A DNA stretch of 64,000 nt. It comes from Deltaproteobacteria bacterium. Its GTDB lineage: Bacteria; Desulfobacterota; Desulfobacteria; Desulfobacterales; Desulfatibacillaceae. Made by a program: the position numbers and the translations under genes. Under the pieces are notes generated by a model. That model ran no database searches, was not told the origin of the DNA, and saw only the letters and a program-made list of their open reading frames with translations. Positions 1-64,000 of this stretch are shown piece by piece. Location of the stretch: positions 1-64,000 of the forward strand of contig JACRLG010000001.1 of the NCBI GenBank assembly GCA_016235345.1. Direction: 5' to 3'. The number at the start of each line of letters is the position of its first letter. Positions within the stretch are counted from its first letter, which is position 1.

Positions 1-32
1 GGGGAAACCTTTTTTTCAAAAAAGGTTTCCCC
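1..32. terminator. Long A/T-rich hairpin, probable bidirectional terminator
   Basis: Perfect 15-bp inverted repeat (1-15 with 18-32, two-base loop). The stem ends in six T on one side and six A on the other, so it can work as a terminator on either strand. It probably closes the gene to the left of the window. Confidence 0.7.
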
Positions 33-66
33 TCCCTCCCCCGCAAATCCTCTCTCGCATTTTTAT

Positions 67-1653
<1,587 letters not shown>

Positions 1654-1721
1654 GCAGGGCAACAAGGCGTGTTATCCGCTGGCTTGAAGGATTTTTACAT
1701 ATTAATAAATCATTTTAATAG

Positions 1722-3371
1722 CTATGGAACTGCTATTAAAGGATGATGAGGATAACTTTGTTCATATTGTGCACAATAAACATTATCTTCAGCAATTAAA
1801 CATGCGACAAATGGCAATCGTATTAAAATCGTACCAGCTTCATTGTTTTGTTGAAATTTTAATGGGTCTATTATAATTTCGCCGACTTTATGTTGGTTTG
1901 CCCAAAATAATTCTGGAATGCTAATTTCAGAAATCCAAAAAGTTTCTGGTAAATAATTCTCAATATCTTTTTTAACGTCACTGTCGGTGATGATATTTTT
2001 TAATGAATCAAGATATATATTTTTTTCACAAATAAAAGTTCTAATGATAAGATGTTTATTTTGATATGCATTATAAAAAAATCTTTTGAAATTGATGTCT
2101 GTTGTTTCAATAATATCCTGCAAGCCATCAACAACTCTATACAAACTTGATACCGCATTAGGCTCTATATTAAAACCATCTATTACGAATGATTTTTCTT
2201 TAGGATATATTAGTACAGCCATCATTTCTGTTTCACCAAAATTGGTATCCATACCATCATTCGGGAGATATTTTCCATTATTATCTTCTTTAGCTTTTTG
2301 CTGGATAGACACTCCCCTAAAAAAATCCGAGTTAATCAAATAATACGGTCCCCAATTATCATCTTGCACAACGAAGTTATCACACCACAAAACACTCGGC
2401 AAATAGTCTATATCCGTTGTATTTTCATCTGCAAAATAAAACTTTAATGAATATGGCCACCAACTATGCGCGTTAAAGGTGTGGCCAATTATTGCTATTG
2501 CATGACCTTCGTGGCCTGGATGCTTAAATAGCAATATTACTGGCAATCTCGATTCTATTGTATGGTACAACACTCTTAAAAATTCGAGTCTATTTTTTAA
2601 TCCATTTAAATCGATAATGGTTGTAGATATTCCATCACATATTGATTCAATGGCTGTACAAATTTGATCAGGGTTTAATCCATCATTTCCCTTTTGCGAT
2701 TTATGGTCTATTCCTAACTTTTCATTTATATCCTCTGCATAAACATTGCAAGCTAAACCTTTGGTAGTCATTTTTATGGCTGCATGCGCACAACAGTTGG
2801 TGTATCCATTTTGTTGCGAAAAATAATCACCGTTCAAAAAAATTGTGCGGCCATCAACTAAAATTTCGGTTTTATAATTATTTAATGTGATCCAATATTT
2901 ATTATCATGTGGCGTAGGCATCAATGTTTCTGTGAGATACGAACGTCTAATATCTCTACCGTCAACAGTATGCAATATATCGCAATGGACAATACAAAAG
3001 CCTATTAGCGCATTTCCATCAATTTTTTCTGAAGGGTCACCATTTCTTTGCATATTAAGAAAAAATATTTTAGTGCACTTTTTTTCCACGAGCCTAAAAC
3101 CATAGTCATCTAATGCCCCAATATATTTTTTACAGCTATTATATTTCTTCCCACAAAATTGTTCTGAACAATCTTCTCCCCCCCAAGTACATTCTTCGGT
3201 ATATATATCTTTAAGCTGTCCATGCATCCTCATCAATGAGAGAACTCGCTGCAAAGGCCTTGGGGAACCAAACTTTTCGGCAAATTGAATGAAACTATTT
3301 TCCACCGCGATATGTCCAGGTTTCATATCATTGACCCCTAAAATTAAAAAAGAGGGCGGCTTTAATGCCAT
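1722..3371 (-). CDS. Papain-like (C39-like) putative cysteine protease, AT-rich island
   Basis: A 549-residue protein with no overall family that I recognise. The middle part reads as a papain-fold peptidase: QQNGYTNCCAHAA (oxyanion Gln 186/187, nucleophile Cys 193 or 194), GHEGHAIAIIGHT (His 290) and QDDNWGPYY (Asp 338). Residues 1-180 are Cys-rich (eight Cys between 61 and 130) and the C-terminal 200 residues are unassigned. No signal peptide or membrane segment is visible. A GAGG ribosome site precedes the ATG. It lies 54 bases behind a 62-residue gene on the same strand and probably shares its message. Base composition is far more AT-rich than its neighbours, which suggests recent transfer. 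The catalytic triad assignment is inferred from motif order only. Confidence 0.7.
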   Translation of the reverse strand: MALKPPSFLILGVNDMKPGHIAVENSFIQFAEKFGSPRPLQRVLSLMRMHGQLKDIYTEECTWGGEDCSEQFCGKKYNSCKKYIGALDDYGFRLVEKKCTKIFFLNMQRNGDPSEKIDGNALIGFCIVHCDILHTVDGRDIRRSYLTETLMPTPHDNKYWITLNNYKTEILVDGRTIFLNGDYFSQQNGYTNCCAHAAIKMTTKGLACNVYAEDINEKLGIDHKSQKGNDGLNPDQICTAIESICDGISTTIIDLNGLKNRLEFLRVLYHTIESRLPVILLFKHPGHEGHAIAIIGHTFNAHSWWPYSLKFYFADENTTDIDYLPSVLWCDNFVVQDDNWGPYYLINSDFFRGVSIQQKAKEDNNGKYLPNDGMDTNFGETEMMAVLIYPKEKSFVIDGFNIEPNAVSSLYRVVDGLQDIIETTDINFKRFFYNAYQNKHLIIRTFICEKNIYLDSLKNIITDSDVKKDIENYLPETFWISEISIPELFWANQHKVGEIIIDPLKFQQNNEAGTILIRLPFVACLIAEDNVYCAQYEQSYPHHPLIAVP

Positions 3372-3425
3372 ACCCTCTTTTTTAATTTTGCATTTTAGAA
3401 TGAATTCACATGAGTCCCCGAATAT

Positions 3426-3614
3426 TTATTCTTCAAGACCAACAGGCACGCGGCCATACTTCCGCTTTTCTGATTCACGAAAGGCCTTGCCGTCTTGCAA
3501 TGCCTTTTCATACCGTGCGCTCATGGCTTTAAGTTTTTCTTTGGTTGCATCTTCTGTCGGGCGCATTTTAAACTTTCTTGCGTCCGACGTTATGCTTAGT
3601 TCTTTCTCACTCAC
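3426..3614 (-). CDS. Small charged protein, partner of the papain-like protein
   Basis: A 62-residue, Lys/Glu-rich, probably helical protein with no signal or membrane segment and no recognised family. The GTG start is supported by a strong ribosome site (GAGGAGGTGGCAAG just before it), so this is likely a real gene despite its size. It is the first gene of a two-gene unit with the cysteine-protease-like protein 54 bases downstream. It could be that protein's substrate, inhibitor or regulator. This is inference from position only. Confidence 0.6.
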   Translation of the reverse strand: MSEKELSITSDARKFKMRPTEDATKEKLKAMSARYEKALQDGKAFRESEKRKYGRVPVGLEE

Positions 3615-3799
3615 CTTGCCACCTCCTCTCTGTTGTTGGCTTGTGTCTTAACCAGCACACAACCATCAAAATAGAATCGCCCGCTTACGCTCGGCACCCT
3701 ATTGGGGTGAATTGCCTAATTGATTTTCTTTAATATGTCAAGGGGGAGTTTTCAACTGATTCAGTTTGAAGCCTTTAAAAAAAACTACTGGCTCGCAAA

Positions 3800-3826
3800 A
3801 AACTTATACCCACGCAATATAAGTTT
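3800..3826. promoter_or_regulatory. 9-bp inverted repeat upstream of the protease-like operon
   Basis: AAACTTATA and TATAAGTTT are perfect inverted arms separated by nine bases, about 190 bases upstream of the 62-residue gene. It could be an operator for that operon or a remnant of its import. No specific regulator is visible nearby. Confidence 0.3.
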
Positions 3827-3903
3827 ACCAAAGCTCTCTGAAAAATACAAGTTTTTTATTTAATAGTTCTTGCTTTAAAATAAAGATGCTCTTGTGCTTC
3901 GCA

Positions 3904-3925
3904 CCCCGGCAACGAGTTGCCGGGG
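3904..3925. repeat. Compact GC hairpin
   Basis: CCCCGGCAAC and GTTGCCGGGG pair perfectly around a two-base loop (GA). No T run follows, so it is more like a dispersed palindrome than a terminator. Confidence 0.5.
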
Positions 3926-3982
3926 CCACCCGCACCGGGGCAATCTGCATTTTCCATCAACTGCTGCTCTCCTGCCTTTTCA

Positions 3983-4024
3983 CTGCCGACTGCCGACTGC
4001 CCACCGCCCACCGCCCACTGCCCA
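3983..4024. repeat. Heptanucleotide tandem repeat
   Basis: Six consecutive 7-base units of the form CYGCCSA (CTGCCGA twice, CTGCCCA, CCGCCCA twice, CTGCCCA), decaying into related sequence up to about 4040. The unit is not a multiple of three and no gene uses it. Confidence 0.8.
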
Positions 4025-4121
4025 CTGCCGCCCGCCGACTTTCCTTTCCGCCCGCCGTTTTCATCAAATTTTTGTAAAACACCCCACTTTGGTCTTTACA
4101 GGGGCGTCAGTCATGAAATAA

Positions 4122-7823
<3,702 letters not shown>

Positions 7824-7855
7824 GCGTCAAGATGTTTGAGGTACAATGTGCAAGG

Positions 7856-7888
7856 GGGGGATTCCGATTATTATCGGAATCCCCCTTT
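7856..7888 (+). terminator. Terminator after nifJ
   Basis: A 13-bp perfect stem (7856-7868 with 7873-7885), loop TATT, followed by TTT. It lies 32 bases after the nifJ stop. Confidence 0.85.
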
Positions 7889-8016
7889 CACGTTTTGGAG
7901 TGCCTTGTTCCCTCTTTCCCTCTTGCTTTTTTTGTGAATCCCCTTCAAAAATCCGGCGAGACATCGTACTGTAACGGGTCCGTTCAAACGGCTCTGTCAA
8001 CGAGGAGGATTTCCCG

Positions 8017-9018
8017 ATGCACCACCCGGACCGCTGCAATTTTTGCGGAATCTGTCTTTCGGAATGCAAATTTGTGGGAATTTCGGCGGAAGACGCCCCC
8101 AATGAAGTGAAAAAGCTGGCCGAAGGCGAGGCCCCGGACTGGCTCGACAAGTGCGTGACCTGCTTTGCCTGCGAGGAGCGCTGTCCCAACCAGGCGGGGC
8201 CGTTTTTCCGGCTGGCCGCGCGGATGGAGGAGTCGGGCCGCTACTTTTCGCCTGAGATGGTGGACGCCATGCACGCCCACTTCGCGGTGAAGGGCGAGTT
8301 CACTCCGCCCAGGGTGGCGGGCCGGGCCGCGAGCCTTTGCACCATCTACACCTTTCTGCCGCCCGAAACCTTCACCGGGGCGCTTTTCGAGGGCCTGCCG
8401 GTGCTGAAGGGGCGGTTTTTCTTCTGCCACATAGTCTATCTCCACATGGGAAACCTCACCCATTCCCAGGAGGAAGCACCCCGCACCATAGAAAGACTTG
8501 CGGCCACGGGCGCAAGCGAGATAGTATTCGTTCACGAAGACTGCTACGCCATGATAAAGGAAGCCAAGGACCGTGGCGCTCCCGTGCCGTTTAAACCAAT
8601 TCATCTTTACGAGCACCTTTTGGAGCGCCTCTCGGAAAACCGAGCAAAAATCAGGCCGCTAAACATGAAGGCGGCCTTTCAGCGCCCCTGCGCCCAGCGT
8701 CTCGCGCCGGAAAAGGACGCCATCCTGGACGAGATTTTCGCCCTCATCGGCGTAACCAGGGTGGAGCGGAAATTCGACAGGGAAAACGCCATCTGCTGCG
8801 GAGAAAACCCCGGGGGAGCCCTTGCCGCAAGGGCGCCCCTCATCGAAATGCGCGGGGCCAACATAGAAGACGCCAGGTCAAACGGAGCGGATGCAATGGT
8901 CTTTCTGTGCCCTGTGTGCATCTCCGCCATGGGGCAACAGGTCCGCGACTCCGGGCTTCCCACGATATTTCTGGTTGACCTGTGCCGCATGGCCCTGGGA
9001 GAGATTGAAGTTCCATGA
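8017..9018 (+). CDS. Fe-S protein, heterodisulfide reductase HdrD/glycolate oxidase GlpC-like
   Basis: A 333-residue cytoplasmic electron-transfer protein. The N-terminus has a CNFCGICLSEC cluster and a second CVTCFACEERCP cluster, both of the 4Fe-4S ferredoxin type. The C-terminal half has the cysteine-rich CCG features of HdrB/HdrD (CCGENPGG around residue 262 and CPVC near 300). Such subunits reduce disulfides or pass electrons between flavoproteins and ferredoxin. The ATG follows an AGGAGG ribosome site. Its last four bases overlap the start of the sigma-54 regulator, so the two are translationally coupled. The physiological partner is not visible in the window. Confidence 0.8.
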   Translation: MHHPDRCNFCGICLSECKFVGISAEDAPNEVKKLAEGEAPDWLDKCVTCFACEERCPNQAGPFFRLAARMEESGRYFSPEMVDAMHAHFAVKGEFTPPRVAGRAASLCTIYTFLPPETFTGALFEGLPVLKGRFFFCHIVYLHMGNLTHSQEEAPRTIERLAATGASEIVFVHEDCYAMIKEAKDRGAPVPFKPIHLYEHLLERLSENRAKIRPLNMKAAFQRPCAQRLAPEKDAILDEIFALIGVTRVERKFDRENAICCGENPGGALAARAPLIEMRGANIEDARSNGADAMVFLCPVCISAMGQQVRDSGLPTIFLVDLCRMALGEIEVP

Positions 9019-10535
9019 AAGACGTACTGGCCTGCCTCCACGAAATAGCCCTGGCCCTCACCGGGACCGACCTCAAACCCTCCCTCTACAGGGTGCTGGA
9101 CATCCTCGCCGACGGAATGGGCATATCGCGCGGAGCCATCACCATATTGAACCCGGCCTCCCGCGAAATCCGCATCGAGGTCTCCCACGGGCTCTCGCCC
9201 ACGGCGGTCAAAAAGGGCCGCTACAAGGCAGGGGAGGGCGTCACCGGCAGGGTCATCGAAACAGGCCAGCCCGCCGTGATCCCACGGGTCAGCAGGGAAC
9301 CGCTCTTTCTCAACCGCACCGGCGAAACAAAACCCGACGGCCAGGAGACCTCCTTCATCTGCGTGCCGGTGATAAAGGGCGACTCCCCGGTGGGCGCGCT
9401 TTCCGTCTCCCTCTCCTACGACCCTGCCTACGACCTGGATCAGGCCGAGCACCTTCTCACCGTGGTGGCAGCCATGGTGGCCCAGAAGGCCGCCCACATG
9501 GAGGCCCTTGCCTGGGAAAAGGAGCTTCACCGGGAGGAATCTCGGAAACTGAAGGAAAAACTCGCCGGAAAATACTCCGTCAACAACATGGTGGGATCAA
9601 GCAACCGCATGAGGGAGGTCTTCCAGATGATCTCCCAGGTCTGCCGGAGCACCGCCACGGTGCTCATAAGGGGCGAATCCGGCACCGGGAAGGAACTGGC
9701 GGCTTCGGCCATCCACTATTCCAGCCCGCGCGCGGAAAAGGCCTTCATCAAGGTCAACTGCGCGGCGCTTCCGGTCAATCTCATCGAAAGCGAGCTTTTC
9801 GGCCACGAAAAAGGGGCCTTCACCGGAGCTGTCCGGCAAAAACCCGGTCGCTTCGAACTGGCCCACAAGGGCACCATCTTTCTGGATGAAATAGGCTCCA
9901 TCGGCCCGGACACCCAGTCGCGCCTTCTGCGGGTCCTTCAGGAGCGCGAGTTCGAGCGGGTGGGCGGCGAAAAAACAATACGGGTGGACGTCAGGGTGAT
10001 AGCCGCCACCAACAAGAACCTGGAACAGGCCGTGGAAGACGGCACCTTCCGGGAGGACCTCTACTATCGCCTGAATGTCTTTCCCATCTACATGCCCCCC
10101 CTGCGTGAACGGAAACCCGACATACTCTTGCTGGCCGAGCATTTCCTGTCCATCTACGCAAAAGAAAACAGGAAGGAAATCAAGCGCTTCTCGACACCCG
10201 CCATCGACATGCTCATGCAGTACCACTGGCCCGGAAACGTGCGGGAGCTGGAAAACTGCATAGAACGCGCCGTTCTCCTGTGCGAAAGCGGAGTCATCCA
10301 CTCCTACCACCTGCCGCCCACCCTCCAGACCGGCGAGGAATCAGGCACCCTGCCCAACCGGGCCTTAGGGGACGCGGTAATATCCCTTGAGCGCGAAATG
10401 ATAATCGACGCTTTAAAAAACACCCAGGGCAACATGGGAAAGGCGGCCCAACTCCTTTCCACGACGCCAAGGAAGTTCGCGTATCGGGCCCAAAAACTAG
10501 GCGTCTCCTTCAAAGACTACCGCCAGGGGGGCTGA
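9015..10535 (+). CDS. NifA-like sigma-54-dependent transcriptional activator
   Basis: A 506-residue bacterial enhancer-binding protein. It has an N-terminal GAF sensor domain (about 15-165), a central AAA+ domain with Walker A GESGTGKE, the sigma-54 contact motif GAFTGA and Walker B-type FLDEIG, then a C-terminal Fis-type helix-turn-helix (about 460-500). The arrangement is that of NifA, but no nif structural genes are visible, so the symbol is not justified. It overlaps the preceding Fe-S protein gene (ATGA), suggesting that a redox or metabolite signal links the two. The only clear sigma-54 promoter I found is far away, upstream of the pilin gene. The stop codon lies inside the stem of hairpin LHE-A. 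Confidence 0.9.
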   Translation: MKDVLACLHEIALALTGTDLKPSLYRVLDILADGMGISRGAITILNPASREIRIEVSHGLSPTAVKKGRYKAGEGVTGRVIETGQPAVIPRVSREPLFLNRTGETKPDGQETSFICVPVIKGDSPVGALSVSLSYDPAYDLDQAEHLLTVVAAMVAQKAAHMEALAWEKELHREESRKLKEKLAGKYSVNNMVGSSNRMREVFQMISQVCRSTATVLIRGESGTGKELAASAIHYSSPRAEKAFIKVNCAALPVNLIESELFGHEKGAFTGAVRQKPGRFELAHKGTIFLDEIGSIGPDTQSRLLRVLQEREFERVGGEKTIRVDVRVIAATNKNLEQAVEDGTFREDLYYRLNVFPIYMPPLRERKPDILLLAEHFLSIYAKENRKEIKRFSTPAIDMLMQYHWPGNVRELENCIERAVLLCESGVIHSYHLPPTLQTGEESGTLPNRALGDAVISLEREMIIDALKNTQGNMGKAAQLLSTTPRKFAYRAQKLGVSFKDYRQGG

Positions 10536-10576
10536 GAGAGCGAGCTGCTGCGTTGTGCTTCTCTCAGCCCCCCTGG
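10523..10576 (+). repeat. Long-hairpin element LHE-A (short form)
   Basis: Arms 10523-10538 and 10561-10576 (CCAGGGGGGCTGAGAG) are perfectly complementary over 16 bp. The loop AGCGAGCTGCTGCGTTGTGC is a variant of the stop-proximal box found in the other copies, and the inner hairpin and distal box are missing. The TGA of the regulator gene lies inside the left arm. It may also act as a terminator. Confidence 0.75.
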
Positions 10577-10701
10577 ACGAGGCTTGAGGGCAAGGGGGCA
10601 AAAGAAAAAAGGAAAAAGTATTGGGTGTCGGCTTTCCTTGCGCGACGTTTTCCTGGCTGGGTTCTGATTTATTAATCATTTCGGGAGGGTTTTAATTCCT
10701 G

Positions 10702-11661
10702 ATGGAAGCTGTTTTTTTCCCCCACACCTATGTTTCGGACGACGCGGCGAGGTTTTTCTCGGCCCTGTTCGGCCCGGTCACCGTTTTTCTGCCCACCGAC
10801 CTGGACGTTCCGGGCAGGTCGCGCCTGGAAGGGCTGGCGGAGGAAAAGGCCCTGGCGCTGGCATTTCCGTTGAAGGAGATAACGGACAGGGCGGCCCTGG
10901 CCTCGGCGCTTCGGGACGCGCATTCAGCCGTGAACCGGGGGCTTACCTCGGACGCGGCGCTCGCAATGGCCCTGTCCGGGCGCACCCCCTTCTACGACGA
11001 CACCCATCCGGGAGCCATCCGGGATCAGGTGAGGGCGGATGGCGCTGTGAAGCAGGAGCCGGATCATTCCACCGAGCTTTTTCTCCATTCGGCCCAGAGC
11101 CTGGATTCCGCCCAGTACGAGGCCGCCCTGGCCCTTCTTGCGGTAAGGCTTAAGGAGGCCGCGCTCTTTCGGAAGCTGAACGGTGAGGATGAAAAGGGCG
11201 ATCCTGCATCCTTCGTGGACGTGCCGCCCCAGGCCGCGTGGCACAGGGTTGACCGGCGCATGAAATTCTTCGGCAGGATGCTCCTGGCCTCCGGCGTCAG
11301 TCCGCAATTCCTGGTGACCCGAAGCAGGGAGGCCGTGGACATCCTGAGAGATGTCCACGGAGACTCCATCATACACGACGGAGAGATGGACGTCTCGATC
11401 CCCCCCACGGCGAATGAACTCCGCGCCGTGCGCGGCATGGCCGAGGGCCTTCTCAAAAAAGGGGCCGAGGGACGCGCCCCGCTTCCGGTCCCCGCCTTCG
11501 GAAGGCCGCCCCTGGATGAGCGCACCATAAAGATGAGGCTTTCCTTCGACGTTGCGGAAATGAACGCGGCGGCCCTTTTCGCGCCCCTTGCGGGAAAGCC
11601 CGCGCCAGCGGATGCTTCGGGGCGCACCGTCATTTGTCTCGCAAGCGGCCCTGATTTGTAA
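10702..11661 (+). CDS. Conserved-looking protein of unknown function
   Basis: A 319-residue protein that I do not recognise. It has no signal peptide or membrane helix and is rich in Ala, Leu, Arg and Asp, as expected for a soluble cytoplasmic protein. A GGGAGGG ribosome site lies some distance before the ATG. Codon use matches the neighbouring core genes. It is followed after 34 bases by a glycosyltransferase on the same strand and may be co-transcribed with it. Two long opposite-strand open frames inside it are shadows. Confidence 0.65.
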   Translation: MEAVFFPHTYVSDDAARFFSALFGPVTVFLPTDLDVPGRSRLEGLAEEKALALAFPLKEITDRAALASALRDAHSAVNRGLTSDAALAMALSGRTPFYDDTHPGAIRDQVRADGAVKQEPDHSTELFLHSAQSLDSAQYEAALALLAVRLKEAALFRKLNGEDEKGDPASFVDVPPQAAWHRVDRRMKFFGRMLLASGVSPQFLVTRSREAVDILRDVHGDSIIHDGEMDVSIPPTANELRAVRGMAEGLLKKGAEGRAPLPVPAFGRPPLDERTIKMRLSFDVAEMNAAALFAPLAGKPAPADASGRTVICLASGPDL

Positions 11662-11695
11662 CAGGCCCGGTGTTTTTGGGAAAGGCGGCGATTTT

Positions 11696-12403
11696 ATGCG
11701 GGGACTTACGGTTTTTTGCCCGGTTTACAACGAGGAGGCCCTCATTGAAGGGAACCTCGCCCGCCTTGTGGACTTCCTGGAAAAAAGCGGGATCGGCCCC
11801 TTTGAGGTCATAATCGGCGAAAACGGCTCCACCGACCAAAGTCCCCGGATTCTTGAAGCCCTTTGCCGAAAGGACGACCGGATTTCCTGGTTTCATCTGG
11901 ATGAAAAAGAGGTGGGAACCGCGTTTTCCGAAGGAATCAGAAGGGCGCGCTACGAGAGATTCGTCACGGTGGACATGGACCTGTCCATTGATCTCGATTT
12001 CATCAACCGGGCCGTGTCGCTTCTTGAAACCCACGACATCGTCATCGGCTCCAAGATCATGGGGAACCAGAAGCGCCCGTGGCTCAGAAAATCCGTCTCC
12101 AACCTCTTCATCATCCTGGCCCGGTTTCTGCTTGGAATAGGCTTTCACGATTATTCCATAGCCGCCAAGGCGTACAGGACCGCTTCCGCCCGCAGATACC
12201 TGGATTTCCTGGATAAAAAGACCTTCTACGTGGTGATAATGGTTCACCTCGCCACCGCCGACGGCCTTAAAATCACCGAAATCCCCGTGTCCTGCCACGA
12301 TATGCGGGAAAGCCGCTTCAACCTTCTGCACGAGGGGGTCTACAAGTTCGGAAACCTGTTTCTGCTGTTTCTGCGGTCGGTGGTGCTGCGAAAAAGGGGA
12401 TGA
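11696..12403 (+). CDS. Family 2 glycosyltransferase
   Basis: A 235-residue GT-A fold glycosyltransferase that probably transfers a sugar from a nucleotide or dolichol-like donor. The N-terminus FCPVYNEE is the typical nucleotide-binding start. GENGSTD and the acidic VDMDLSIDLDF motif fit the DXD metal site. There is no clear C-terminal membrane anchor. The ATG at 11696 is chosen because family similarity starts there and AAAGGCGG precedes it. A longer frame upstream has no support. It may share a message with the unknown protein before it. Acceptor unknown. Confidence 0.8.
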   Translation: MRGLTVFCPVYNEEALIEGNLARLVDFLEKSGIGPFEVIIGENGSTDQSPRILEALCRKDDRISWFHLDEKEVGTAFSEGIRRARYERFVTVDMDLSIDLDFINRAVSLLETHDIVIGSKIMGNQKRPWLRKSVSNLFIILARFLLGIGFHDYSIAAKAYRTASARRYLDFLDKKTFYVVIMVHLATADGLKITEIPVSCHDMRESRFNLLHEGVYKFGNLFLLFLRSVVLRKRG

Positions 12404-12435
12404 TGGGCACAGTCTGAAACGGTTTGCGGTAAGTT

Positions 12436-13149
12436 TCACTCCCACCGTATGACGTGGTTGCCGAAGTCTATGGTGTAGTGGAGGCCGCCCAGGAAGCTCA
12501 TGCCTAATAGGCCGCTGTAGCTTGCGCCCGAATTTGCCTGGGGCAGTATGATGACCTGAACGCCCCTTTTTGTCTTGGGGCCGACCCTTATGTGATCCAG
12601 GGTGGCAAGCCCTGCGGGTATAACCCCGCCGCCCGCCACCTGCATGGCCACCATCTCCGGGTCTTCTATGTTGAGGCGCTCGGCGGTGGCGATATCAATG
12701 GCCGTTACCTGGGCCCCCGTGTCCAGAAGAAGGTTTACGGTCACCTGGCGGCCCTGGTAGCTTAGGGTCACGGGAACGATCACCTGGCTGTTCGATATGG
12801 TGACCCTGGTTTCCTCCCGCTTTTTTATGGAACCCCGCCCCTCCTTCCTTTCCTTCTCGGCCCTTGCCTTGGCCTTCCGATCCTCCTTGCGCCGGGCGTC
12901 CCGCTCCCGCCTCTCACGGTCAAGCTCCTCCTTCTCCTCCGGGGTGAGGGCGTCGGTATCTTCGGAATAGCTTTTAACCGGGGCATTGCCGGCCTTGGGC
13001 ACCTTGCTTGGGTCGTCGGTATAACGCACCTTGCCGTCTTTGTCCACGTAGCGGTAGAACTCGGCCTCGCCTTTGCCCGGAAGGATTGCCACCAGGAAGG
13101 CCGCCAGAAAAAGAAGCGGCAGGAGCTTTAAGCTAGGATGGCTCTTCAT
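12436..13149 (-). CDS. Exported DUF4124 and retropepsin-like aspartic protease protein
   Basis: 237 residues, in order: signal peptide (about 1-28), a DUF4124 segment (FYRYVDKDGKVRYTDDPSKV, 31-50), a highly charged helical linker (65-112), and a retropepsin-like domain with LLLDTGAQVTAID (Asp 143). A single retropepsin domain would have to dimerise to be active. It is predicted to act in the periplasm. The ATG at 13149 is chosen because the hydrophobic signal starts there; the frame upstream reads through the helicase gene. It overlaps the end of recD2 by 17 bases, so the two are probably one operon. Confidence 0.75.
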   Translation of the reverse strand: MKSHPSLKLLPLLFLAAFLVAILPGKGEAEFYRYVDKDGKVRYTDDPSKVPKAGNAPVKSYSEDTDALTPEEKEELDRERRERDARRKEDRKAKARAEKERKEGRGSIKKREETRVTISNSQVIVPVTLSYQGRQVTVNLLLDTGAQVTAIDIATAERLNIEDPEMVAMQVAGGGVIPAGLATLDHIRVGPKTKRGVQVIILPQANSGASYSGLLGMSFLGGLHYTIDFGNHVIRWE

Positions 13150-15310
13150 AGACAAGGTCCCTGTTGTCCTGAAGCCGTTCGCAAAGGCGCGTGAGGCGGC
13201 GGGCCTGGTGGTCGTTGGATATGGCCACGGAAACCGCCTTTTTTCCGCCCACCAGCACCAGGAGCTTGCGCGCCCGCGTGATGCCGGTGTACAGGAGATT
13301 TCTCTGAAGCATAACATAATGGCTTGTTGACAGCAACAATACCACCGCCGGATACTCCGAGCCCTGGGACTTGTGGACGCTTGTGGCGTAGGCCAGGGAG
13401 AGCTCGTCCAGCTCGGAAAAATCGTAGCGGGCAAAGCCGGTGTCGAAGCGCACCGTCAGCGCCGCGTCCTCCCGGTCTATGCCGGTTATCACCCCGATGT
13501 CGCCGTTGTAGATTTCCTTCTGGTAGTTGTTCCTTAGCTGCATCACCTTGTCGCCCACTTTAAACGACCGGCTCATCTTTTCCAGAAGCTCGCCATCGGG
13601 GTTTAAAACGGCCTGGAGGGCTGCGTTCAGGGCCAGGGTTCCGGCGGCCCCCTTGTGCATGGGGGTCAAGACCTGGATGTCGTTTACCGGGTCCAGCCCG
13701 AAGGCCTTGGGGATGCGCTCGGAGCATAGCTGGATCACGGTTTTCACCATGCGCTCCGGGTCGTCCTCCTCTATGTGGAAAAAATCCGGGTTCCGGTCGG
13801 CGGGCAGTGTTATTACGGATTTTCCCGCGTTCACCCTGTGGGCGTTCTGAACGATGAGGCTTTTTTCCGCCTGGCGGAAAATTTCCGTAAGCTCGAAAAC
13901 CGGAACCCTGCCGGAGGCCATGATGTCCTTTAAGGCGTTGCCCGGCCCCACCGGCGGAAGCTGGCTTACGTCGCCCACCAGAAGCACCGAGGCGCTCATG
14001 GGCACGGCCTTCATGAAGTGGTGCATCAGAAAGGCGTCCACCATGGAGGCTTCGTCGATTATGAAGATGTCGGCCTCAAGGGGGTTTTCCTCGTTCTTGG
14101 TGAAAACCTCGTGGATGGGGTCGTAGGCCAGGAGCCTGTGGATGGTGACGGCCTCCCTTTTGGTGACCTCGCTCAAGCGCTTGGCGGCCCGGCCCGTGGG
14201 GGCGGCCATGCGGATCCTTTTCCCCATTCCGTCGCAGACGTGAGCTATGGAATTCACAAGCGTAGTCTTGCCCGTTCCGGGGCCGCCCGTTATAACGCCG
14301 AAACGGCATGAAACAGCGCGGGCCAGGACGTCCAGCTGGCCCGGTGAAAGCTCTATGGCCATGCGGCGGTTGACCTCTTCCAGGAGCCGGTTTTTATCGG
14401 TATCCGCCCTGTGTTCGGGCACTGAGAGAAAGGCGGCGAGGCGGCGGGCAAGGCCGGTTTCCACGGCGTGGAAGGTGGGCAGGTAAACGGCGCGCCCGGC
14501 CTCCGGCAGGGGGTCGGCTATAATTTTGCCTTTGAGTATCAGGCGGTTGGCGGCCTCGGCCACGACGCTTACTTCGGCGTCCACAAGGCGGGCGGCGGAA
14601 TCGTAGAGGTCGGTTTCCGGAAGGTAGAAATGGCCGTTTCCGGCTGCCTGGGAAAGGGCGTGGAAGATGCCCGCCTCCATGCGCACGGGCGCGTCCTTGG
14701 GAATGCCGAGCTTGCGGCCTATGGCGTCGGCGGTGACAAAGCCTATCCCCGAAACCTCCAGGGCCAGCCTGTAGGGGTTCTGGCGAAGGACCGAGATGGT
14801 TTCATCGCCGTAGGTGGCCATTATGCGGCCCGCGTAGCCTGGAGTGATGCCCTGGCCGGTGAGGAAAACCAGGGTCTCCCTCTGGCTTTTTTTGGCCTTC
14901 CAGTCCTCCATCATAAGGGCCAGCTTGTTTTCGCCTATGCCCTTCACCTTTAGAAGCAGCGACGGATTTTCATCCATCACGTCAAGGGTCTTGTCCCCGA
15001 ACTTGTTGACGATGCGTTCGGCCAAAGAGGGGCCAAGGCCCCTGATGAGGCCGGAGCCCAGGTATTCCCGTATGCCGTCGGCGGTGGCTGGCATGATGAC
15101 CTGGAAGCTTTTGACCTTAAACTGCCGCCCGAATCGCGGATGGCTCTCCCACTCGCCCGTCACCCGAAGGCTTTCCCCCACGTCCAGCCGCCCCATGTTG
15201 CCCAGAAGGGGCACCAGGCCCTCGTCTTCGGTATCCAGGCGGGCTATGGTGAAGAGGTTTTCCTCGTTGTGAAAGGTGATGGCCGCAACCCGGCCTGTCA
15301 GTTCGGGCAT
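13133..15310 (-). CDS. recD2: RecD2-type DNA helicase
   Basis: A 725-residue SF1B 5'-3' helicase of the RecD2/TraA type, found in bacteria without or beside RecBCD. The N-terminal OB-like part is followed by helix-hairpin-helix repeats (LIRGLGPSLAERIVNKFG, VSGIGFVTADAIG), a Walker A motif GGPGTGKTT at about residue 343, a DEAS box, and the C-terminal SH3/UvrD-like part ending in SVHKSQGSEYP and YTGITRARK. The ATG at 15310 is preferred over a TTG 45 bases upstream because the upstream phosphatase gene stops at 15315 and the domain begins at MPELTG. Probably one operon with the phosphatase before it and the retropepsin gene after it. Confidence 0.92.
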   Translation of the reverse strand: MPELTGRVAAITFHNEENLFTIARLDTEDEGLVPLLGNMGRLDVGESLRVTGEWESHPRFGRQFKVKSFQVIMPATADGIREYLGSGLIRGLGPSLAERIVNKFGDKTLDVMDENPSLLLKVKGIGENKLALMMEDWKAKKSQRETLVFLTGQGITPGYAGRIMATYGDETISVLRQNPYRLALEVSGIGFVTADAIGRKLGIPKDAPVRMEAGIFHALSQAAGNGHFYLPETDLYDSAARLVDAEVSVVAEAANRLILKGKIIADPLPEAGRAVYLPTFHAVETGLARRLAAFLSVPEHRADTDKNRLLEEVNRRMAIELSPGQLDVLARAVSCRFGVITGGPGTGKTTLVNSIAHVCDGMGKRIRMAAPTGRAAKRLSEVTKREAVTIHRLLAYDPIHEVFTKNEENPLEADIFIIDEASMVDAFLMHHFMKAVPMSASVLLVGDVSQLPPVGPGNALKDIMASGRVPVFELTEIFRQAEKSLIVQNAHRVNAGKSVITLPADRNPDFFHIEEDDPERMVKTVIQLCSERIPKAFGLDPVNDIQVLTPMHKGAAGTLALNAALQAVLNPDGELLEKMSRSFKVGDKVMQLRNNYQKEIYNGDIGVITGIDREDAALTVRFDTGFARYDFSELDELSLAYATSVHKSQGSEYPAVVLLLSTSHYVMLQRNLLYTGITRARKLLVLVGGKKAVSVAISNDHQARRLTRLCERLQDNRDLVYEEPS

Positions 15311-15314
15311 GATC

Positions 15315-15869
15315 TCAGGCTCCGTTTTGGCTTGCGATCCATTTTGCCGCAGCAAGAAGGTCGTCGCAGAAAAGATCCACCCGGATGTTTTTTTCCATGC
15401 ACTCGGCCCGGGCCTTAAGGCCGTTTCCGGTGGCCACCAGAACCGTTTTTCCGATCCCCGCGCGGCCCGCCGCGTCCATGTCCTTGGCGCTGTCGCCGAT
15501 CATGAAGGCGTCTTTCGGATCGATCCCGTATTTTTTTGCGGCGGAAAGAATCATCCCCGGCTTTGGCTTTCGGCATTCGCAGCCGTCTGCGGGCTTGTGG
15601 GGACAGAAGAAGATGTCCGTTATCCCGCCGCCCGCCTCTCTTACGGCCTTAGCCATGTTTTCGTGGGTTCGGGAAAGGGTTTCAGGCGCTATCATGCCCC
15701 GGCCCAGAATGGACTGGTTGGTGACGATGACCAGGGAAAAGCCCGCGTCTTTCAACATTGCCAGGGCCTCAAGGCTTCCGCTCAAAAACTCGAATTCCTC
15801 CCAGGTCTTGACGTACTGGTCCGAATCCCGGTTTATCACCCCGTCCCGGTCGCAAAAAACGATCTTCAA
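15315..15869 (-). CDS. gmhB: HAD phosphatase, D-glycero-D-manno-heptose 1,7-bisphosphate 7-phosphatase type
   Basis: A 184-residue HAD-superfamily phosphatase that removes the 7-phosphate in ADP-heptose synthesis for lipopolysaccharide. It has FCDRDGVIN (nucleophile Asp), VTNQS, a Cys/His zinc loop (CPHKPADGCECRKPKPGM) typical of GmhB, and MIGDSAKDMDAA. Length is normal. The start appears to be TTG at 15869, supported by GGGGAGAG just before it; no ATG lies near the conserved start. It stops five bases before recD2, suggesting an operon. A general histidinol-phosphatase role is a less likely alternative. Confidence 0.85.
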   Translation of the reverse strand: MKIVFCDRDGVINRDSDQYVKTWEEFEFLSGSLEALAMLKDAGFSLVIVTNQSILGRGMIAPETLSRTHENMAKAVREAGGGITDIFFCPHKPADGCECRKPKPGMILSAAKKYGIDPKDAFMIGDSAKDMDAAGRAGIGKTVLVATGNGLKARAECMEKNIRVDLFCDDLLAAAKWIASQNGA

Positions 15870-16032
15870 TTTCTCTCCCCAAGGTTAAAAGCAAATTCCC
15901 GGCTTGCCGCAACCTCTGTATTTATCCGCAATAAAGCCGCCATACTTTTGCTGTGGGCAGCGCCCCCTTCCGCCCCGGTAAGGGCGATCACAAGCTGGTG
16001 TCTGGTGTCTGAAACAACCAATAGCACCTCGT

Positions 16033-16158
16033 CCAGGGGGCCTGAGAACGATGAGCCGCAAGGCGCGCGAGCGAGTGGTGAGTGAGCGTACGCTTTTGTA
16101 CGTGATTGAGCCGCGAGGCGAAGCGCAACACAGCGGATCGCGTTCTCAGGCCCCCTGG
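16033..16158 (-). repeat. Long-hairpin element LHE-B (complete)
   Basis: A 126-base element. Outer arms 16033-16050 and 16141-16158 (CCAGGGGGCCTGAGAACG and complement) match perfectly over 18 bp. Inside are the distal box CGATGAGCCGCAAGGCGCGC, an apical CGTAC-GCTTTT-GTACG hairpin and the stop-proximal box GCGCAACACAGCGGATCGCG. It abuts the stop codon of rlpA at 16159-16161. Confidence 0.85.
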
Positions 16159-16911
16159 TTATTCGGCGACGATAAAGGCCTGCGGATATCCTTTTTTATG
16201 CACCACCCGCTCGAACTCCCTGGCCTTGTCCAGGGTATGGCTTCTCCCGACCCTCACCCTGTGAAAGGTCTCCCCGCCGACTTCGGCGGTAACCACGTGG
16301 ACGTCGTTGTATTTTTCCGAAAGCCCGCTCTTCATCCTCTCCGCGTTGGCCGGGTCCTTGAAGGACCCCACCTGGATGGAGAACTTGCCAACGTAATACA
16401 CGTTCACCTTGTCGGGCGAGGTTCCGCCGGGTGCGGCCACGGCCTCCATGACAACGGGAGCGGTCCCATCGGCCACAAGGCCCAGTTCCGTGGCCGCAGC
16501 CTTGGAAAGATCGATTATCCTTCCGGAAACAAAGGGGCCGCGATCGTTTATGCGCACCAGAACGCTCCTGCCGTCGTCCTTCCTTGTGACCCTCACGCGG
16601 GTGCCCAGGGGAAGGGTCTTGTGGGCGGCGGTCATGGCGAACATGTCGTATATCTCACCGCTGGCCGTGGGCTTTCCGTGAAAATCCGGCCCGTACCAGG
16701 AAGCCACGCCCTGCTCGGCGAAACCGCGCGCGTCGGGAATGGGCTGGTACCAGTCGTTTCCTATGCGGTAGGGCTTGGGATAACCGGCCTTGGGGGGCGG
16801 GGCGGAAGTTGTTCCGCATCCCCAAAACATGGCGGTTAGAATTAGGACGCATGTTGAAATACAAATGAGGCGCTTTGGGGCCATCTTATACAAGAGGCGG
16901 AAATGCTTCAT
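16159..16911 (-). CDS. rlpA: RlpA-like lipoprotein with SPOR domain
   Basis: A 250-residue outer-membrane lipoprotein and putative septal lytic transglycosylase. A signal peptide is followed by a lipobox ending in FWGC (Cys 32). A double-psi beta-barrel starts at GVASWYGPDFHGKPTASGE and holds the catalytic-type Asp in NDRGPF. The C-terminal SPOR domain (about 175-250) should bind denuded peptidoglycan at the division site. The start overlaps the stop of the preceding acyltransferase by ATGA, so it is the last gene of a three-gene run on the minus strand. The element LHE-B follows its stop directly. Confidence 0.92.
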   Translation of the reverse strand: MKHFRLLYKMAPKRLICISTCVLILTAMFWGCGTTSAPPPKAGYPKPYRIGNDWYQPIPDARGFAEQGVASWYGPDFHGKPTASGEIYDMFAMTAAHKTLPLGTRVRVTRKDDGRSVLVRINDRGPFVSGRIIDLSKAAATELGLVADGTAPVVMEAVAAPGGTSPDKVNVYYVGKFSIQVGSFKDPANAERMKSGLSEKYNDVHVVTAEVGGETFHRVRVGRSHTLDKAREFERVVHKKGYPQAFIVAE

Positions 16912-17813
16912 GATTTGGCTTCCCGGCGGCTTTGTTTCTGTTTGCGTTCCCTTGCAAGGCGGGAAAGGGCGGCCTGCATGGCGGTTTCAACCTTGTCGGC
17001 GCAAAGGCGCACGTAAGGCTCGTCGGCTGCGGCTTCGGGGCCTTGGCGGTCGAAGCTAATGGGCTCCATGATTTCCATCAGAATTTTTGACGGCCAGGGT
17101 ATCAAAAGGGGCGGCGGGCCGAAGGTGAGCCCTAAGGGCATTGAAAGAGTAAGGGGCCACACTTCGGTCCTGAAAAGCCTTGGAATGGGCAGCCGTTTCG
17201 CCACGTAGGGCATGTCGTCGATTATGATGAAGACCGACTGCGCCCCTGCTGTGACCACCGGCACTATGGGCACGTTTTCGGAAAGGGCAAGCCGGATGTA
17301 GCCGGTGCGTCCGCCGAAAACTATTTTGTTGCGGTTGCGGAAAGGCCGGCACGAGTCAAGCTCGCCGCCCGGATAGACAAGCACCTTGCCGCCTTTTGCG
17401 AACACCCTGTGCGCGTTTTCGTGGCTTGCGCGTATTGCCCCGGCCATTACCGCAAGATGGGAGATAAAGGGCACGGTCACGCCGAAATCATGGGCCAGGG
17501 CGTAGGGCAGGTCGTCAAGCCCCCGGGCCTTGTACACCGCGCCGTAAAAAATCCCGGTGTCCATGGTGAAGGTGCACATGTTGTGGTTGCCCACGTAGAG
17601 GGCCGCTCCCTTGGGTATTCTTTCCAGGCCCGCGACGTTCGCCCTGAAATACTTTGAAAGCGCCCAACCTATGCCCGGAATCAGCGCGTCGATCAAATAC
17701 GGGTTGCGGTTTTTGAGGGAATCGCCGTCAATGCGGATTTTCCTCATCACGCGGCCATAAGCGGAAGAGACCCTGGCTCCCGGATTCGGCTTTAACGCGG
17801 AAAGGAGTTTCAT
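16908..17813 (-). CDS. Lysophospholipid acyltransferase-family protein (copy 2)
   Basis: 301 residues of the LPLAT fold, similar to MGAT/TMEM68-type acyltransferases. It has GNHNMCTFTMD (His followed by Asp eight residues later, as in this branch), VYPGGELDSCRPF and a conserved VPVVTAG segment. It probably transfers acyl chains to a glycerolipid or wax-type acceptor at the inner membrane face. The ATG at 17813 overlaps the stop of the upstream paralogue by four bases; a longer frame would run back through that gene. The C-terminus is almost identical to the paralogue (RLARERKQK), so this is a tandem duplication. Exact substrate unknown. Confidence 0.82.
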   Translation of the reverse strand: MKLLSALKPNPGARVSSAYGRVMRKIRIDGDSLKNRNPYLIDALIPGIGWALSKYFRANVAGLERIPKGAALYVGNHNMCTFTMDTGIFYGAVYKARGLDDLPYALAHDFGVTVPFISHLAVMAGAIRASHENAHRVFAKGGKVLVYPGGELDSCRPFRNRNKIVFGGRTGYIRLALSENVPIVPVVTAGAQSVFIIIDDMPYVAKRLPIPRLFRTEVWPLTLSMPLGLTFGPPPLLIPWPSKILMEIMEPISFDRQGPEAAADEPYVRLCADKVETAMQAALSRLARERKQKQSRREAKS

Positions 17814-18670
17814 GATTTTTCGCCCCGGCGTCCGCCCTTTTGTTTGCGCTCCCTGGCAAGGCGGGAAAGGGTGGCCTGCATGGCGGTTTCCACCTTGTCG
17901 GCGCAAAGGCGCACGTAGCGGTCGTCGCTTGCGGCTTCGGGGCCTTGGCGGTCGAAGCTGATGGGCTCCATGACTTCGATTATAATCTTTGAGGGCCAGG
18001 GCAGAAAAAAGAGGCCGGGGCCAATTACAAGCCCCCAGGGAAGGCACAGGGTGATTGGCCAGACCTCGCTTCTAAAAAGCTTGTCGAACCTGAGGGTTTT
18101 GGCGATTTTGCGGCCGTCTGTGAGTATGATGTAAACCGAGTGGGCCCCGGCGGCCACAACCGGCACTATGGGCACGTTTTCCGAGATGGCCAGGCGCACG
18201 TAGCCGGTGCGGCCCCCGAAGACTATGCGGTTTCTGTGCTTGAAGGGCCTAAGCGCGTCCACGTCTCCGCCCGGATAGACTATGGCCTTTTTTCCGGCTG
18301 CGAATATTTTGGCCGCGTTTTCGTGGCAGGCCCTTATGCCGCCAAAGGAGGCTATGAAGTCCCTGGCAAGGGGCAGGAACATGGCGGCGTCGTGGGCCAG
18401 GCCGTATGGAACCGCGTTTATGCCGTGCATTCTGAATGCTTCGGCTGCGAAGATGAAGGAATCCAGCGAAAGCATCCCCATGTTGTGGTTGCCCACGTAA
18501 AGGGCCGCGCCTTGGGGGATTCGAGAAAGGCCCCTTACTTCCGCCCGGAAGTATTTGCCAAGCAGAAAGCTCACCGGCGTGGAAATCCACTCGATCATGG
18601 TCTCCGAGCGGTTTTCCATGGAATCGCCGTCAAAGCGGGTTTTGCCCTTGAAAAGATCGTAGATGGACAT
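17810..18670 (-). CDS. Lysophospholipid acyltransferase-family protein (copy 1)
   Basis: A 286-residue paralogue of the next gene, with GNHNMGMLSLD, VYPGGDVDALRPF and VPVVAAG at the same places. The ribosome site GGGGGAAGG lies just before the ATG. The two copies share a closely similar C-terminal 45 residues but diverge in the acceptor-binding middle, so they may have different substrates. First gene of the run to rlpA; the purF gene ends 28 bases upstream on the same strand. Confidence 0.82.
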   Translation of the reverse strand: MSIYDLFKGKTRFDGDSMENRSETMIEWISTPVSFLLGKYFRAEVRGLSRIPQGAALYVGNHNMGMLSLDSFIFAAEAFRMHGINAVPYGLAHDAAMFLPLARDFIASFGGIRACHENAAKIFAAGKKAIVYPGGDVDALRPFKHRNRIVFGGRTGYVRLAISENVPIVPVVAAGAHSVYIILTDGRKIAKTLRFDKLFRSEVWPITLCLPWGLVIGPGLFFLPWPSKIIIEVMEPISFDRQGPEAASDDRYVRLCADKVETAMQATLSRLARERKQKGGRRGEKS

Positions 18671-18697
18671 GGCCTTCCCCCGAAACCGCTTGCGTTC

Positions 18698-20104
18698 TCA
18701 GCACTCCAGGCAGTCTTTGGTGAGGGACTTGTCGAAGTCCACGGGGTAGCGGCCGTCGAAGCAGGCCCGGCAGTAGAGGTTTTTGGCGTCGGGCTCGCCC
18801 GTGGCGGCCAAAAGCCCTTCGTGGGAGAGATAATGCAGGCTGTCCAGGCCCAGGAGATCAGCCAGTTCCTGCTCGGTCTTGTCGGTTGCCACAAGCTCGC
18901 CACGCGTGGAAAAGTCGATGCCGTAGTGGCAGGCAAAGCGGTGGGGCGGGCAGGAAACCCGCATGTGGATTTCCTTGACCCCAAGCTCCCGAAGGGCCTT
19001 GACGCGGGTGCGGGCCGTGGTGCCGCGAATTATGGAATCCTCCACGATTATTATGCGCTTGTCCCGCAACAGATTCTTGACGGGGTTCAGCTTCACCCGG
19101 ACCCCGAAATCCCTCATGCTCTGGCTTGGCTGGATAAAGGTGCGGCCCACGTAGTGGTTTCGTATCATGCCCATCTCGAAGGGGATTTTCGACTGCTCGC
19201 AGTAGCCTAAGGCCGCGTAGTTGCCCGAATCTGGAAAGGGCATTACAAGGTCCGCAGGCGGCGCGGACTCCCTTGCAAGAATGCGGCCCATTGCCTTGCG
19301 CATTTCGTAGACGTTGTGCCCCATGATGTCGGAGTCGGGCCGGGCGAAGTAGATGTACTCGAAGATGCAGAAGGCCTTTTTTTCGGCTGCCCCGGCGGAT
19401 ATGCTTCTTATGCCCTTGTCGGTTATGATGACGATTTCTCCGGGCTCGATTTCCCGCTCAAAGGTGGCTCCCACAAGATCGAGCGCGCAGGTCTCCGAGG
19501 CCAGCACCCATGTTCCGTTGGCACGGCCAAGGCACAGGGGCCGGAACCCGTGGGGGTCCCTAAGCCCTATCAGCTCGCCTTCGCTTGTGAGCATCACGAA
19601 GGAATAAGCGCCCTTCACCCTGGACGCGCTTTTTACCAGGGCGCTTTCAAGGCCGGAATCCAGGTTCTTGATGAAAAGGTGCAGGAAAACCTCGGTGTCC
19701 ATGGTGGTCTGGAAGATGGAGCCGGTCTTTTCAAGCTCGTCCCTGAGGGTGTGGGCGTTTACGAGGTTGCCGTTGTGGGCCACCGCGTAGGAGCGCTTCC
19801 TGTGGCGCACCACGAAGGGCTGGGCGTTGGCGATGACCGAGCCGCCGGTGGTGGAGTAGCGCACCTGTCCTATGGCCGTGCGGCCTTCCAGAAGGGACAG
19901 GGCGTGATGGGAGAACACGTCGGAAACAAGCCCCATGCCCTTGTGGCTTACGATGGCGTCGTCACGGTGAACCGCTATGCCCGCCGATTCCTGGCCCCGG
20001 TGCTGGAGGGCGTAAAGCCCGAAATAGCATAACCGGGCCGCTTCCTCGTGGTTGTGGACCCCGAACACTCCGCATGCTTCGCGTGGCTTCTCGAATTCTT
20101 CCAT
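18698..20104 (-). CDS. purF: Amidophosphoribosyltransferase
   Basis: First committed step of purine synthesis: PRPP and glutamine give 5-phosphoribosylamine. 468 residues. The glutaminase half begins EACGVFGV, with the nucleophile Cys at residue 11, so a ten-residue propeptide must be removed as in Bacillus-type PurF. The phosphoribosyltransferase half has VEDSIIRGTT (PRPP loop). Cys residues near 400-465 (CPPHRFAC, CRACF, CLEC) fit the [4Fe-4S] cluster of this type. The ATG at 20104 is preferred because a longer frame has a low-complexity, non-conserved start. It follows carB on the same strand after 158 bases. Confidence 0.95.
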   Translation of the reverse strand: MEEFEKPREACGVFGVHNHEEAARLCYFGLYALQHRGQESAGIAVHRDDAIVSHKGMGLVSDVFSHHALSLLEGRTAIGQVRYSTTGGSVIANAQPFVVRHRKRSYAVAHNGNLVNAHTLRDELEKTGSIFQTTMDTEVFLHLFIKNLDSGLESALVKSASRVKGAYSFVMLTSEGELIGLRDPHGFRPLCLGRANGTWVLASETCALDLVGATFEREIEPGEIVIITDKGIRSISAGAAEKKAFCIFEYIYFARPDSDIMGHNVYEMRKAMGRILARESAPPADLVMPFPDSGNYAALGYCEQSKIPFEMGMIRNHYVGRTFIQPSQSMRDFGVRVKLNPVKNLLRDKRIIIVEDSIIRGTTARTRVKALRELGVKEIHMRVSCPPHRFACHYGIDFSTRGELVATDKTEQELADLLGLDSLHYLSHEGLLAATGEPDAKNLYCRACFDGRYPVDFDKSLTKDCLEC

Positions 20105-20262
20105 GTCGTTTCCCGGAAAGGCTTGATGCGGAAAGAGGCTTGATCCCGAAGATAAGGAAAATAGGGATGCCCTCCTTTTGCCGCGCCCTTCCTCCTTTTC
20201 AAAAAATTGTTCGCCCCGTTTGGCCCTTCGGCCATAAGCTGCGCCAGATGCCCCCAAAACCG

Positions 20263-23200
20263 CTACTTATAGTAATCCTGCAAGGCCCGAACGTCCAGAC
20301 CCTTCTCCTGCACTTTAAGAATGGCCGCGCATGTGGCCCTGGCCCCGGCGATGGTTGTGACGTAGGGCACCCCGTGCAGAAGGGCGGCGCGCCTTATAGC
20401 GTAGCCGTCTTTTGCCGCCCGGCTCCCTGTGGACGTATTTATGAGAAGCGCCACCTCACCGTTCTTGATGGCGTCCACCGCGTGGGGCCGTCCTTCGGAA
20501 ACCTTCCTTATGGTTTTGGCCGGAATGCCCTTTTCGGACAAAAAGGCCGCCGTGCCGCTGGTGGCGATTATCTCGAACCCGGCCTTTGAAAGCCGTTCGG
20601 CTACTTCCACGATGCTTTGCTTGTCATGGTTTGATACGGACACGAAAACAGACCCGGAAAGGGGCAGTTTCTGGCCCGCCGCGTACTGGCTCTTGGCGTA
20701 GGCCGCGCCGAAATCAACATCAATGCCCATGACCTCGCCGGTGGATTTCATCTCAGGCCCAAGAAGAGGGTCAACACCGGGGAAGCGGTTGAAGGGAAAG
20801 ACCGCCTCCTTCACCGCCACGTGGTTGAGGACGACTTCTTCAGTGAACCCAAGGTCTTTTAAGGTGCGGCCAAGCATGACTTTTGTTGCGACCTTGGCGA
20901 GCGGCACACCCGTGGCCTTGCTTACAAAGGGCACCGTGCGGGAGGCCCTTGGGTTGACCTCGATAATGTACAAAAGCCCGTCTTTTACGGCGTACTGGAT
21001 GTTCATGAGCCCCTTCACGCCAAGCTCCTTAGCCAGGGCCCTGGTTGCGGCGCGTATCTGGTCCAGGATTTCGGGCGACAGGCTCCGGGGCGGAAGCACG
21101 CAGGCGGAGTCCCCCGAATGGACCCCGGCGGCCTCGATGTGCTCCATGATCCCGCCTATCACCGTCTCGTGGCCGTCGCAGACCGCGTCCACGTCGATTT
21201 CCGTGGCTTCCTCCAGAAACTTGTCGATAAGGACCGGATGGCCGGGCGAAACCTCCACCGCCTCGCGTGCGAATTTTATCACGCTCTCCCTGTCATGCGC
21301 CACTGTCATGGCCCTGCCGCCCAGAACAAAGGAGGGCCGCACCATCACCGGGTAACCGAGCTTTTCCGCGATGGCCGCAGCCTCTTCCACCGAAAGGGCC
21401 GTGCCGTTTTCCGGCTGGCGAAGCCCCAGCTTGTTCAGAAGGACCGTGAAGAGCTTGCGGTCCTCGGCCCTCTCGATGGATTCCGGCTGCGTTCCCAGAA
21501 TGGGAACGCCTGCGCGGGAAAGTTCGCCAACAATGTTCAAGGGAGTCTGCCCGCCGAACTGAACGATGACCCCGTAAGGCTTTTCGGAGGCCACGATGGA
21601 TAGCACGTCTTCGGCTGTGACCGGCTCGAAGTAGAGCTTGTCGGATGTGTCGTAGTCCGTGGAGACTGTTTCCGGGTTGGAGTTGACCATTATGCTTTCC
21701 ACGCCCTCCTCCTTAAGCGCAAAGGAGGCGTGAACGCAGCAGTAGTCGAACTCTATGCCCTGGCCTATGCGGTTGGGGCCGCCTCCCAGGATCATCACCT
21801 TCTTGCCGTCGGTTTTCCGGGACTCGTCCTCGGCCTCGTAGGTGGAATAATAATAGGGCGTTACCGCAGTGAACTCCGCCGCGCAGGTGTCAACCAGCTT
21901 GTAGACCGGGGTGACGCCCAACTCAAGGCGGGCCGTCCTGACGCCGTGCTCGGTGTTTCCCGTAAGAAATGCTATCTGGCGGTCGGAAAAGCCAAGGCCC
22001 TTCACCCTCGCAAGTTCTTCGGGCGCAGGGGATGCACCCAGGTTTCTCACCAACTCCTCGGAATCTATGATCTCCTGCAAATGATAGAGGAACCAGGGGT
22101 CTATGCGGGTGATTTCGTGGATTTCCTCGATGGTCATGCCAGATATCAGGGCGTAGCGCAGGTAAAAGAGCCGCTGGCTGTTGGGGGTGGAGAGCTTCTC
22201 GATTATGGCGGCCCGGTCGGGAAGGGTTTCCGGGTCCTTGCCGTCCGCCCCGAAACCGGCCCGACCGATTTCCAGCGAACGAAGGCCCTTTTGCAGGGCT
22301 TCCTTGAAGGTGCGACCTATGGCCATGGTCTCCCCAACACTTTTCATGGCGGTGGTGAGAAGGTCTTGGGTGCCGGAAAATTTCTCGAAGGTGAACCTTG
22401 GAATTTTCACCACGCAGTAGTCTATGGTGGGCTCGAAGGATGCCCGTGTTTCGCGTGTGATGTCGTTCTGGATTTCATCCAGGGTATAGCCAACCGCAAG
22501 TTTCGCTGCGATTTTCGCTATGGGAAAGCCGGTGGCCTTGCTGGCCAGGGCGGACGAGCGGGAGACCCTGGGGTTCATCTCGATTATGACCAGCTCGCCG
22601 TTTTCCGGGTTCACGGCAAACTGGACGTTGGATCCGCCCGTTTCCACGCCTATTTCCCGCATCACCGCAATGGTTGCGTCCCGCATGGCCTGGTATTCGC
22701 GGTCGGTGAGGGTCTGGGCCGGGGCCACGGTGATGGAATCCCCCGTGTGTACGCCCATGGGGTCGAGGTTTTCGATGGAGCAGATGATGACCACGTTGTC
22801 GTTCTTGTCGCGCATCACCTCAAGCTCGTATTCCTTCCAGCCAAGGATGGATTCCTCGATCATCACCTGGCCTATCATGCTTGCGCTAAGCCCGCTTTTT
22901 GCGATCTGGTCCAAATCCTCCACGTTGTAGGCCACCCCGCCCCCGGTTCCGCCAAGGGTGAAGCTTGGGCGAACGATGACGGGAAAACCGATGACCTTCG
23001 CGGCTTCCTGGGCTTCGGCCACGCTTTTCACGAAGGACGAGGCCGGGACGCGCAAGCCTATGTTTTCCATGGCTTTTCTGAAAAGCTCGCGGTCTTCGGC
23101 CTTTTCGATTACGGCCACGTTCGCGCCTATCATCTCCACGCCATAGCGCTCGAACACCCCGCGCTTGGCGCATTCAACGGCGGTGTTCAAGCCCGTCTGG

Positions 23201-23475
23201 CCTCCAAGGGTGGGGAGCACCGCGTCCGGCCTCTCCTTTTCTATTATGCGCTCCACGGCTTCCGGGGTGACCGGTTCGATATAGGTGCGGTGGGCGAACT
23301 CCGGGTCGGTCATGATGGTGGCCGGGTTGGAGTTCACCAATACAACCTCGTAGCCTTCTTCCTTGAGGGCCTTCACCGCCTGGGTGCCGGAATAGTCGAA
23401 TTCGCAGGCCTGGCCGATAATGATCGGCCCTGCTCCGATTATGAGGATTTTCTTTATGTCTGTGCGCTTGGGCAT
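20263..23475 (-). CDS. carB: Carbamoyl-phosphate synthase large subunit
   Basis: Makes carbamoyl phosphate from ammonia, bicarbonate and two ATP for pyrimidines and arginine. 1070 residues, normal size, with two homologous ATP-grasp halves (starts [20 protein letters not shown] and [20 protein letters not shown]), an oligomerisation domain between them and a C-terminal MGS-like allosteric domain (about 930-1070). It follows carA on the same strand after seven bases, so the two subunits are co-translated. The long plus-strand open frame inside it is a shadow. Confidence 0.97.
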
Positions 23476-23482
23476 GGAAAGC

Positions 23483-24625
23483 CTACCGATTCTTCATCAT
23501 GTTGACGAAATCATCAAAAAGGTATTGGGCGTCGTGGGGGCCGGGGGCCGCTTCCGGGTGGTACTGGGCCGCGAAAAGCGGCAGACTCTTGTGCCGGAAG
23601 CCTTCGCAGGTGTCGTCGTTCAAGTTGACGTGGGTAAGTTCCACGTCAGCCGGAAGGCTCTTTTGATCCACCGCGAAGCCGTGATTCTGGCTGGTTATCT
23701 CGATCCTGCCGTTTAACAGGTTCTTCACCGGCTGGTTCAGGCCCCTGTGGCCGAATTTCAACTTGTAGGTTTTGGCCCCAAGGGCAAGGCCCAGAATCTG
23801 GTGGCCCAGGCAGATGCCGAACATGGGGACTTTTCCCGCAAGCGCCCTGGCCGTATCAATGGCGTAATCAAGGGGTTCCGGGTCGCCGGGGCCGTTTGAG
23901 AGGAACACGCCGGAAGGCTTTAGGGACATGGCCTTTTCCGCGCCGAACCGGGCCGGAACGATGACCACCTCGCAGCCTGCGGCTTCCAGGCTTCGGGCGA
24001 TGTTGTACTTTATGCCGAAATCAAAGGCCGTAACCCGTGGGCGTCCGTCTGTTGTGCGCCAGACGGAGGGATTAAGGTCCGATGCCCCGACAAACTCCTT
24101 TTCATCGTTCACGAGCCGATAGGGCCTGTCCGTGGAGACTCCGCCCGCAAGGTCCAGGCCCGCCATGCTTGGCACCTCTGAAACCACCCTTTTTGTAAGG
24201 GATGCCGGGTTCAAATCCTTGGTGGAGATCATACCCCGCATGGCCCCTTTTTCGCGGATGTGGCGCACAAGGGCGCGGGTGTCGAAGCCGCAGATTCCAA
24301 GCACGTTTCCGCTAATCAGGTAATCGCGCAGGGCTGCTGTGGAGCGGAAGTTGTTGGGATGCTCCTGGTATTCCCGTATCAGAAAGGCCGCCACCTGGAT
24401 TCGGTCGCTTTCGAGGTCTTCCGGGTTGGTGCCGTAGCTGCCCACAAGGGGATAGGTCATGCAGACCATCTGGCCTTGGTAGGAGGGATCCGTTAAAACC
24501 TCCTGGTAGCCGGTCATGCCCGTGTTGAAAACAACCTCTCCGCCCGCTTCGCCCCCGCCCGTAAAGCTCGCGCAGTTGAAACACCGCCCGTCCTCCAGGG
24601 CCAGAAGGGCCTTTTGCATCTCCAT
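23483..24625 (-). CDS. carA: Carbamoyl-phosphate synthase small (glutaminase) subunit
   Basis: 380 residues. The N-terminal CPSase small-chain domain ([18 protein letters not shown]) is followed by a class I glutamine amidotransferase with the nucleophile elbow [13 protein letters not shown] and the His-Glu pair YHPEAAPGP. The start at 24625 is chosen because AAGGAGG lies eight bases upstream and the domain begins right there; a GTG-type start 48 bases earlier has no support. First gene of carAB, with purF further downstream on the same strand. Confidence 0.96.
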
Positions 24626-25057
24626 CTTTTTCGCCTCCTTGCGGTTCCGTAACAAAACTTCTTTAGATACCACATTGGCCGCTCAAATCAAGATGAATGA
24701 CGGATATATGAACCGGGAAAGGACGAGTGGAAAAACAAGGGCCGCGAACGGATAGAATTTTAATCCGGCCCGGCCCTTTGCCTTTGAGACATAAGCAAGG
24801 ACTGCGGCAGCCGGACGAAATCTGCAAGGGAGGAATATTCGTTTTCACATTTAACCCCGTCACGCCACCTGCAGAAATACCACCTGCTATTGCAAATAAG
24901 GCCCACTTTGTGTACGATAATACAAACTCAATTTCACTCAAGGTTTTGCGCAGCAATGTCCCCGAAGTGACTGTTAAGGCAGCCCCTGCACGGGACAATG
25001 CATCCAGGGGATTTATTGGCTCAAAGCTGAATCACCGCATAAACGAAGAGGGCCGGA
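24626..25057. other. Intergenic region between carA and the repeat-protein genes
   Basis: 432 bases between divergent genes with no credible coding frame. It carries the probable carA promoter and the leader of the plus-strand repeat protein. A terminator-like interrupted hairpin lies at 24737-24778. Nothing else stands out. Confidence 0.6.
24737..24778. terminator. Interrupted GC hairpin with T run
   Basis: AAGGGCCG (24737-24744) pairs with CGGCCCTT (24771-24778) and CGGAT (24749) with ATCCG (24763), around an AT loop. It resembles the hairpin that closes the repeat-protein pair at 27831-27866. Confidence 0.5.
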
Positions 25058-26440
25058 ATGAAACGCAGAATTTTGATGTGTCTTGCCGTTTTTTCGATGT
25101 TTTGTCTGGCTTCGTCGGGTATCAACGCCGCTGTCGGCGATTTCGCTTTGATTCACGACTTCGCTGGCGGAAACGACGACGGCTCGAACCAGTACTCGCA
25201 AAGGCTCATAACCGACGGCGCGAAACTTTACGCCATCACCGAACAAGGTGGAGACAACAATTTAGGAACAATTTATTCCATGAACATGGACGGTGGTGGT
25301 TTTACCCTTTTGCACGATTTCGCCTCCGGCCAGACCGACGGCGGATATCCGACCGGCTCCCTTCTCCATTCAGCCGGAAAGCTCTACGGCACTGCGGTAT
25401 ACGGAGGGAGATTCGGCAATTGGGGTGTCATATTTTCGATGAACACGGACGGCTCAGGATTCACCCTGATCCACGAATTCGCAGGTTTCCCGGCTGACGG
25501 CGCCCTACCTGTGGCCTCGCTGCTGCTCTACAGCGGAAAGCTCTGCGGCTTGACCAACGCGGGCGGGTCCATCGGCAGGGGTACCGCCTTTTCCATGAAC
25601 ACGGACGGGTCTGCCAGCGCCCTTATTCACGAGTTCGCAGGCGGGGTGGACGACGGGAGTTATCCCTACGGATCCCTCGTTCTTTCAGGGAGCAAATTTT
25701 TCGGAATGACCCGCTGGGGCGGCGACAACGACAAGGGCGTTATCTTTTCGATGAATCCGGACGGCTCAGGATTCACCCTGCTTCACGAGTTCGCCGGAGG
25801 ATCGAACGACGGCGCAGAGCCCTTCGGAACACCCATCGTTTCTGGCGGCAAACTCTACGGCATGACCAACCTTGGCGGAGACAACGACAAGGGGGTGATA
25901 TTTTCGATGAACATGGACGGCTCAGGATTCACCCTGCTTCACGAGTTCGCCGGAGGATCGAACGACGGCAGCTTTCCTCTCGGAGATCTCGCTATCTACG
26001 ACTCAAAACTCTACGGAATGACGGGCCAGGGAGGGGACAACAATTTCGGCGTACTTTTTTCCATCAAGACCGACGGAACCGAATTCAGCCTTCTGAAGGA
26101 ATTGTCAGGACCTGACGGACGCACCCCAAATTTTGAGGCCCCGCTGATTTCAGGCGGCTTCCTTTATGGGGCTACTTATCGCGGCGGAAGTAACGACCGT
26201 GGCGTCGTCTTCAAATATGAGCTCCCTGCCCCAGCGCCACAGCCGCCGGTCGTGCCCCACTGCTTCGCCCAAATCAAAAGCCCCCCAAAGTTGATTCAGC
26301 CACGGGGACGCTTTCCACGCCTCATGAAGCGCCAGGCGACTTCCTGTAAGAAAAGCTCCTCGGAAGTGAAAAGTTTCACTTCATTTGTTTCATTTCTTGT
26401 TGCGTCAACCGGAAAAATTGAATTAAAATTTGATAATTAG
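25058..26440 (+). CDS. Secreted GloVer-type tandem repeat protein, copy 1
   Basis: A 460-residue exported protein: signal peptide (about 1-25, ending near SSGINA), then about seven repeats of roughly 52 residues with the pattern GVIFSMNxDGSGFTLLHEFAGG and LYGMT, as in the GloVer (TIGR03803-type) family, usually predicted to form a beta-propeller-like surface structure. Two neighbouring repeats (25763 and 25919) are identical over at least 50 bases, which points to recent internal duplication. After the shared end PPVVPHCF it carries a 50-residue tail unlike copy 2, which may be read-through into non-coding sequence. Function unknown, probably cell surface. Confidence 0.8.
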   Translation: MKRRILMCLAVFSMFCLASSGINAAVGDFALIHDFAGGNDDGSNQYSQRLITDGAKLYAITEQGGDNNLGTIYSMNMDGGGFTLLHDFASGQTDGGYPTGSLLHSAGKLYGTAVYGGRFGNWGVIFSMNTDGSGFTLIHEFAGFPADGALPVASLLLYSGKLCGLTNAGGSIGRGTAFSMNTDGSASALIHEFAGGVDDGSYPYGSLVLSGSKFFGMTRWGGDNDKGVIFSMNPDGSGFTLLHEFAGGSNDGAEPFGTPIVSGGKLYGMTNLGGDNDKGVIFSMNMDGSGFTLLHEFAGGSNDGSFPLGDLAIYDSKLYGMTGQGGDNNFGVLFSIKTDGTEFSLLKELSGPDGRTPNFEAPLISGGFLYGATYRGGSNDRGVVFKYELPAPAPQPPVVPHCFAQIKSPPKLIQPRGRFPRLMKRQATSCKKSSSEVKSFTSFVSFLVASTGKIELKFDN

Positions 26441-26557
26441 GATGATTATTATTTTGCGATTCCGGGGTTCTTCCTTCGCGCATATTTCCGGCGGCGGAAA
26501 AAAGGGGCTGTTCCGGCCTTGGAAAACCTTCAAACAGAATTCTCAAAGGGGGCCCGG

Positions 26558-27781
26558 GTGAAAAAGAAACTGGCTTTTACCGCCGCCGTTTTTATCGCGC
26601 TGTGCATCACCGCGTTGGGCATTTACGCAGCAGTGGGGGATTTTACCCTTCTTCACCAGTTCGCGGGCGGAGCCGATGACGGCTTCAACTTACTTTCCCA
26701 AAAAGTGCTCGTTTCAGGCGGAAAAATCTACGGAATGAGTTTTCAGGGCGGAGACACGAACTGGGGCGTCATTTATTCCATGAACACGGACGGAACCGGC
26801 TTCACCCTTTTGCACGAGTTCACGGGCGGCGCGGATGGCGGGGGCAGTCCATATGGCTCCCTCATCGCCATCGGCGCAACTTTGTACGGCATGACAAACG
26901 GCGGCGGAGACTCGGGCGCAGGGGTCATTTTTTCGATCAACCAGGACGGAAGCGGCTTCACCCTCTTGCACGAGTTCACGGGCGGCGCGGCTGACTGGGG
27001 CAGTCCATATGGCTCCCTCACTCTTTCGGGCGGAAAACTCTACGGCATGACAATCTTTGGCGGCGACGCGGGCTCGGGAACGATTTTTTCCATAAACACC
27101 GACGGCACCGGGTTCACCCGCTTGCACGAGTTCGCGGGCGGCGCGGATGACGGATCGAATCCCTTGGGCTCGCTGACCGCTTCCGGAGGAAAGCTTTATG
27201 GCATGACAAACAGCGGAGGGGACTCGACCAGGGGGGTGATCTTTTCAATAAACGAGGACGGCTCCGGGTTCACCCTGCTGCACGAATTTTCAGGGGGCGG
27301 GAATGACGGGTTTAGTCCCCGTGGCTCGCTCCTTCTATCAGGCGGCAAGTTCTACGGCATGGCGTTTAACGGCGGGGATTGGGACAGGGGCGTCATCTTT
27401 TCCATGAACCAGGACGGCTCCGGGTTCGCGCTCCTGCACGAGTTTGAAGGCGGCGCAAATGACGGCGCTTCTCCTTTGGGGGATCTCGCTCTTTACGACG
27501 GGAAGCTTTACGGCATGTCCCTGATAGGCGGCGATGCAGACAGAGGCGTATTGTTTTCCATCAATCCCGACGGATCGGGATTCGGCCTGCTGAGGGAATT
27601 TGCGGGAGCGGACGGCCACATGCCTTACCTGGAAGGCCCGGTGGTTTCAGGAAATTTTCTTTATGGCGCCACGTACATAGGAGGGGCTGCCAACGGGGGG
27701 GTGGTTTTCAGGTACGAGCTTCCGGCTGTCGCGCCACAGCCACCGGTCGTACCCCATTGCTTCATCAACACCCTGTTCTGA
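26558..27781 (+). CDS. Secreted GloVer-type tandem repeat protein, copy 2
   Basis: A 407-residue paralogue of copy 1 with a clear signal peptide (VKKKLAFTAAVFIALCIT) and the same roughly 52-residue repeats. It ends PPVVPHCFINTLF. I choose the GTG at 26558 because the signal peptide starts there and an AAAGGGGG stretch lies upstream; an upstream TTG only adds a non-signal stretch. It is separated from copy 1 by 117 bases and closed by a strong terminator, so both may be one unit or independently expressed tandem paralogues. No anchor or sorting domain is visible at the C-terminus. Confidence 0.8.
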   Translation: MKKKLAFTAAVFIALCITALGIYAAVGDFTLLHQFAGGADDGFNLLSQKVLVSGGKIYGMSFQGGDTNWGVIYSMNTDGTGFTLLHEFTGGADGGGSPYGSLIAIGATLYGMTNGGGDSGAGVIFSINQDGSGFTLLHEFTGGAADWGSPYGSLTLSGGKLYGMTIFGGDAGSGTIFSINTDGTGFTRLHEFAGGADDGSNPLGSLTASGGKLYGMTNSGGDSTRGVIFSINEDGSGFTLLHEFSGGGNDGFSPRGSLLLSGGKFYGMAFNGGDWDRGVIFSMNQDGSGFALLHEFEGGANDGASPLGDLALYDGKLYGMSLIGGDADRGVLFSINPDGSGFGLLREFAGADGHMPYLEGPVVSGNFLYGATYIGGAANGGVVFRYELPAVAPQPPVVPHCFINTLF

Positions 27782-27825
27782 TTCAGCGCTCTTGCGATTG
27801 AATCGGAATTGAATCGGAGCGGAAC

Positions 27826-27872
27826 AAAAAGGCCGTGCCGGATGGAATTTTTCATCCGGCACGGCCCTTTTA
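27826..27872. terminator. Strong bidirectional terminator
   Basis: GGCCGTGCCGGATG (27831-27844) pairs perfectly with 27853-27866, flanked by AAAAA on the left and CTTTTATTT on the right. It serves the plus-strand repeat protein and the convergent minus-strand methyltransferase-like gene. Confidence 0.88.
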
Positions 27873-27891
27873 TTTCAGTAAGCAAATGGCC

Positions 27892-28368
27892 TCAGGGCGT
27901 GTGTTTCGGAAGGCGAGGCAGCCAGCGGGGGGTTTCGGCGCGGTACTCGTCGTAGGAGCCGGGAAAGCGCCGGGAAAGATGGGGCTCCTCGTAGAGCACA
28001 ACGAACAGATGAAAGCCAAGCCATAAAAGCGCGCCGTAGATCACGATCCGCAAGGATGCGAAATAGAGAGCCCAGCCCAGGATGACCAGGAGAACCCCCA
28101 CGTACATGGGGTTTCGCACGAATCGGTAGAGGCCGCGCACTACCAGCACCTTGGGCGGGTCTATGGGTGCGGGGGTTCCCCTGCCTGTAACGGCGAAGTC
28201 CCACACGCATTTTCCCGCCACAGCCGCGCCCAAAACAAAAGGAATCACCGAAACCGCCCGCAGGAGCGGCCAGCCGCCGCAGTCCGGCCCCCCAAGCCAT
28301 ACCGGCACAGCCACCGCCGCCACGCCCGGCACCAGGATCACGAACACGAGATTCTTGAGAAAGAGCAT
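27892..28368 (-). CDS. Isoprenylcysteine carboxyl methyltransferase/PEMT-family membrane protein
   Basis: A 158-residue inner-membrane protein with about four hydrophobic segments and the family signature GLYRFVRNPMYVGVLLVILG, followed by a C-terminal EEPHLSRRFPGSYDEYRAETPRW typical of ICMT/phospholipid methyltransferase-like proteins. It probably methylates a small lipid or thiol using S-adenosylmethionine; the substrate cannot be told. Single gene on the minus strand, convergent with the repeat-protein pair. Confidence 0.8.
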   Translation of the reverse strand: MLFLKNLVFVILVPGVAAVAVPVWLGGPDCGGWPLLRAVSVIPFVLGAAVAGKCVWDFAVTGRGTPAPIDPPKVLVVRGLYRFVRNPMYVGVLLVILGWALYFASLRIVIYGALLWLGFHLFVVLYEEPHLSRRFPGSYDEYRAETPRWLPRLPKHTP

Positions 28369-28438
28369 TCCCGAAGCCCGCCACGGTTAAAAAGGCGTAA
28401 ACAAGATGAGCCGCAAGGGTTGGTCTTTAAACAGGCGA

Positions 28439-28556
28439 GGCCGATCAAAAGCGATGAGCCGCAAGGCGCGCAAGTGGGCGGCGGCGGAGCGTGCTTAATG
28501 CACGTGAGCACGCCGCCCGCGCAGCGCAACACAGCGGATCGCGCTTTTGGACGGCC
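28439..28556 (-). repeat. Long-hairpin element LHE-C
   Basis: Arms 28439-28453 and 28542-28556 (GGCCGATCAAAAGCG against CGCTTTTGGACGGCC, two mismatches) enclose the distal box GATGAGCCGCAAGGCGCGC, a GC-rich inner stem tipped by GTGCTTAATGCAC, and GCGCAACACAGCGGATCGCG. It ends three bases before the stop codon (28560-28562) of the acidic protein gene. A stray copy of the GATGAGCCGCAAGG box lies at 28405. Confidence 0.8.
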
Positions 28557-28559
28557 GGG

Positions 28560-29042
28560 CTAAATATCATCAGAGAAGTCGTCCGCCAGGTCCTCGTCCT
28601 GAACCTTCAGGTTCACCGGCTCGTCATCCAGGTCGTCGGCCTCCAGAAGCGCGTCGTCGCCGAACTCGTCGTCGATGTAGTCGGTCTCGCCATCGGAGTC
28701 GCCTTCCTCCGGTGCGGGCTTGGCCTCGTAGCGTTTGGGCTCGATGGGCGGAGCTGTGATCTCCTCCACGTTAAGCTCGTCGGTCTCGCTGCGCTTGTCC
28801 CCGTAAAGGCTGATTATTTTTTCGGAGATGGCTGCGGCGGTCTTTGCGGGCGGGAAGAATTTTTCGTTGCGGAAGGCCAGGGTGACGGCGCTTGCGCCTT
28901 CCATCACCGCCTTTTCCATGAGTGCCGCCGGATAGTCCTGAACGCCCAGAACGTCGTTTTCGTCTTCGGTGCGGCGAACGAGCTCGGTTATGATGAGGCT
29001 CGATTTCGCGTCATCGCGCTTGATGTTGTAAATGTAGCGCAT
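28560..29042 (-). CDS. Small protein with acidic C-terminal tail, unknown function
   Basis: A 160-residue soluble protein. Residues 1-80 look folded; residues 85-160 are strongly acidic (Asp/Glu-rich, DDEFGDDALLEADDLDDEP) and probably disordered. I do not recognise the family. It begins MRYIYNIKRDD and lacks the features of RNA polymerase omega despite similar size. The ATG at 29042 has AAAGGCG at good spacing; a GTG nine bases upstream is too close to that site. It follows the Nudix gene by 74-83 bases on the same strand and may be co-transcribed. LHE-C follows its stop. Confidence 0.6.
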   Translation of the reverse strand: MRYIYNIKRDDAKSSLIITELVRRTEDENDVLGVQDYPAALMEKAVMEGASAVTLAFRNEKFFPPAKTAAAISEKIISLYGDKRSETDELNVEEITAPPIEPKRYEAKPAPEEGDSDGETDYIDDEFGDDALLEADDLDDEPVNLKVQDEDLADDFSDDI

Positions 29043-29125
29043 GGGGAACACGCCTTTCTTGGAGAGGTCGTTAAACTTTTTACCGAAGGCTGTGAAACAT
29101 GAATTTTACGGGATGTCAAGGCGCT

Positions 29126-29929
29126 TCACGCGGAAGCGGGATAGAGCACCGCGTTCGCCCTGACCGGGCCGCCCGCAGGAGGGGTGAAATCGAAGACAAC
29201 CGACAGAAATTCCATGATGATTTTAAGTGTCGCGCCCCACAGGATTTCGCTTCCTCCGTTCGGCTCGCGCACCAGAAAGCAGGGCACATCCACCGAGGAA
29301 GCGCCGAAGGCCGCCGCAAACTTTCCGGTGAGGGCCAGGCTGTAGGTTCCGTAATTTTCGGGCCTGAAAAGCTCCGGCAGGGGGAGGAGCACGTTCTTTT
29401 CGATCTCGCGGCCTGTTCTGACGGCGGCGTCCGGGCTGATGAGGCCAACGGCGGGGTAGATGATCCGGGTCCGGGTGGCCATTCGGTGGGCCGGGAGCGC
29501 GCCCAGGAACTCCACCTTTGACGGGGAAAGGCGCATTTCCTCCCAGGACTCCCGCAAGGCGTTGGCCAGGAAAAAGCGGATGGCGTTCCGGGTTACCGGG
29601 TCCCGGCGGGCGGCCTCCCGAAAACCCGGATTCTTGCGAAGGGGCAGGACAAGGGGAAGAAGGACGCTTGCCATGAACCGGTCCGCCCAGGGGTGCGGAT
29701 GGCCGCCCGGAAAGCACAGGTCTCCGGGCTGGGGCACGTGGGCCGAACGCTTGTTGAGCACGAAGGCGTAGCTTTTGAGCTCGTCGCCGCTTCCCGTCCT
29801 GCGCAGAAGGGCCAGAACCCCGGCTTCCTTCCACAGGATTCCGTTTTGGCCCTGGCCGCAGATGAAGGCCTTTTCCTGCCCGTAGCCAAGCTCGGCCCTG
29901 GCCAGCCTGTTTATTATAAGGTCTTTCAA
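29126..29929 (-). CDS. Nudix hydrolase, CoA-pyrophosphatase-like
   Basis: 267 residues. The UPF0035/CoA diphosphatase motif is visible as AHVPQPGDLCFPGGHPH, followed by the Nudix helix ALRESWEEMRL. Between the GG and the helix there are about 55 residues instead of the usual dozen or so, so the Nudix box is interrupted by an insert of roughly 40 residues. The enzyme would hydrolyse CoA or acyl-CoA diphosphate bonds. The best start is TTG at 29929 with AAGGCG just before it. Probably the first gene of a two-gene unit with the acidic protein. Confidence 0.75.
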   Translation of the reverse strand: MKDLIINRLARAELGYGQEKAFICGQGQNGILWKEAGVLALLRRTGSGDELKSYAFVLNKRSAHVPQPGDLCFPGGHPHPWADRFMASVLLPLVLPLRKNPGFREAARRDPVTRNAIRFFLANALRESWEEMRLSPSKVEFLGALPAHRMATRTRIIYPAVGLISPDAAVRTGREIEKNVLLPLPELFRPENYGTYSLALTGKFAAAFGASSVDVPCFLVREPNGGSEILWGATLKIIMEFLSVVFDFTPPAGGPVRANAVLYPASA

Positions 29930-30173
29930 GACGCCTTGATGGTCCTTTTGTTAAACCGGAGAGCGAACAACTCATCCTGCCCGCGTTCCCAGGAAAACCA
30001 TACACCATCGCCGAATGGAAATTGATAACCTCTCGGCAAATTTATAGAAGCCATCTCAAAAATAAAATATCTGCCGGACAAAACCGACAACCTCCCAAGA
30101 CGTAGCGTAACTCACAATCCAGCCATGTGCTGATCTGTCAGGTCAATACCGTCACTGAACCGCTCGCCTGCCG

Positions 30174-30500
30174 TTAAAATAGTAATCCCTGAAACGCATA
30201 AGGATTAATTATTAGCCACATTAAACAAAATAAAATAACACAAAGCTTGAAAAATGGATAAATTATTAATATAATAAGAAATACCTTATTATAAATTGAT
30301 AAATAAATGAATTTGTGCTTTATGAGATAGATTTCAAACAAAATTAAAATCATCCATCCTAAAGCTATTAATCTTTCAAAACGATTCTCATAAATCATAC
30401 TGCTTAAACCGCCAAACCAAAAAAAATATTCCGATGCTTCCAACCATGCGTAAATAATTATTATATATAAATATAAAAATAATACATAGAGCTTTTTCAT
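30174..30500 (-). CDS. Small AT-rich membrane protein, unknown
   Basis: A 108-residue, very hydrophobic protein with about three to four predicted membrane helices, rich in Ile, Leu, Phe and Tyr. No family recognised. Its base composition is far below that of the surrounding genes, suggesting foreign origin; a second such gene occurs at 38194. Its ATG overlaps the stop of an unassigned short reading frame upstream. It could be a spurious frame in AT-rich DNA, so confidence is moderate. Confidence 0.4.
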   Translation of the reverse strand: MKKLYVLFLYLYIIIIYAWLEASEYFFWFGGLSSMIYENRFERLIALGWMILILFEIYLIKHKFIYLSIYNKVFLIILIIYPFFKLCVILFCLMWLIINPYAFQGLLF

Positions 30501-30753
30501 TTTGAAGCCTTTGTATTGGCCGCCCCCGGCGACGCTACAAACGCCGCTGGAAAAGCAAGAGACTTTTTACCTAGCTCCAGAACTTCCGACGCCTTGGTAC
30601 CAGATACGAGTATCATGCTGATAATTTCCTTGGTTTTCTGCAACTTAGATGCATCGTTATTCTGCTGAGGTATTTTTGAGATGGATTATAGGTTGGGTTA
30701 ACCCGCTCTTGTGCTTAAACCAGCCAAAACTTATCTGCCTTGGCTCAACGTAA
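30501..30753 (-). other. Gene-free stretch with a possible gene remnant
   Basis: Together with LHE-D this makes a 374-base gap between the small membrane protein and the acyl-CoA synthetase gene. On the minus strand a frame from about 30670 to 30499 reads a sensible-looking sequence ([35 protein letters not shown]) and stops on the ATG of the small membrane protein, but no good start exists. It looks like the tail of a lost gene. Otherwise nothing is seen. Confidence 0.3.
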
Positions 30754-30875
30754 AGCCTGGATAAAAACGATGAAATGCAAGGAAGAGTGAAGCGGGCGGG
30801 GAGGAATAGTACTTGTCGTACATGACGACCCGCACGCTTTACTCTGACACAGCAGTTCACGTTTTTATCCAGGCT
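30754..30875 (-). repeat. Long-hairpin element LHE-D
   Basis: Outer arms 30754-30769 and 30860-30875 (AGCCTGGATAAAAACG and complement) are perfect over 16 bp. Boxes CGATGAAATGCAAGG and GACACAGCAGTTCACG are diverged forms of the family boxes. The right arm ends on the first base of the TAA of the acyl-CoA synthetase gene (30875-30877). Confidence 0.8.
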
Positions 30876-32956
30876 TATCCCAAGACTATGGTGGCGTCCA
30901 CCGCTACGGGCTCCCCGTCCGCCACGATGAGCGGGTTTATGTCGATTTCCATTATCCTCGGAAAGGAGGCCCCAAGCCGGGAGACGCTGGCTATGATCCG
31001 GGCTGTGGCCTCGCGGTTTAGGGGTTTCGCCCCCCGGAACCCGTCCAGGAGCTTCTGGTTTTTGAGGCCCGACAGCATGGCGAGGGCCTCGGACTCGGTG
31101 ACCGGTCCCACGGCGAAAACCTTGTCCGCCAGAACCTCGGCATAGACTCCGCCCAGGCCGACCATCACCGAGGGGCCGAACTGGGGGTCGCGGAAAAGGC
31201 CCACGATCAGCTCCAGCCCCGGCGGCACCTGCTTTTGCATCAGCACCAGACCCTCCTGGCCCACCCTGGCGGAGAGGTCCTTGAAGGCGCGCTCGACGTC
31301 GCCCCAGTCATTAAGATTGAGGCGCACCAGCCCCAGCTCGGTCTTGTGAACGCCGCCCTGGGCGATGCCCTTGGCCACCACCGGAAAGCCCCATTTTTCG
31401 GCAAGGCCTACGGCCTCCTCGGCGCTTTCGGCCACGGCCTCGGCAACCACGCGGACCCCGCATTCCTCAAGGATTTTTTTGGAAAGGTGCTCGTCTATGG
31501 GGCCCGACTGGGTGGAGAGAATCTCGTTTAAGGTTGGGGAAAGTTCAGGCGCTGAAATCTCCGGAAAGGCCACGGCGCTGGCGGCCTTCAGCCTTGAATG
31601 GGAAAACGCGGCGGCCATGCACTCCACCGTCCTGTAAAGCTCGCGGTAAACCGGGATTCCCAGGTTCTGAAGCTCGATGTGGGCCTTTTTAGCCCCGTCG
31701 TTTTCGCCGATCAGCCACACGAAAAGCGGCTTGTTGTAGGCCTTGGCCATCTGGGCCATGGGGGTGTAATCAGCCGAAAGCGCTGCGGAGCCGGTGAAAA
31801 GGTGCATGAGAATCGCGTCAACGTTGGGATCGAAACAGGCTGCGGCAAGGGCCGTGCCGTAAACCTTGGACGGGCCGTTTTTCTCCACCGCAGGCCAGAG
31901 GTCTATGGGGTTTTTCACCGGCATCCATTCGGGATAGACCTTGGCCAGCATGGCCTCGGATTCGGGCGAAAGGTCGGCCACGCAAAGGCCCAGCCTTTCC
32001 AGGAAATCGGCGCTCATTATCCCGGCCCCGCCTGAATAGGTGAGAATGGCGGTGCGGCCTTTCGAGTCCGAAGGAAGCACGGGATGCATGGCGAGGCTTC
32101 GGGCGACATCCATCATCTGCTTGAAGTCGTAGGCCTCGATGACCCCCGCCTGGGCCAGGGCACCTGAGATCAGCGCCCCGTCTCCGGCAAGGCTCGCGGT
32201 GTGGCTCATGGCCGCTTCCGCGCCCCGCCTGCTCTTTCCGCCCTTCAAGACCACCACGGGCTTTTTCGCCCCCCGGCAGAGGTCGAGAAAGCGCCTTCCG
32301 TCGGGTATGGATTCCAGGTAAAGGGCAACGGCCTTCGTATCCGGGTCTTTTAACAGGTATTCCAAAAGGTCGGTTTCGGAGACGTCCATCTTGTTTCCGA
32401 TGGAGCAGACCTTTGAAACGCCCATGGTGCCGTGGGTCATGGTGTCGGTGAGAAAGCCGCCGGAAAGCATCCCGCTTTGGACTATCAGAGACACGTCGCC
32501 TTCGATCATCCCGTTCCAGATGGTGGGGGAGACGAAGGAGAACACGTGTTTCGCCTTGATGTCAACGAGGCCCATGCAGTTGGGGCCCCACAGGCGCACC
32601 CCGCCAGCCCTGGCTATGGCCAGGACATCCTCCTGGAGCTTGCGGCCTTTTGGCCCGGTTTCGGCGAACCCGGCTGATTCTATTATGATTCCCTTTATGC
32701 CGCGAGCCACGCACTGGCTGACCACGTCCGGCACCAGCACTGCCGGGACGAAGACTATGGCCAGCTCCACCGGGTCGGGAACGTCGGCCACCGACGGGTA
32801 GCTTGTAAGCCCCTCGATTTCAGGATAGCGCGGGTTTACCGGGTAAATCGCGCCCTTGTAGCCCTTCATCAGGTTTATCAGTATGGCGTGGCCGCCCTTG
32901 GCCTGGGGGGTGGCCCCTACTAGGGCGATTCCGCGCGGCTTGAAGAAGAATTCCAT
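30875..32956 (-). CDS. Acyl-CoA synthetase (ADP-forming), alpha-beta fusion
   Basis: 693 residues: an N-terminal CoA-binding Rossmann domain (GIALVGATPQAKGG), succinyl-CoA-ligase-like domains with the phospho-histidine segment AAMSHTASLAG, and a C-terminal ATP-grasp domain (about 470-690). Reversible: acyl-CoA, ADP and phosphate give acid, CoA and ATP. In anaerobes it conserves energy from acetyl- or aryl-acyl-CoA. The family is often annotated as acetate-CoA ligase; substrate specificity cannot be read here. The fused GNAT domain seen in some relatives is absent, but one is fused to the CoA hydrolase gene nearby. LHE-D follows the stop. Confidence 0.9.
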   Translation of the reverse strand: MEFFFKPRGIALVGATPQAKGGHAILINLMKGYKGAIYPVNPRYPEIEGLTSYPSVADVPDPVELAIVFVPAVLVPDVVSQCVARGIKGIIIESAGFAETGPKGRKLQEDVLAIARAGGVRLWGPNCMGLVDIKAKHVFSFVSPTIWNGMIEGDVSLIVQSGMLSGGFLTDTMTHGTMGVSKVCSIGNKMDVSETDLLEYLLKDPDTKAVALYLESIPDGRRFLDLCRGAKKPVVVLKGGKSRRGAEAAMSHTASLAGDGALISGALAQAGVIEAYDFKQMMDVARSLAMHPVLPSDSKGRTAILTYSGGAGIMSADFLERLGLCVADLSPESEAMLAKVYPEWMPVKNPIDLWPAVEKNGPSKVYGTALAAACFDPNVDAILMHLFTGSAALSADYTPMAQMAKAYNKPLFVWLIGENDGAKKAHIELQNLGIPVYRELYRTVECMAAAFSHSRLKAASAVAFPEISAPELSPTLNEILSTQSGPIDEHLSKKILEECGVRVVAEAVAESAEEAVGLAEKWGFPVVAKGIAQGGVHKTELGLVRLNLNDWGDVERAFKDLSARVGQEGLVLMQKQVPPGLELIVGLFRDPQFGPSVMVGLGGVYAEVLADKVFAVGPVTESEALAMLSGLKNQKLLDGFRGAKPLNREATARIIASVSRLGASFPRIMEIDINPLIVADGEPVAVDATIVLG

Positions 32957-33102
32957 GAATGATCCTTGACGGCTTAAGTATGTAAAAAGGCCCTCACAGT
33001 GTGCGGGGCCGACCGGTTTCCTTATAGCAAGCGCTCGTTATAATCACAAGGGGCGCGTGGCGCGAAAAACAAAAGCGGTTGATAGATGGGCGCTCTGACC
33101 CG

Positions 33103-33501
33103 TCAGGCCCAGTTTTCCATCACAAGTTTTTCTACTCTTGCAAACTCGCGGGTGTTGTTTGTTACCAGTATGGCCGAAATGCTCATGGCGTGGGCCGCTA
33201 TCAGCATGTCCATGGCCCCGATCACCGCTCCCCGCCTTTCGAGGCCGGCCCGGATGACCCCGTAGCACTGGGCGGCCCTGTCGTCAAAGTTCGCTATTTC
33301 AAGGGGGGCCAGAAGGCCCTCCAGGGCGTCCCGGTTTTTCTGCGGCTGGGCGCTTTTGGAAACCCCGTATAGAAGCTCGGCAAGGGTTATGGAGGAAATC
33401 CCGACCTCCGAAACGGAAAGCCCCCTAAGCCTTTCAATGACGCTTTGCGGCTTTTTTTTGATGAGGTAGATGCAGATGTTGGTATCCAGCATGTAGCGCA
33501 T
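33103..33501 (-). CDS. vapC: VapC-type PIN-domain ribonuclease toxin
   Basis: A 132-residue PIN domain with acidic residues in the expected places: MLDTNICIYLI (Asp 6), TLAELLYG (Glu) and GAMDMLIAAHA (Asp), plus a C-terminal LVTNNTREFARV. VapC toxins cleave tRNA or rRNA when their antitoxin is lost. Its start overlaps the antitoxin stop by one base (TGATG), the standard vapBC arrangement. Intact by length and motifs. Confidence 0.92.
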   Translation of the reverse strand: MRYMLDTNICIYLIKKKPQSVIERLRGLSVSEVGISSITLAELLYGVSKSAQPQKNRDALEGLLAPLEIANFDDRAAQCYGVIRAGLERRGAVIGAMDMLIAAHAMSISAILVTNNTREFARVEKLVMENWA

Positions 33502-33728
33502 CAGAGGGACTCCCGCATTTCAAGGCCGGGCTCGAACCTTTGGTCCATGAAATCCTCCGAAAACATGGAAAGGCTCTCAACAAAAGAGGACCAGGGGTCG
33601 TCCTTGGGGGAGAGGATCACGTTTCGCCCCACCTTTTTTATGTACACCTCGTCGCCCGAAAACTTGAACTCCCTGGGAAGCCTCACCGCCTGGCTGTTGC
33701 CGTTTTTAAAAAGTTTGGCCGTGTCCAT
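33501..33728 (-). CDS. vapB: VapB-type antitoxin (AbrB/MazE-like)
   Basis: 75 residues. The N-terminal swapped-hairpin DNA-binding domain has the signature KLFKNGNSQAVRLPREFKF; the C-terminal part should bind and inhibit VapC and, with it, autorepress the operon. The ATG at 33728 is chosen because AAAGGAGGGCTC precedes it; an upstream start five codons earlier ignores that site. First gene of the vapBC pair. Confidence 0.92.
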   Translation of the reverse strand: MDTAKLFKNGNSQAVRLPREFKFSGDEVYIKKVGRNVILSPKDDPWSSFVESLSMFSEDFMDQRFEPGLEMRESL

Positions 33729-33826
33729 GAGCCCTCCTTTCATATATATTTATAAATATATATCATTTCCGGCGAAAAAGCAAGGGCGGCCCAGGGAGCC
33801 ATTCTACAAACATCCCTACCGCCCCG

Positions 33827-33953
33827 GACAGGGCGATCACAAGCGATGAACGGGGAAGCGCAAGCCGGGCGGGATAGACAATGTGCCGTGGTACATTAAG
33901 TTCCCGCCCGGCTCGCGCCTGACACAGCAGTTCGCGCTTGTGGTCGCCCTGTC
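33827..33953 (-). repeat. Long-hairpin element LHE-E
   Basis: Arms 33827-33845 and 33935-33953 (GACAGGGCGATCACAAGCG, 18 of 19 paired). An inner stem GCCGGGCGGGA/TCCCGCCCGGC is tipped by ATGTGCCGTGGTACAT. The stop-proximal box is GACACAGCAGTTCGCG. The right arm overlaps the TGA of the CoA hydrolase gene (33952-33954) by two bases. Confidence 0.82.
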
Positions 33954-35841
33954 AGCGGAAGGAAATCCTCTCGGAGCGATCCGGCGCGGTCTGGCAAAAA
34001 GGAATGGACAGGTGATAGACCCCGGATTCCAGCCGGGCGGAAACCGGATAGGGGGATTTTTCGTAAACCTTGAACATACTGGTGTTGGACGCCAGGATGT
34101 CCGCCGTGAAGCCCTCTATGCCCCGCGACCGGGCGATTCTTATGAGGAGGAAAAAGAGGTAGGTGGCGATTCCCTTTTTCTGGTTGTCCTCGTCAACGAC
34201 AAAGGCTGTGTCGGCCCAGGGGCGGTCGGCGAGCCTCACGTAGCGGCCCTCGGCGATTATGTGGCCGTGGCCGCGCTCGCCCACGAGGCCCACTATGCTC
34301 ATGGCTTTTCGGAAGTCCACGTTCACGTATTCCTGCATCTTGGAGTGCGGCATGGTCTTTACCGGCGAGAAATAGCGGTAGTACACGGCCTCGCTGGAAA
34401 ACCGGTAGAACAGCCGCCTCATCTCCTCCTCGTCGCTGGGCCTTATGGGCCTGAAACGAACGGGCAGATCGCCCTTGAAGGTGCTGGTCTCGTCGATGTC
34501 CTGGGGGTAGAAATGCCCGGTTTCGGCAAGATAAATCTGGTCCCTGTAGATGATCTTGGCTTCCTTGGCCGCGTCCACCAGGGCCGCCCGGTCGTCCGGG
34601 TGGGCTATGTCGATGAGGGCCAGGGCGCGTTCGCGCACGGAGCGTCCCGTAAGGTGCGCCGTTCCGTATTCCGTCGCCACTATGTCCACGGCTTCCGGGT
34701 TGTTGAACTGGTTGGTGAGGTCCCCAAGGCTGATCACGATATTGGAACAGCCCTCCCGGTTGCGGCTGGGAAGTGCCGCTATGACCTTGCCGCCCGCAGA
34801 TGAAGCCGCGCCCTGGATGAACTCCGTGGCCACGCTGGAGCCCACGCCCAGGTTTCCCCTTCCCGAAAGAAAGGCCACCTGCCCGGTGACGTCAACGCGC
34901 CTTGAAGGCAGGATGCCCACGAAGCGGCTGTTTCTGCGTATGCGCTCCGGGTCGCCCAACACGTCCACGCCCTGGAATTCCACCATGGGGTTGCAGTCCA
35001 GCCACTGCATCAAGGCCCGGCTTCCCATGGCGTAGGCGGTTACGCTCTTTCCCCGGAAGGAGCCCTTGCGGCGGTTGGTTACCGCCCCGCTTTTCACCAG
35101 GTCCATGAGGGAATCCGTGAAAAAGGGCGTGTGAACCCCAAGGTCCTTCTTGCGGGCGAGGTGGGGCGAGAGGGCCTCGAAAAGGCGCTCCATGGACCAG
35201 CCGATGCAGCTTCCGTCCTCGATTTCGCTTGCCACGTTTTCGGCCACCTTGTCGTAAATCTCGTCCACGCTGGCGCGCGGAAAGACAAGCAAAGGCTCGG
35301 TGGCCTCCACAAGGTAATGGAAATCGTTCACGTGAACAAAGGTGTCGCCGGTTGTGCGGGGCATTTCCGGCTGTATTTCCCCCACCACCAGCCGGGCGTT
35401 TTCCATGGCCAACCGGGCCACGTCCACGGACACCCCAAGGCTGCAATAACCCGCGTCGTCCGGGGGGGTTATCTGGATAAAGGCCACGTCCACCCTTATC
35501 TGGCCGTTCTCGAACAGGGCGGGAATCCGTGAAAACCGGCATGGGATAAGGTCCACCTGCCCCCGCGAAATGGCGTCCGAGGCCACCCAGCCCGAAAAGA
35601 AGGTCTTCAGGCGAAACTTCATGCTGTCGAGCTTGGGGTAGCTTATGGTGTCCCCAAGGCTCACGAGCTGGATCAGCTCCAAATCCTGAAGGTTCTGGGC
35701 CGTGGATTCCATTATGCCCTTTACCAGGGTGCGCGGCTCGGCCACGCCGGTTCCGATAAAAACGCGCATCCCCGGCTTCACCTGGGACAGGATTTCTTCG
35801 GTGGTGACGAACTTGTCGCGCCACCTGGCGTATTTTCTCAT
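33952..35841 (-). CDS. Acetyl-CoA hydrolase/CoA-transferase fused to a GNAT acetyltransferase
   Basis: 629 residues. Residues 1 to about 430 are a CoA-transferase/hydrolase of the acetyl-CoA hydrolase family (VFIGTGVAEPRTLV, FIQITPPDDAGYCSLGVSVD, VATEYGTAHLTGRSVRERA). Residues about 460-610 are a GNAT N-acetyltransferase domain (FRPIRPSDEEEMRRLF, DEDNQKKGIATYLFF). The fusion suggests coupling of CoA transfer with protein or small-molecule acylation. The ATG at 35841 is used; a TTG seven codons earlier with AAAGGAGC before it is a possible alternative. The much longer frame upstream has no family similarity. Together with the ADP-forming synthetase it points to acyl-CoA recycling. LHE-E lies on its stop. 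Confidence 0.88.
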   Translation of the reverse strand: MRKYARWRDKFVTTEEILSQVKPGMRVFIGTGVAEPRTLVKGIMESTAQNLQDLELIQLVSLGDTISYPKLDSMKFRLKTFFSGWVASDAISRGQVDLIPCRFSRIPALFENGQIRVDVAFIQITPPDDAGYCSLGVSVDVARLAMENARLVVGEIQPEMPRTTGDTFVHVNDFHYLVEATEPLLVFPRASVDEIYDKVAENVASEIEDGSCIGWSMERLFEALSPHLARKKDLGVHTPFFTDSLMDLVKSGAVTNRRKGSFRGKSVTAYAMGSRALMQWLDCNPMVEFQGVDVLGDPERIRRNSRFVGILPSRRVDVTGQVAFLSGRGNLGVGSSVATEFIQGAASSAGGKVIAALPSRNREGCSNIVISLGDLTNQFNNPEAVDIVATEYGTAHLTGRSVRERALALIDIAHPDDRAALVDAAKEAKIIYRDQIYLAETGHFYPQDIDETSTFKGDLPVRFRPIRPSDEEEMRRLFYRFSSEAVYYRYFSPVKTMPHSKMQEYVNVDFRKAMSIVGLVGERGHGHIIAEGRYVRLADRPWADTAFVVDEDNQKKGIATYLFFLLIRIARSRGIEGFTADILASNTSMFKVYEKSPYPVSARLESGVYHLSIPFCQTAPDRSERISFR

Positions 35842-36069
35842 GTTAAAGACCTTTTTTAACAAGGGTGCTCCTTTAAGAACCCGCCCGAAAGACAGGCTCG
35901 TAACCTTAAAATATTGTGACCGGCCCCCATTCACGGAAACGGCGAAAACCGCACCGACGGAAAAAAAGGAGCGCTCGCCCCGATTCCGCAAACCGCCGAC
36001 CCGCGCCGACGGCGTAAACTTCCTTCTTTTACTCGGATTTAAGGAAACGGTCAAGAATTCGGAATGAGG

Positions 36070-36107
36070 CCGCATCCGGCCGGAGGGGTAAGGCGGGCCG
36101 GATGCGG
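36070..36107 (-). terminator. Hairpin after the MerB-like selenoprotein gene
   Basis: CCGCATCCGGCC (36070-36081) pairs perfectly with 36096-36107. It lies seven bases past the true stop of the MerB-like gene (36114-36116), which supports that stop. No clear T run follows. Confidence 0.6.
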
Positions 36108-36113
36108 AAGGGG

Positions 36114-36857
36114 TCAGAATCCGAAGATGGCGGATTGAATGTTCCTGTTCAAAAAGGCCGTCTGAGCGGCGGTGAAGTAGGACCCTCGAACGCGGTGTCC
36201 GCGCTTCCTGTAGGCTCTCGCATGTTCTTCCGACCGGAAGAAGACGCTTTGCTCTCAAAAGGACGAGATGATGTTGGGCTCGTCGAGGGCCATGAGGTCC
36301 ACGTCCGGAATGAAGATTATGGGATCGATGTCGTCCGGTCGGCCGTGGATGTTCATGTCCGAATCAATTTCAAGCTCCATCGGCTCATTACAGCAGGCGC
36401 AGGACGTTTTCACCGTTATGGAAAGCTTTCTTCCGCGCAAGCGCCCTTGCACGAAGGGCGTGGCCATGCTGTCCACCGCTCAGGCTGCGTAGAGGCTCTC
36501 GCCCGTGTCAAAGGTGATGGCGTGGGGGGTTTTTTCAACGGTCACGGGATAGGCCCATATTGCCTCGTCCTTTTCGTTGCGCCAAATGAAGGTCATCCGC
36601 TTTTCAAGCCCGTCCATGATAGTCAGCACGTTAGAAAGCGGCAGGCCAAGGTCTCCCGCCACCATTTCCGGGCCGACCGGCCCACCGGTTTCCGGCATTT
36701 TTGAAACCAGGTAGTGATGCACGCGCCTTGAGTCCGGGCTCATGTCCTCCAGTGCGCGGAGCACGCGCTTTCTGGTTTTTTTCACCTGGCTTTCCCATAA
36801 AACGGGCGGAACGTTTATAACGTACCGCCACAATCCGATCATGAGGCTGTTTTTCAT
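36114..36857 (-). CDS. MerB-like organomercurial/organometal lyase with two selenocysteines (UGA recoded)
   Basis: Read straight through, the frame is 247 residues with two in-frame TGA codons, at residues 126 (36482-36480) and 201 (36257-36255), and ends in TGA at 36114. The N-terminal part is a winged-helix domain as in MerB. The first TGA sits in LYAA-U-AVDS, which lines up with MerB YAWCALDT: U replaces catalytic Cys96 and the Asp three residues on matches Asp99. The second sits in ISSF-U-EQSVFF, lining up with MerB SFCCHVHFF, i.e. catalytic Cys159. The MerB-like sequence continues past it (FFRSEEHARAY, then RNIQSAIFGF). Each TGA is followed by a SECIS-type hairpin. The GGGAGGAAAGC ribosome site precedes the ATG. 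MerB cleaves carbon-mercury bonds; here the substrate is unknown. I recall MerB-like selenoproteins (name SaoL) being described, but cannot check the relation. Confidence 0.85.
36225..36242 (-). promoter_or_regulatory. bSECIS candidate for the second UGA
   Basis: On the minus strand, TTCTTCC (36242-36236) and GGAAGAA (36231-36225) pair perfectly around loop GGTC. The stem starts 12 bases after the UGA, and the GGUC loop lies at the same distance as in the E. coli formate dehydrogenase SECIS, which has the same loop core. Confidence 0.8.
36442..36460 (-). promoter_or_regulatory. bSECIS candidate for the first UGA
   Basis: On the minus strand, CGCCCTT (36460-36454) and AAGGGCG (36448-36442) pair perfectly around loop CGTGC, with the stem starting 19 bases after the UGA. 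A G at loop position two followed by U fits the bacterial SECIS model. It is more distal than the second element. Confidence 0.65.
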
Positions 36858-36903
36858 GCTTTCCTCCCTTGTTTTGCGTCCGCTTATTAATCCGGGCTTT
36901 GAT

Positions 36904-36920
36904 TTTAGATACTTAAAACT
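36904..36920. promoter_or_regulatory. Probable MarR operator upstream of the MerB-like gene
   Basis: TTTAGATACTTAAAACT, imperfectly palindromic (TTTAG...CTTAAA), 47 bases before the ATG of the MerB-like gene. A sister site lies upstream of marR (37394-37410), with 13 of 17 bases identical. Confidence 0.6.
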
Positions 36921-36935
36921 GACGGCAAAAAAAAT

Positions 36936-37385
36936 TCAGCCGAGATTCTTCAAAAACCCGTTCCAGCGGGCAAGGAACCCGGAAATCCTTTCCTGATCCT
37001 CTTCCGAAAGGCTTTCAAGATAGGCTGAAAAATTCCGCCACTCCTCCGCCCGCGAACTGCGGAAACCCTCCAACGCCTCCTTTCCTTTGATGGTGAAACG
37101 GGCCGTCAGCTCGTTTTTTCTGTCACGGTCCTTAAATTTTATAACCACCCCTTTTTTTTCGAGCCTGGAAAGCGTCTGGGACACCGCTCCGGTGGTCACT
37201 CCAAGCGCCCTGGCCATCTCCCCGGCGTTCATCTGCGGGTCATTTTCTATAACCTGCATCAGATGGATTTCCGAGGGGTGAAGCCTTAGGTCACCGTGGC
37301 GGTGGATGAACTTTTTTTCAAGAAAAATAAGCCTGTTGGCGACATCGGAAATGCAATTCAGAAGTTTTTCCAGCGGCGTTTTCAT
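36936..37385 (-). CDS. MarR-family transcriptional regulator
   Basis: A 149-residue winged-helix regulator. It has helix-turn-helix QMNAGEMARALGVTTGAVSQTLSRLEKKGVV and wing DRDRKNELTARFTIKGKEA, with helical ends for dimerisation. It contains no cysteine, so a thiol-metal switch is unlikely; a small ligand would have to act. It lies directly upstream of the MerB-like selenoprotein gene on the same strand, 78 bases apart, and related TTTAG...AAAACT sites occur before both genes. It therefore probably represses itself and the lyase. Confidence 0.88.
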   Translation of the reverse strand: MKTPLEKLLNCISDVANRLIFLEKKFIHRHGDLRLHPSEIHLMQVIENDPQMNAGEMARALGVTTGAVSQTLSRLEKKGVVIKFKDRDRKNELTARFTIKGKEALEGFRSSRAEEWRNFSAYLESLSEEDQERISGFLARWNGFLKNLG

Positions 37386-37393
37386 GGCATGAA

Positions 37394-37410
37394 TTTAGTA
37401 TCTGAAAACT
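37394..37410. promoter_or_regulatory. Probable MarR operator upstream of marR
   Basis: TTTAGTATCTGAAAACT lies nine bases before the marR ATG and would block its transcription start or leader. It is the sister of the site at 36904-36920. Confidence 0.6.
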
Positions 37411-37461
37411 CCTTTGTCAAGCCCCCCTCGCCACATTTCCCATGCCTGAAATGTTATACGA

Positions 37462-38106
37462 TTACCCCAGAATATATCGGAAATCGCAGAAGGGTGCTCC
37501 CTCGGACTGGTATTGGGTCCGGGTAAGGCTTGTGCCGGAAGGCATGAACCGTGCTGCGAAAAGATCGTCAAGAGTGCAGATGGCAGCCCTTGTAAGCTCA
37601 GGTGCGCCGTTTTCCGAAAGATACTTGTGGGCTCCGCATCGCTTTACGTTCAAGTCCGCCAGATGCCCTTTTCCCGCCGGTAAAAGTTCGTACATCCATC
37701 CGTTGGGATCATCAGCCCGGTTGTCGGTAAAAGCCAACAGCCTTATGGCCGCCCTTACCGCAAACCTGCTTTTGGCTGCCAGCCTCACAAAAAATGCGGC
37801 CTTTTTGTTCATGAAGGCCAGAAGAAAATCCTCGTTAAAGCGGGCCGCCAGCAGAAGCGCCTTGTCCCGATCCACTCTTTCGAGTAACGCCAGGTAAACC
37901 GGAAGCACGATCACCGCCGCCGCCAGATTGACCCTGCCGCCCATTGTCTTGAGGGCCGGAACTCCGGGCCGGAGACGGTCGTAATGCCTTTTGGCGGATT
38001 CCAGAACTTCCCGCGCCGCATCGCTCCCCAGGGCCTCGTCCAAGGCAGGACGCCCCCATTCCAGGGACCGCGCAAACCCGCCGTCAAAATCGGGAAATCT
38101 GATCAT
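37462..38106 (-). CDS. L-2-amino-thiazoline-4-carboxylic acid hydrolase-like protein
   Basis: 214 residues. The C-terminal third carries the pattern of the ATC hydrolase family: KRCGAHKYLSENGAPELT, AICTLDDLFA, then TLTRTQYQSEGAPFCDFRY-like end with conserved Cys and Asp. The reference enzyme opens a thiazoline ring in cysteine formation; most relatives, including this one, have unknown substrates. The ribosome site GGAGAAAGAGGC precedes the ATG. It ends 76 bases before marR on the same strand, so it might be co-regulated with the MarR/MerB-like pair, but the marR operator lies between them. Confidence 0.7.
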   Translation of the reverse strand: MIRFPDFDGGFARSLEWGRPALDEALGSDAAREVLESAKRHYDRLRPGVPALKTMGGRVNLAAAVIVLPVYLALLERVDRDKALLLAARFNEDFLLAFMNKKAAFFVRLAAKSRFAVRAAIRLLAFTDNRADDPNGWMYELLPAGKGHLADLNVKRCGAHKYLSENGAPELTRAAICTLDDLFAARFMPSGTSLTRTQYQSEGAPFCDFRYILG

Positions 38107-38193
38107 GCCTCTTTCTCCATTCCGTCATTCAGGGCGTTGCGCCGGAATCTTGTCTTTTGATGCTTGCAGCCATTTCCTGAATCCAGATATGAT

Positions 38194-38526
38194 TTAATTT
38201 TTCATCTTGCCTTTCGACTTTTTCTTCTTTTTTATATCTTCAATAACCACCATAATTTCATCTTTTTTATTCTTTTTTCTTTTCATATTTTCAAATTCAT
38301 CTAACAACAGACCTATTGAAAAGGTTAAAAAAGATGCTAAAAAAACAATACCTCCTATTGGTGATAAAATACATTTAATATAACACCTTACCATTCCATC
38401 ATATTTATTATTATAAATAGTATTTAAAATGACAATATTATAATAATAATAAAGTTGAGAAAATATAAAAAGTGAAATAAAAAGTATTATTCCAATAGTT
38501 ATTAAGTCCTTTCCTTTCAATTTCAT
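38194..38526 (-). CDS. Small AT-rich membrane protein with basic tail, unknown
   Basis: 110 residues. Two long hydrophobic segments (about 10-36 and 54-73) are followed by a Lys-rich cytoplasmic tail (KKKKKSKGKMKN). No family recognised. The DNA is very AT-rich compared with both neighbours, like the gene at 30174. The start ATG follows no clear ribosome site. Possibly a recent arrival or an open frame by chance. Confidence 0.4.
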   Translation of the reverse strand: MKLKGKDLITIGIILFISLFIFSQLYYYYNIVILNTIYNNKYDGMVRCYIKCILSPIGGIVFLASFLTFSIGLLLDEFENMKRKKNKKDEIMVVIEDIKKKKKSKGKMKN

Positions 38527-38655
38527 TTTTATATGCCATATTGTAAGTTATAGTCGCTTTCGCCTTAACTATAGAACATTGAACAATCAGTTGAAATACC
38601 GTATTATTCTGGCTCTATAGCTTTCATAACCTCCTTCAGACACTACCATAAAACT

Positions 38656-38783
38656 CTAACTGTAGCAACCCGGATACTTGGAATCCCTGCCGAAGATGCC
38701 GGGGGAAAGGTGCTGCAAAAGGCTCAGTTCCCCGGCGAAGGCGGGGGGGGGCCGGTTTTAGTTATGGCCGTATAGAACCTTGC
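38656..38783 (-). pseudogene. Remnant of a second DUF362 gene (3' end)
   Basis: The minus strand reads a decayed copy of the C-terminus of the DUF362 protein encoded at 39879-41384: ARFYTA, then after a deletion TGPPP, a frame break in a run of nine C, then AFAGELSLLQHLSPGIFG and RDSKYPGCYS before a stop. The intact gene has ELALLQRLSPGIFG and RDSRYPGCYN. So a tandem duplicate was lost here, leaving about 130 bases behind the nitrilase gene. Confidence 0.8.
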
Positions 38784-38810
38784 CTGCTCTTTCCAGGATT
38801 TCCATATATT

Positions 38811-39707
38811 TCAAAACTTTTCGCGGACACCCCGGATAAATCCTGCGGCCTTGCAAAGGGCGCGCTCCACCGCCAGAACAGGCGTGATATGGCCACGGCT
38901 GGGCCAGGGGTCATTATCGTCAACAGGGCCGGTGTTTTTAAGTTCCAGTTCTGCTAAGAGCATCTGCTCTCCGGTGGTGATTCCCTTTTCCACAAAGCCT
39001 TCCGGCGTAACAATGGAAGAGCCCCCGATCATCCACGCGTCCGAGCCGAAAAGCGGGTGCGGGCCTCCCCAGGAATCGCAATACACCACGGGCGCTCCCA
39101 CGTAGCGCGCAATTCTTTGCGGCAACTCCCGGATCAGCCGGTCACTGTGCCGCGCGGCGCGGCCCAATGGCCCCCATTTGTAATCCCTTGAAAGGTCCGG
39201 CCAGGCCGAAGAAATGGCCATCATGTCCACCCTGCCCCGGTAGGGCTCAAAAACATCCTTATACAGCATGTCCTTGCAGATGGCGCAGCCGATGCGGCCG
39301 AAAGGCGTATCATAGATCACGGGCCCGGTTCCGGGGACCGCAAAAAGGTTCTCGTGCGCCACCAGTTCGTTCTTGAAATACACGCCCGCCAGGCCGTTTG
39401 GCGTGAAATAGCCCTGGGTGTTTCGCAGCCTGCCGTTTTCCTCATGTAAATATCCCGCGAAAACATGAACCGAAAGCTCTTGGGCCAGGCCCTCGAGCCG
39501 CGCCGCAAATGGCATGGCTTTTTGTGCCTGACTCCGGTTGTAGCAGGCCACGGTATAGCCTGTGAGCGCAAGTTCCGGCAAAAGGCAGATTTGAGCGCCT
39601 TTCGCCACGGCCTCTTTTACGGCCTCTTCGCAGGCGGCGATGTTTTTTTCCATGCTGAAGGAGCTAACATCGATCTGGCACGAGGCAACAGTGACTTTCA
39701 TCGGCAT
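38811..39707 (-). CDS. Nitrilase-superfamily carbon-nitrogen hydrolase
   Basis: A 298-residue soluble hydrolase with the Glu-Lys-Cys triad visible: LLPELALTG (Glu 45), VYFKNEL (Lys 112) and GCAICKDM (Cys 144). Members hydrolyse amides, nitriles or carbamoyl groups. The C-terminal HITPVLAVERALC is unassigned. Two ATG codons lie six bases apart; the second (39701) is better spaced from AAGGA. It is separated from the DUF362 gene by element LHE-F and may still belong to that operon. Substrate unknown. Confidence 0.82.
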   Translation of the reverse strand: MPMKVTVASCQIDVSSFSMEKNIAACEEAVKEAVAKGAQICLLPELALTGYTVACYNRSQAQKAMPFAARLEGLAQELSVHVFAGYLHEENGRLRNTQGYFTPNGLAGVYFKNELVAHENLFAVPGTGPVIYDTPFGRIGCAICKDMLYKDVFEPYRGRVDMMAISSAWPDLSRDYKWGPLGRAARHSDRLIRELPQRIARYVGAPVVYCDSWGGPHPLFGSDAWMIGGSSIVTPEGFVEKGITTGEQMLLAELELKNTGPVDDNDPWPSRGHITPVLAVERALCKAAGFIRGVREKF

Positions 39708-39718
39708 CTATCCTTAAC

Positions 39719-39838
39719 AGCCTGCCCAAAAACGCGAATCGCTGTGTCACGCTTCAAAGGCAATTCCGTCACGTACTTTTAGTACGCTTACTCATTGCTT
39801 TCTCGCGTTCCTTGCGCTTCATCGTTTTTGAACAGGCT
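39719..39838 (+). repeat. Long-hairpin element LHE-F (reversed orientation)
   Basis: Arms 39719-39734 and 39823-39838 (AGCCTGCCCAAAAACG, 14 of 16 paired). Boxes read CGCGAATCGCTGTGTCACGC on the left and CGTTCCTTGCGCTTCATCG on the right, with apex CGTACTTTTAGTACG. This is the only copy whose stop-proximal box does not touch a gene end: it lies before the nitrilase start and 40 bases past the DUF362 stop, facing away from it. Confidence 0.78.
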
Positions 39839-39878
39839 TCACATTAAGCCTTTTTCAACTGGCTGTTAAAAAATCCCA

Positions 39879-41384
39879 TCAATTGTAGCAACCCGGATAC
39901 CTGGAATCTCTGCCGAAGATGCCGGGGGAAAGGCGCTGAAGAAGCGCCAGCTCTTCAACAAAGGCCGTGGGGCTTTTTCCGGTTTCGGCAAGGCGGTTCA
40001 CCAGTTCGGCGGCGGCTATGCCGGTGGTGTAGAGCCTCGCCGGATAGGCGAACTCCCGCGAACCGGAAATTATGTAATGCCCCGAAAAACGCACCGGACC
40101 GGACAGGCCCTTCCCCATGGCGCTTTTCAGGCGTTCGGCGTCTTCGGCCCCAAGGTAGGAGAGCCTCTCGATTATGTAGGGCGAGCCGGAGATTATGGGA
40201 AGCTCGTTTCCTATGTTCCCGATTTTTTTCCTCATCATGAATTTTCTGTACAAGAGGAGCAGGTAGCGCAGGTCAAAGGCCAGATTTATTGGCGCGGTTC
40301 CCATGTAGAGCAGTTTCTTCCACCAGGAAAGCTCCTGATTTTTATGGATGAAGCATTTGTCGTAGCCGCCCGTGGCCAGGGCCCCGCAGTAGTCCATTAT
40401 CCAGGCCGAGCTTTCGATCAGAACCACCACCAGAACGAAAATGAGGGGCACGTTGCGCCAGGGCGAAAATGGCGCGGCGTTTCCCACGAGCCGGTAAGGC
40501 TTTTCGGACATAATTGAGGCGAGCTTGCGGAATATGGGGCTTTTTTCCGCCTTCACCCCCATGAGCCGCGCCCCCTCGCGCTCCACGGCCATTATGTCGC
40601 GCCCTGCCACCATGGTGTGGGTCTTTTTGGCGATGGCCTTAATCTTGACACCCATCCAGCCGTCCGCGCCGGAGTAGCCGTCTATTATGGAAAAATGGAC
40701 CGGAAAGGCCTTCACGATGTGGGCGGTCCAGGGGGTGACGCGCCTGTGGCAATGGTAGTGGGTCACCTTGTCCTGGTGCGGAAGGCAGCCGTAGACGTTT
40801 TTTATGGCAAGGGTGTAGTAGGAGTAAAAGTGGCTTTTGAGCTTGGCGAAACTTATGCGGAAATCCGCCTCGGCCCAGGCCTTCCCCACCTCCACCCGCC
40901 CCACGTCCGGGATGTCGTACTCCGCAAATTCATACGTGAGATCGACTATGGGCACCTTGGCGTCAACCCCGCCGCCCTTTACGGAAATTTCCGCCCTCGA
41001 TTCGCCCTTCCAGCTTTCAATGACGGATTCCGGAAGATACCCGGCACGGGCCGCCACAGGCACAACCCCCCGCCTTTCAAACCAGTTGCCATAAAGGTTC
41101 TGGCTTTCCACCACGCAAAGGTTGGTGTAGCCGCGCAGAAGAAGCAGACGAAGAAGGTGGATCACCAGAAAGCTGTCGGTGTAGACCCCCACGTCGTCGC
41201 GCCTTAGCATCATGGAGAGGTTGGGCTTCACCGCCACCATAAAGTCCGCCTTGGCCTTGCCGGAGCGCGAAAACTCGTCGTCCAGGGTCTCGAAAAACCG
41301 GGACTGGGCAAGGGTTTCCTCCAACAGGGCGTACTTGTCGCCTTTTCCGTGGTCAGTGAGCGCGGCTACAATGCTCTCTTCCAT
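39879..41384 (-). CDS. DUF362-domain protein
   Basis: 501 residues. The N-terminal half carries the DUF362 pattern (ADFMVAVKPNLSMM, GYTNLCVVESQ, ADFRISFAKLKSHFYSYYTLAIKNVYG), a domain found in anaerobes, often next to ferredoxin modules, of unknown chemistry. A hydrophobic segment at about 320-345 (VPLIFVLVVVLIESSAWIMDY) suggests membrane attachment. No ferredoxin-type Cys cluster is present. The gene follows two membrane-protein genes almost without gaps, so the three products probably form a membrane complex. Its 3' end is duplicated as a remnant at 38656-38783. Confidence 0.82.
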   Translation of the reverse strand: MEESIVAALTDHGKGDKYALLEETLAQSRFFETLDDEFSRSGKAKADFMVAVKPNLSMMLRRDDVGVYTDSFLVIHLLRLLLLRGYTNLCVVESQNLYGNWFERRGVVPVAARAGYLPESVIESWKGESRAEISVKGGGVDAKVPIVDLTYEFAEYDIPDVGRVEVGKAWAEADFRISFAKLKSHFYSYYTLAIKNVYGCLPHQDKVTHYHCHRRVTPWTAHIVKAFPVHFSIIDGYSGADGWMGVKIKAIAKKTHTMVAGRDIMAVEREGARLMGVKAEKSPIFRKLASIMSEKPYRLVGNAAPFSPWRNVPLIFVLVVVLIESSAWIMDYCGALATGGYDKCFIHKNQELSWWKKLLYMGTAPINLAFDLRYLLLLYRKFMMRKKIGNIGNELPIISGSPYIIERLSYLGAEDAERLKSAMGKGLSGPVRFSGHYIISGSREFAYPARLYTTGIAAAELVNRLAETGKSPTAFVEELALLQRLSPGIFGRDSRYPGCYN

Positions 41385-41386
41385 GA

Positions 41387-41842
41387 CTATTTATCCTCTT
41401 TCGGCCCGTATCCGAGGAAAAGAAGCGAAAAAACAACCGCTATCGGCTCTATCACAAGGGTCCAGAAACCGATCACCGTGATCTCGTTTCCGTAAGTGCC
41501 GGGAATGAGGCACAACAGCCCGGAATCCGGAAACATGAAACCAAGGGCGATCAGGGCACCGCCAATCATCGGGCCCGCCGCTGCGAAAAGATAGCCTGCG
41601 CTTTTGCCCCGCAATATCAGGACGGCGCTGGTTTCGTAGCCCACAAGGGCGATTATGAATATGGCCCAGTACCACACGGGCATGGAAAGCCCCGAAGCTA
41701 TGGTCTGGGCCATGCCAAGGCCGTGGAGGAAGCCTCCTGCGGCGATGGCGGCTGCGGCCGCCCTTCCTGTCACGAAAAAGACAGCCGCCGCATCCTGTTC
41801 CCGCATGGTTGCAGCATTGTTTACAACCGGGGAGTCGTCCAT
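41387..41842 (-). CDS. Small integral membrane protein, unknown
   Basis: 151 residues with about four predicted membrane helices (from residue 22 on) after a polar N-terminus. No family recognised. The start lies two bases after the stop of the preceding membrane protein gene, and its stop is two bases before the DUF362 gene, so the three are translationally coupled. A later ATG (residue 13) is possible as start. Confidence 0.7.
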   Translation of the reverse strand: MDDSPVVNNAATMREQDAAAVFFVTGRAAAAAIAAGGFLHGLGMAQTIASGLSMPVWYWAIFIIALVGYETSAVLILRGKSAGYLFAAAGPMIGGALIALGFMFPDSGLLCLIPGTYGNEITVIGFWTLVIEPIAVVFSLLFLGYGPKEDK

Positions 41843-41843
41843 G

Positions 41844-42677
41844 TCAGTTCTCGGTCACGAAAAGTTTCTGAAAAACCTTGTAGATGGGGCGTCCCTTGGC
41901 AAGGAGCAGGTATTTCGCCCCCACCAGGAAAACCGGCACCACTATGAGGGCCGCCAGAAGCGGGCTTCCGATTACAGAGGCGAGAGCCCAGGCAAGCCCC
42001 GCCGCCACGAAGACGCTTGGGATGCTCACCCCGAAAAGGGCTACGAGAACCAGAATGATTGCGGTTTTCGGTTCGGGAATATCGTCGCGCTTTATTTCGG
42101 GGTCCGTGAAAAGGCCCATGCGGATCCAGATTATCATGGGGAAAATGAGGGCCGGGCCGATGATGATTCCCATGCCCACAAGGGTGAAGGCAACGTTCGA
42201 GAAGACGAACGAAAAGCCCATGTGATGGCCCACTGTCCAGAGCACGCCCCCGTTTTTGGTGGCGTCGTAGAGAAAGCGCTGCCAGCCGGTTCCGTCCCAG
42301 CCGTAGACCAGGATGAAGATCATGAAGAAGTAGCCGAAATAGGCGTGATTCCAGGCCCCGGAGATGCTTCCCTTCTTTATGGAGCGCTGGGCGAGGTAGA
42401 AGCCCAGGACCCCCTGGGTGATGTTGGTTACGGCGAAAAGCACGACGAGCCAGGCCGGAAGGTCATCCCTGCACGTGGCCACCTGCATTGTCTCCCAGTG
42501 GGGGAACTGCCACAGAAGATAGACCCCGCTCGGCGCGAAAAGGCAGGCAAGAAACAGGAGGTTGTACACGAAATACTTGTTGATGAAGGGGTCGTCCTCC
42601 TTTTTAAGCTGCCTTGCCGCAGCAGCCGCAAAACCCGCCCCAAGGGAATAGGCCCAAAACACGTCCACCTGAACCAT
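41844..42677 (-). CDS. Multi-spanning membrane protein, unknown
   Basis: 277 residues with about seven predicted membrane helices. Several His and Trp in membrane-near positions (FPHWETMQ, GAWNHAYFGYFF, GHHMGFSF) could bind a cofactor such as heme or quinone, but no known pattern fits. An excellent ribosome site (GGAGGATGTC) precedes the ATG. First gene of the operon with the small membrane protein, the DUF362 protein and perhaps the nitrilase. It is separated from the upstream TetR gene by LHE-G and about 115 bases that should hold the promoter. Confidence 0.72.
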   Translation of the reverse strand: MVQVDVFWAYSLGAGFAAAAARQLKKEDDPFINKYFVYNLLFLACLFAPSGVYLLWQFPHWETMQVATCRDDLPAWLVVLFAVTNITQGVLGFYLAQRSIKKGSISGAWNHAYFGYFFMIFILVYGWDGTGWQRFLYDATKNGGVLWTVGHHMGFSFVFSNVAFTLVGMGIIIGPALIFPMIIWIRMGLFTDPEIKRDDIPEPKTAIILVLVALFGVSIPSVFVAAGLAWALASVIGSPLLAALIVVPVFLVGAKYLLLAKGRPIYKVFQKLFVTEN

Positions 42678-42793
42678 GACATCCTCCTTCTTTTAAGGTT
42701 GATGATAAAGGCTTTTCCGGTCTTTACGTCTTTTCCTTTAAATCTTTCCGCCCTATCTTCTTTTTCATTTCACCCCTTACACTATCGCCACGG

Positions 42794-42957
42794 CCTGAGG
42801 GGATTAGGGCGATGAAATGCAAGGCGCGCAAGCGAGCGGTGATGGAGCGTACCCGCCCAAGAAATCGCAGAGTTCTTGGGCTAAATTAGAATGTTTGTAC
42901 GTGACCGAGCCGGGATGCGACGCGCAACACAGCAGTTCGCGCCCTCATCCCCTCAGG
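42794..42957 (-). repeat. Long-hairpin element LHE-G with nested insertion
   Basis: Arms 42794-42811 and 42940-42957 (CCTGAGGGGATTAGGGCG, 17 of 18 paired). Both boxes are present (GATGAAATGCAAGGCGCGC; GCGCAACACAGCAGTTCGCG). The apical GTAC-GTAC loop is interrupted by about 44 bases that contain their own small hairpin CCCAAGAA/TTCTTGGG. The TGA of the TetR gene (42945-42947) lies inside the right arm. Confidence 0.82.
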
Positions 42958-43553
42958 GCCATGCCGGAGAGCATCAAGAGAGACACCGTCTCTATCCAGC
43001 GTTTTCCGGCTTCCTTCTTGTTTTCGGCAAACATTATGTCCCAGGCCGCGCCAAGGGTCATGGCGTTCACGGCCTTGGAGATGGTGTTGACGTCCAGGTC
43101 CGGTTTCAGGAAGCCTTTTTCCACGCCGTTTACAAGGTAGGCCTCCACCATGAGATCGGCCAGGTTTTTTATGGCAAGGAGCTTTTCGTCAAGATCAGGG
43201 TCCACCCCAAGCGCCTGGTAGAAGATGATCCGGGCCATTCTGGGGTCTTCCATGAAAAGGTCCAGCAGCCTAAACCCTATGCGCCTTATCTGATCCCGGT
43301 AGGTTTGAACGGAATCCGTGGCCTGGGGAGCTTCCTCCTCAACCACCTTTGCAATTCTCGTTATGAAATGGTCCACTACGGCCAGAAAAATATCCCTCTT
43401 GTTCCTGAAATAGCGGTAAAAGGTGCCGTGGCCCATGGAGAGCCTCTGGGCGATGTCGCTGATCTTGGTGTCGTGGAACCCGCGCTCGGTGAAGGCGTCC
43501 ATTGCAGCGGCCATTATCTGGGATCGGCGTTTTTCAAGGAGATCGCTGTCCAT
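42945..43553 (-). CDS. TetR-family transcriptional regulator
   Basis: 202 residues. The N-terminal TetR helix-turn-helix (FHDTKISDIAQRLSMGHGTFYRYFRNKRDIF, in two segments) is followed by a helical ligand-binding domain. A perfect palindrome 33 bases upstream of its start (43586-43603) resembles the operator of fatty-acid regulator FadR of Bacillus, so an acyl-CoA ligand is plausible. It probably represses itself and perhaps the membrane/DUF362 operon downstream. The C-terminal residues are encoded by the arm of LHE-G. Confidence 0.88.
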   Translation of the reverse strand: MDSDLLEKRRSQIMAAAMDAFTERGFHDTKISDIAQRLSMGHGTFYRYFRNKRDIFLAVVDHFITRIAKVVEEEAPQATDSVQTYRDQIRRIGFRLLDLFMEDPRMARIIFYQALGVDPDLDEKLLAIKNLADLMVEAYLVNGVEKGFLKPDLDVNTISKAVNAMTLGAAWDIMFAENKKEAGKRWIETVSLLMLSGMALRG

Positions 43554-43585
43554 CCGGCCCTCTGTTTTTTACGGTTGTAAAATGC

Positions 43586-43603
43586 GGAATGACTTGTCAT
43601 TCC
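43586..43603. promoter_or_regulatory. Probable TetR operator
   Basis: GGAATGACTTGTCATTCC: two perfect 8-bp arms with a TT spacer, 33 bases before the tetR start. The core GAATGACT..TCATTC is very close to the Bacillus FadR-type site. Confidence 0.65.
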
Positions 43604-44018
43604 ATATCTGGTCCGGGAATGCAAGCCCTTTTTTTTGGAAGCGTTTAAAATTAGCCAAAATTTGATAAAACCACCTTAAATAGTGTTGATAAAATATTAT
43701 AATCAATATATTGTATCTAAACCTGCCGTACCCCTTTTTTGAAGGTCTTTTCGTTATCCCCTGTATTTTTTTTTGACGGCATGATATGCTTGGAAACTTT
43801 GAAAAGTCCATCTTTGCGGTTTCGGCTTTTTTTCTTTTCCTTAATTTTTTAAGCGAGTTATTACCTGGAGCGCCATTTACTTCCATTTTTCGTTTTCCCG
43901 AAAATGGCGGGGGAGGAAGACAGAGATATTTCTTCCCTTTGCCGGATTTCTTAAAAATGGAAAAGAACCATGCTCCGCTTAATAACGACTTTTACATCTG
44001 TTATACTGACCGGATTCC
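43604..44018. other. AT-rich gene-free region
   Basis: 415 bases between the tetR operator and the DUF4301 gene with no convincing frame. It has several A/T runs. A possible -10 (TATACT, at about 44000) lies very close to the next ATG. No repeat or RNA gene recognised. Confidence 0.5.
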
Positions 44019-45584
44019 ATGAAATTTTTCGACCAAAAAGACATCCTTCAGATCAAAAGCCTTGGGATCGCTCCCGAAAAGGCGTCGGCCCAGCTTTCCC
44101 TTTTCAAAAAGGGATCAGGCCTTCTTGATCTCGTGCGACCGGCAACGACGGGTGACGGCATCATTGTTCTGCCCGAAGAAGCGGTCAAAAATTACGCCGC
44201 TTTCTACGAGTCTAAAATACCCGTTTTAAAGCCCCTTAAATTCGTTCCTGCTTCCGGGGCCGCAACCCGGATGTGGAAGGCCCTTTCGGCCTTGCGGGCG
44301 GCGGTTGAAAAAGAGGGGCTGGTGGTCCTTCGCATGAAGGCCGGGGAAGGCGACAAGGATGCAATATCTGTAATCGAATTTTTCGAAAACCTTGAAAAAT
44401 TCGCCCTTTGCGAAGCCTTGGCAAAGGAATGCGAAAAGGCGGGAAAAAATCTGGCCGGGCTTCTGGAATTCGGAAATTACAGCCAGATTTATAATATTCT
44501 TTTCGATCCGAAAGGGCTTAATTTAAAAAACCTGGCAAAGGGCCTCATTCCTTTTCACCTGTACAAAAACGGCCCCAAGACCGCCTTTGAGGAGCATCTT
44601 TACGAGGCCGCAGGCTACGTGCGGGATTCAAAAGGCGTGTGCCGCCTTCATTTCACCGTTCCAAAAGATCAACAGCATGATTTTGCCGCGCTTTTTGAAA
44701 AGGCGGGAAAGGAGCTGGAAAAGGAGCTTGGGGTAAAATTTGAAGTTGAATTTTCCATCCAGGACACCCATACGGATACTCTTGCGGCAAACGAGGATTT
44801 TTCGCCCTTCCGCACCCCGGCGGGCGATCTATTTTTCCGGCCCGCAGGCCACGGGGCCCTTATCTCCAACCTTGACCGCATCGATGCAAGCCCGGTCTTT
44901 CTCGCAAACATCGACAACGTGGTTCCCGATAAGGCAAAAGGCGAAAGAATTTTATGGAAAAAGGCCCTTGCCGGGCTTCTTGTGGACTTAAAGGAAAAAA
45001 TTGAACAACACCTCGAAATTCTTGAAAAAAATCCTGAAAAAGTGCCCGAAGTACTCGCTTTTGCGCAAAAAACACTTTTGATATTTCCTCCTTCGGGTCT
45101 TGACGGCAAAAAAAACGCCGAATTTCTTCAAAAGGCCCTGAACCGGCCCATAAGGGTGTGCGGCATGGTGAAAAACCTTGGCGACCCCGGCGGTGCTCCA
45201 TTCTGGGTGAGGGAAACCGATGGAAGGCTTACGCTTCAGATAGTGGAAAGCGCCCAGGTAAGGCAGGATCACCCTGAGCAGGCGGAAATTTTCCGGTCTT
45301 CCACCCATTTCAACCCTGTTGACGTGGTGGCCTGGGTTTTTGACAGGCACGGAAAAAAATTCAACCTTTCCGATTTTGTGGATGAACACGCTGTTTTCAT
45401 TTCAAAAAAGAGCCAGGACGGAAAAAACCTTCTGGCACTGGAGCTTCCGGGACTATGGAACGGGGCCATGTCCGACTGGACCACGTTGTTCGTGGAAGTT
45501 CCCATGTGCGAATATAACCCTGTGAAATCGATAAACGATCTCTTGCATCCCTCGCATTTTGGATTGTCAGCGGACTGTTCATAA
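44019..45584 (+). CDS. DUF4301-family protein
   Basis: 521 residues, matching the DUF4301 family by its start (FFDQKDILQIKSLGI), the segment LDLVRPATTGDGIIVLPE and the nucleotide-sugar-transferase-like PASGAATRMWKAL. These features hint at a nucleotidyltransferase-type fold, but the function is not established. The family is best known from Bacteroidetes, so its presence here may reflect transfer, although base use is only slightly lower in GC than neighbours. No ribosome site is clear before the ATG. Single gene. Confidence 0.78.
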   Translation: MKFFDQKDILQIKSLGIAPEKASAQLSLFKKGSGLLDLVRPATTGDGIIVLPEEAVKNYAAFYESKIPVLKPLKFVPASGAATRMWKALSALRAAVEKEGLVVLRMKAGEGDKDAISVIEFFENLEKFALCEALAKECEKAGKNLAGLLEFGNYSQIYNILFDPKGLNLKNLAKGLIPFHLYKNGPKTAFEEHLYEAAGYVRDSKGVCRLHFTVPKDQQHDFAALFEKAGKELEKELGVKFEVEFSIQDTHTDTLAANEDFSPFRTPAGDLFFRPAGHGALISNLDRIDASPVFLANIDNVVPDKAKGERILWKKALAGLLVDLKEKIEQHLEILEKNPEKVPEVLAFAQKTLLIFPPSGLDGKKNAEFLQKALNRPIRVCGMVKNLGDPGGAPFWVRETDGRLTLQIVESAQVRQDHPEQAEIFRSSTHFNPVDVVAWVFDRHGKKFNLSDFVDEHAVFISKKSQDGKNLLALELPGLWNGAMSDWTTLFVEVPMCEYNPVKSINDLLHPSHFGLSADCS

Positions 45585-45916
45585 AAAGCCTGGTTTTGAA
45601 CATGGGAAAAACCCCGGTTCGTAACCACAAGGTTGCAAACAATTTCCAGACAAAGCCACTGACAGAAGGATCACATATTTTTATTACTGATTTCAAATAA
45701 TTGTCTTACTTATCTACAAATCTACCGGCCTTTATTATTCTTTATTCTTTTAAAATTATAAAAAAAGAATAAAAAATATCTGAAAACAATTCTTGAAAAA
45801 CAAGACGGCCCTCAATCTGCTCCGAAAAGGAGCTTTAAGTTATTTATAGCAATATCAGATTGTTGTGTAAACCATGGACAGCCGGTCCCAGGAGGACCCC
45901 TTAAAAGGAGAAGGTC
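45585..45916. other. AT-rich gap upstream of dnaN
   Basis: 332 bases, strongly AT-rich in the middle. TTATCTACA at 45710-45718 differs by one base from a DnaA box, and a small GCTCC/GGAGC hairpin lies near 45819. No dnaA gene is next to it. It may hold the dnaN promoter; an origin is possible but weakly supported. Confidence 0.35.
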
Positions 45917-47074
45917 ATGGAATTTTCCATTTCAAAAGAGGATTTTTTAACCGGCCTCTCGAAGATTCAGGGCATAGTGGGCCGGGAAACCACCTGGCCC
46001 ATAACGAAAAACGTCCTCATAACCACCGGGGAGGAGGAAATATCCCTGGTGGCCACCGACATGGAGAGCTACTTCCTGGGAACCTACCCGGCCAGAGTGA
46101 TCGTTCCTGGCGCCATAACCATACCCGGAAAAAAGCTCTTCGAGGTGGTGAAGGATTTTCCCGAAATGGAAATCCCGGTCACCGAAACCGAAAACGGCTG
46201 GGTGAAGATATCCAACAACCGCTTGAACCACCTTCTTCCGGCAATAAGCGCGGAGGAATTCCCTAAAATACCCGGTATCGACAAGGAAGGCCTGATGAGG
46301 CTTCCCACCGGGATTTTTCATGATGTCATTCAGAAAACCGACCTTCCGGCAGCCGGAGGCGGCGACGACAAAAGGCCATACCTGGTGCATCTTCTGGGCT
46401 TTTATTTTTCGATTTTTCAGGACGGCGAAAACCCGCCGGTTCTTCGCCTCGTATCAACCGACGGCAACCGGCTGTCGGTGATGGATCACAAGCCCGAAAA
46501 CCCCGATGACCTCTTGGGCCTTCAATTCGAAAAGGGCGTGGTGCTCCCCAAAAAGATACTGGGTGACGTAAAGCGCCTGTGCGACGGTGAAGGGACCATA
46601 AGCATGGGGATAAGAAGCATCGATGACGGCAACTCGCTCTTCGTTTTTTCGAGGGAAAGCGAAATACTAATGGGACGCCTTCTGGAAGGCGAATATCCGG
46701 AATACAAGGCTGTCATACCCAATGATGTCAAATCTTCGCTCACCGTGAGCAAAAAGAGCTTTCTGCCCCTTTTAAAAAGGATAATCATATTCACCTCCCC
46801 TAATTTCAAGGCCGTTAACGTGTCCATACTGCCGGACATGCTTAAACTTTCCATCAAAAATCCGGAAATAGGCGAATCCCAGGAGGAATACTCCACCGAA
46901 TTCGACGGGGAGCCCTTTGAGACGGCCTTCAATCCCCAGTATTTCATCGACGCCCTGAACGTGATGAAAAGCGACAAGGTGACCATAAGGCTTGAAAAGG
47001 ACAAGAGGGCGTTTCTTATCACGGGCGAGGAGGATCCGGGCTATCTTATGGTCATCATGCCGATGAGAAATTGA
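45917..47074 (+). CDS. dnaN: DNA polymerase III beta sliding clamp
   Basis: A 385-residue ring-forming clamp that tethers DNA polymerase III and other partners. Three clamp domains (about 1-125, 130-260, 265-385) are recognisable. Conserved pieces include the start MEFSISKEDFLTGLSKIQ, RLVSTDGNRLSVMD, LLEGEYPEYKAVIP and the C-terminal MVIMPMRN that helps form the partner-binding pocket. The AAAGGAGAAGG ribosome site is strong. It is followed by an exported protein gene and gyrB, with no recF between them. A half-copy of the LHE repeat touches its stop. Confidence 0.96.
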   Translation: MEFSISKEDFLTGLSKIQGIVGRETTWPITKNVLITTGEEEISLVATDMESYFLGTYPARVIVPGAITIPGKKLFEVVKDFPEMEIPVTETENGWVKISNNRLNHLLPAISAEEFPKIPGIDKEGLMRLPTGIFHDVIQKTDLPAAGGGDDKRPYLVHLLGFYFSIFQDGENPPVLRLVSTDGNRLSVMDHKPENPDDLLGLQFEKGVVLPKKILGDVKRLCDGEGTISMGIRSIDDGNSLFVFSRESEILMGRLLEGEYPEYKAVIPNDVKSSLTVSKKSFLPLLKRIIIFTSPNFKAVNVSILPDMLKLSIKNPEIGESQEEYSTEFDGEPFETAFNPQYFIDALNVMKSDKVTIRLEKDKRAFLITGEEDPGYLMVIMPMRN

Positions 47075-47104
47075 CGCCTGCCTAAAAACGCGAATCGCTG
47101 TTTA
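47075..47104 (+). repeat. Half long-hairpin element (LHE-I)
   Basis: Directly after the dnaN TGA: CGCCTGCCTAAAAACG followed by CGAATCGCTGT, the left arm and start of the stop-proximal box as in LHE-F. The rest of the element and the right arm are missing. Confidence 0.6.
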
Positions 47105-47184
47105 CTGTTTGAAAATTGAAGGGTGTAATGCGGCAATTGGGCCACCGTGCAAACAGGCGCATGAAAAGGGAAAGGAAACTGAAA

Positions 47185-48159
47185 ATGAAGAAAAGACCTT
47201 CGGTTGTAAAAGTTATGGTTCCGGCTTTTTTGATTCTCGCTTCCTTTTTCATTTTCGGGGGTCAGGCCCTGTGCGCAGACTACACCCCGGACGCGGATGT
47301 CATGAAGGCCGTCAAGCAATACGTCTCCACAAGCGGCAATTTCAAGAAAATGGCCGGGCCGGGAAAATTCATGGTCTATTCCTTCAACGTGGAGTTCGCC
47401 TACAAAAAATACACGGCAAGGGTCGGCGAGACGAAAAAGACAGGCAATGTCACCTCCACGGTGATTGCCGACGGCAGCATGTCCATGGAGCTTGACGAGG
47501 AAACCTACAAGAGAATCACCGACGCAATGTATGATTCCTTCGTGAACGCCATGAGCGAATACACCGGAAAACAGGCGATTTCAAAGGACGCCATGACTGC
47601 CGAGGCCCTTTACCAGGAGCTTTCCGGAAGCGAAAAGAAGGACACCAAGGACAGTTTCTTTTCCATAAGGCGCGGCGGAAACGTCCAGACAGGCGACAAG
47701 GGAGCGGAAACCCTAACCATCGCCCCCACCGGAATGAAGGTTCAGGGAATGGCCGCCGCCTTCCAGGCCGCCAAGATGAATGAACTTGCCGGAAAGCTGG
47801 GCGCAGACACCATCATGGGCGTTACCCTTTTCGTTGACTTCGACAAAAAGAGCGACGTTTTCGTCATCAAAACCGCAGGGGTCAAAATTTCCAGCGACAT
47901 GCGCACCAGGGAAAAGAGGATTCCCTTCAAGGGAGTGGTTCCTGGGGAATTCATTTACGAATTCTTCGCAAGCCAGGACCTCGGCCTCAAAAAGGACCTT
48001 TCGGCAGGAGTCAAGGTGACCGACCGCAGGACCGGCTTTTTCGAGCAGGTGTCCGGAACCTACCACATAGACACCAACGCGGCTGCCAAATCCATCCTGG
48101 AAGCCTACAACACCGTGGCTTTTCTCCAGGCCGTGGCCGTGGCCGACAAAATGAAATAA
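47185..48159 (+). CDS. Exported protein of unknown function between dnaN and gyrB
   Basis: 324 residues with a signal peptide (VVKVMVPAFLILASFFIFGG, cleavage near ALCA) and a soluble remainder rich in Lys, Thr and Ala. No family recognised. Predicted periplasmic or outer-membrane associated. The ATG at 47185 is preferred (AAGG nine bases upstream, signal right after); earlier starts add a basic, non-signal stretch. Its position between two replication genes is probably accidental. Followed by a terminator. Confidence 0.7.
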   Translation: MKKRPSVVKVMVPAFLILASFFIFGGQALCADYTPDADVMKAVKQYVSTSGNFKKMAGPGKFMVYSFNVEFAYKKYTARVGETKKTGNVTSTVIADGSMSMELDEETYKRITDAMYDSFVNAMSEYTGKQAISKDAMTAEALYQELSGSEKKDTKDSFFSIRRGGNVQTGDKGAETLTIAPTGMKVQGMAAAFQAAKMNELAGKLGADTIMGVTLFVDFDKKSDVFVIKTAGVKISSDMRTREKRIPFKGVVPGEFIYEFFASQDLGLKKDLSAGVKVTDRRTGFFEQVSGTYHIDTNAAAKSILEAYNTVAFLQAVAVADKMK

Positions 48160-50815
<2,656 letters not shown>

Positions 50816-50817
<2 letters not shown>

Positions 50818-50943
50818 CGGAGCGCCTGAAAACGCGATCTGCTGTGTTGCGGGAGGCCGGGCGGGTCGTAACGTACATTTAGTACGCGTCCTCCCCGCCC
50901 GGTCTCCCGCGCCTTGCAGCTCATCGTTTTCAGACGCTCCGCT
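50816..50943 (+). repeat. Long-hairpin element LHE-H
   Basis: Arms 50816-50834 and 50925-50943 (AGCGGAGCGCCTGAAAACG, 18 of 19 paired). From the gene side: CGCGATCTGCTGTGTTGCG, inner GGAGGCCGGGCGGG stem with apex CGTACATTTAGTACG, then CGCGCCTTGCAGCTCATCG. The left arm overlaps the gyrB TAG (50815-50817) by two bases. Confidence 0.85.
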
Positions 50944-50970
50944 TTATCTTCTTACTTGCTGGAAAAATTG

Positions 50971-53424
50971 ATGACCATTGATAAGAGTTTGAAAATCGAA
51001 AGCCTTCTTTCAAGGGTGCGGCAGCCTGGGCGTTATATCGGAAGCGAAGTCAACTCGGTGAAAAAGGACTGGGAAAAGGCAGGGGTGCGCCTCTGCCTGG
51101 CCTTTCCCGATCTTTACGAAGTGGGCATGAGCCATTTCGGGATGCAGATACTGTATTTCCTCGTGAACCGGGAGCCGGATTTTCTGGCCGAAAGAAGCTT
51201 CGCCCCGGACGCCGATATGGAGGACCTGCTCCGAAAAGAGGGCGTTCCGCTTTTTTCCCTGGAATCCCGAAAGGCTCTTTCCGATTTTGACATTCTGGGC
51301 TTCAGCCTTCTATATGAGCTCAATTATACCAACATCCTTCTGATGCTGGACCTGGCCGGGATCCCCTTCAGGGCTCTTGACCGCGACCTGACGCATCCGC
51401 TCGTCATTGCGGGCGGCCCGGCCACGGTGAATCCAGGCCCGGTCGCGGCCTTTTTCGACGCCATGCTGATAGGCGACGGGGAGGAAGCGGCCATATCCAT
51501 ATTGCGGGCCTATGAAGCCTGGAAAAAGGGCGGCGGCGCGGACAAAAAGGCCCTGCTTGCCGCTTTGAAGGAGATCGAGGGCGTTTACGTTCCGGCCCTG
51601 GAGGACGATAAACCAGGCCCTGTGGTAAGGCGGGCCATCCTGCCGGAGCTTCTCACCGGCCATTTCCCCCAAAAGCCCGTGCTGGGCTACGCCAAGCCCG
51701 TCCACGACCGCCTTCGGGTGGAAATCGCGCGCGGCTGCGGCAGGGGCTGCCGCTTCTGCCAGGCGGGAATGATCTACAGGCCCTTGCGGGAGAGAAGCGC
51801 AAGCGACATCGTTCAACTCACCTGCGGATGCCTGGCCGGAACCGGCTACGAGGACGTCTCCATTCTCTCGCTTTCAACGGGGGATCATTCGCAGATAGCG
51901 CCGGTGCTCTCCACCCTGATGGGCTGGTGCCGGGACCAGAGGGTGGCGGTGTCCCTTCCCTCCATGCGGGCCGGAACCCTCACCGAAGGGCTCATGGCCG
52001 AAATCCGAAGGGTGAGAAAGACCGGCTTCACCATAGCGCCCGAAGCCGGAAGCCAGCGCCTGAGGGACGTAATCGGCAAGAACCTCACCGAAAAAGACAT
52101 AGCGGACACGGTGAGGGCGGCCTTCGACGCCGGGTGGAAGCTCATAAAGCTCTATTTTATGGTGGGCCTTCCCACCGAGACGGACGAGGACGTCGAGGCT
52201 TTGGCCCAACTGGTGAAGGAGCTTAAGAAAATCGCCGGAAAGCGGGCGGACATCACGGTTTCAGTGGGTATTTTCGTTCCCAAGCCCCACACGCCATTTC
52301 AATGGGCGGCCCAGATAACGCCACACGAGGCCCAGGAAAAAATTTCCCGCATAAAGGGCCTGCTTCACGGGCCGGGCATCAAGATCAAGTGGCAGAGCCC
52401 GGAAACCAGCCTTCTTGAAGGGGTTTTCGCTCGCGGGGACGAAAGGCTTTCAACTGCCCTTGAAACCGCCTATGAATCGGGATGCCGCTTTGACGGCTGG
52501 AGCGACCGCTATCGACACGACCTCTGGCTGAAAGCCTTCGAGGCCGAAGGCATCGACCCGCTTCTATACCTTGCCGCCCGCGACACCGAAAAGCCCCTTT
52601 CCTGGGACAGGGTGGATATCGGCATCGACCGGGAATACCTTTTATCCGAATGGCGCAAGGCTCTAAACAACGAGCCGGGCGGACCAAGCTGCCAGGAATC
52701 CTGCCAGGGCTGCGGGGTCTGCGATTTTGACCGCGTAAAGCCGCGAATTTCACCGCCCCTTTACCCGGTGGACTCTCCCCCGGCCATCGGCGGCTTCAAA
52801 AAGGACCTTGGCCGGAGGATCGTGGTAACGTACGCAAAAACCGGCAAGGCGCGCTTTCTGGGGCACCTGGAGCTCATGAGCGTGATTCTGCGGGCGCTTC
52901 GCCGGGCGAGGATTCCGCTTGTTTTTTCCGAGGGCTTCCATCCGCTTCCCAAGGTGAGCTTCTCACAGGCCCTGCCGGTTCTTATGGAAAGCCTGGACGA
53001 ATACTTCATAGTAACAACCGGCCCCAAGGTATCGCCCGGCGAGCTTCAGACCCGCCTTTCCGCCGAGCTTCCCGAGGGCATAGAGGTTTCCGACTGCCTT
53101 TACGAGCAGTTTTTCAAAAAGCCGGACACCGCCCTTGGCCGCTTTTCGGTGGTTTTCGACGGGTACGCGCCCGACCGGGCCGCCCTTGACCGGTTTCTTT
53201 CAACGGACGCCTTTCCCGTGACCCGCACCAACAAGAAGGGCGAAACTGTGGAGTTGGACCTTCGCCAACTGGTGAAGGACATCGGGGTATCCGAAAACCG
53301 GGTCGATCTTCTGCTCGTCACCGAGCCCGGAAAATCCGTAAAACCCCTTGCAGTTGTCAAAAGCCTGTGGAATCCTTCCGACGAGGCGCTGACAGGGGCC
53401 AGGGTGACAAAAACGCCGGTCTGA
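50971..53424 (+). CDS. B12-binding-associated radical SAM protein with C-terminal DUF2344 domain
   Basis: 817 residues. The N-terminal part resembles a B12-binding fold (FGMQILYFLVNREPDFL, IAGGPATVNPGPVAAF), followed by a radical SAM domain with CGRGCRFCQ (CX3CX2C) near residue 265. The C-terminal about 220 residues match the DUF2344/TIGR03936 module (TGKARFLGHLELMSVILRALRRA), which in many bacteria is encoded next to or fused with this protein and linked to ribonuclease G genes. A Cys cluster CQESCQGCGVC joins the parts and may hold an extra Fe-S centre. Role unknown, possibly RNA modification. The ATG at 50971 is the first with family similarity. Confidence 0.85.
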   Translation: MTIDKSLKIESLLSRVRQPGRYIGSEVNSVKKDWEKAGVRLCLAFPDLYEVGMSHFGMQILYFLVNREPDFLAERSFAPDADMEDLLRKEGVPLFSLESRKALSDFDILGFSLLYELNYTNILLMLDLAGIPFRALDRDLTHPLVIAGGPATVNPGPVAAFFDAMLIGDGEEAAISILRAYEAWKKGGGADKKALLAALKEIEGVYVPALEDDKPGPVVRRAILPELLTGHFPQKPVLGYAKPVHDRLRVEIARGCGRGCRFCQAGMIYRPLRERSASDIVQLTCGCLAGTGYEDVSILSLSTGDHSQIAPVLSTLMGWCRDQRVAVSLPSMRAGTLTEGLMAEIRRVRKTGFTIAPEAGSQRLRDVIGKNLTEKDIADTVRAAFDAGWKLIKLYFMVGLPTETDEDVEALAQLVKELKKIAGKRADITVSVGIFVPKPHTPFQWAAQITPHEAQEKISRIKGLLHGPGIKIKWQSPETSLLEGVFARGDERLSTALETAYESGCRFDGWSDRYRHDLWLKAFEAEGIDPLLYLAARDTEKPLSWDRVDIGIDREYLLSEWRKALNNEPGGPSCQESCQGCGVCDFDRVKPRISPPLYPVDSPPAIGGFKKDLGRRIVVTYAKTGKARFLGHLELMSVILRALRRARIPLVFSEGFHPLPKVSFSQALPVLMESLDEYFIVTTGPKVSPGELQTRLSAELPEGIEVSDCLYEQFFKKPDTALGRFSVVFDGYAPDRAALDRFLSTDAFPVTRTNKKGETVELDLRQLVKDIGVSENRVDLLLVTEPGKSVKPLAVVKSLWNPSDEALTGARVTKTPV

Positions 53425-53450
53425 AACCGCGCGTTCAAAAGGACGGCCTG

Positions 53451-54293
53451 ATGATAATTGATTTTCACACCCACATTTTTCCGCCGGAAATAAAGGAAGG
53501 CAGGGCGGCCCATTTCGCGGACGAGCCCGCCTTCGAGCTTCTGTACGGCCCGGAAAAGTCGAAAATCGCCACAGCCGAAGACATCGTGGCGGCAATGGAT
53601 TCCGACGGCGTGGAAAAATCCGTGGTTTTCGGCTTTCCCTGGACCAATGGGGAGCGCTTCCGACGCCACAACGATTACGTGATGGAAAGCGTTTCCCGGT
53701 ACCCGGATCGCCTGATCGGGCTCGGCTGCTTCGACATCCATCACAAAGACGCCCCCAAAGAGGCCCTTCGCTGCCTTCAAAACGGCCTTTCCGGCTTGGG
53801 CGAGCTTGCGGCCTACCGTTCGGGCCTCGACAGCGAGGCTCTAGACCGCTTTGAGCCGGTCATGGAGGCGGCCCGCCATCACAAGGCCCTGGTCCTCATC
53901 CACGTGAACGAGCCGGTGGGCCATTATTATCCGGGAAAAGCGCCCATAAGCCTCGATCAAATCTGGAATCTCGCGGCCCGGTTTCCCGAAAACCGCGTTG
54001 TTCTGGCCCATTGGGGCGGAGGGGTGTTTTTTTATCACCTCATGAAGAAGAACGCGAAGGAGGTCCTCAAGAACGTGTGGTACGACACGGCGGCCTCCCC
54101 TTACCTGTATGATCCGAAAATCTACGCGGTTGCGGCCTCCATCCTTGGAGCCGAAAAAATCCTTTTCGGCACCGATTTTCCGCTTCTTGGGGTCAAACGC
54201 TGCCGGGCCGAGGTGGAAAACTCCGGCCTTTCACCCGAAGAAATCAGCGCGATCCTGGGCGAAAACGCAAAAAACATTCTCGGCATTCAATAA
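53451..54293 (+). CDS. Amidohydrolase family 2 protein
   Basis: A 280-residue TIM-barrel metal hydrolase or decarboxylase. It starts MIIDFHTHIFPPEI (metal-binding HxH), has HVNEPVGHYY, LAHWGGG (second metal His) and ends with the usual FGTDFPLLG (Asp ligand) and ENAKNILGI. The ATG at 53451 is preceded by AAAAGGACGG; an upstream frame overlaps the radical SAM gene and has no support. It lies 26 bases after that gene and is probably in the same operon. Substrate unknown. Confidence 0.85.
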   Translation: MIIDFHTHIFPPEIKEGRAAHFADEPAFELLYGPEKSKIATAEDIVAAMDSDGVEKSVVFGFPWTNGERFRRHNDYVMESVSRYPDRLIGLGCFDIHHKDAPKEALRCLQNGLSGLGELAAYRSGLDSEALDRFEPVMEAARHHKALVLIHVNEPVGHYYPGKAPISLDQIWNLAARFPENRVVLAHWGGGVFFYHLMKKNAKEVLKNVWYDTAASPYLYDPKIYAVAASILGAEKILFGTDFPLLGVKRCRAEVENSGLSPEEISAILGENAKNILGIQ

Positions 54294-54360
54294 CGTGCCT
54301 CTAAACAATTTACAGCTTTTTGGTGGCGGCTGCCTAACAAAGAGAAAGCAACAGCCTGCG

Positions 54361-54435
54361 TCACCCCGGCGTAGGCCGGGGTCCAGAATGCTGCGTTTAA
54401 AAGAAAGAACTGGATTCCGGCCTACGCCGGAATGA
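54361..54435. repeat. Dispersed GTAGGCCGG inverted repeat
   Basis: TCACCCCGGCGTAGGCCGGG... (54361-54386) pairs with 54410-54435 (ending TACGCCGGAATGA) over 26 positions with wobble-type differences. The core CCGGCGTAGGCCGG...TCCAG is a palindrome known from many proteobacterial genomes. Confidence 0.75.
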
Positions 54436-54543
54436 CGGAGTGCGGAGCTTTACAGGTTTCGTTTTGCCTACACAAAAAAGCTGAGAATAGTTCAGAGCGA
54501 CATTCATTAATAAAGAGTTCATAACCAAAGCGGGGGGAATCAA

Positions 54544-55977
54544 ATGGACGAGCTTCTCACCATCTCGGCAAGCCGCATGGCGGAAATGATCAGAAAAGGG
54601 GAGGTTTCATCTCGCCAGGCGGTGGAGGCCCACATCGCCCACATCGAAAAGGTGAATCCGCCCCTGAATGCAGTGGTGGCCAAGCGCTACGATGAAGCGC
54701 GGAGCGAGGCCGACCGGGCCGACGCGCTTCTGAAAGAAGAGGGGCCCGACAACCTCCCGCCCTTTCACGGTGTGCCGTGCAGCATAAAGGAAAACTTCGC
54801 CTTGACCGGTATGCCCAACGCGTCCGGGCTGGTGGCCAGAAAGGGCATCGTTTCCAGGTCCGACGCCCCCTGCGTGGAAAGGCTCAGGAAGGCCGGGGCC
54901 ATTCCCATGGGGGTCACCAACACCAGCGAGCTTTGCATGTGGATGGAATCCAACAACAAGGTCTACGGCCGCACGGGCTCGGCCTACGACCCCAAGCGCA
55001 CCTGCGGCGGAAGCTCCGGCGGGGAAGGCTCCATAATCGGCGCGGGCGGCTCGCCCTTCGGCCTTGGCTCGGACATCGGCGGCTCCATTCGGATGCCCTG
55101 CTTTTTCAACGGAATTTTCGGCCACAAGCCCACGGCTGGCCTCATTCCCAACACCGGGCAGATCCCCCTTGCGGAAAAGGGCGTTTCAGGCACCTGCACC
55201 ACGGGTCCCCTGTGCAGAAGGGCGGAAGACCTCTGGCCCCTGATCAAAATTCTGGCCGGCCCGGACGGCATCGATCCTGGTTGCGTGGAAATCCCCCTTG
55301 GCGATCCTTCTGCGGTGAAAATTTCGGAGCTCAAGGTTACCAGCGTGCCGGAAAACGGCAGGGCCGCAGTGGACCCGGAGCTTGGCGCGGCCCAGGCCAA
55401 GGCCGCCGCCGCCCTTGCCCGCCTTGGCTGCGACTTCACGGAAAAGCGGGTGGAGCGCCTCAAGAAGAGCTTTCCCATCTGGACCGCCAAGGTCTCGGTA
55501 AAGGGGACCACGCCCTTCGGCACCCTTCTGGGAAACGGAAAGCCCATAAACCCGGCAAAGGAGCTGGCCCTTTACGCGCTTGGAAAAAGCGCCCACACCC
55601 TGCCCGCCCTGGCGCTGGCCGCAGTTGAGAAAATTCCGGTGCCGGTGGCCCGCTGGCTGAAGGAAGGCGACCTCCTGCGCGAGGAGCTTACCAGTCTCAT
55701 CGGCAAAAACGGCGTTATGCTCTTTCCCTCCTACAGTCAGCCCGCGCCCAAGCACAACGCGCCCCTTTTCCACTTCGACCACTGGCTCTACACCGGAATC
55801 ATCAATGCCATGGGCTTTCCATCCACCCAGGTTCCGCTGGGCCTTTCCAAAAATGGCCTGCCGCTGGGCGTGCAGGTGATAAGCCTTCCGGGAAACGATC
55901 ACGTCACCGTGGCCGTGGCCCTGGAGCTTGAAAGGATTTTCGGCGGCTGGGTTCCGCCCTGGACGGCAAAAAAGTGA
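54544..55977 (+). CDS. Amidase-signature family amidase
   Basis: A 477-residue Ser-cisSer-Lys amidase. The catalytic Lys is in PCSIKENFA (about residue 82), the signature runs CGGSSGGEGS and GSDIGGSIRMPC with cis-Ser and nucleophile Ser near 155 and 180, and the end LPLGVQVISLPG is typical. No tRNA-amidotransferase partners lie nearby and the length suits the fatty-acid-amide-hydrolase-like branch rather than GatA. It overlaps the following methyltransferase gene by four bases (GTGA), so the pair is coupled. Substrate unknown. Confidence 0.87.
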   Translation: MDELLTISASRMAEMIRKGEVSSRQAVEAHIAHIEKVNPPLNAVVAKRYDEARSEADRADALLKEEGPDNLPPFHGVPCSIKENFALTGMPNASGLVARKGIVSRSDAPCVERLRKAGAIPMGVTNTSELCMWMESNNKVYGRTGSAYDPKRTCGGSSGGEGSIIGAGGSPFGLGSDIGGSIRMPCFFNGIFGHKPTAGLIPNTGQIPLAEKGVSGTCTTGPLCRRAEDLWPLIKILAGPDGIDPGCVEIPLGDPSAVKISELKVTSVPENGRAAVDPELGAAQAKAAAALARLGCDFTEKRVERLKKSFPIWTAKVSVKGTTPFGTLLGNGKPINPAKELALYALGKSAHTLPALALAAVEKIPVPVARWLKEGDLLREELTSLIGKNGVMLFPSYSQPAPKHNAPLFHFDHWLYTGIINAMGFPSTQVPLGLSKNGLPLGVQVISLPGNDHVTVAVALELERIFGGWVPPWTAKK

Positions 55978-57179
55978 CCGATTACCCGAAAATCAAGATC
56001 AAAAAGGGCCGCGAGGGCTCGGCGCGCTTTCGCCACCCATGGGTGTTTTCCGGGGCCGTGGTGAGGGTGCCCAAGGACCTTTTCGACGGCGACCCGGTAA
56101 TCGTGGAGGATTACGAGGGCCGGGTCCTGGGAACGGGGACCTATTCCGCCCGAAGCCAGATCAGCGTAAGGCTTTTCGCCTTTGAAGAAGCCCTTCTGGA
56201 CGCGGATTTTTTCAGAGCCCGCATCAGGGAGGCGGATTCCCGGAGACGCCTTTCGGGCCTTGGGCCGGATACTTCGGACACCGGCTACCGGGTGGTTTTC
56301 GGGGAGTCGGACCTTCTGCCGGGCCTGGTTGTGGACCGCTACGGCGACGTTTTGGTGTTTCAGATCGCAACAGCAGGGATGGAAAAGCTGCGCCCCCTGG
56401 TTCTGAAGGCCCTGGAGGAGCTTTTCCGGCCAAGGCTCATAGTGGAGAGAAGCGACCTTCACACCCGGAGCGAGGAGGGGCTTTTGCCGCGCACGGGAAT
56501 AGCGGGAGGGTCGGACAAAAAAGGCGAGGATGAGGGACTTGCGGCCTTTACCCAGCTCGGCCTGAAATTTCTGTCACCCACCTTGACGGGTCAGAAAACG
56601 GGATTCTTCCTGGACCAGCGGGACTTGAGGGCCGCCATCGCCCGTCTTTCTGCGGGCCGCAGCGCCCTGAACCTTTTTTCCTACTCCGGGGCTCACGGGC
56701 TTTTCGCCCTGGCCGGAGGGGCCAAAAGCGTCTTAAACCTCGATTCATCCGCCCCGGCCCTTGAAATGTGCCAGGAGCACGCCCGGATGAACGGCTTTCC
56801 GGCGGAGTCCATGATCTGCGAAAAAGCCGACGTGTTCGACTGGCTGACCAATCCGCCCCAAACGCGCTTTGAAATGGTGATCTGCGACCCGCCCGCCCTC
56901 ATCAAGTCAAGCAAGCACATGGAGGCCGGCCTTGCGGCCTACAGGTTCCTCAACCGGGCGGCGATTTCCCTTCTGGCTCCGGGCGGGATTCTCGTCACAA
57001 GCTCCTGCTCCCATCATCTCACGTCCGCCGATTTCGCCCACATCCTTCGCCAGACCTCGGTGCACGAGGCCCGCCCGCTTCACACCTTAGGCTTCATCGG
57101 CCAGGCCGAAGACCACCCGGTATCCCTCTATTTTCCCGAAGCGGCCTACCTTAAAAGCTTCGTCGCCCTTGCCTCATGA
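55974..57179 (+). CDS. rlmI: RlmI-type 23S rRNA (cytosine-C5) methyltransferase
   Basis: 401 residues. An N-terminal PUA domain (KGREGSARFRHPWVFSGAV) is followed by a central RlmI-specific part with GLVVDRYGDVLVFQ and a C-terminal Rossmann methyltransferase domain (LNLFSYSGAHGLFALAGGA; CDPPALIKSSK; the C of TSSCSHH as probable catalytic Cys). It methylates C1962-type positions of 23S rRNA using S-adenosylmethionine. The GTG start overlaps the amidase stop. Confidence 0.88.
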   Translation: MTDYPKIKIKKGREGSARFRHPWVFSGAVVRVPKDLFDGDPVIVEDYEGRVLGTGTYSARSQISVRLFAFEEALLDADFFRARIREADSRRRLSGLGPDTSDTGYRVVFGESDLLPGLVVDRYGDVLVFQIATAGMEKLRPLVLKALEELFRPRLIVERSDLHTRSEEGLLPRTGIAGGSDKKGEDEGLAAFTQLGLKFLSPTLTGQKTGFFLDQRDLRAAIARLSAGRSALNLFSYSGAHGLFALAGGAKSVLNLDSSAPALEMCQEHARMNGFPAESMICEKADVFDWLTNPPQTRFEMVICDPPALIKSSKHMEAGLAAYRFLNRAAISLLAPGGILVTSSCSHHLTSADFAHILRQTSVHEARPLHTLGFIGQAEDHPVSLYFPEAAYLKSFVALAS

Positions 57180-57232
57180 GGCTGAGATACTGATAGACCT
57201 GTCATTTTTCCGGCATTAAAAATGCTGTTTTA

Positions 57233-57248
57233 TGGCAGATAATTTGCT
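57233..57248 (+). promoter_or_regulatory. Sigma-54 promoter of the pilin gene
   Basis: TGGCAGATAATTTGCT: GG and GC are exactly ten bases apart, as required for a -24/-12 sigma-54 promoter (consensus TGGCAC-N5-TTGCW). Transcription would start near 57259, giving a leader of roughly 185 bases before the pilin ATG. Pilin genes are often sigma-54 dependent, and a sigma-54 activator is encoded at 9015. Confidence 0.75.
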
Positions 57249-57304
57249 TGACTTTGTACCTAAATCGTATGTAGTGTGTAACCAAAAATTTATGTAAGCG
57301 TAGT

Positions 57305-57385
57305 GACCGGCATAACGGTCGAGTAAGGCGGTTTTTTGGGCAACTTTCAAGGCCTGTCCGCGAATATTTTTTCGGACGGGCTTTT
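57305..57385 (+). promoter_or_regulatory. Structured pilin leader with terminator-like hairpin
   Basis: Two hairpins lie between the sigma-54 promoter and the pilin gene: GACCG/CGGTC (57305-57309 with 57316-57320), followed by a T6 run, and GCCTGTCCG/CGGACGGGC (57352-57360 with 57373-57381), followed by TTTT. The second looks like an intrinsic terminator inside the leader, so attenuation is possible. It does not match a c-di-GMP riboswitch that I know. Confidence 0.5.
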
Positions 57386-57444
57386 GAACATTCCGCACGA
57401 GCTTTGATTCCTACAAAAAATGTGGTTTATGAAAGGCAAGAGCC

Positions 57445-57828
57445 ATGAAAAGACTGGCGCGTACCGGTAAAGAAACAGGCTTTACGCTGGTGGAACTGAT
57501 GATAGTCATAGCCATTATCGGGATCTTAGCTTCCATAGCGATTCCCAACTTCATAAGTTACAGGAAAAAGGCCTACAATACCGAAGCCGTGACTCACGGC
57601 CACAATCTTTTAAAGGCTTTCAACTCCTACCGGACCGAGCATAAGGGCGATTTTCTATATGACGGAAACACGTTTGTCGCGTACGGGTATACTCCTTCCG
57701 CTAACGTTTCAATAAGCGTCGCTTATCCCACCGATGCCGACAGCCCCGTTTTTGTCGTCTATCATTTCAAGGGGGATAAAAAATATTTTATCTATCCGAA
57801 CAATTCGGTAATAAGCGTGTCAATATAA
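57445..57828 (+). CDS. Type IV pilin-like protein (PilA family)
   Basis: A 127-residue prepilin. A short basic leader ends with Gly before [20 protein letters not shown], the class III signal cleaved and N-methylated by prepilin peptidase; Glu 5 of the mature protein is present. The globular part is about 80 residues, small to medium for PilA, without a Cys pair near the C-terminus. Expression is probably sigma-54 dependent. No assembly genes are in the window. It could be a major pilin or a pseudopilin. Confidence 0.9.
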
Positions 57829-57909
57829 TCTGTTGTAATGTCAATGGCGGCAAAAGCCTGTTTTTGAACGCCGAATGTTAACGCCTCATTCATATCAAGG
57901 AGACTTTTA

Positions 57910-58407
57910 ATGGTTAAGGAAATTTTTTATAACATCATAGATTTTTTACATCATATCTGGAGTCAGATAACAACTTCGATAAACGACGATTATGATAATG
58001 GTGGCTTGATCAATGCCGCCAAGAATAAATTTTCTATCGCATTGATTGTGATAGTAACAATTTCAATGTGGTTTGCATGGTCTGGTTCTCCGTCTGTCGC
58101 CATCCAGATGCAAGGCAATGCAAAAGATTCGCAACTGCCCGAAGAAACAATAAAAAGCGCGATCTATGTAAATGCGTTTTCAACAATGAACAAAGACGGC
58201 GACGTAACGATAGGCGAGATGAAAGTGAACGAAATTTCCAATAAGCAAATGGAAGGCGTTGATGCGAATGTGGTGAGCTACGAAATGAAGGTCGCCAAGA
58301 AGGGCGAAGGCAAGCGTACGCTTTCCGGAATCGTGGCGCTTGCGAAGAAGGGCGGCGCATGGGCGGTATTTAACGAAAACAGCAGGCAGTGGTCACCCAT
58401 CAACTGA
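57910..58407 (+). CDS. Membrane-anchored protein of unknown function next to the pilin
   Basis: 165 residues: an amphipathic N-terminus, one membrane helix at about 42-58 (SIALIVIVTISMWFAW), then an extracytoplasmic domain of about 105 residues. No family recognised. It follows the pilin gene by 81 bases on the same strand and shares its terminator, so it may be a pilus-associated factor. Ribosome site AAGGAG precedes the ATG. The single helix plus small domain is reminiscent of minor accessory pilus proteins, but this is only a guess. Confidence 0.65.
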   Translation: MVKEIFYNIIDFLHHIWSQITTSINDDYDNGGLINAAKNKFSIALIVIVTISMWFAWSGSPSVAIQMQGNAKDSQLPEETIKSAIYVNAFSTMNKDGDVTIGEMKVNEISNKQMEGVDANVVSYEMKVAKKGEGKRTLSGIVALAKKGGAWAVFNENSRQWSPIN

Positions 58408-58442
58408 ATCTTTCTGAAAAATTGCGTTTTTGGCTTGGATGC

Positions 58443-58482
58443 AAAAGAGCGCCGGATAATCAAATCCGGCGCTCTTTTATTT
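58443..58482. terminator. Strong terminator between pilin unit and hcp
   Basis: A perfect 15-bp stem (58443-58457 with 58464-58478), loop AATCAA, A run on one side and TTTTATTTTTT on the other. It serves the convergent pilin and hcp units. Confidence 0.9.
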
Positions 58483-58523
58483 TTTACTGGCCCTTATGAA
58501 TGCTGCCTTTATTGGAGAAAATG

Positions 58524-60134
58524 TCAGCCCAGAATGGCTTTAAGATCCTCGTCCGGGGTCTTGATGGGCATGATGTTGAAGTTTTCGACCAGCACGTTCA
58601 GCACGTTGGGGGTGATGAAGGCCGGAAGCGACGGCCCGAGACGGATGTCCTTTATTCCAAGGTGCAGAAGGGTCAAGAGAATCGCCACGGCCTTCTGCTC
58701 GTACCATGAAAGGATCATGGAAAGGGGCAGGTCGTTCACACCCACGCCGAAGGCGTTCGCAAGGGCCACGGCCACCTGGATGGCGGAATAGGCGTCGTTG
58801 CACTGGCCCACGTCCAGAAGGCGCGGCAAGCCTCCCAACTCGCCCATCTCCTTGTCGAAAAAGCGGAACTTGCCGCAGGCAAGGGTTAAAACGATGCAGT
58901 CAGAGGGCACCTTTTCCACGAACTCGGTGTAGTAGTTGCGTCCGGGCTTGGCCCCGTCGCAGCCGGCCACCAGGAAGATGTGCCGGAGGGCCTTGGCCTT
59001 CACGGCGTCTAGCACGGTTCCGGCCACGCTCATCACGGTGTTGCGGGCGAATCCCACCGTCACCACCTTGCCGTCCTCATCCTCGGCGAAGCCCGGAAGC
59101 GCCTGGGCCTTGGCGATCACCGCCGAAAAGTCGCGGTTTGAAATATGGGGCACGTTGGGCCAGCCAACCAGGCCGGAGGTGAAGATGTTGTCCTTGTACA
59201 TTTCCTGGGGCTTCTGGATGCAGTTGGTGGTCATGAGAATCGCGCCCGGAAAGGCCGAGAACTCCTTGCCCTGGTTCATCCACGCCGTGCCGTAGTGTCC
59301 GTAAAAATGGGCGTACTTCTTCAGTTCCGGGTAGCCGTGGGTGGGCAGCATCTCTCCGTGGGTGTAGACGTTGATGCCCTTTCCCTCGGTCTGCTTCAGA
59401 AGCTCGGCCAGGTCCAGGAGGTCGTGACCTGAAACCAGAATGGCCTTGCCCTTTTTGTGTCCAAGGGGCACCTTGGTGGGGACCGGATGCCCGAAGGTTC
59501 CGGTGTTGCCCGCGTCAAGAAGCTCCATGGCCTTAAGGTTCACCTCACCAACCTTGAGGGCCAGCCCCACCCAGTCGCCCAAGGCCAGTGCCTTGTTGAA
59601 GGGCGCGATAAGGGCCTCGTGGATGAAGGCATAAACGCCGTTGTCGCTCTTGCCAAGGATATGGGCGTGATCCATGTAGGCGGCCACTCCCCTAAGCCCG
59701 AAAAGCACGATGTGCTGGAGGGACAAAATGTCCGGATCAACGCTGGTGTCGCTTTTGAGGCCCACTCCCTCCCCTTGGGCGATCATGCCCGCAAGGTCGC
59801 TGGCGGGGGTGAAGCTGGCCGCGCCTTCAAAGGAGCCGCCCGCCTTGGCTTTCAGGCCCTCGCGCAGGGTTACGGCCTTTTTGATGAATTCCACCAGGGC
59901 CGCATTGTCGAAATTGACGTTGGTCAAGGTGGAGAAAAGGGCCTCGCAGGTGAAGTGGTTCACCGCGTCATCCTCGATTCCCTTTTTCCTGGCGGCCACC
60001 GCCGCCTGGGCCAGGCCCCGCACCGCGTAGGTAAGAAGGTCCTGCAAAGCCGCCGTCTCGCCGGTTTTTCCGCACACGCCGATTTTGGTGCAGCCTTCAC
60101 CCTTTGCCGTCTGCTCGCACTGGTAACAAAACAT
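58524..60134 (-). CDS. hcp: Hybrid cluster protein (hydroxylamine/NO reductase)
   Basis: 536 residues. The N-terminal cluster ligands are MFCYQCEQTAKGEGCTKIG with Cys 3, 6, 15 and 21. The hybrid 4Fe-2S-2O cluster region includes MTTNCIQKP, GCDGAKPGRNYYTEF, TLACGKFRF and VGQCNDAYSAI. Hcp protects anaerobes against nitric oxide and hydroxylamine. Length and N-terminal spacing fit the type known from Desulfovibrio. It is the last gene of a run of four after an Rrf2 regulator, which points to nitrosative-stress control. Confidence 0.96.
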   Translation of the reverse strand: MFCYQCEQTAKGEGCTKIGVCGKTGETAALQDLLTYAVRGLAQAAVAARKKGIEDDAVNHFTCEALFSTLTNVNFDNAALVEFIKKAVTLREGLKAKAGGSFEGAASFTPASDLAGMIAQGEGVGLKSDTSVDPDILSLQHIVLFGLRGVAAYMDHAHILGKSDNGVYAFIHEALIAPFNKALALGDWVGLALKVGEVNLKAMELLDAGNTGTFGHPVPTKVPLGHKKGKAILVSGHDLLDLAELLKQTEGKGINVYTHGEMLPTHGYPELKKYAHFYGHYGTAWMNQGKEFSAFPGAILMTTNCIQKPQEMYKDNIFTSGLVGWPNVPHISNRDFSAVIAKAQALPGFAEDEDGKVVTVGFARNTVMSVAGTVLDAVKAKALRHIFLVAGCDGAKPGRNYYTEFVEKVPSDCIVLTLACGKFRFFDKEMGELGGLPRLLDVGQCNDAYSAIQVAVALANAFGVGVNDLPLSMILSWYEQKAVAILLTLLHLGIKDIRLGPSLPAFITPNVLNVLVENFNIMPIKTPDEDLKAILG

Positions 60135-60203
60135 GGTGTTTCCTCCCTTTTGGTTTTTTATGAAGCGTTATTTTGGTTTTGCAGCACGTACCGCCTTGTT
60201 CGA

Positions 60204-60941
60204 TCAATGAAACCGGCTCTGAGCCATTGCTTCGCCCGTTTCGGTCCTGAAGACCTTTGAAATGAATCGGGAAAGCTCCTCGCCCTTCTTGTCCGGGAAC
60301 TCCTCCTTAAGGTTCACCAGCCAGTCCGCGTCCCACAGGATCCGGAATTCCTTCGTGTCGATGTCTTTCGCCGAATGATGGTTGGCGATTATCTTTTCAA
60401 CGTGGTCCACGGTGTCGGGGTCCAGTTTCAAACCTTCCATTATGGGCCGGGCAATGGCCGGGCCTTCCATCTCCTGAAAGCGCCCCGCGTTCGACCCGTG
60501 CTTTTTTTCCGCCTCCTGGATGCCTATGTCGTGCAGAACCGCCGCCGCCACCACCACCTTGGGGTCGCCGCCCTCCTTCTTCAAAATGGCCTGGGCGTTT
60601 TCCAGCACCGTAAGGGCGTGGGTGATGCGCTTCTGGTCAGCGCCGAAAACCTTCTTCATTTCGGCTATCAGCCGGTCCACCAAAGATTCCTGGGCAGGGT
60701 CGGCAAGGCCCAGTTTTTCCTTGGGATCATATCCCAGGCACTCCTTGGCGTGCTCGCACCACATGGCGCAGCCAAGGTTGAGTTTCGGGTTTGCGATCAA
60801 CTGGCCGCAGTTTCGACAGCGCCTGCGGGAATCGTCCTTGAAGAACTCCACCTCGGCGCCGCAGCCGCTGCATTCCACGTCGAAAACATCTCCGGCCCGC
60901 CAGAAGGCGGTATCTTGTCCGGGGCACATTGTTTTGCTCAT
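60204..60941 (-). CDS. HD-domain phosphohydrolase with N-terminal zinc-ribbon
   Basis: 245 residues. The first 70 hold two CxxC pairs (CSGCGAEVEFF, CRNCGQLI) forming a probable zinc ribbon and further Cys (GCAMWCEHAKEC). Residues about 90-210 form an HD domain with VLHDIG and ANHHSA (metal ligands). HD proteins often hydrolyse nucleotides or cyclic dinucleotides. The ATG at 60941 follows GGAGGCAAAA and overlaps the stop of the preceding reductase-like gene by four bases. The association with hcp and a siroheme-type protein suggests a role in stress signalling. Confidence 0.8.
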   Translation of the reverse strand: MSKTMCPGQDTAFWRAGDVFDVECSGCGAEVEFFKDDSRRRCRNCGQLIANPKLNLGCAMWCEHAKECLGYDPKEKLGLADPAQESLVDRLIAEMKKVFGADQKRITHALTVLENAQAILKKEGGDPKVVVAAAVLHDIGIQEAEKKHGSNAGRFQEMEGPAIARPIMEGLKLDPDTVDHVEKIIANHHSAKDIDTKEFRILWDADWLVNLKEEFPDKKGEELSRFISKVFRTETGEAMAQSRFH

Positions 60942-61801
60942 TTTTGCCTCCATATTCCGTCGCGCAATCTAAAGGCCGCGAATCTCTCGTTCGGTTCGGC
61001 ATTTTGAATGAAATCGTCCAGCATTTTTTCCATCACCACTATCATTGGCTCCGGCGAGGTGAAATTTCCCGCGAAATCGCCAAGATGCGGGTGGCGGCCA
61101 AGCTTTCCGCCCACGGTGAGCCTAACCCCGCGCTCGCCAAGAATAATGGCTCCTGCGGCGCAGGCCTTGGAGCAGGAAAGGCAGCCCTGGCAGGCGTCGG
61201 CGTTCCAGGCAACCGGCCCGTCTTCGGGAAGCGTTAGGGCCGAATCCGGGCAGGCTTTCACGCAGGCCCCGCAAGCGGTGCAGGCGTCGGCGTCGAAAAC
61301 CGGCGTAACGCAGCCGGTAAGGCCGAAGTCGGCTATCTGGGGCCGCGAGCAGCCGTTGGGGCAGCCTGAAATTGACACCTTTATTTTATGGTGCATGAAA
61401 ATCGTGTCGCCCGTGACGCGCTTACGAAGCCTTTCGCTCATGCCCGAATCCACCACCCATAAGCTTATGGCCGATTTCCAGATATCGGTGTCAACCAAGG
61501 GGTTCGGGCAGCCAGCCGCCTTGTTGTGGCAGGCGTTGACCAGAATCATGGAAACGCCTTCCCGGTTGGGGACGGGCATGGCCGATTCCAGGGCCGGCAG
61601 CATTCCGCTTTTGCCGGACGCGAAATTTGACCAGGCCGCAAGGACGTCCGCAGTGGATACGCTGGCCGCGCCGCGTTTTGCGGCGGCGTCGGCGATCTTC
61701 CTTTTGGCCACCGCCCGCACCGGTAGCGGAATGCGCTTGGCCGCAGCTTCGGCGTCGGCTTCCCAGGGAAGATCGGGGGATTTTGTCCACGGAAATTTCA
61801 T
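60938..61801 (-). CDS. Sulfite/nitrite reductase-like Fe-S protein with ferredoxin module
   Basis: 287 residues. An N-terminal PCP_red-type helical segment (RIPLPVRAVAKRKIADAAAKR) is followed by a siroheme/[4Fe-4S] reductase-like domain (NACHNKAAGC and SISGCPNGCSRPQIADFG, so Cys pairs spaced 6 and 3) and two 4Fe-4S ferredoxin clusters (CTACGACVKACP, CQGCLSCSKACAA). It resembles the small, asrC-like proteins of sulfate reducers. It may reduce nitrite, sulfite or feed electrons to Hcp. The ATG at 61801 follows GGGAGGGG; a TTG lies one codon earlier. Coupled to the HD gene. Confidence 0.82.
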   Translation of the reverse strand: MKFPWTKSPDLPWEADAEAAAKRIPLPVRAVAKRKIADAAAKRGAASVSTADVLAAWSNFASGKSGMLPALESAMPVPNREGVSMILVNACHNKAAGCPNPLVDTDIWKSAISLWVVDSGMSERLRKRVTGDTIFMHHKIKVSISGCPNGCSRPQIADFGLTGCVTPVFDADACTACGACVKACPDSALTLPEDGPVAWNADACQGCLSCSKACAAGAIILGERGVRLTVGGKLGRHPHLGDFAGNFTSPEPMIVVMEKMLDDFIQNAEPNERFAAFRLRDGIWRQK

Positions 61802-61817
61802 CAAGGCCCCTCCCGGA

Positions 61818-62564
61818 TCAGGCTATGGCCTTTTGTTCCAGAATTTCGCCGTTGCGGGCGATGGTGACGACCTTTGCGGGAACCGCAACGCCGCTCGCTT
61901 CAATGGCCTTCTGGGCCGCGAATCCAAACCCGCCGCAGCAGGGAACTTCCATGATGGCCACGGTGAGGCTCTTGGGCTGCGCCGCTTTTAATATGGAGGC
62001 GAGCTTTTCGATGTATTCCGCAGGGTCATCGAACTTGGGGCAGCCCATTACCACGGCCTTGCCGGGCAGAAGATCGGCGTGAAGGGCCGGGTAGGCGCAG
62101 GCCGCGCAATCCGCCAGAAGCAGAAGGTCCGCGCCGCGCAGAAATGGGGCCTGGGGCTGAACCAGCTTCAGCTTCACCGGCCAGTGGCCAAGGGCCGAGC
62201 CGCAGGAAGCAGCGCCGGGGACCGTGCGGGCCGGTTTCAGGGTTGTGGTCTGGGAGGACGGGCACCCGCACTCCATAAGCGGCACCAGGGGCTTTTTGCC
62301 CGCCTGGGCCTTTTTCTTTTCCAGCATGGCGTGGACCGCCGCCTCGTCGAAGTCGTCAGCCTCGCGCTCGGTAATGGTGAGCGCACCCGTCGGGCAGCCC
62401 GAAAGGCAGGCCCCAAGGCCGTCGCAGAAGATTTCGCCAACCAGCTTCGCCTTGCCGTCAATGATTTCTATGGCCCCTTCGGCGCAGTCCAGAACGCACT
62501 GGCCGCAGCCGTTGCATTTTTTCTCGTCTATGTTGATGATTTTTCTCATGATTTTTTTGGTCAT
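61818..62564 (-). CDS. 4Fe-4S ferredoxin-domain oxidoreductase protein of the hcp operon
   Basis: 248 residues. The N-terminal ferredoxin module has CNGCGQCVLDC and CDGLGACLSGCP, which together hold two clusters. The rest is a conserved Cys-containing domain (LMECGCPSS, LADCAACAYP, MGCPKFDD, VPCCGGFGF) seen in ferredoxin-like proteins near hcp and CO-dehydrogenase systems. It is probably the electron donor for Hcp or the reductase-like protein. GGGGAGGACGCC precedes the ATG. It lies 16 bases upstream of the reductase-like gene. Confidence 0.82.
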   Translation of the reverse strand: MTKKIMRKIINIDEKKCNGCGQCVLDCAEGAIEIIDGKAKLVGEIFCDGLGACLSGCPTGALTITEREADDFDEAAVHAMLEKKKAQAGKKPLVPLMECGCPSSQTTTLKPARTVPGAASCGSALGHWPVKLKLVQPQAPFLRGADLLLLADCAACAYPALHADLLPGKAVVMGCPKFDDPAEYIEKLASILKAAQPKSLTVAIMEVPCCGGFGFAAQKAIEASGVAVPAKVVTIARNGEILEQKAIA

Positions 62565-62602
62565 GGCGTCCTCCCCTTAACAGGCTTATTAATCCGGTTT
62601 TT

Positions 62603-62622
62603 CCAACGGGCTGTTCCGTTGG
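62603..62622. other. Small hairpin between rrf2 and the ferredoxin gene
   Basis: CCAACGG and CCGTTGG pair around GCTGTT; TTGTTTT follows. It could be a weak terminator or processing site after rrf2. Confidence 0.4.
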
Positions 62623-62644
62623 CTTGTTTTAGCCTGACAGATTT

Positions 62645-63073
62645 TCAATCAGCCTGTTCGGCATCAGGCAGCGCGGCTGCCACGTCGCCCAGGTTCTTTT
62701 CGGCCAGAAACTCGCGGGCCTTCACGTCCACGTCACTTAAAAGAGATTGAAGCAGGCACTCGCCGCCGCACACGGGCTTGGACAAAAGGCACCGGGTTGG
62801 GGTGAGCGTGCCCTCTATGGCCTCGTAGACCTCAAGAAGGGTTATGCCCTTCGGGTTCTTGGTCATGACGAAGCCGCCCTTGGGTCCCCGCGTGGAGGAT
62901 ATGACCCCCGCCTTCACCAGCCTTTGCAGGGCCTTGGCAAGGGTGGCCTCGCTCACCGTCAGGAGCTCGGCCATATCGTGGGCCGTGTGGCTTTTTCCCG
63001 GAGCCTTGGCCATTAAAAGCGCCGCGTGAAGGGCCACCGAACTTGCTTCACTCATTTTCGCAAAATGTGACAT
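62645..63073 (-). CDS. Rrf2-family redox/NO-responsive regulator
   Basis: 142 residues with the Rrf2 winged helix (SHTAHDMAELLTVSEATLAKALQRL; TRGPKGGFVMTKNP). Cys 95, 102 and 106 (RCLLSKPVCGGEC) match the three-cysteine Fe-S ligand pattern of this family, so it probably senses nitric oxide or redox state through a cluster. It heads the hcp gene run, and a perfect palindrome 30 bases before its start may be its operator. Confidence 0.9.
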   Translation of the reverse strand: MSHFAKMSEASSVALHAALLMAKAPGKSHTAHDMAELLTVSEATLAKALQRLVKAGVISSTRGPKGGFVMTKNPKGITLLEVYEAIEGTLTPTRCLLSKPVCGGECLLQSLLSDVDVKAREFLAEKNLGDVAAALPDAEQAD

Positions 63074-63102
63074 GATCGCCTCGCTGTGTTAATCGTTATT
63101 TC

Positions 63103-63116
63103 GGTATTAAAATACC
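63103..63116. promoter_or_regulatory. Probable Rrf2 operator
   Basis: GGTATTAAAATACC is a perfect 14-base palindrome, 30 bases upstream of the rrf2 start, in an AT-rich promoter-like setting. Confidence 0.5.
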
Positions 63117-63319
63117 ACAATAATTTTATGAGTCAAGAGATTTTTTTGCGCCGATTGAAAATAATTTTTCAAAAAGGGTCAGGTTTCCGGGTTGACTATG
63201 ATTATTGCTGTGATTTCAGGGGGATTGAAAAAAATTGAGAGCTTTGAGAGGACCAGCGGAATGACTATAGCCTAAATGCCCCACCCGGTCAACAGGGGAG
63301 GAAGTCGGCAAGGGGCTGA

Positions 63320-63430
63320 CGTAGGTTGGGTGGTTCTGCGCGCAACGCAGGTTCACCCAACACCATTCAGCCATGGGAAAAAAAATGTTGGGTGAACCCG
63401 GTCCTTCGGACCGGAACCACCCAACCTACG
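63320..63430. repeat. Nested cruciform repeat with GTAGGTTGGGTG ends
   Basis: Outer arms CGTAGGTTGGGTGGTTC (63320-63336) and 63414-63430 are perfect over 17 bp; inner arms GGTTCACCCAACA (63350-63362) and 63386-63398 are perfect over 13 bp; a CGGTCC-TTC-GGACCG hairpin lies beside them. The GTAGGTTGGGTG motif is a dispersed palindrome of many bacteria. With flanks it fills the 388-base gap 63074-63461. Confidence 0.78.
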
Positions 63431-63461
63431 AATTACGAACTATCCCCCCGGAAAAATGTTT

Positions 63462-63600
63462 TCACATCTTGGCTTTCAGCTTCTCCAGCCCGTTGCGGGC
63501 GAATTCGATTGAAGGGTCGAGGGCAAGGGCGCGCTGGAAACTTTCCACGGCTTCGGCGCTGATCGGCGGCGCTTGGCTCACTGAAAGCTTAACAGGCTGT
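63462..63600 (-). pseudogene. Fragment with TPR-like end
   Basis: Directly after the polyferredoxin stop, a minus-strand frame reads AEAVESFQRALALDPSIEF and ends GLEKLKAKM, the look of a last tetratricopeptide repeat. It has only a TTG start inside the polyferredoxin gene and a 60-residue length. It is probably the tail of a lost or frame-shifted gene. Confidence 0.4.
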
Positions 63601-63612
63601 TTTAATGGGTTG

Positions 63613-64000
63613 TTACGGATCAAAGCCCGGAGCAATGCCGTCAACGGTCATGGCGTCAGGGTTTTCTTTTTTGCGGTTCTGCCATGCCAAATCAAGATCA
63701 TAACCTCTATCCCTGGCGACTTCCTTGTAAGACCCGCTGGACAGCCGCACCGCGTCCTCGGATGTAACGCGTATCGCCGGTGTGGTTTTAACCGGGCAGG
63801 CGCTTTCACAGGCTCCACAGCCAGCGCAGGAACTTGATTTCACCCTGGGGACTGCAATGGGATGGCCCTTGGGATGAAAAAATTTGATGGCGTCGTAAGG
63901 GCATACTTCGTCACATGTCATGCACGCCTTTTTTCCTGCCCAGGCAAGACAGTTTTCCTTGGTGATTTTGGCGGTGCCGATCTTGACCCAGGGGCGCTCC
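63613..64000 (-). CDS. Polyferredoxin, NapG/MauM-like (partial, 5' end outside window)
   Basis: The last about 128 residues of a 4Fe-4S ferredoxin-domain protein; the frame is open to the window edge. Visible are CLAWAGKKACMTCDEVCPYDA, read as one cluster with unusual first spacing, and CAGCGACESACPVKTTPAI, a second cluster. The end EVARDRGYDLDLAWQNRKKE is unassigned. NapG/MauM-type proteins pass electrons at or outside the membrane. Because the start is missing, location and length are unknown. Confidence 0.75.
   Translation of the reverse strand, partial: ERPWVKIGTAKITKENCLAWAGKKACMTCDEVCPYDAIKFFHPKGHPIAVPRVKSSSCAGCGACESACPVKTTPAIRVTSEDAVRLSSGSYKEVARDRGYDLDLAWQNRKKENPDAMTVDGIAPGFDP

Follow-up and report, generated by a model that had tools for sequence, protein, structure and literature searches.

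A predicted double selenoprotein of the MerB fold with UGA codons at both catalytic cysteine positions

In the organomercurial lyase MerB the metal is bound by Cys96, Cys159 and Asp99 and is removed by thiols, as described in the accessible part of the source (PMC4525700). A selenoprotein of this superfamily has also been described: in the available portion of a 2026 selenoprotein inventory, SaoL of the SAO system is the sole MerB-like entry, listed as "CU, 1 Sec", and that portion enters no double selenoprotein as MerB-like (PMC13188914). A MerB with two selenocysteines (Sec) was absent from the titles and abstract openings of the literature on MerB or organomercurial lyase together with selenoprotein; a prior description is possible, and the class is apparently undescribed. 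The window analyzed here is a stretch of 64,000 nucleotides (positions 1 to 64,000 of contig JACRLG010000001.1, assembly GCA_016235345.1, a deltaproteobacterium), and it contains a MerB homologue in which both catalytic cysteine codons are UGA.

The reading frame and its MerB fold

The gene was found to occupy a single frame of 247 codons with TGA at codons 126 and 201, as in the initial annotation, to which the strand (minus) can now be added (Table 1). The frame closes with a further UGA, taken as the true stop because relatives end close by. Of the flanking signals mentioned earlier, both the ribosome site and the hairpin past the stop were located, the latter as an inverted repeat without a T run. 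The expectation that gene callers would lose part of the protein holds insofar as the frame is cut at the first UGA, where standard table-11 reading ends such genes; a table-11 listing (ORFs of at least 80 aa) gives only the first 125 aa of the frame.

Table 1. Positions of the MerB homologue, its special codons, candidate RNA signals and the adjoining regulator within the window
Feature	Coordinates	Strand	Basis
Double-UGA MerB homologue, coding region, 247 codons	36117..36857	-	frame reading, Pfam, alignment, model
UGA codon 126, MerB Cys96 column	36480..36482	-	frame reading and PDB alignment
UGA codon 201, MerB Cys159 column	36255..36257	-	frame reading and PDB alignment
Asp129 codon, MerB Asp99 column	36471..36473	-	frame reading and PDB alignment
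Terminal UGA, codon 248	36114..36116	-	read as true stop
Ribosome-binding site GGGAGG	36863..36868	-	from sequence
12-bp inverted repeat directly past stop, without T run	36070..36107 (arms 36070-36081, 36096-36107)	-	from sequence
Candidate SECIS 1, 7-bp stem, loop CGUGC, loop 26 nt after UGA126	36442..36460	-	conserved hairpin
Candidate SECIS 2, 7-bp stem, loop GGUC, loop 19 nt after UGA201	36225..36242	-	conserved hairpin
MarR-family regulator, 149 aa, 78 nt upstream of MerB homologue	36936..37385	-	ORF and Pfam

The read-through protein belongs to the MerB superfamily, as it was matched by the Pfam MerB model (PF03243) over residues 106–238 with 53.7 bits against a cut-off of 27. Both UGA codons lie inside this match, in agreement with the coding similarity to MerB previously noted across them. 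The best sequence matches among solved structures were MerB chains (E 6e-5), and in the PDB alignment residue 126 falls on the Cys and residue 129 on the Asp of YAWCALD (Cys96 and Asp99 in the numbering of PMC4525700, as far as that source was available), with residue 201 on Cys159. The register at 201 is fixed by the C160S mutant 3f2g, in which the next residue is Ser160. All three catalytic columns are therefore occupied (Sec being allowed for Cys), with the first TGA at Cys96, the Asp99 equivalent three residues on and the second TGA at Cys159, exactly as first proposed.

An AlphaFold2 model calculated with 62 aligned proteins had a mean pLDDT of 93.3 (53 of the 60 related loci described below were included in the structure alignment). 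All 11 Foldseek matches at E ≤ 0.001 were MerB chains, and VIA structural alignment to MerB2 (5c17) gave Z 22.6 and rmsd 2.6 over 206 residues, the first non-MerB chain appearing only at Z 5.5. From this model the protein is confidently predicted to have the MerB fold. It scored below the NCBIfam models for MerB organomercurial lyase, NF033555 (47.5 vs. 200 bits) and NF009710 (51.5 vs. 193 bits), and since it lies far under both the MerB and the SaoL equivalog cut-offs, its substrate may differ.

Relatives and conservation of the two UGA codons

When five proteins of the window clade were searched against 84,980 species genomes, 60 loci were recovered. At the two catalytic columns 57 of these have UGA at both sites (U/U) and one has Cys followed by UGA (C/U, L066), while L088 covers site 1 only and L091 site 2 only, each with UGA. 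The initial annotation had called for homologues with Cys or UGA at each site, and the columns do hold Sec or Cys. One of the two search patterns had Cys at site 1, so that Cys forms were findable; the second sits in the hairpin codons, and Cys forms without the hairpin may therefore escape it. Frames were broken or partial in four of the 60 loci: L050 is broken near its end and L089 shifts out of frame and back (both count among the 57), L088 is without the C-terminal part and L091 without the N-terminal part. Sequencing error and decay cannot be told apart in these four MAG-contig loci, but breaks are this rare, and accumulated frameshifts, named earlier as a mark of a decaying gene, are not what the relatives display.

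By their labels the carriers include Desulfobacterota, other deltaproteobacterial MAGs, Chloroflexota, Acidobacteriota, Nitrospirota, Spirochaetota, Actinomycetota and Zixibacteria, although nearly all are MAGs, some labels contradict themselves and individual placements may be wrong. Among 389 genomes of the window's order, 46 had a match; all 36 matches of at least 214 bits have two TGA codons, and 13 weaker ones (18–60 bits) are mixed. In a set of 96 genomes, 13 had a match, giving 15 loci (own genome included), of which 13 have two TGA, L027 one and L019 none. The sequence of L027 upstream of site 1 is unlike the family, and this locus looks truncated or rearranged. At L019 (1-3381) the Cys/Cys MerB-like gene lies between ORFs resembling, by eye, 2-hydroxyacyl-CoA-dehydratase-type and DsrE proteins, an arrangement that by eye resembles part of the SAO arrangement. 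Querying plasmids with the window protein yielded a single record, from Simkania and annotated merA, in which both columns hold Cys; phages gave no match.

Besides the window gene, the window's genome has one further PF03243 match, at C2:342012-342326, and each of the two has two in-frame TGA codons. The second copy (L001, G000:C2:342012-342326, minus strand) belongs to clade B of the tree described next; its UGAs are in the same columns, it has Glu at the Asp99 column, and its site-2 hairpin is the same as that of the window gene.

In an alignment of 93 superfamily proteins, collected by similarity to Sec forms and thus no census, the two columns read U/U in 79, C/U in five and C/C in nine, and U/C was not seen in any of the 93. 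The Asp99 column holds Asp or Glu in all 93 rows, with Asp in clades A and C and Glu in clade B and two Cys/Cys sisters. The tree places the window protein in a clade of 62 rows (support 100/99), U/U in all but one. Clade B has 16 rows (99/99), and its sister group is formed by the Cys/Cys relatives L141 and L144 (99/82). The branches starred on the tree require at least three changes of the U/U label, the loss in L066 included, but the number of double-Sec origins estimated in this way is approximate, as deep forks are weak and long branches meet. Double Sec probably arose more than once, in the window clade and in clade B. The alignment and tree include 51 of the 60 loci, with L050, L069, L070, L077, L085, L087, L088, L089 and L091 left out as shorter or partial; also outside are L027, which has one TGA and an unlike sequence upstream of site 1, the Cys/Cys loci L127 and L146, and L028–L031 and L092–L121, many of which are duplicates of the same genes, and some duplicates from two collections (L033/L149, L042/L150) are retained.

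Several other forms were observed. L141, L144 and L146 have Cys at both columns and are related to clade B; in L141 and L144 the Asp99 column holds Glu. L025 and L026 represent a third double-UGA MerB clade with a NUVWDIF motif and no recurring neighbors, and L128 and L129, which are under the SaoL cut-off, combine Cys at column 96 with UGA at column 159 and are further single-Sec MerB forms.

As a rule the gene is found by itself, and in some genomes a MarR or MerR regulator precedes it. Of the 60 loci, seven have a MarR-type homologue upstream on the same strand within 180 nt and one more has it some 900 nt away; five have a MerR-type regulator no more than 75 nt upstream (families were checked with Pfam for the regulators of the window and L032 and for three of the five MerR-type proteins). 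Six of the seven MarR-type proteins examined have no Cys and the window's has one; the five MerR-type regulators have 0 to 2 each. The MerR mercury model covered the L034 regulator over only the first 83 of 124 positions, with 36 vs. 151 bits. Other neighbors vary and their clustering revealed no pathway, nor did neighbors recur beside clade B and C genes in the loci fetched. Such a stand-alone or own-regulator setting suggests that the inducer is a small organic or lipophilic organometal compound and that the gene does not belong to a mer operon.

Some nearby genes were recorded in their own right. Three MAGs, one of Chloroflexota and two of Acidobacteriota, encode a small conserved protein of 85–95 aa (VERVQTGVR...) close to the double-UGA gene (L060 7717-8001, L068 2392-2676, L087 8561-8815), with no Pfam match for the one tested. 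On the minus strand of the window are a VapC/VapB toxin-antitoxin pair (33103-33743; NF047863 188 bits, NF047862 107.6 bits, both over cut-off), a gene of the L-2-amino-thiazoline-4-carboxylic acid hydrolase family (37462-38106; PF14196, 59.5 bits) upstream of the MarR gene, and, downstream of the MerB homologue, a CoA-transferase-like gene with a C-terminal acetyltransferase-like part (33952-35838), whose NCBIfam matches are far under their cut-offs.

Evidence for selenocysteine insertion

Purifying selection persists past each UGA. In 39 rows of exactly 741 nt, pN/pS pooled over eight disjoint pairs was 0.29 for codons 1–125, 0.21 for codons 127–200 and 0.17 for codons 202–247. Constraint also extends to synonymous positions downstream of the UGAs: the share of the commonest synonymous codon had a median of 0.96 for 12 hairpin codons vs. 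0.54 for 129 others (p = 4e-7). The segments ACGCCCUUCGUGCAAGGGCG after UGA126 and UUCUUCUGGUCAGAAGAA after UGA201 are nearly invariant across phyla, third positions included.

These segments form the hairpins CGCCCUU-CGUGC-AAGGGCG at site 1 and UUCUUCC-GGUC-GGAAGAA at site 2, and pairing was counted in 54 distinct sequences per site (from 58 and 59, respectively). At site 1, 95.5% of stem cells are paired and GC is replaced by UA at one pair in eight sequences; at site 2, 99.2% are paired and both-sided changes occur at three pairs (11 cells). The both-sided cells (eight at site 1, 11 at site 2) exceeded those in all 500 shuffles. Counted as pairs, the single one at site 1 was reached in 393 of 500 shuffles and the three at site 2 in 19 of 500, and the site 1 structure slid by +2 likewise gave eight both-sided cells, at 74% pairing. 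Ser UCG accompanies Arg CGG in all five rows that have the latter at site 2; the other rows have UCA except L044 and L047. Clade B has an identical site-2 hairpin. The folding energy of the 42 nt past the UGA, determined for 65 of 69 genes, was in the lowest 10% for 37 of 65 genes at site 1 and 10 of 65 at site 2 (median percentiles 0.088 and 0.291), and was ordinary at several clade B and C sites. A scan with Rfam gave no SECIS match. The perfect 7-bp hairpin noted after each TGA by the initial annotation is thus present and conserved, with compensatory change. Its comparison of the second hairpin with the SECIS of Escherichia coli fdhF is correct for the GGUC loop, while the spacing, given as the same, is close and not identical (18 nt after the UGA in fdhF vs. 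19 nt). On the strength of the conserved RNA, both hairpins are considered candidate SECIS elements.

The genome itself was also to be checked for sel genes, and SelB (360.6 bits vs. a cut-off of 242) and tRNA-Sec (74.9 bits) are both over cut-off there. Across 24 carrier genomes picked mostly outside Desulfobacterota, SelB was over cut-off in 22, compared with two of 14 control genomes; of the two remaining carriers, the L068 genome has a fragment and the L088 genome, whose gene is partial, an elongation-factor-like match. The tRNA-Sec model was over cut-off in 17 of the 24 carriers and is less specific, since five of the 14 controls also pass. Within the window's order SelB is no discriminator, because 325 of the 389 genomes have it over cut-off.

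With UGAs at the catalytic Cys positions, selection past both, conserved hairpins and the presence of SelB and tRNA-Sec, the predicted Sec reading of the initial annotation is supported, and Sec is very likely placed at both MerB catalytic positions. As the conserved RNA and the SelB and tRNA-Sec of the genome suggest, SelB would bring Sec-tRNA to both in-frame UGAs, each insertion being directed by the hairpin directly downstream.

Predicted activity and comparison with described proteins

The gene probably encodes a double selenoprotein of the MerB fold that acts as a Sec-dependent organometal(loid) lyase and works as MerB does, and lyase activity of this kind, taken by itself, is moderately likely. 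As three catalytic residues are in place in a confident MerB-fold model, a mechanism may be proposed in which Sec126 and Sec201 would bind the metal of R-M as selenolates, Asp129 would hand a proton to the carbon so that RH departs, and the metal ion would remain bound to both selenolates until its removal by thiols or another acceptor. With Sec at both ligand positions and the Asp kept, protonolysis with selenolate ligands would be the simplest reading. Selenolates should bind soft metals more tightly than thiolates and be deprotonated at lower pH. These properties help attack but could hinder release; tighter product binding by two selenols could thus slow turnover instead of giving the stronger lyase that was envisaged at first.

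Alternatively, the double selenoprotein may not be a lyase: its two selenols would join in a diselenide and serve, on the MerB scaffold, in redox chemistry or metal scavenging. Two selenolates would grip a single metal ion very tightly, as befits a scavenger no less than an enzyme. According to the available part of the inventory (PMC13188914), many selenoproteins either have thiol oxidoreductases among their homologues or contain redox motifs, and the accessible part of PMC4525700 describes that even in MerB thiols are needed for removal of the metal from both cysteines. However, a scavenger or redox site would not need an acid at the Asp99 column, where all 93 aligned rows have Asp or Glu, and the two Sec are 75 residues apart, without a UxxC or CxxU motif. 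This alternative is considered unlikely, but it has appreciable weight.

As a special case of the lyase reading, the protein could be a double-Sec methylmercury lyase which guards mercury methylators from their own product. Of the 36 carrier genomes of the order, 24 (the window's included) had HgcA over cut-off, and among the 389 genomes of the order it was found at E ≤ 1e-75 in 24 of 36 carriers vs. 138 of 353 others (Fisher p = 0.002, kinship uncorrected). Kinship may account for this excess, however, and 138 of the 162 HgcA genomes are without a strong match to the double-UGA gene, so that the HgcA link is only a weak lead. Nor do the regulators, with few or no Cys, resemble Hg-sensing MerR, which carries Cys. 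MerA was over cut-off in none of the 36 carriers, which speaks against a mer operon; MerA-related matches at E ≤ 1e-50 occurred in 35 of 36 carriers and in 13 of the 14 controls, and the strongest of them reached 414.9 bits vs. a cut-off of 454. The methylmercury role is accordingly doubtful. The HgcA (mercury methylation corrinoid protein) of the window's genome is encoded at G000:C28:313999-314967 and scores 420.8 bits.

It is very improbable that the window protein is a SaoL member acting in the SAO pathway. The two share a fold family and Sec at the Cys159 column, and each of the 14 proteins tested has an NCBIfam SaoL match at E ≤ 0.01; the window protein nevertheless reaches only 44.8 bits against the cut-off of 140 of the SaoL equivalog (NF040728). 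Two proteins in 395 genomes of the phylum were over this cut-off, both C-U with U at column 159 (columns were read for 29 of the 30 loci of the SaoL search, the own-genome copy L134 being out). These two, L124 and L125, have Cys at the Cys96 column and agree with the "CU, 1 Sec" entry as given in the available portion of the inventory (PMC13188914). The locus of L125 (L164) holds SaoD, SaoA and SaoB over cut-off, whereas nine window neighbors tested (30875-42677) gave no SAO family match at E ≤ 1e-8 and, by clustering and nearest neighbors, no SAO-like cluster recurs beside related genes. The tree also sets the window clade of 62 rows (100/99) apart from SaoL, although deep forks are weak. SaoL identity was consequently rejected on score, residue pattern and the lack of an SAO operon at the window, and with regard to the remark in the initial annotation that MerB-like selenoproteins (SaoL) may already be described, SaoL is a different relative: it has a single Sec in the consulted part of the inventory (PMC13188914) and the window protein two.

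That the gene is a decaying pseudogene or a sequencing error with ordinary stops, as the two interruptions of the frame, the broken or partial frames at four of 60 loci and the use of UGA as the stop of the adjoining MarR gene might imply, can be dismissed with near certainty, because 57 of 60 loci share both UGA codons, the coding sequence past each UGA is constrained and the hairpins are conserved. Reassignment of the code was rejected as well, since the MarR gene next door terminates at UGA.

Returning to the double-Sec lyase, the family may tentatively be regarded as a widespread, apparently undescribed class in which both metal ligands of the MerB fold were changed to Sec for a carbon-metal(loid) bond that thiols cleave poorly, possibly, in mercury-methylating anaerobes, as a mer-independent methylmercury demethylase. 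If true, this would be a nearly obligate double selenoprotein family, with one Cys at one site among 60 loci, having Sec at both catalytic metal ligands and offering a candidate for carbon-metal cleavage where bacteria lack a canonical mer operon. It would also become testable whether selenoenzymes degrade methylmercury or methylated metal(loid)s in a bacterial group that makes methylmercury.

With the double selenoproteins found in the available part of the 2026 inventory (PMC13188914), such as MbdU (NF045648) and MduS, the window protein has in common two Sec in one bacterial protein, but it has no NCBIfam match to the inventory's double selenoproteins at E ≤ 1. It resembles MerB (PF03243; PDB 3f0o, 3f2f, 5c17) in fold, in an N-terminal winged-helix-like part, in the Cys96, Asp99 and Cys159 positions and in a further conserved Cys (C153 in the window protein). 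It differs in that both catalytic Cys codons are UGA, in an identity of about 20% with scores under the MerB equivalog cut-offs, and in its setting, as the window has no mer operon and the 36 carrier genomes no MerA over cut-off. SaoL (NF040728) shares with it the MerB superfamily and Sec at the Cys159 column. It is, however, a shorter protein with Cys at the Cys96 column and one Sec preceded by Cys (CU), and the one SaoL locus examined (L164) is an SAO operon, whereas the window gene stands alone and its product has two Sec, the second preceded by Phe.
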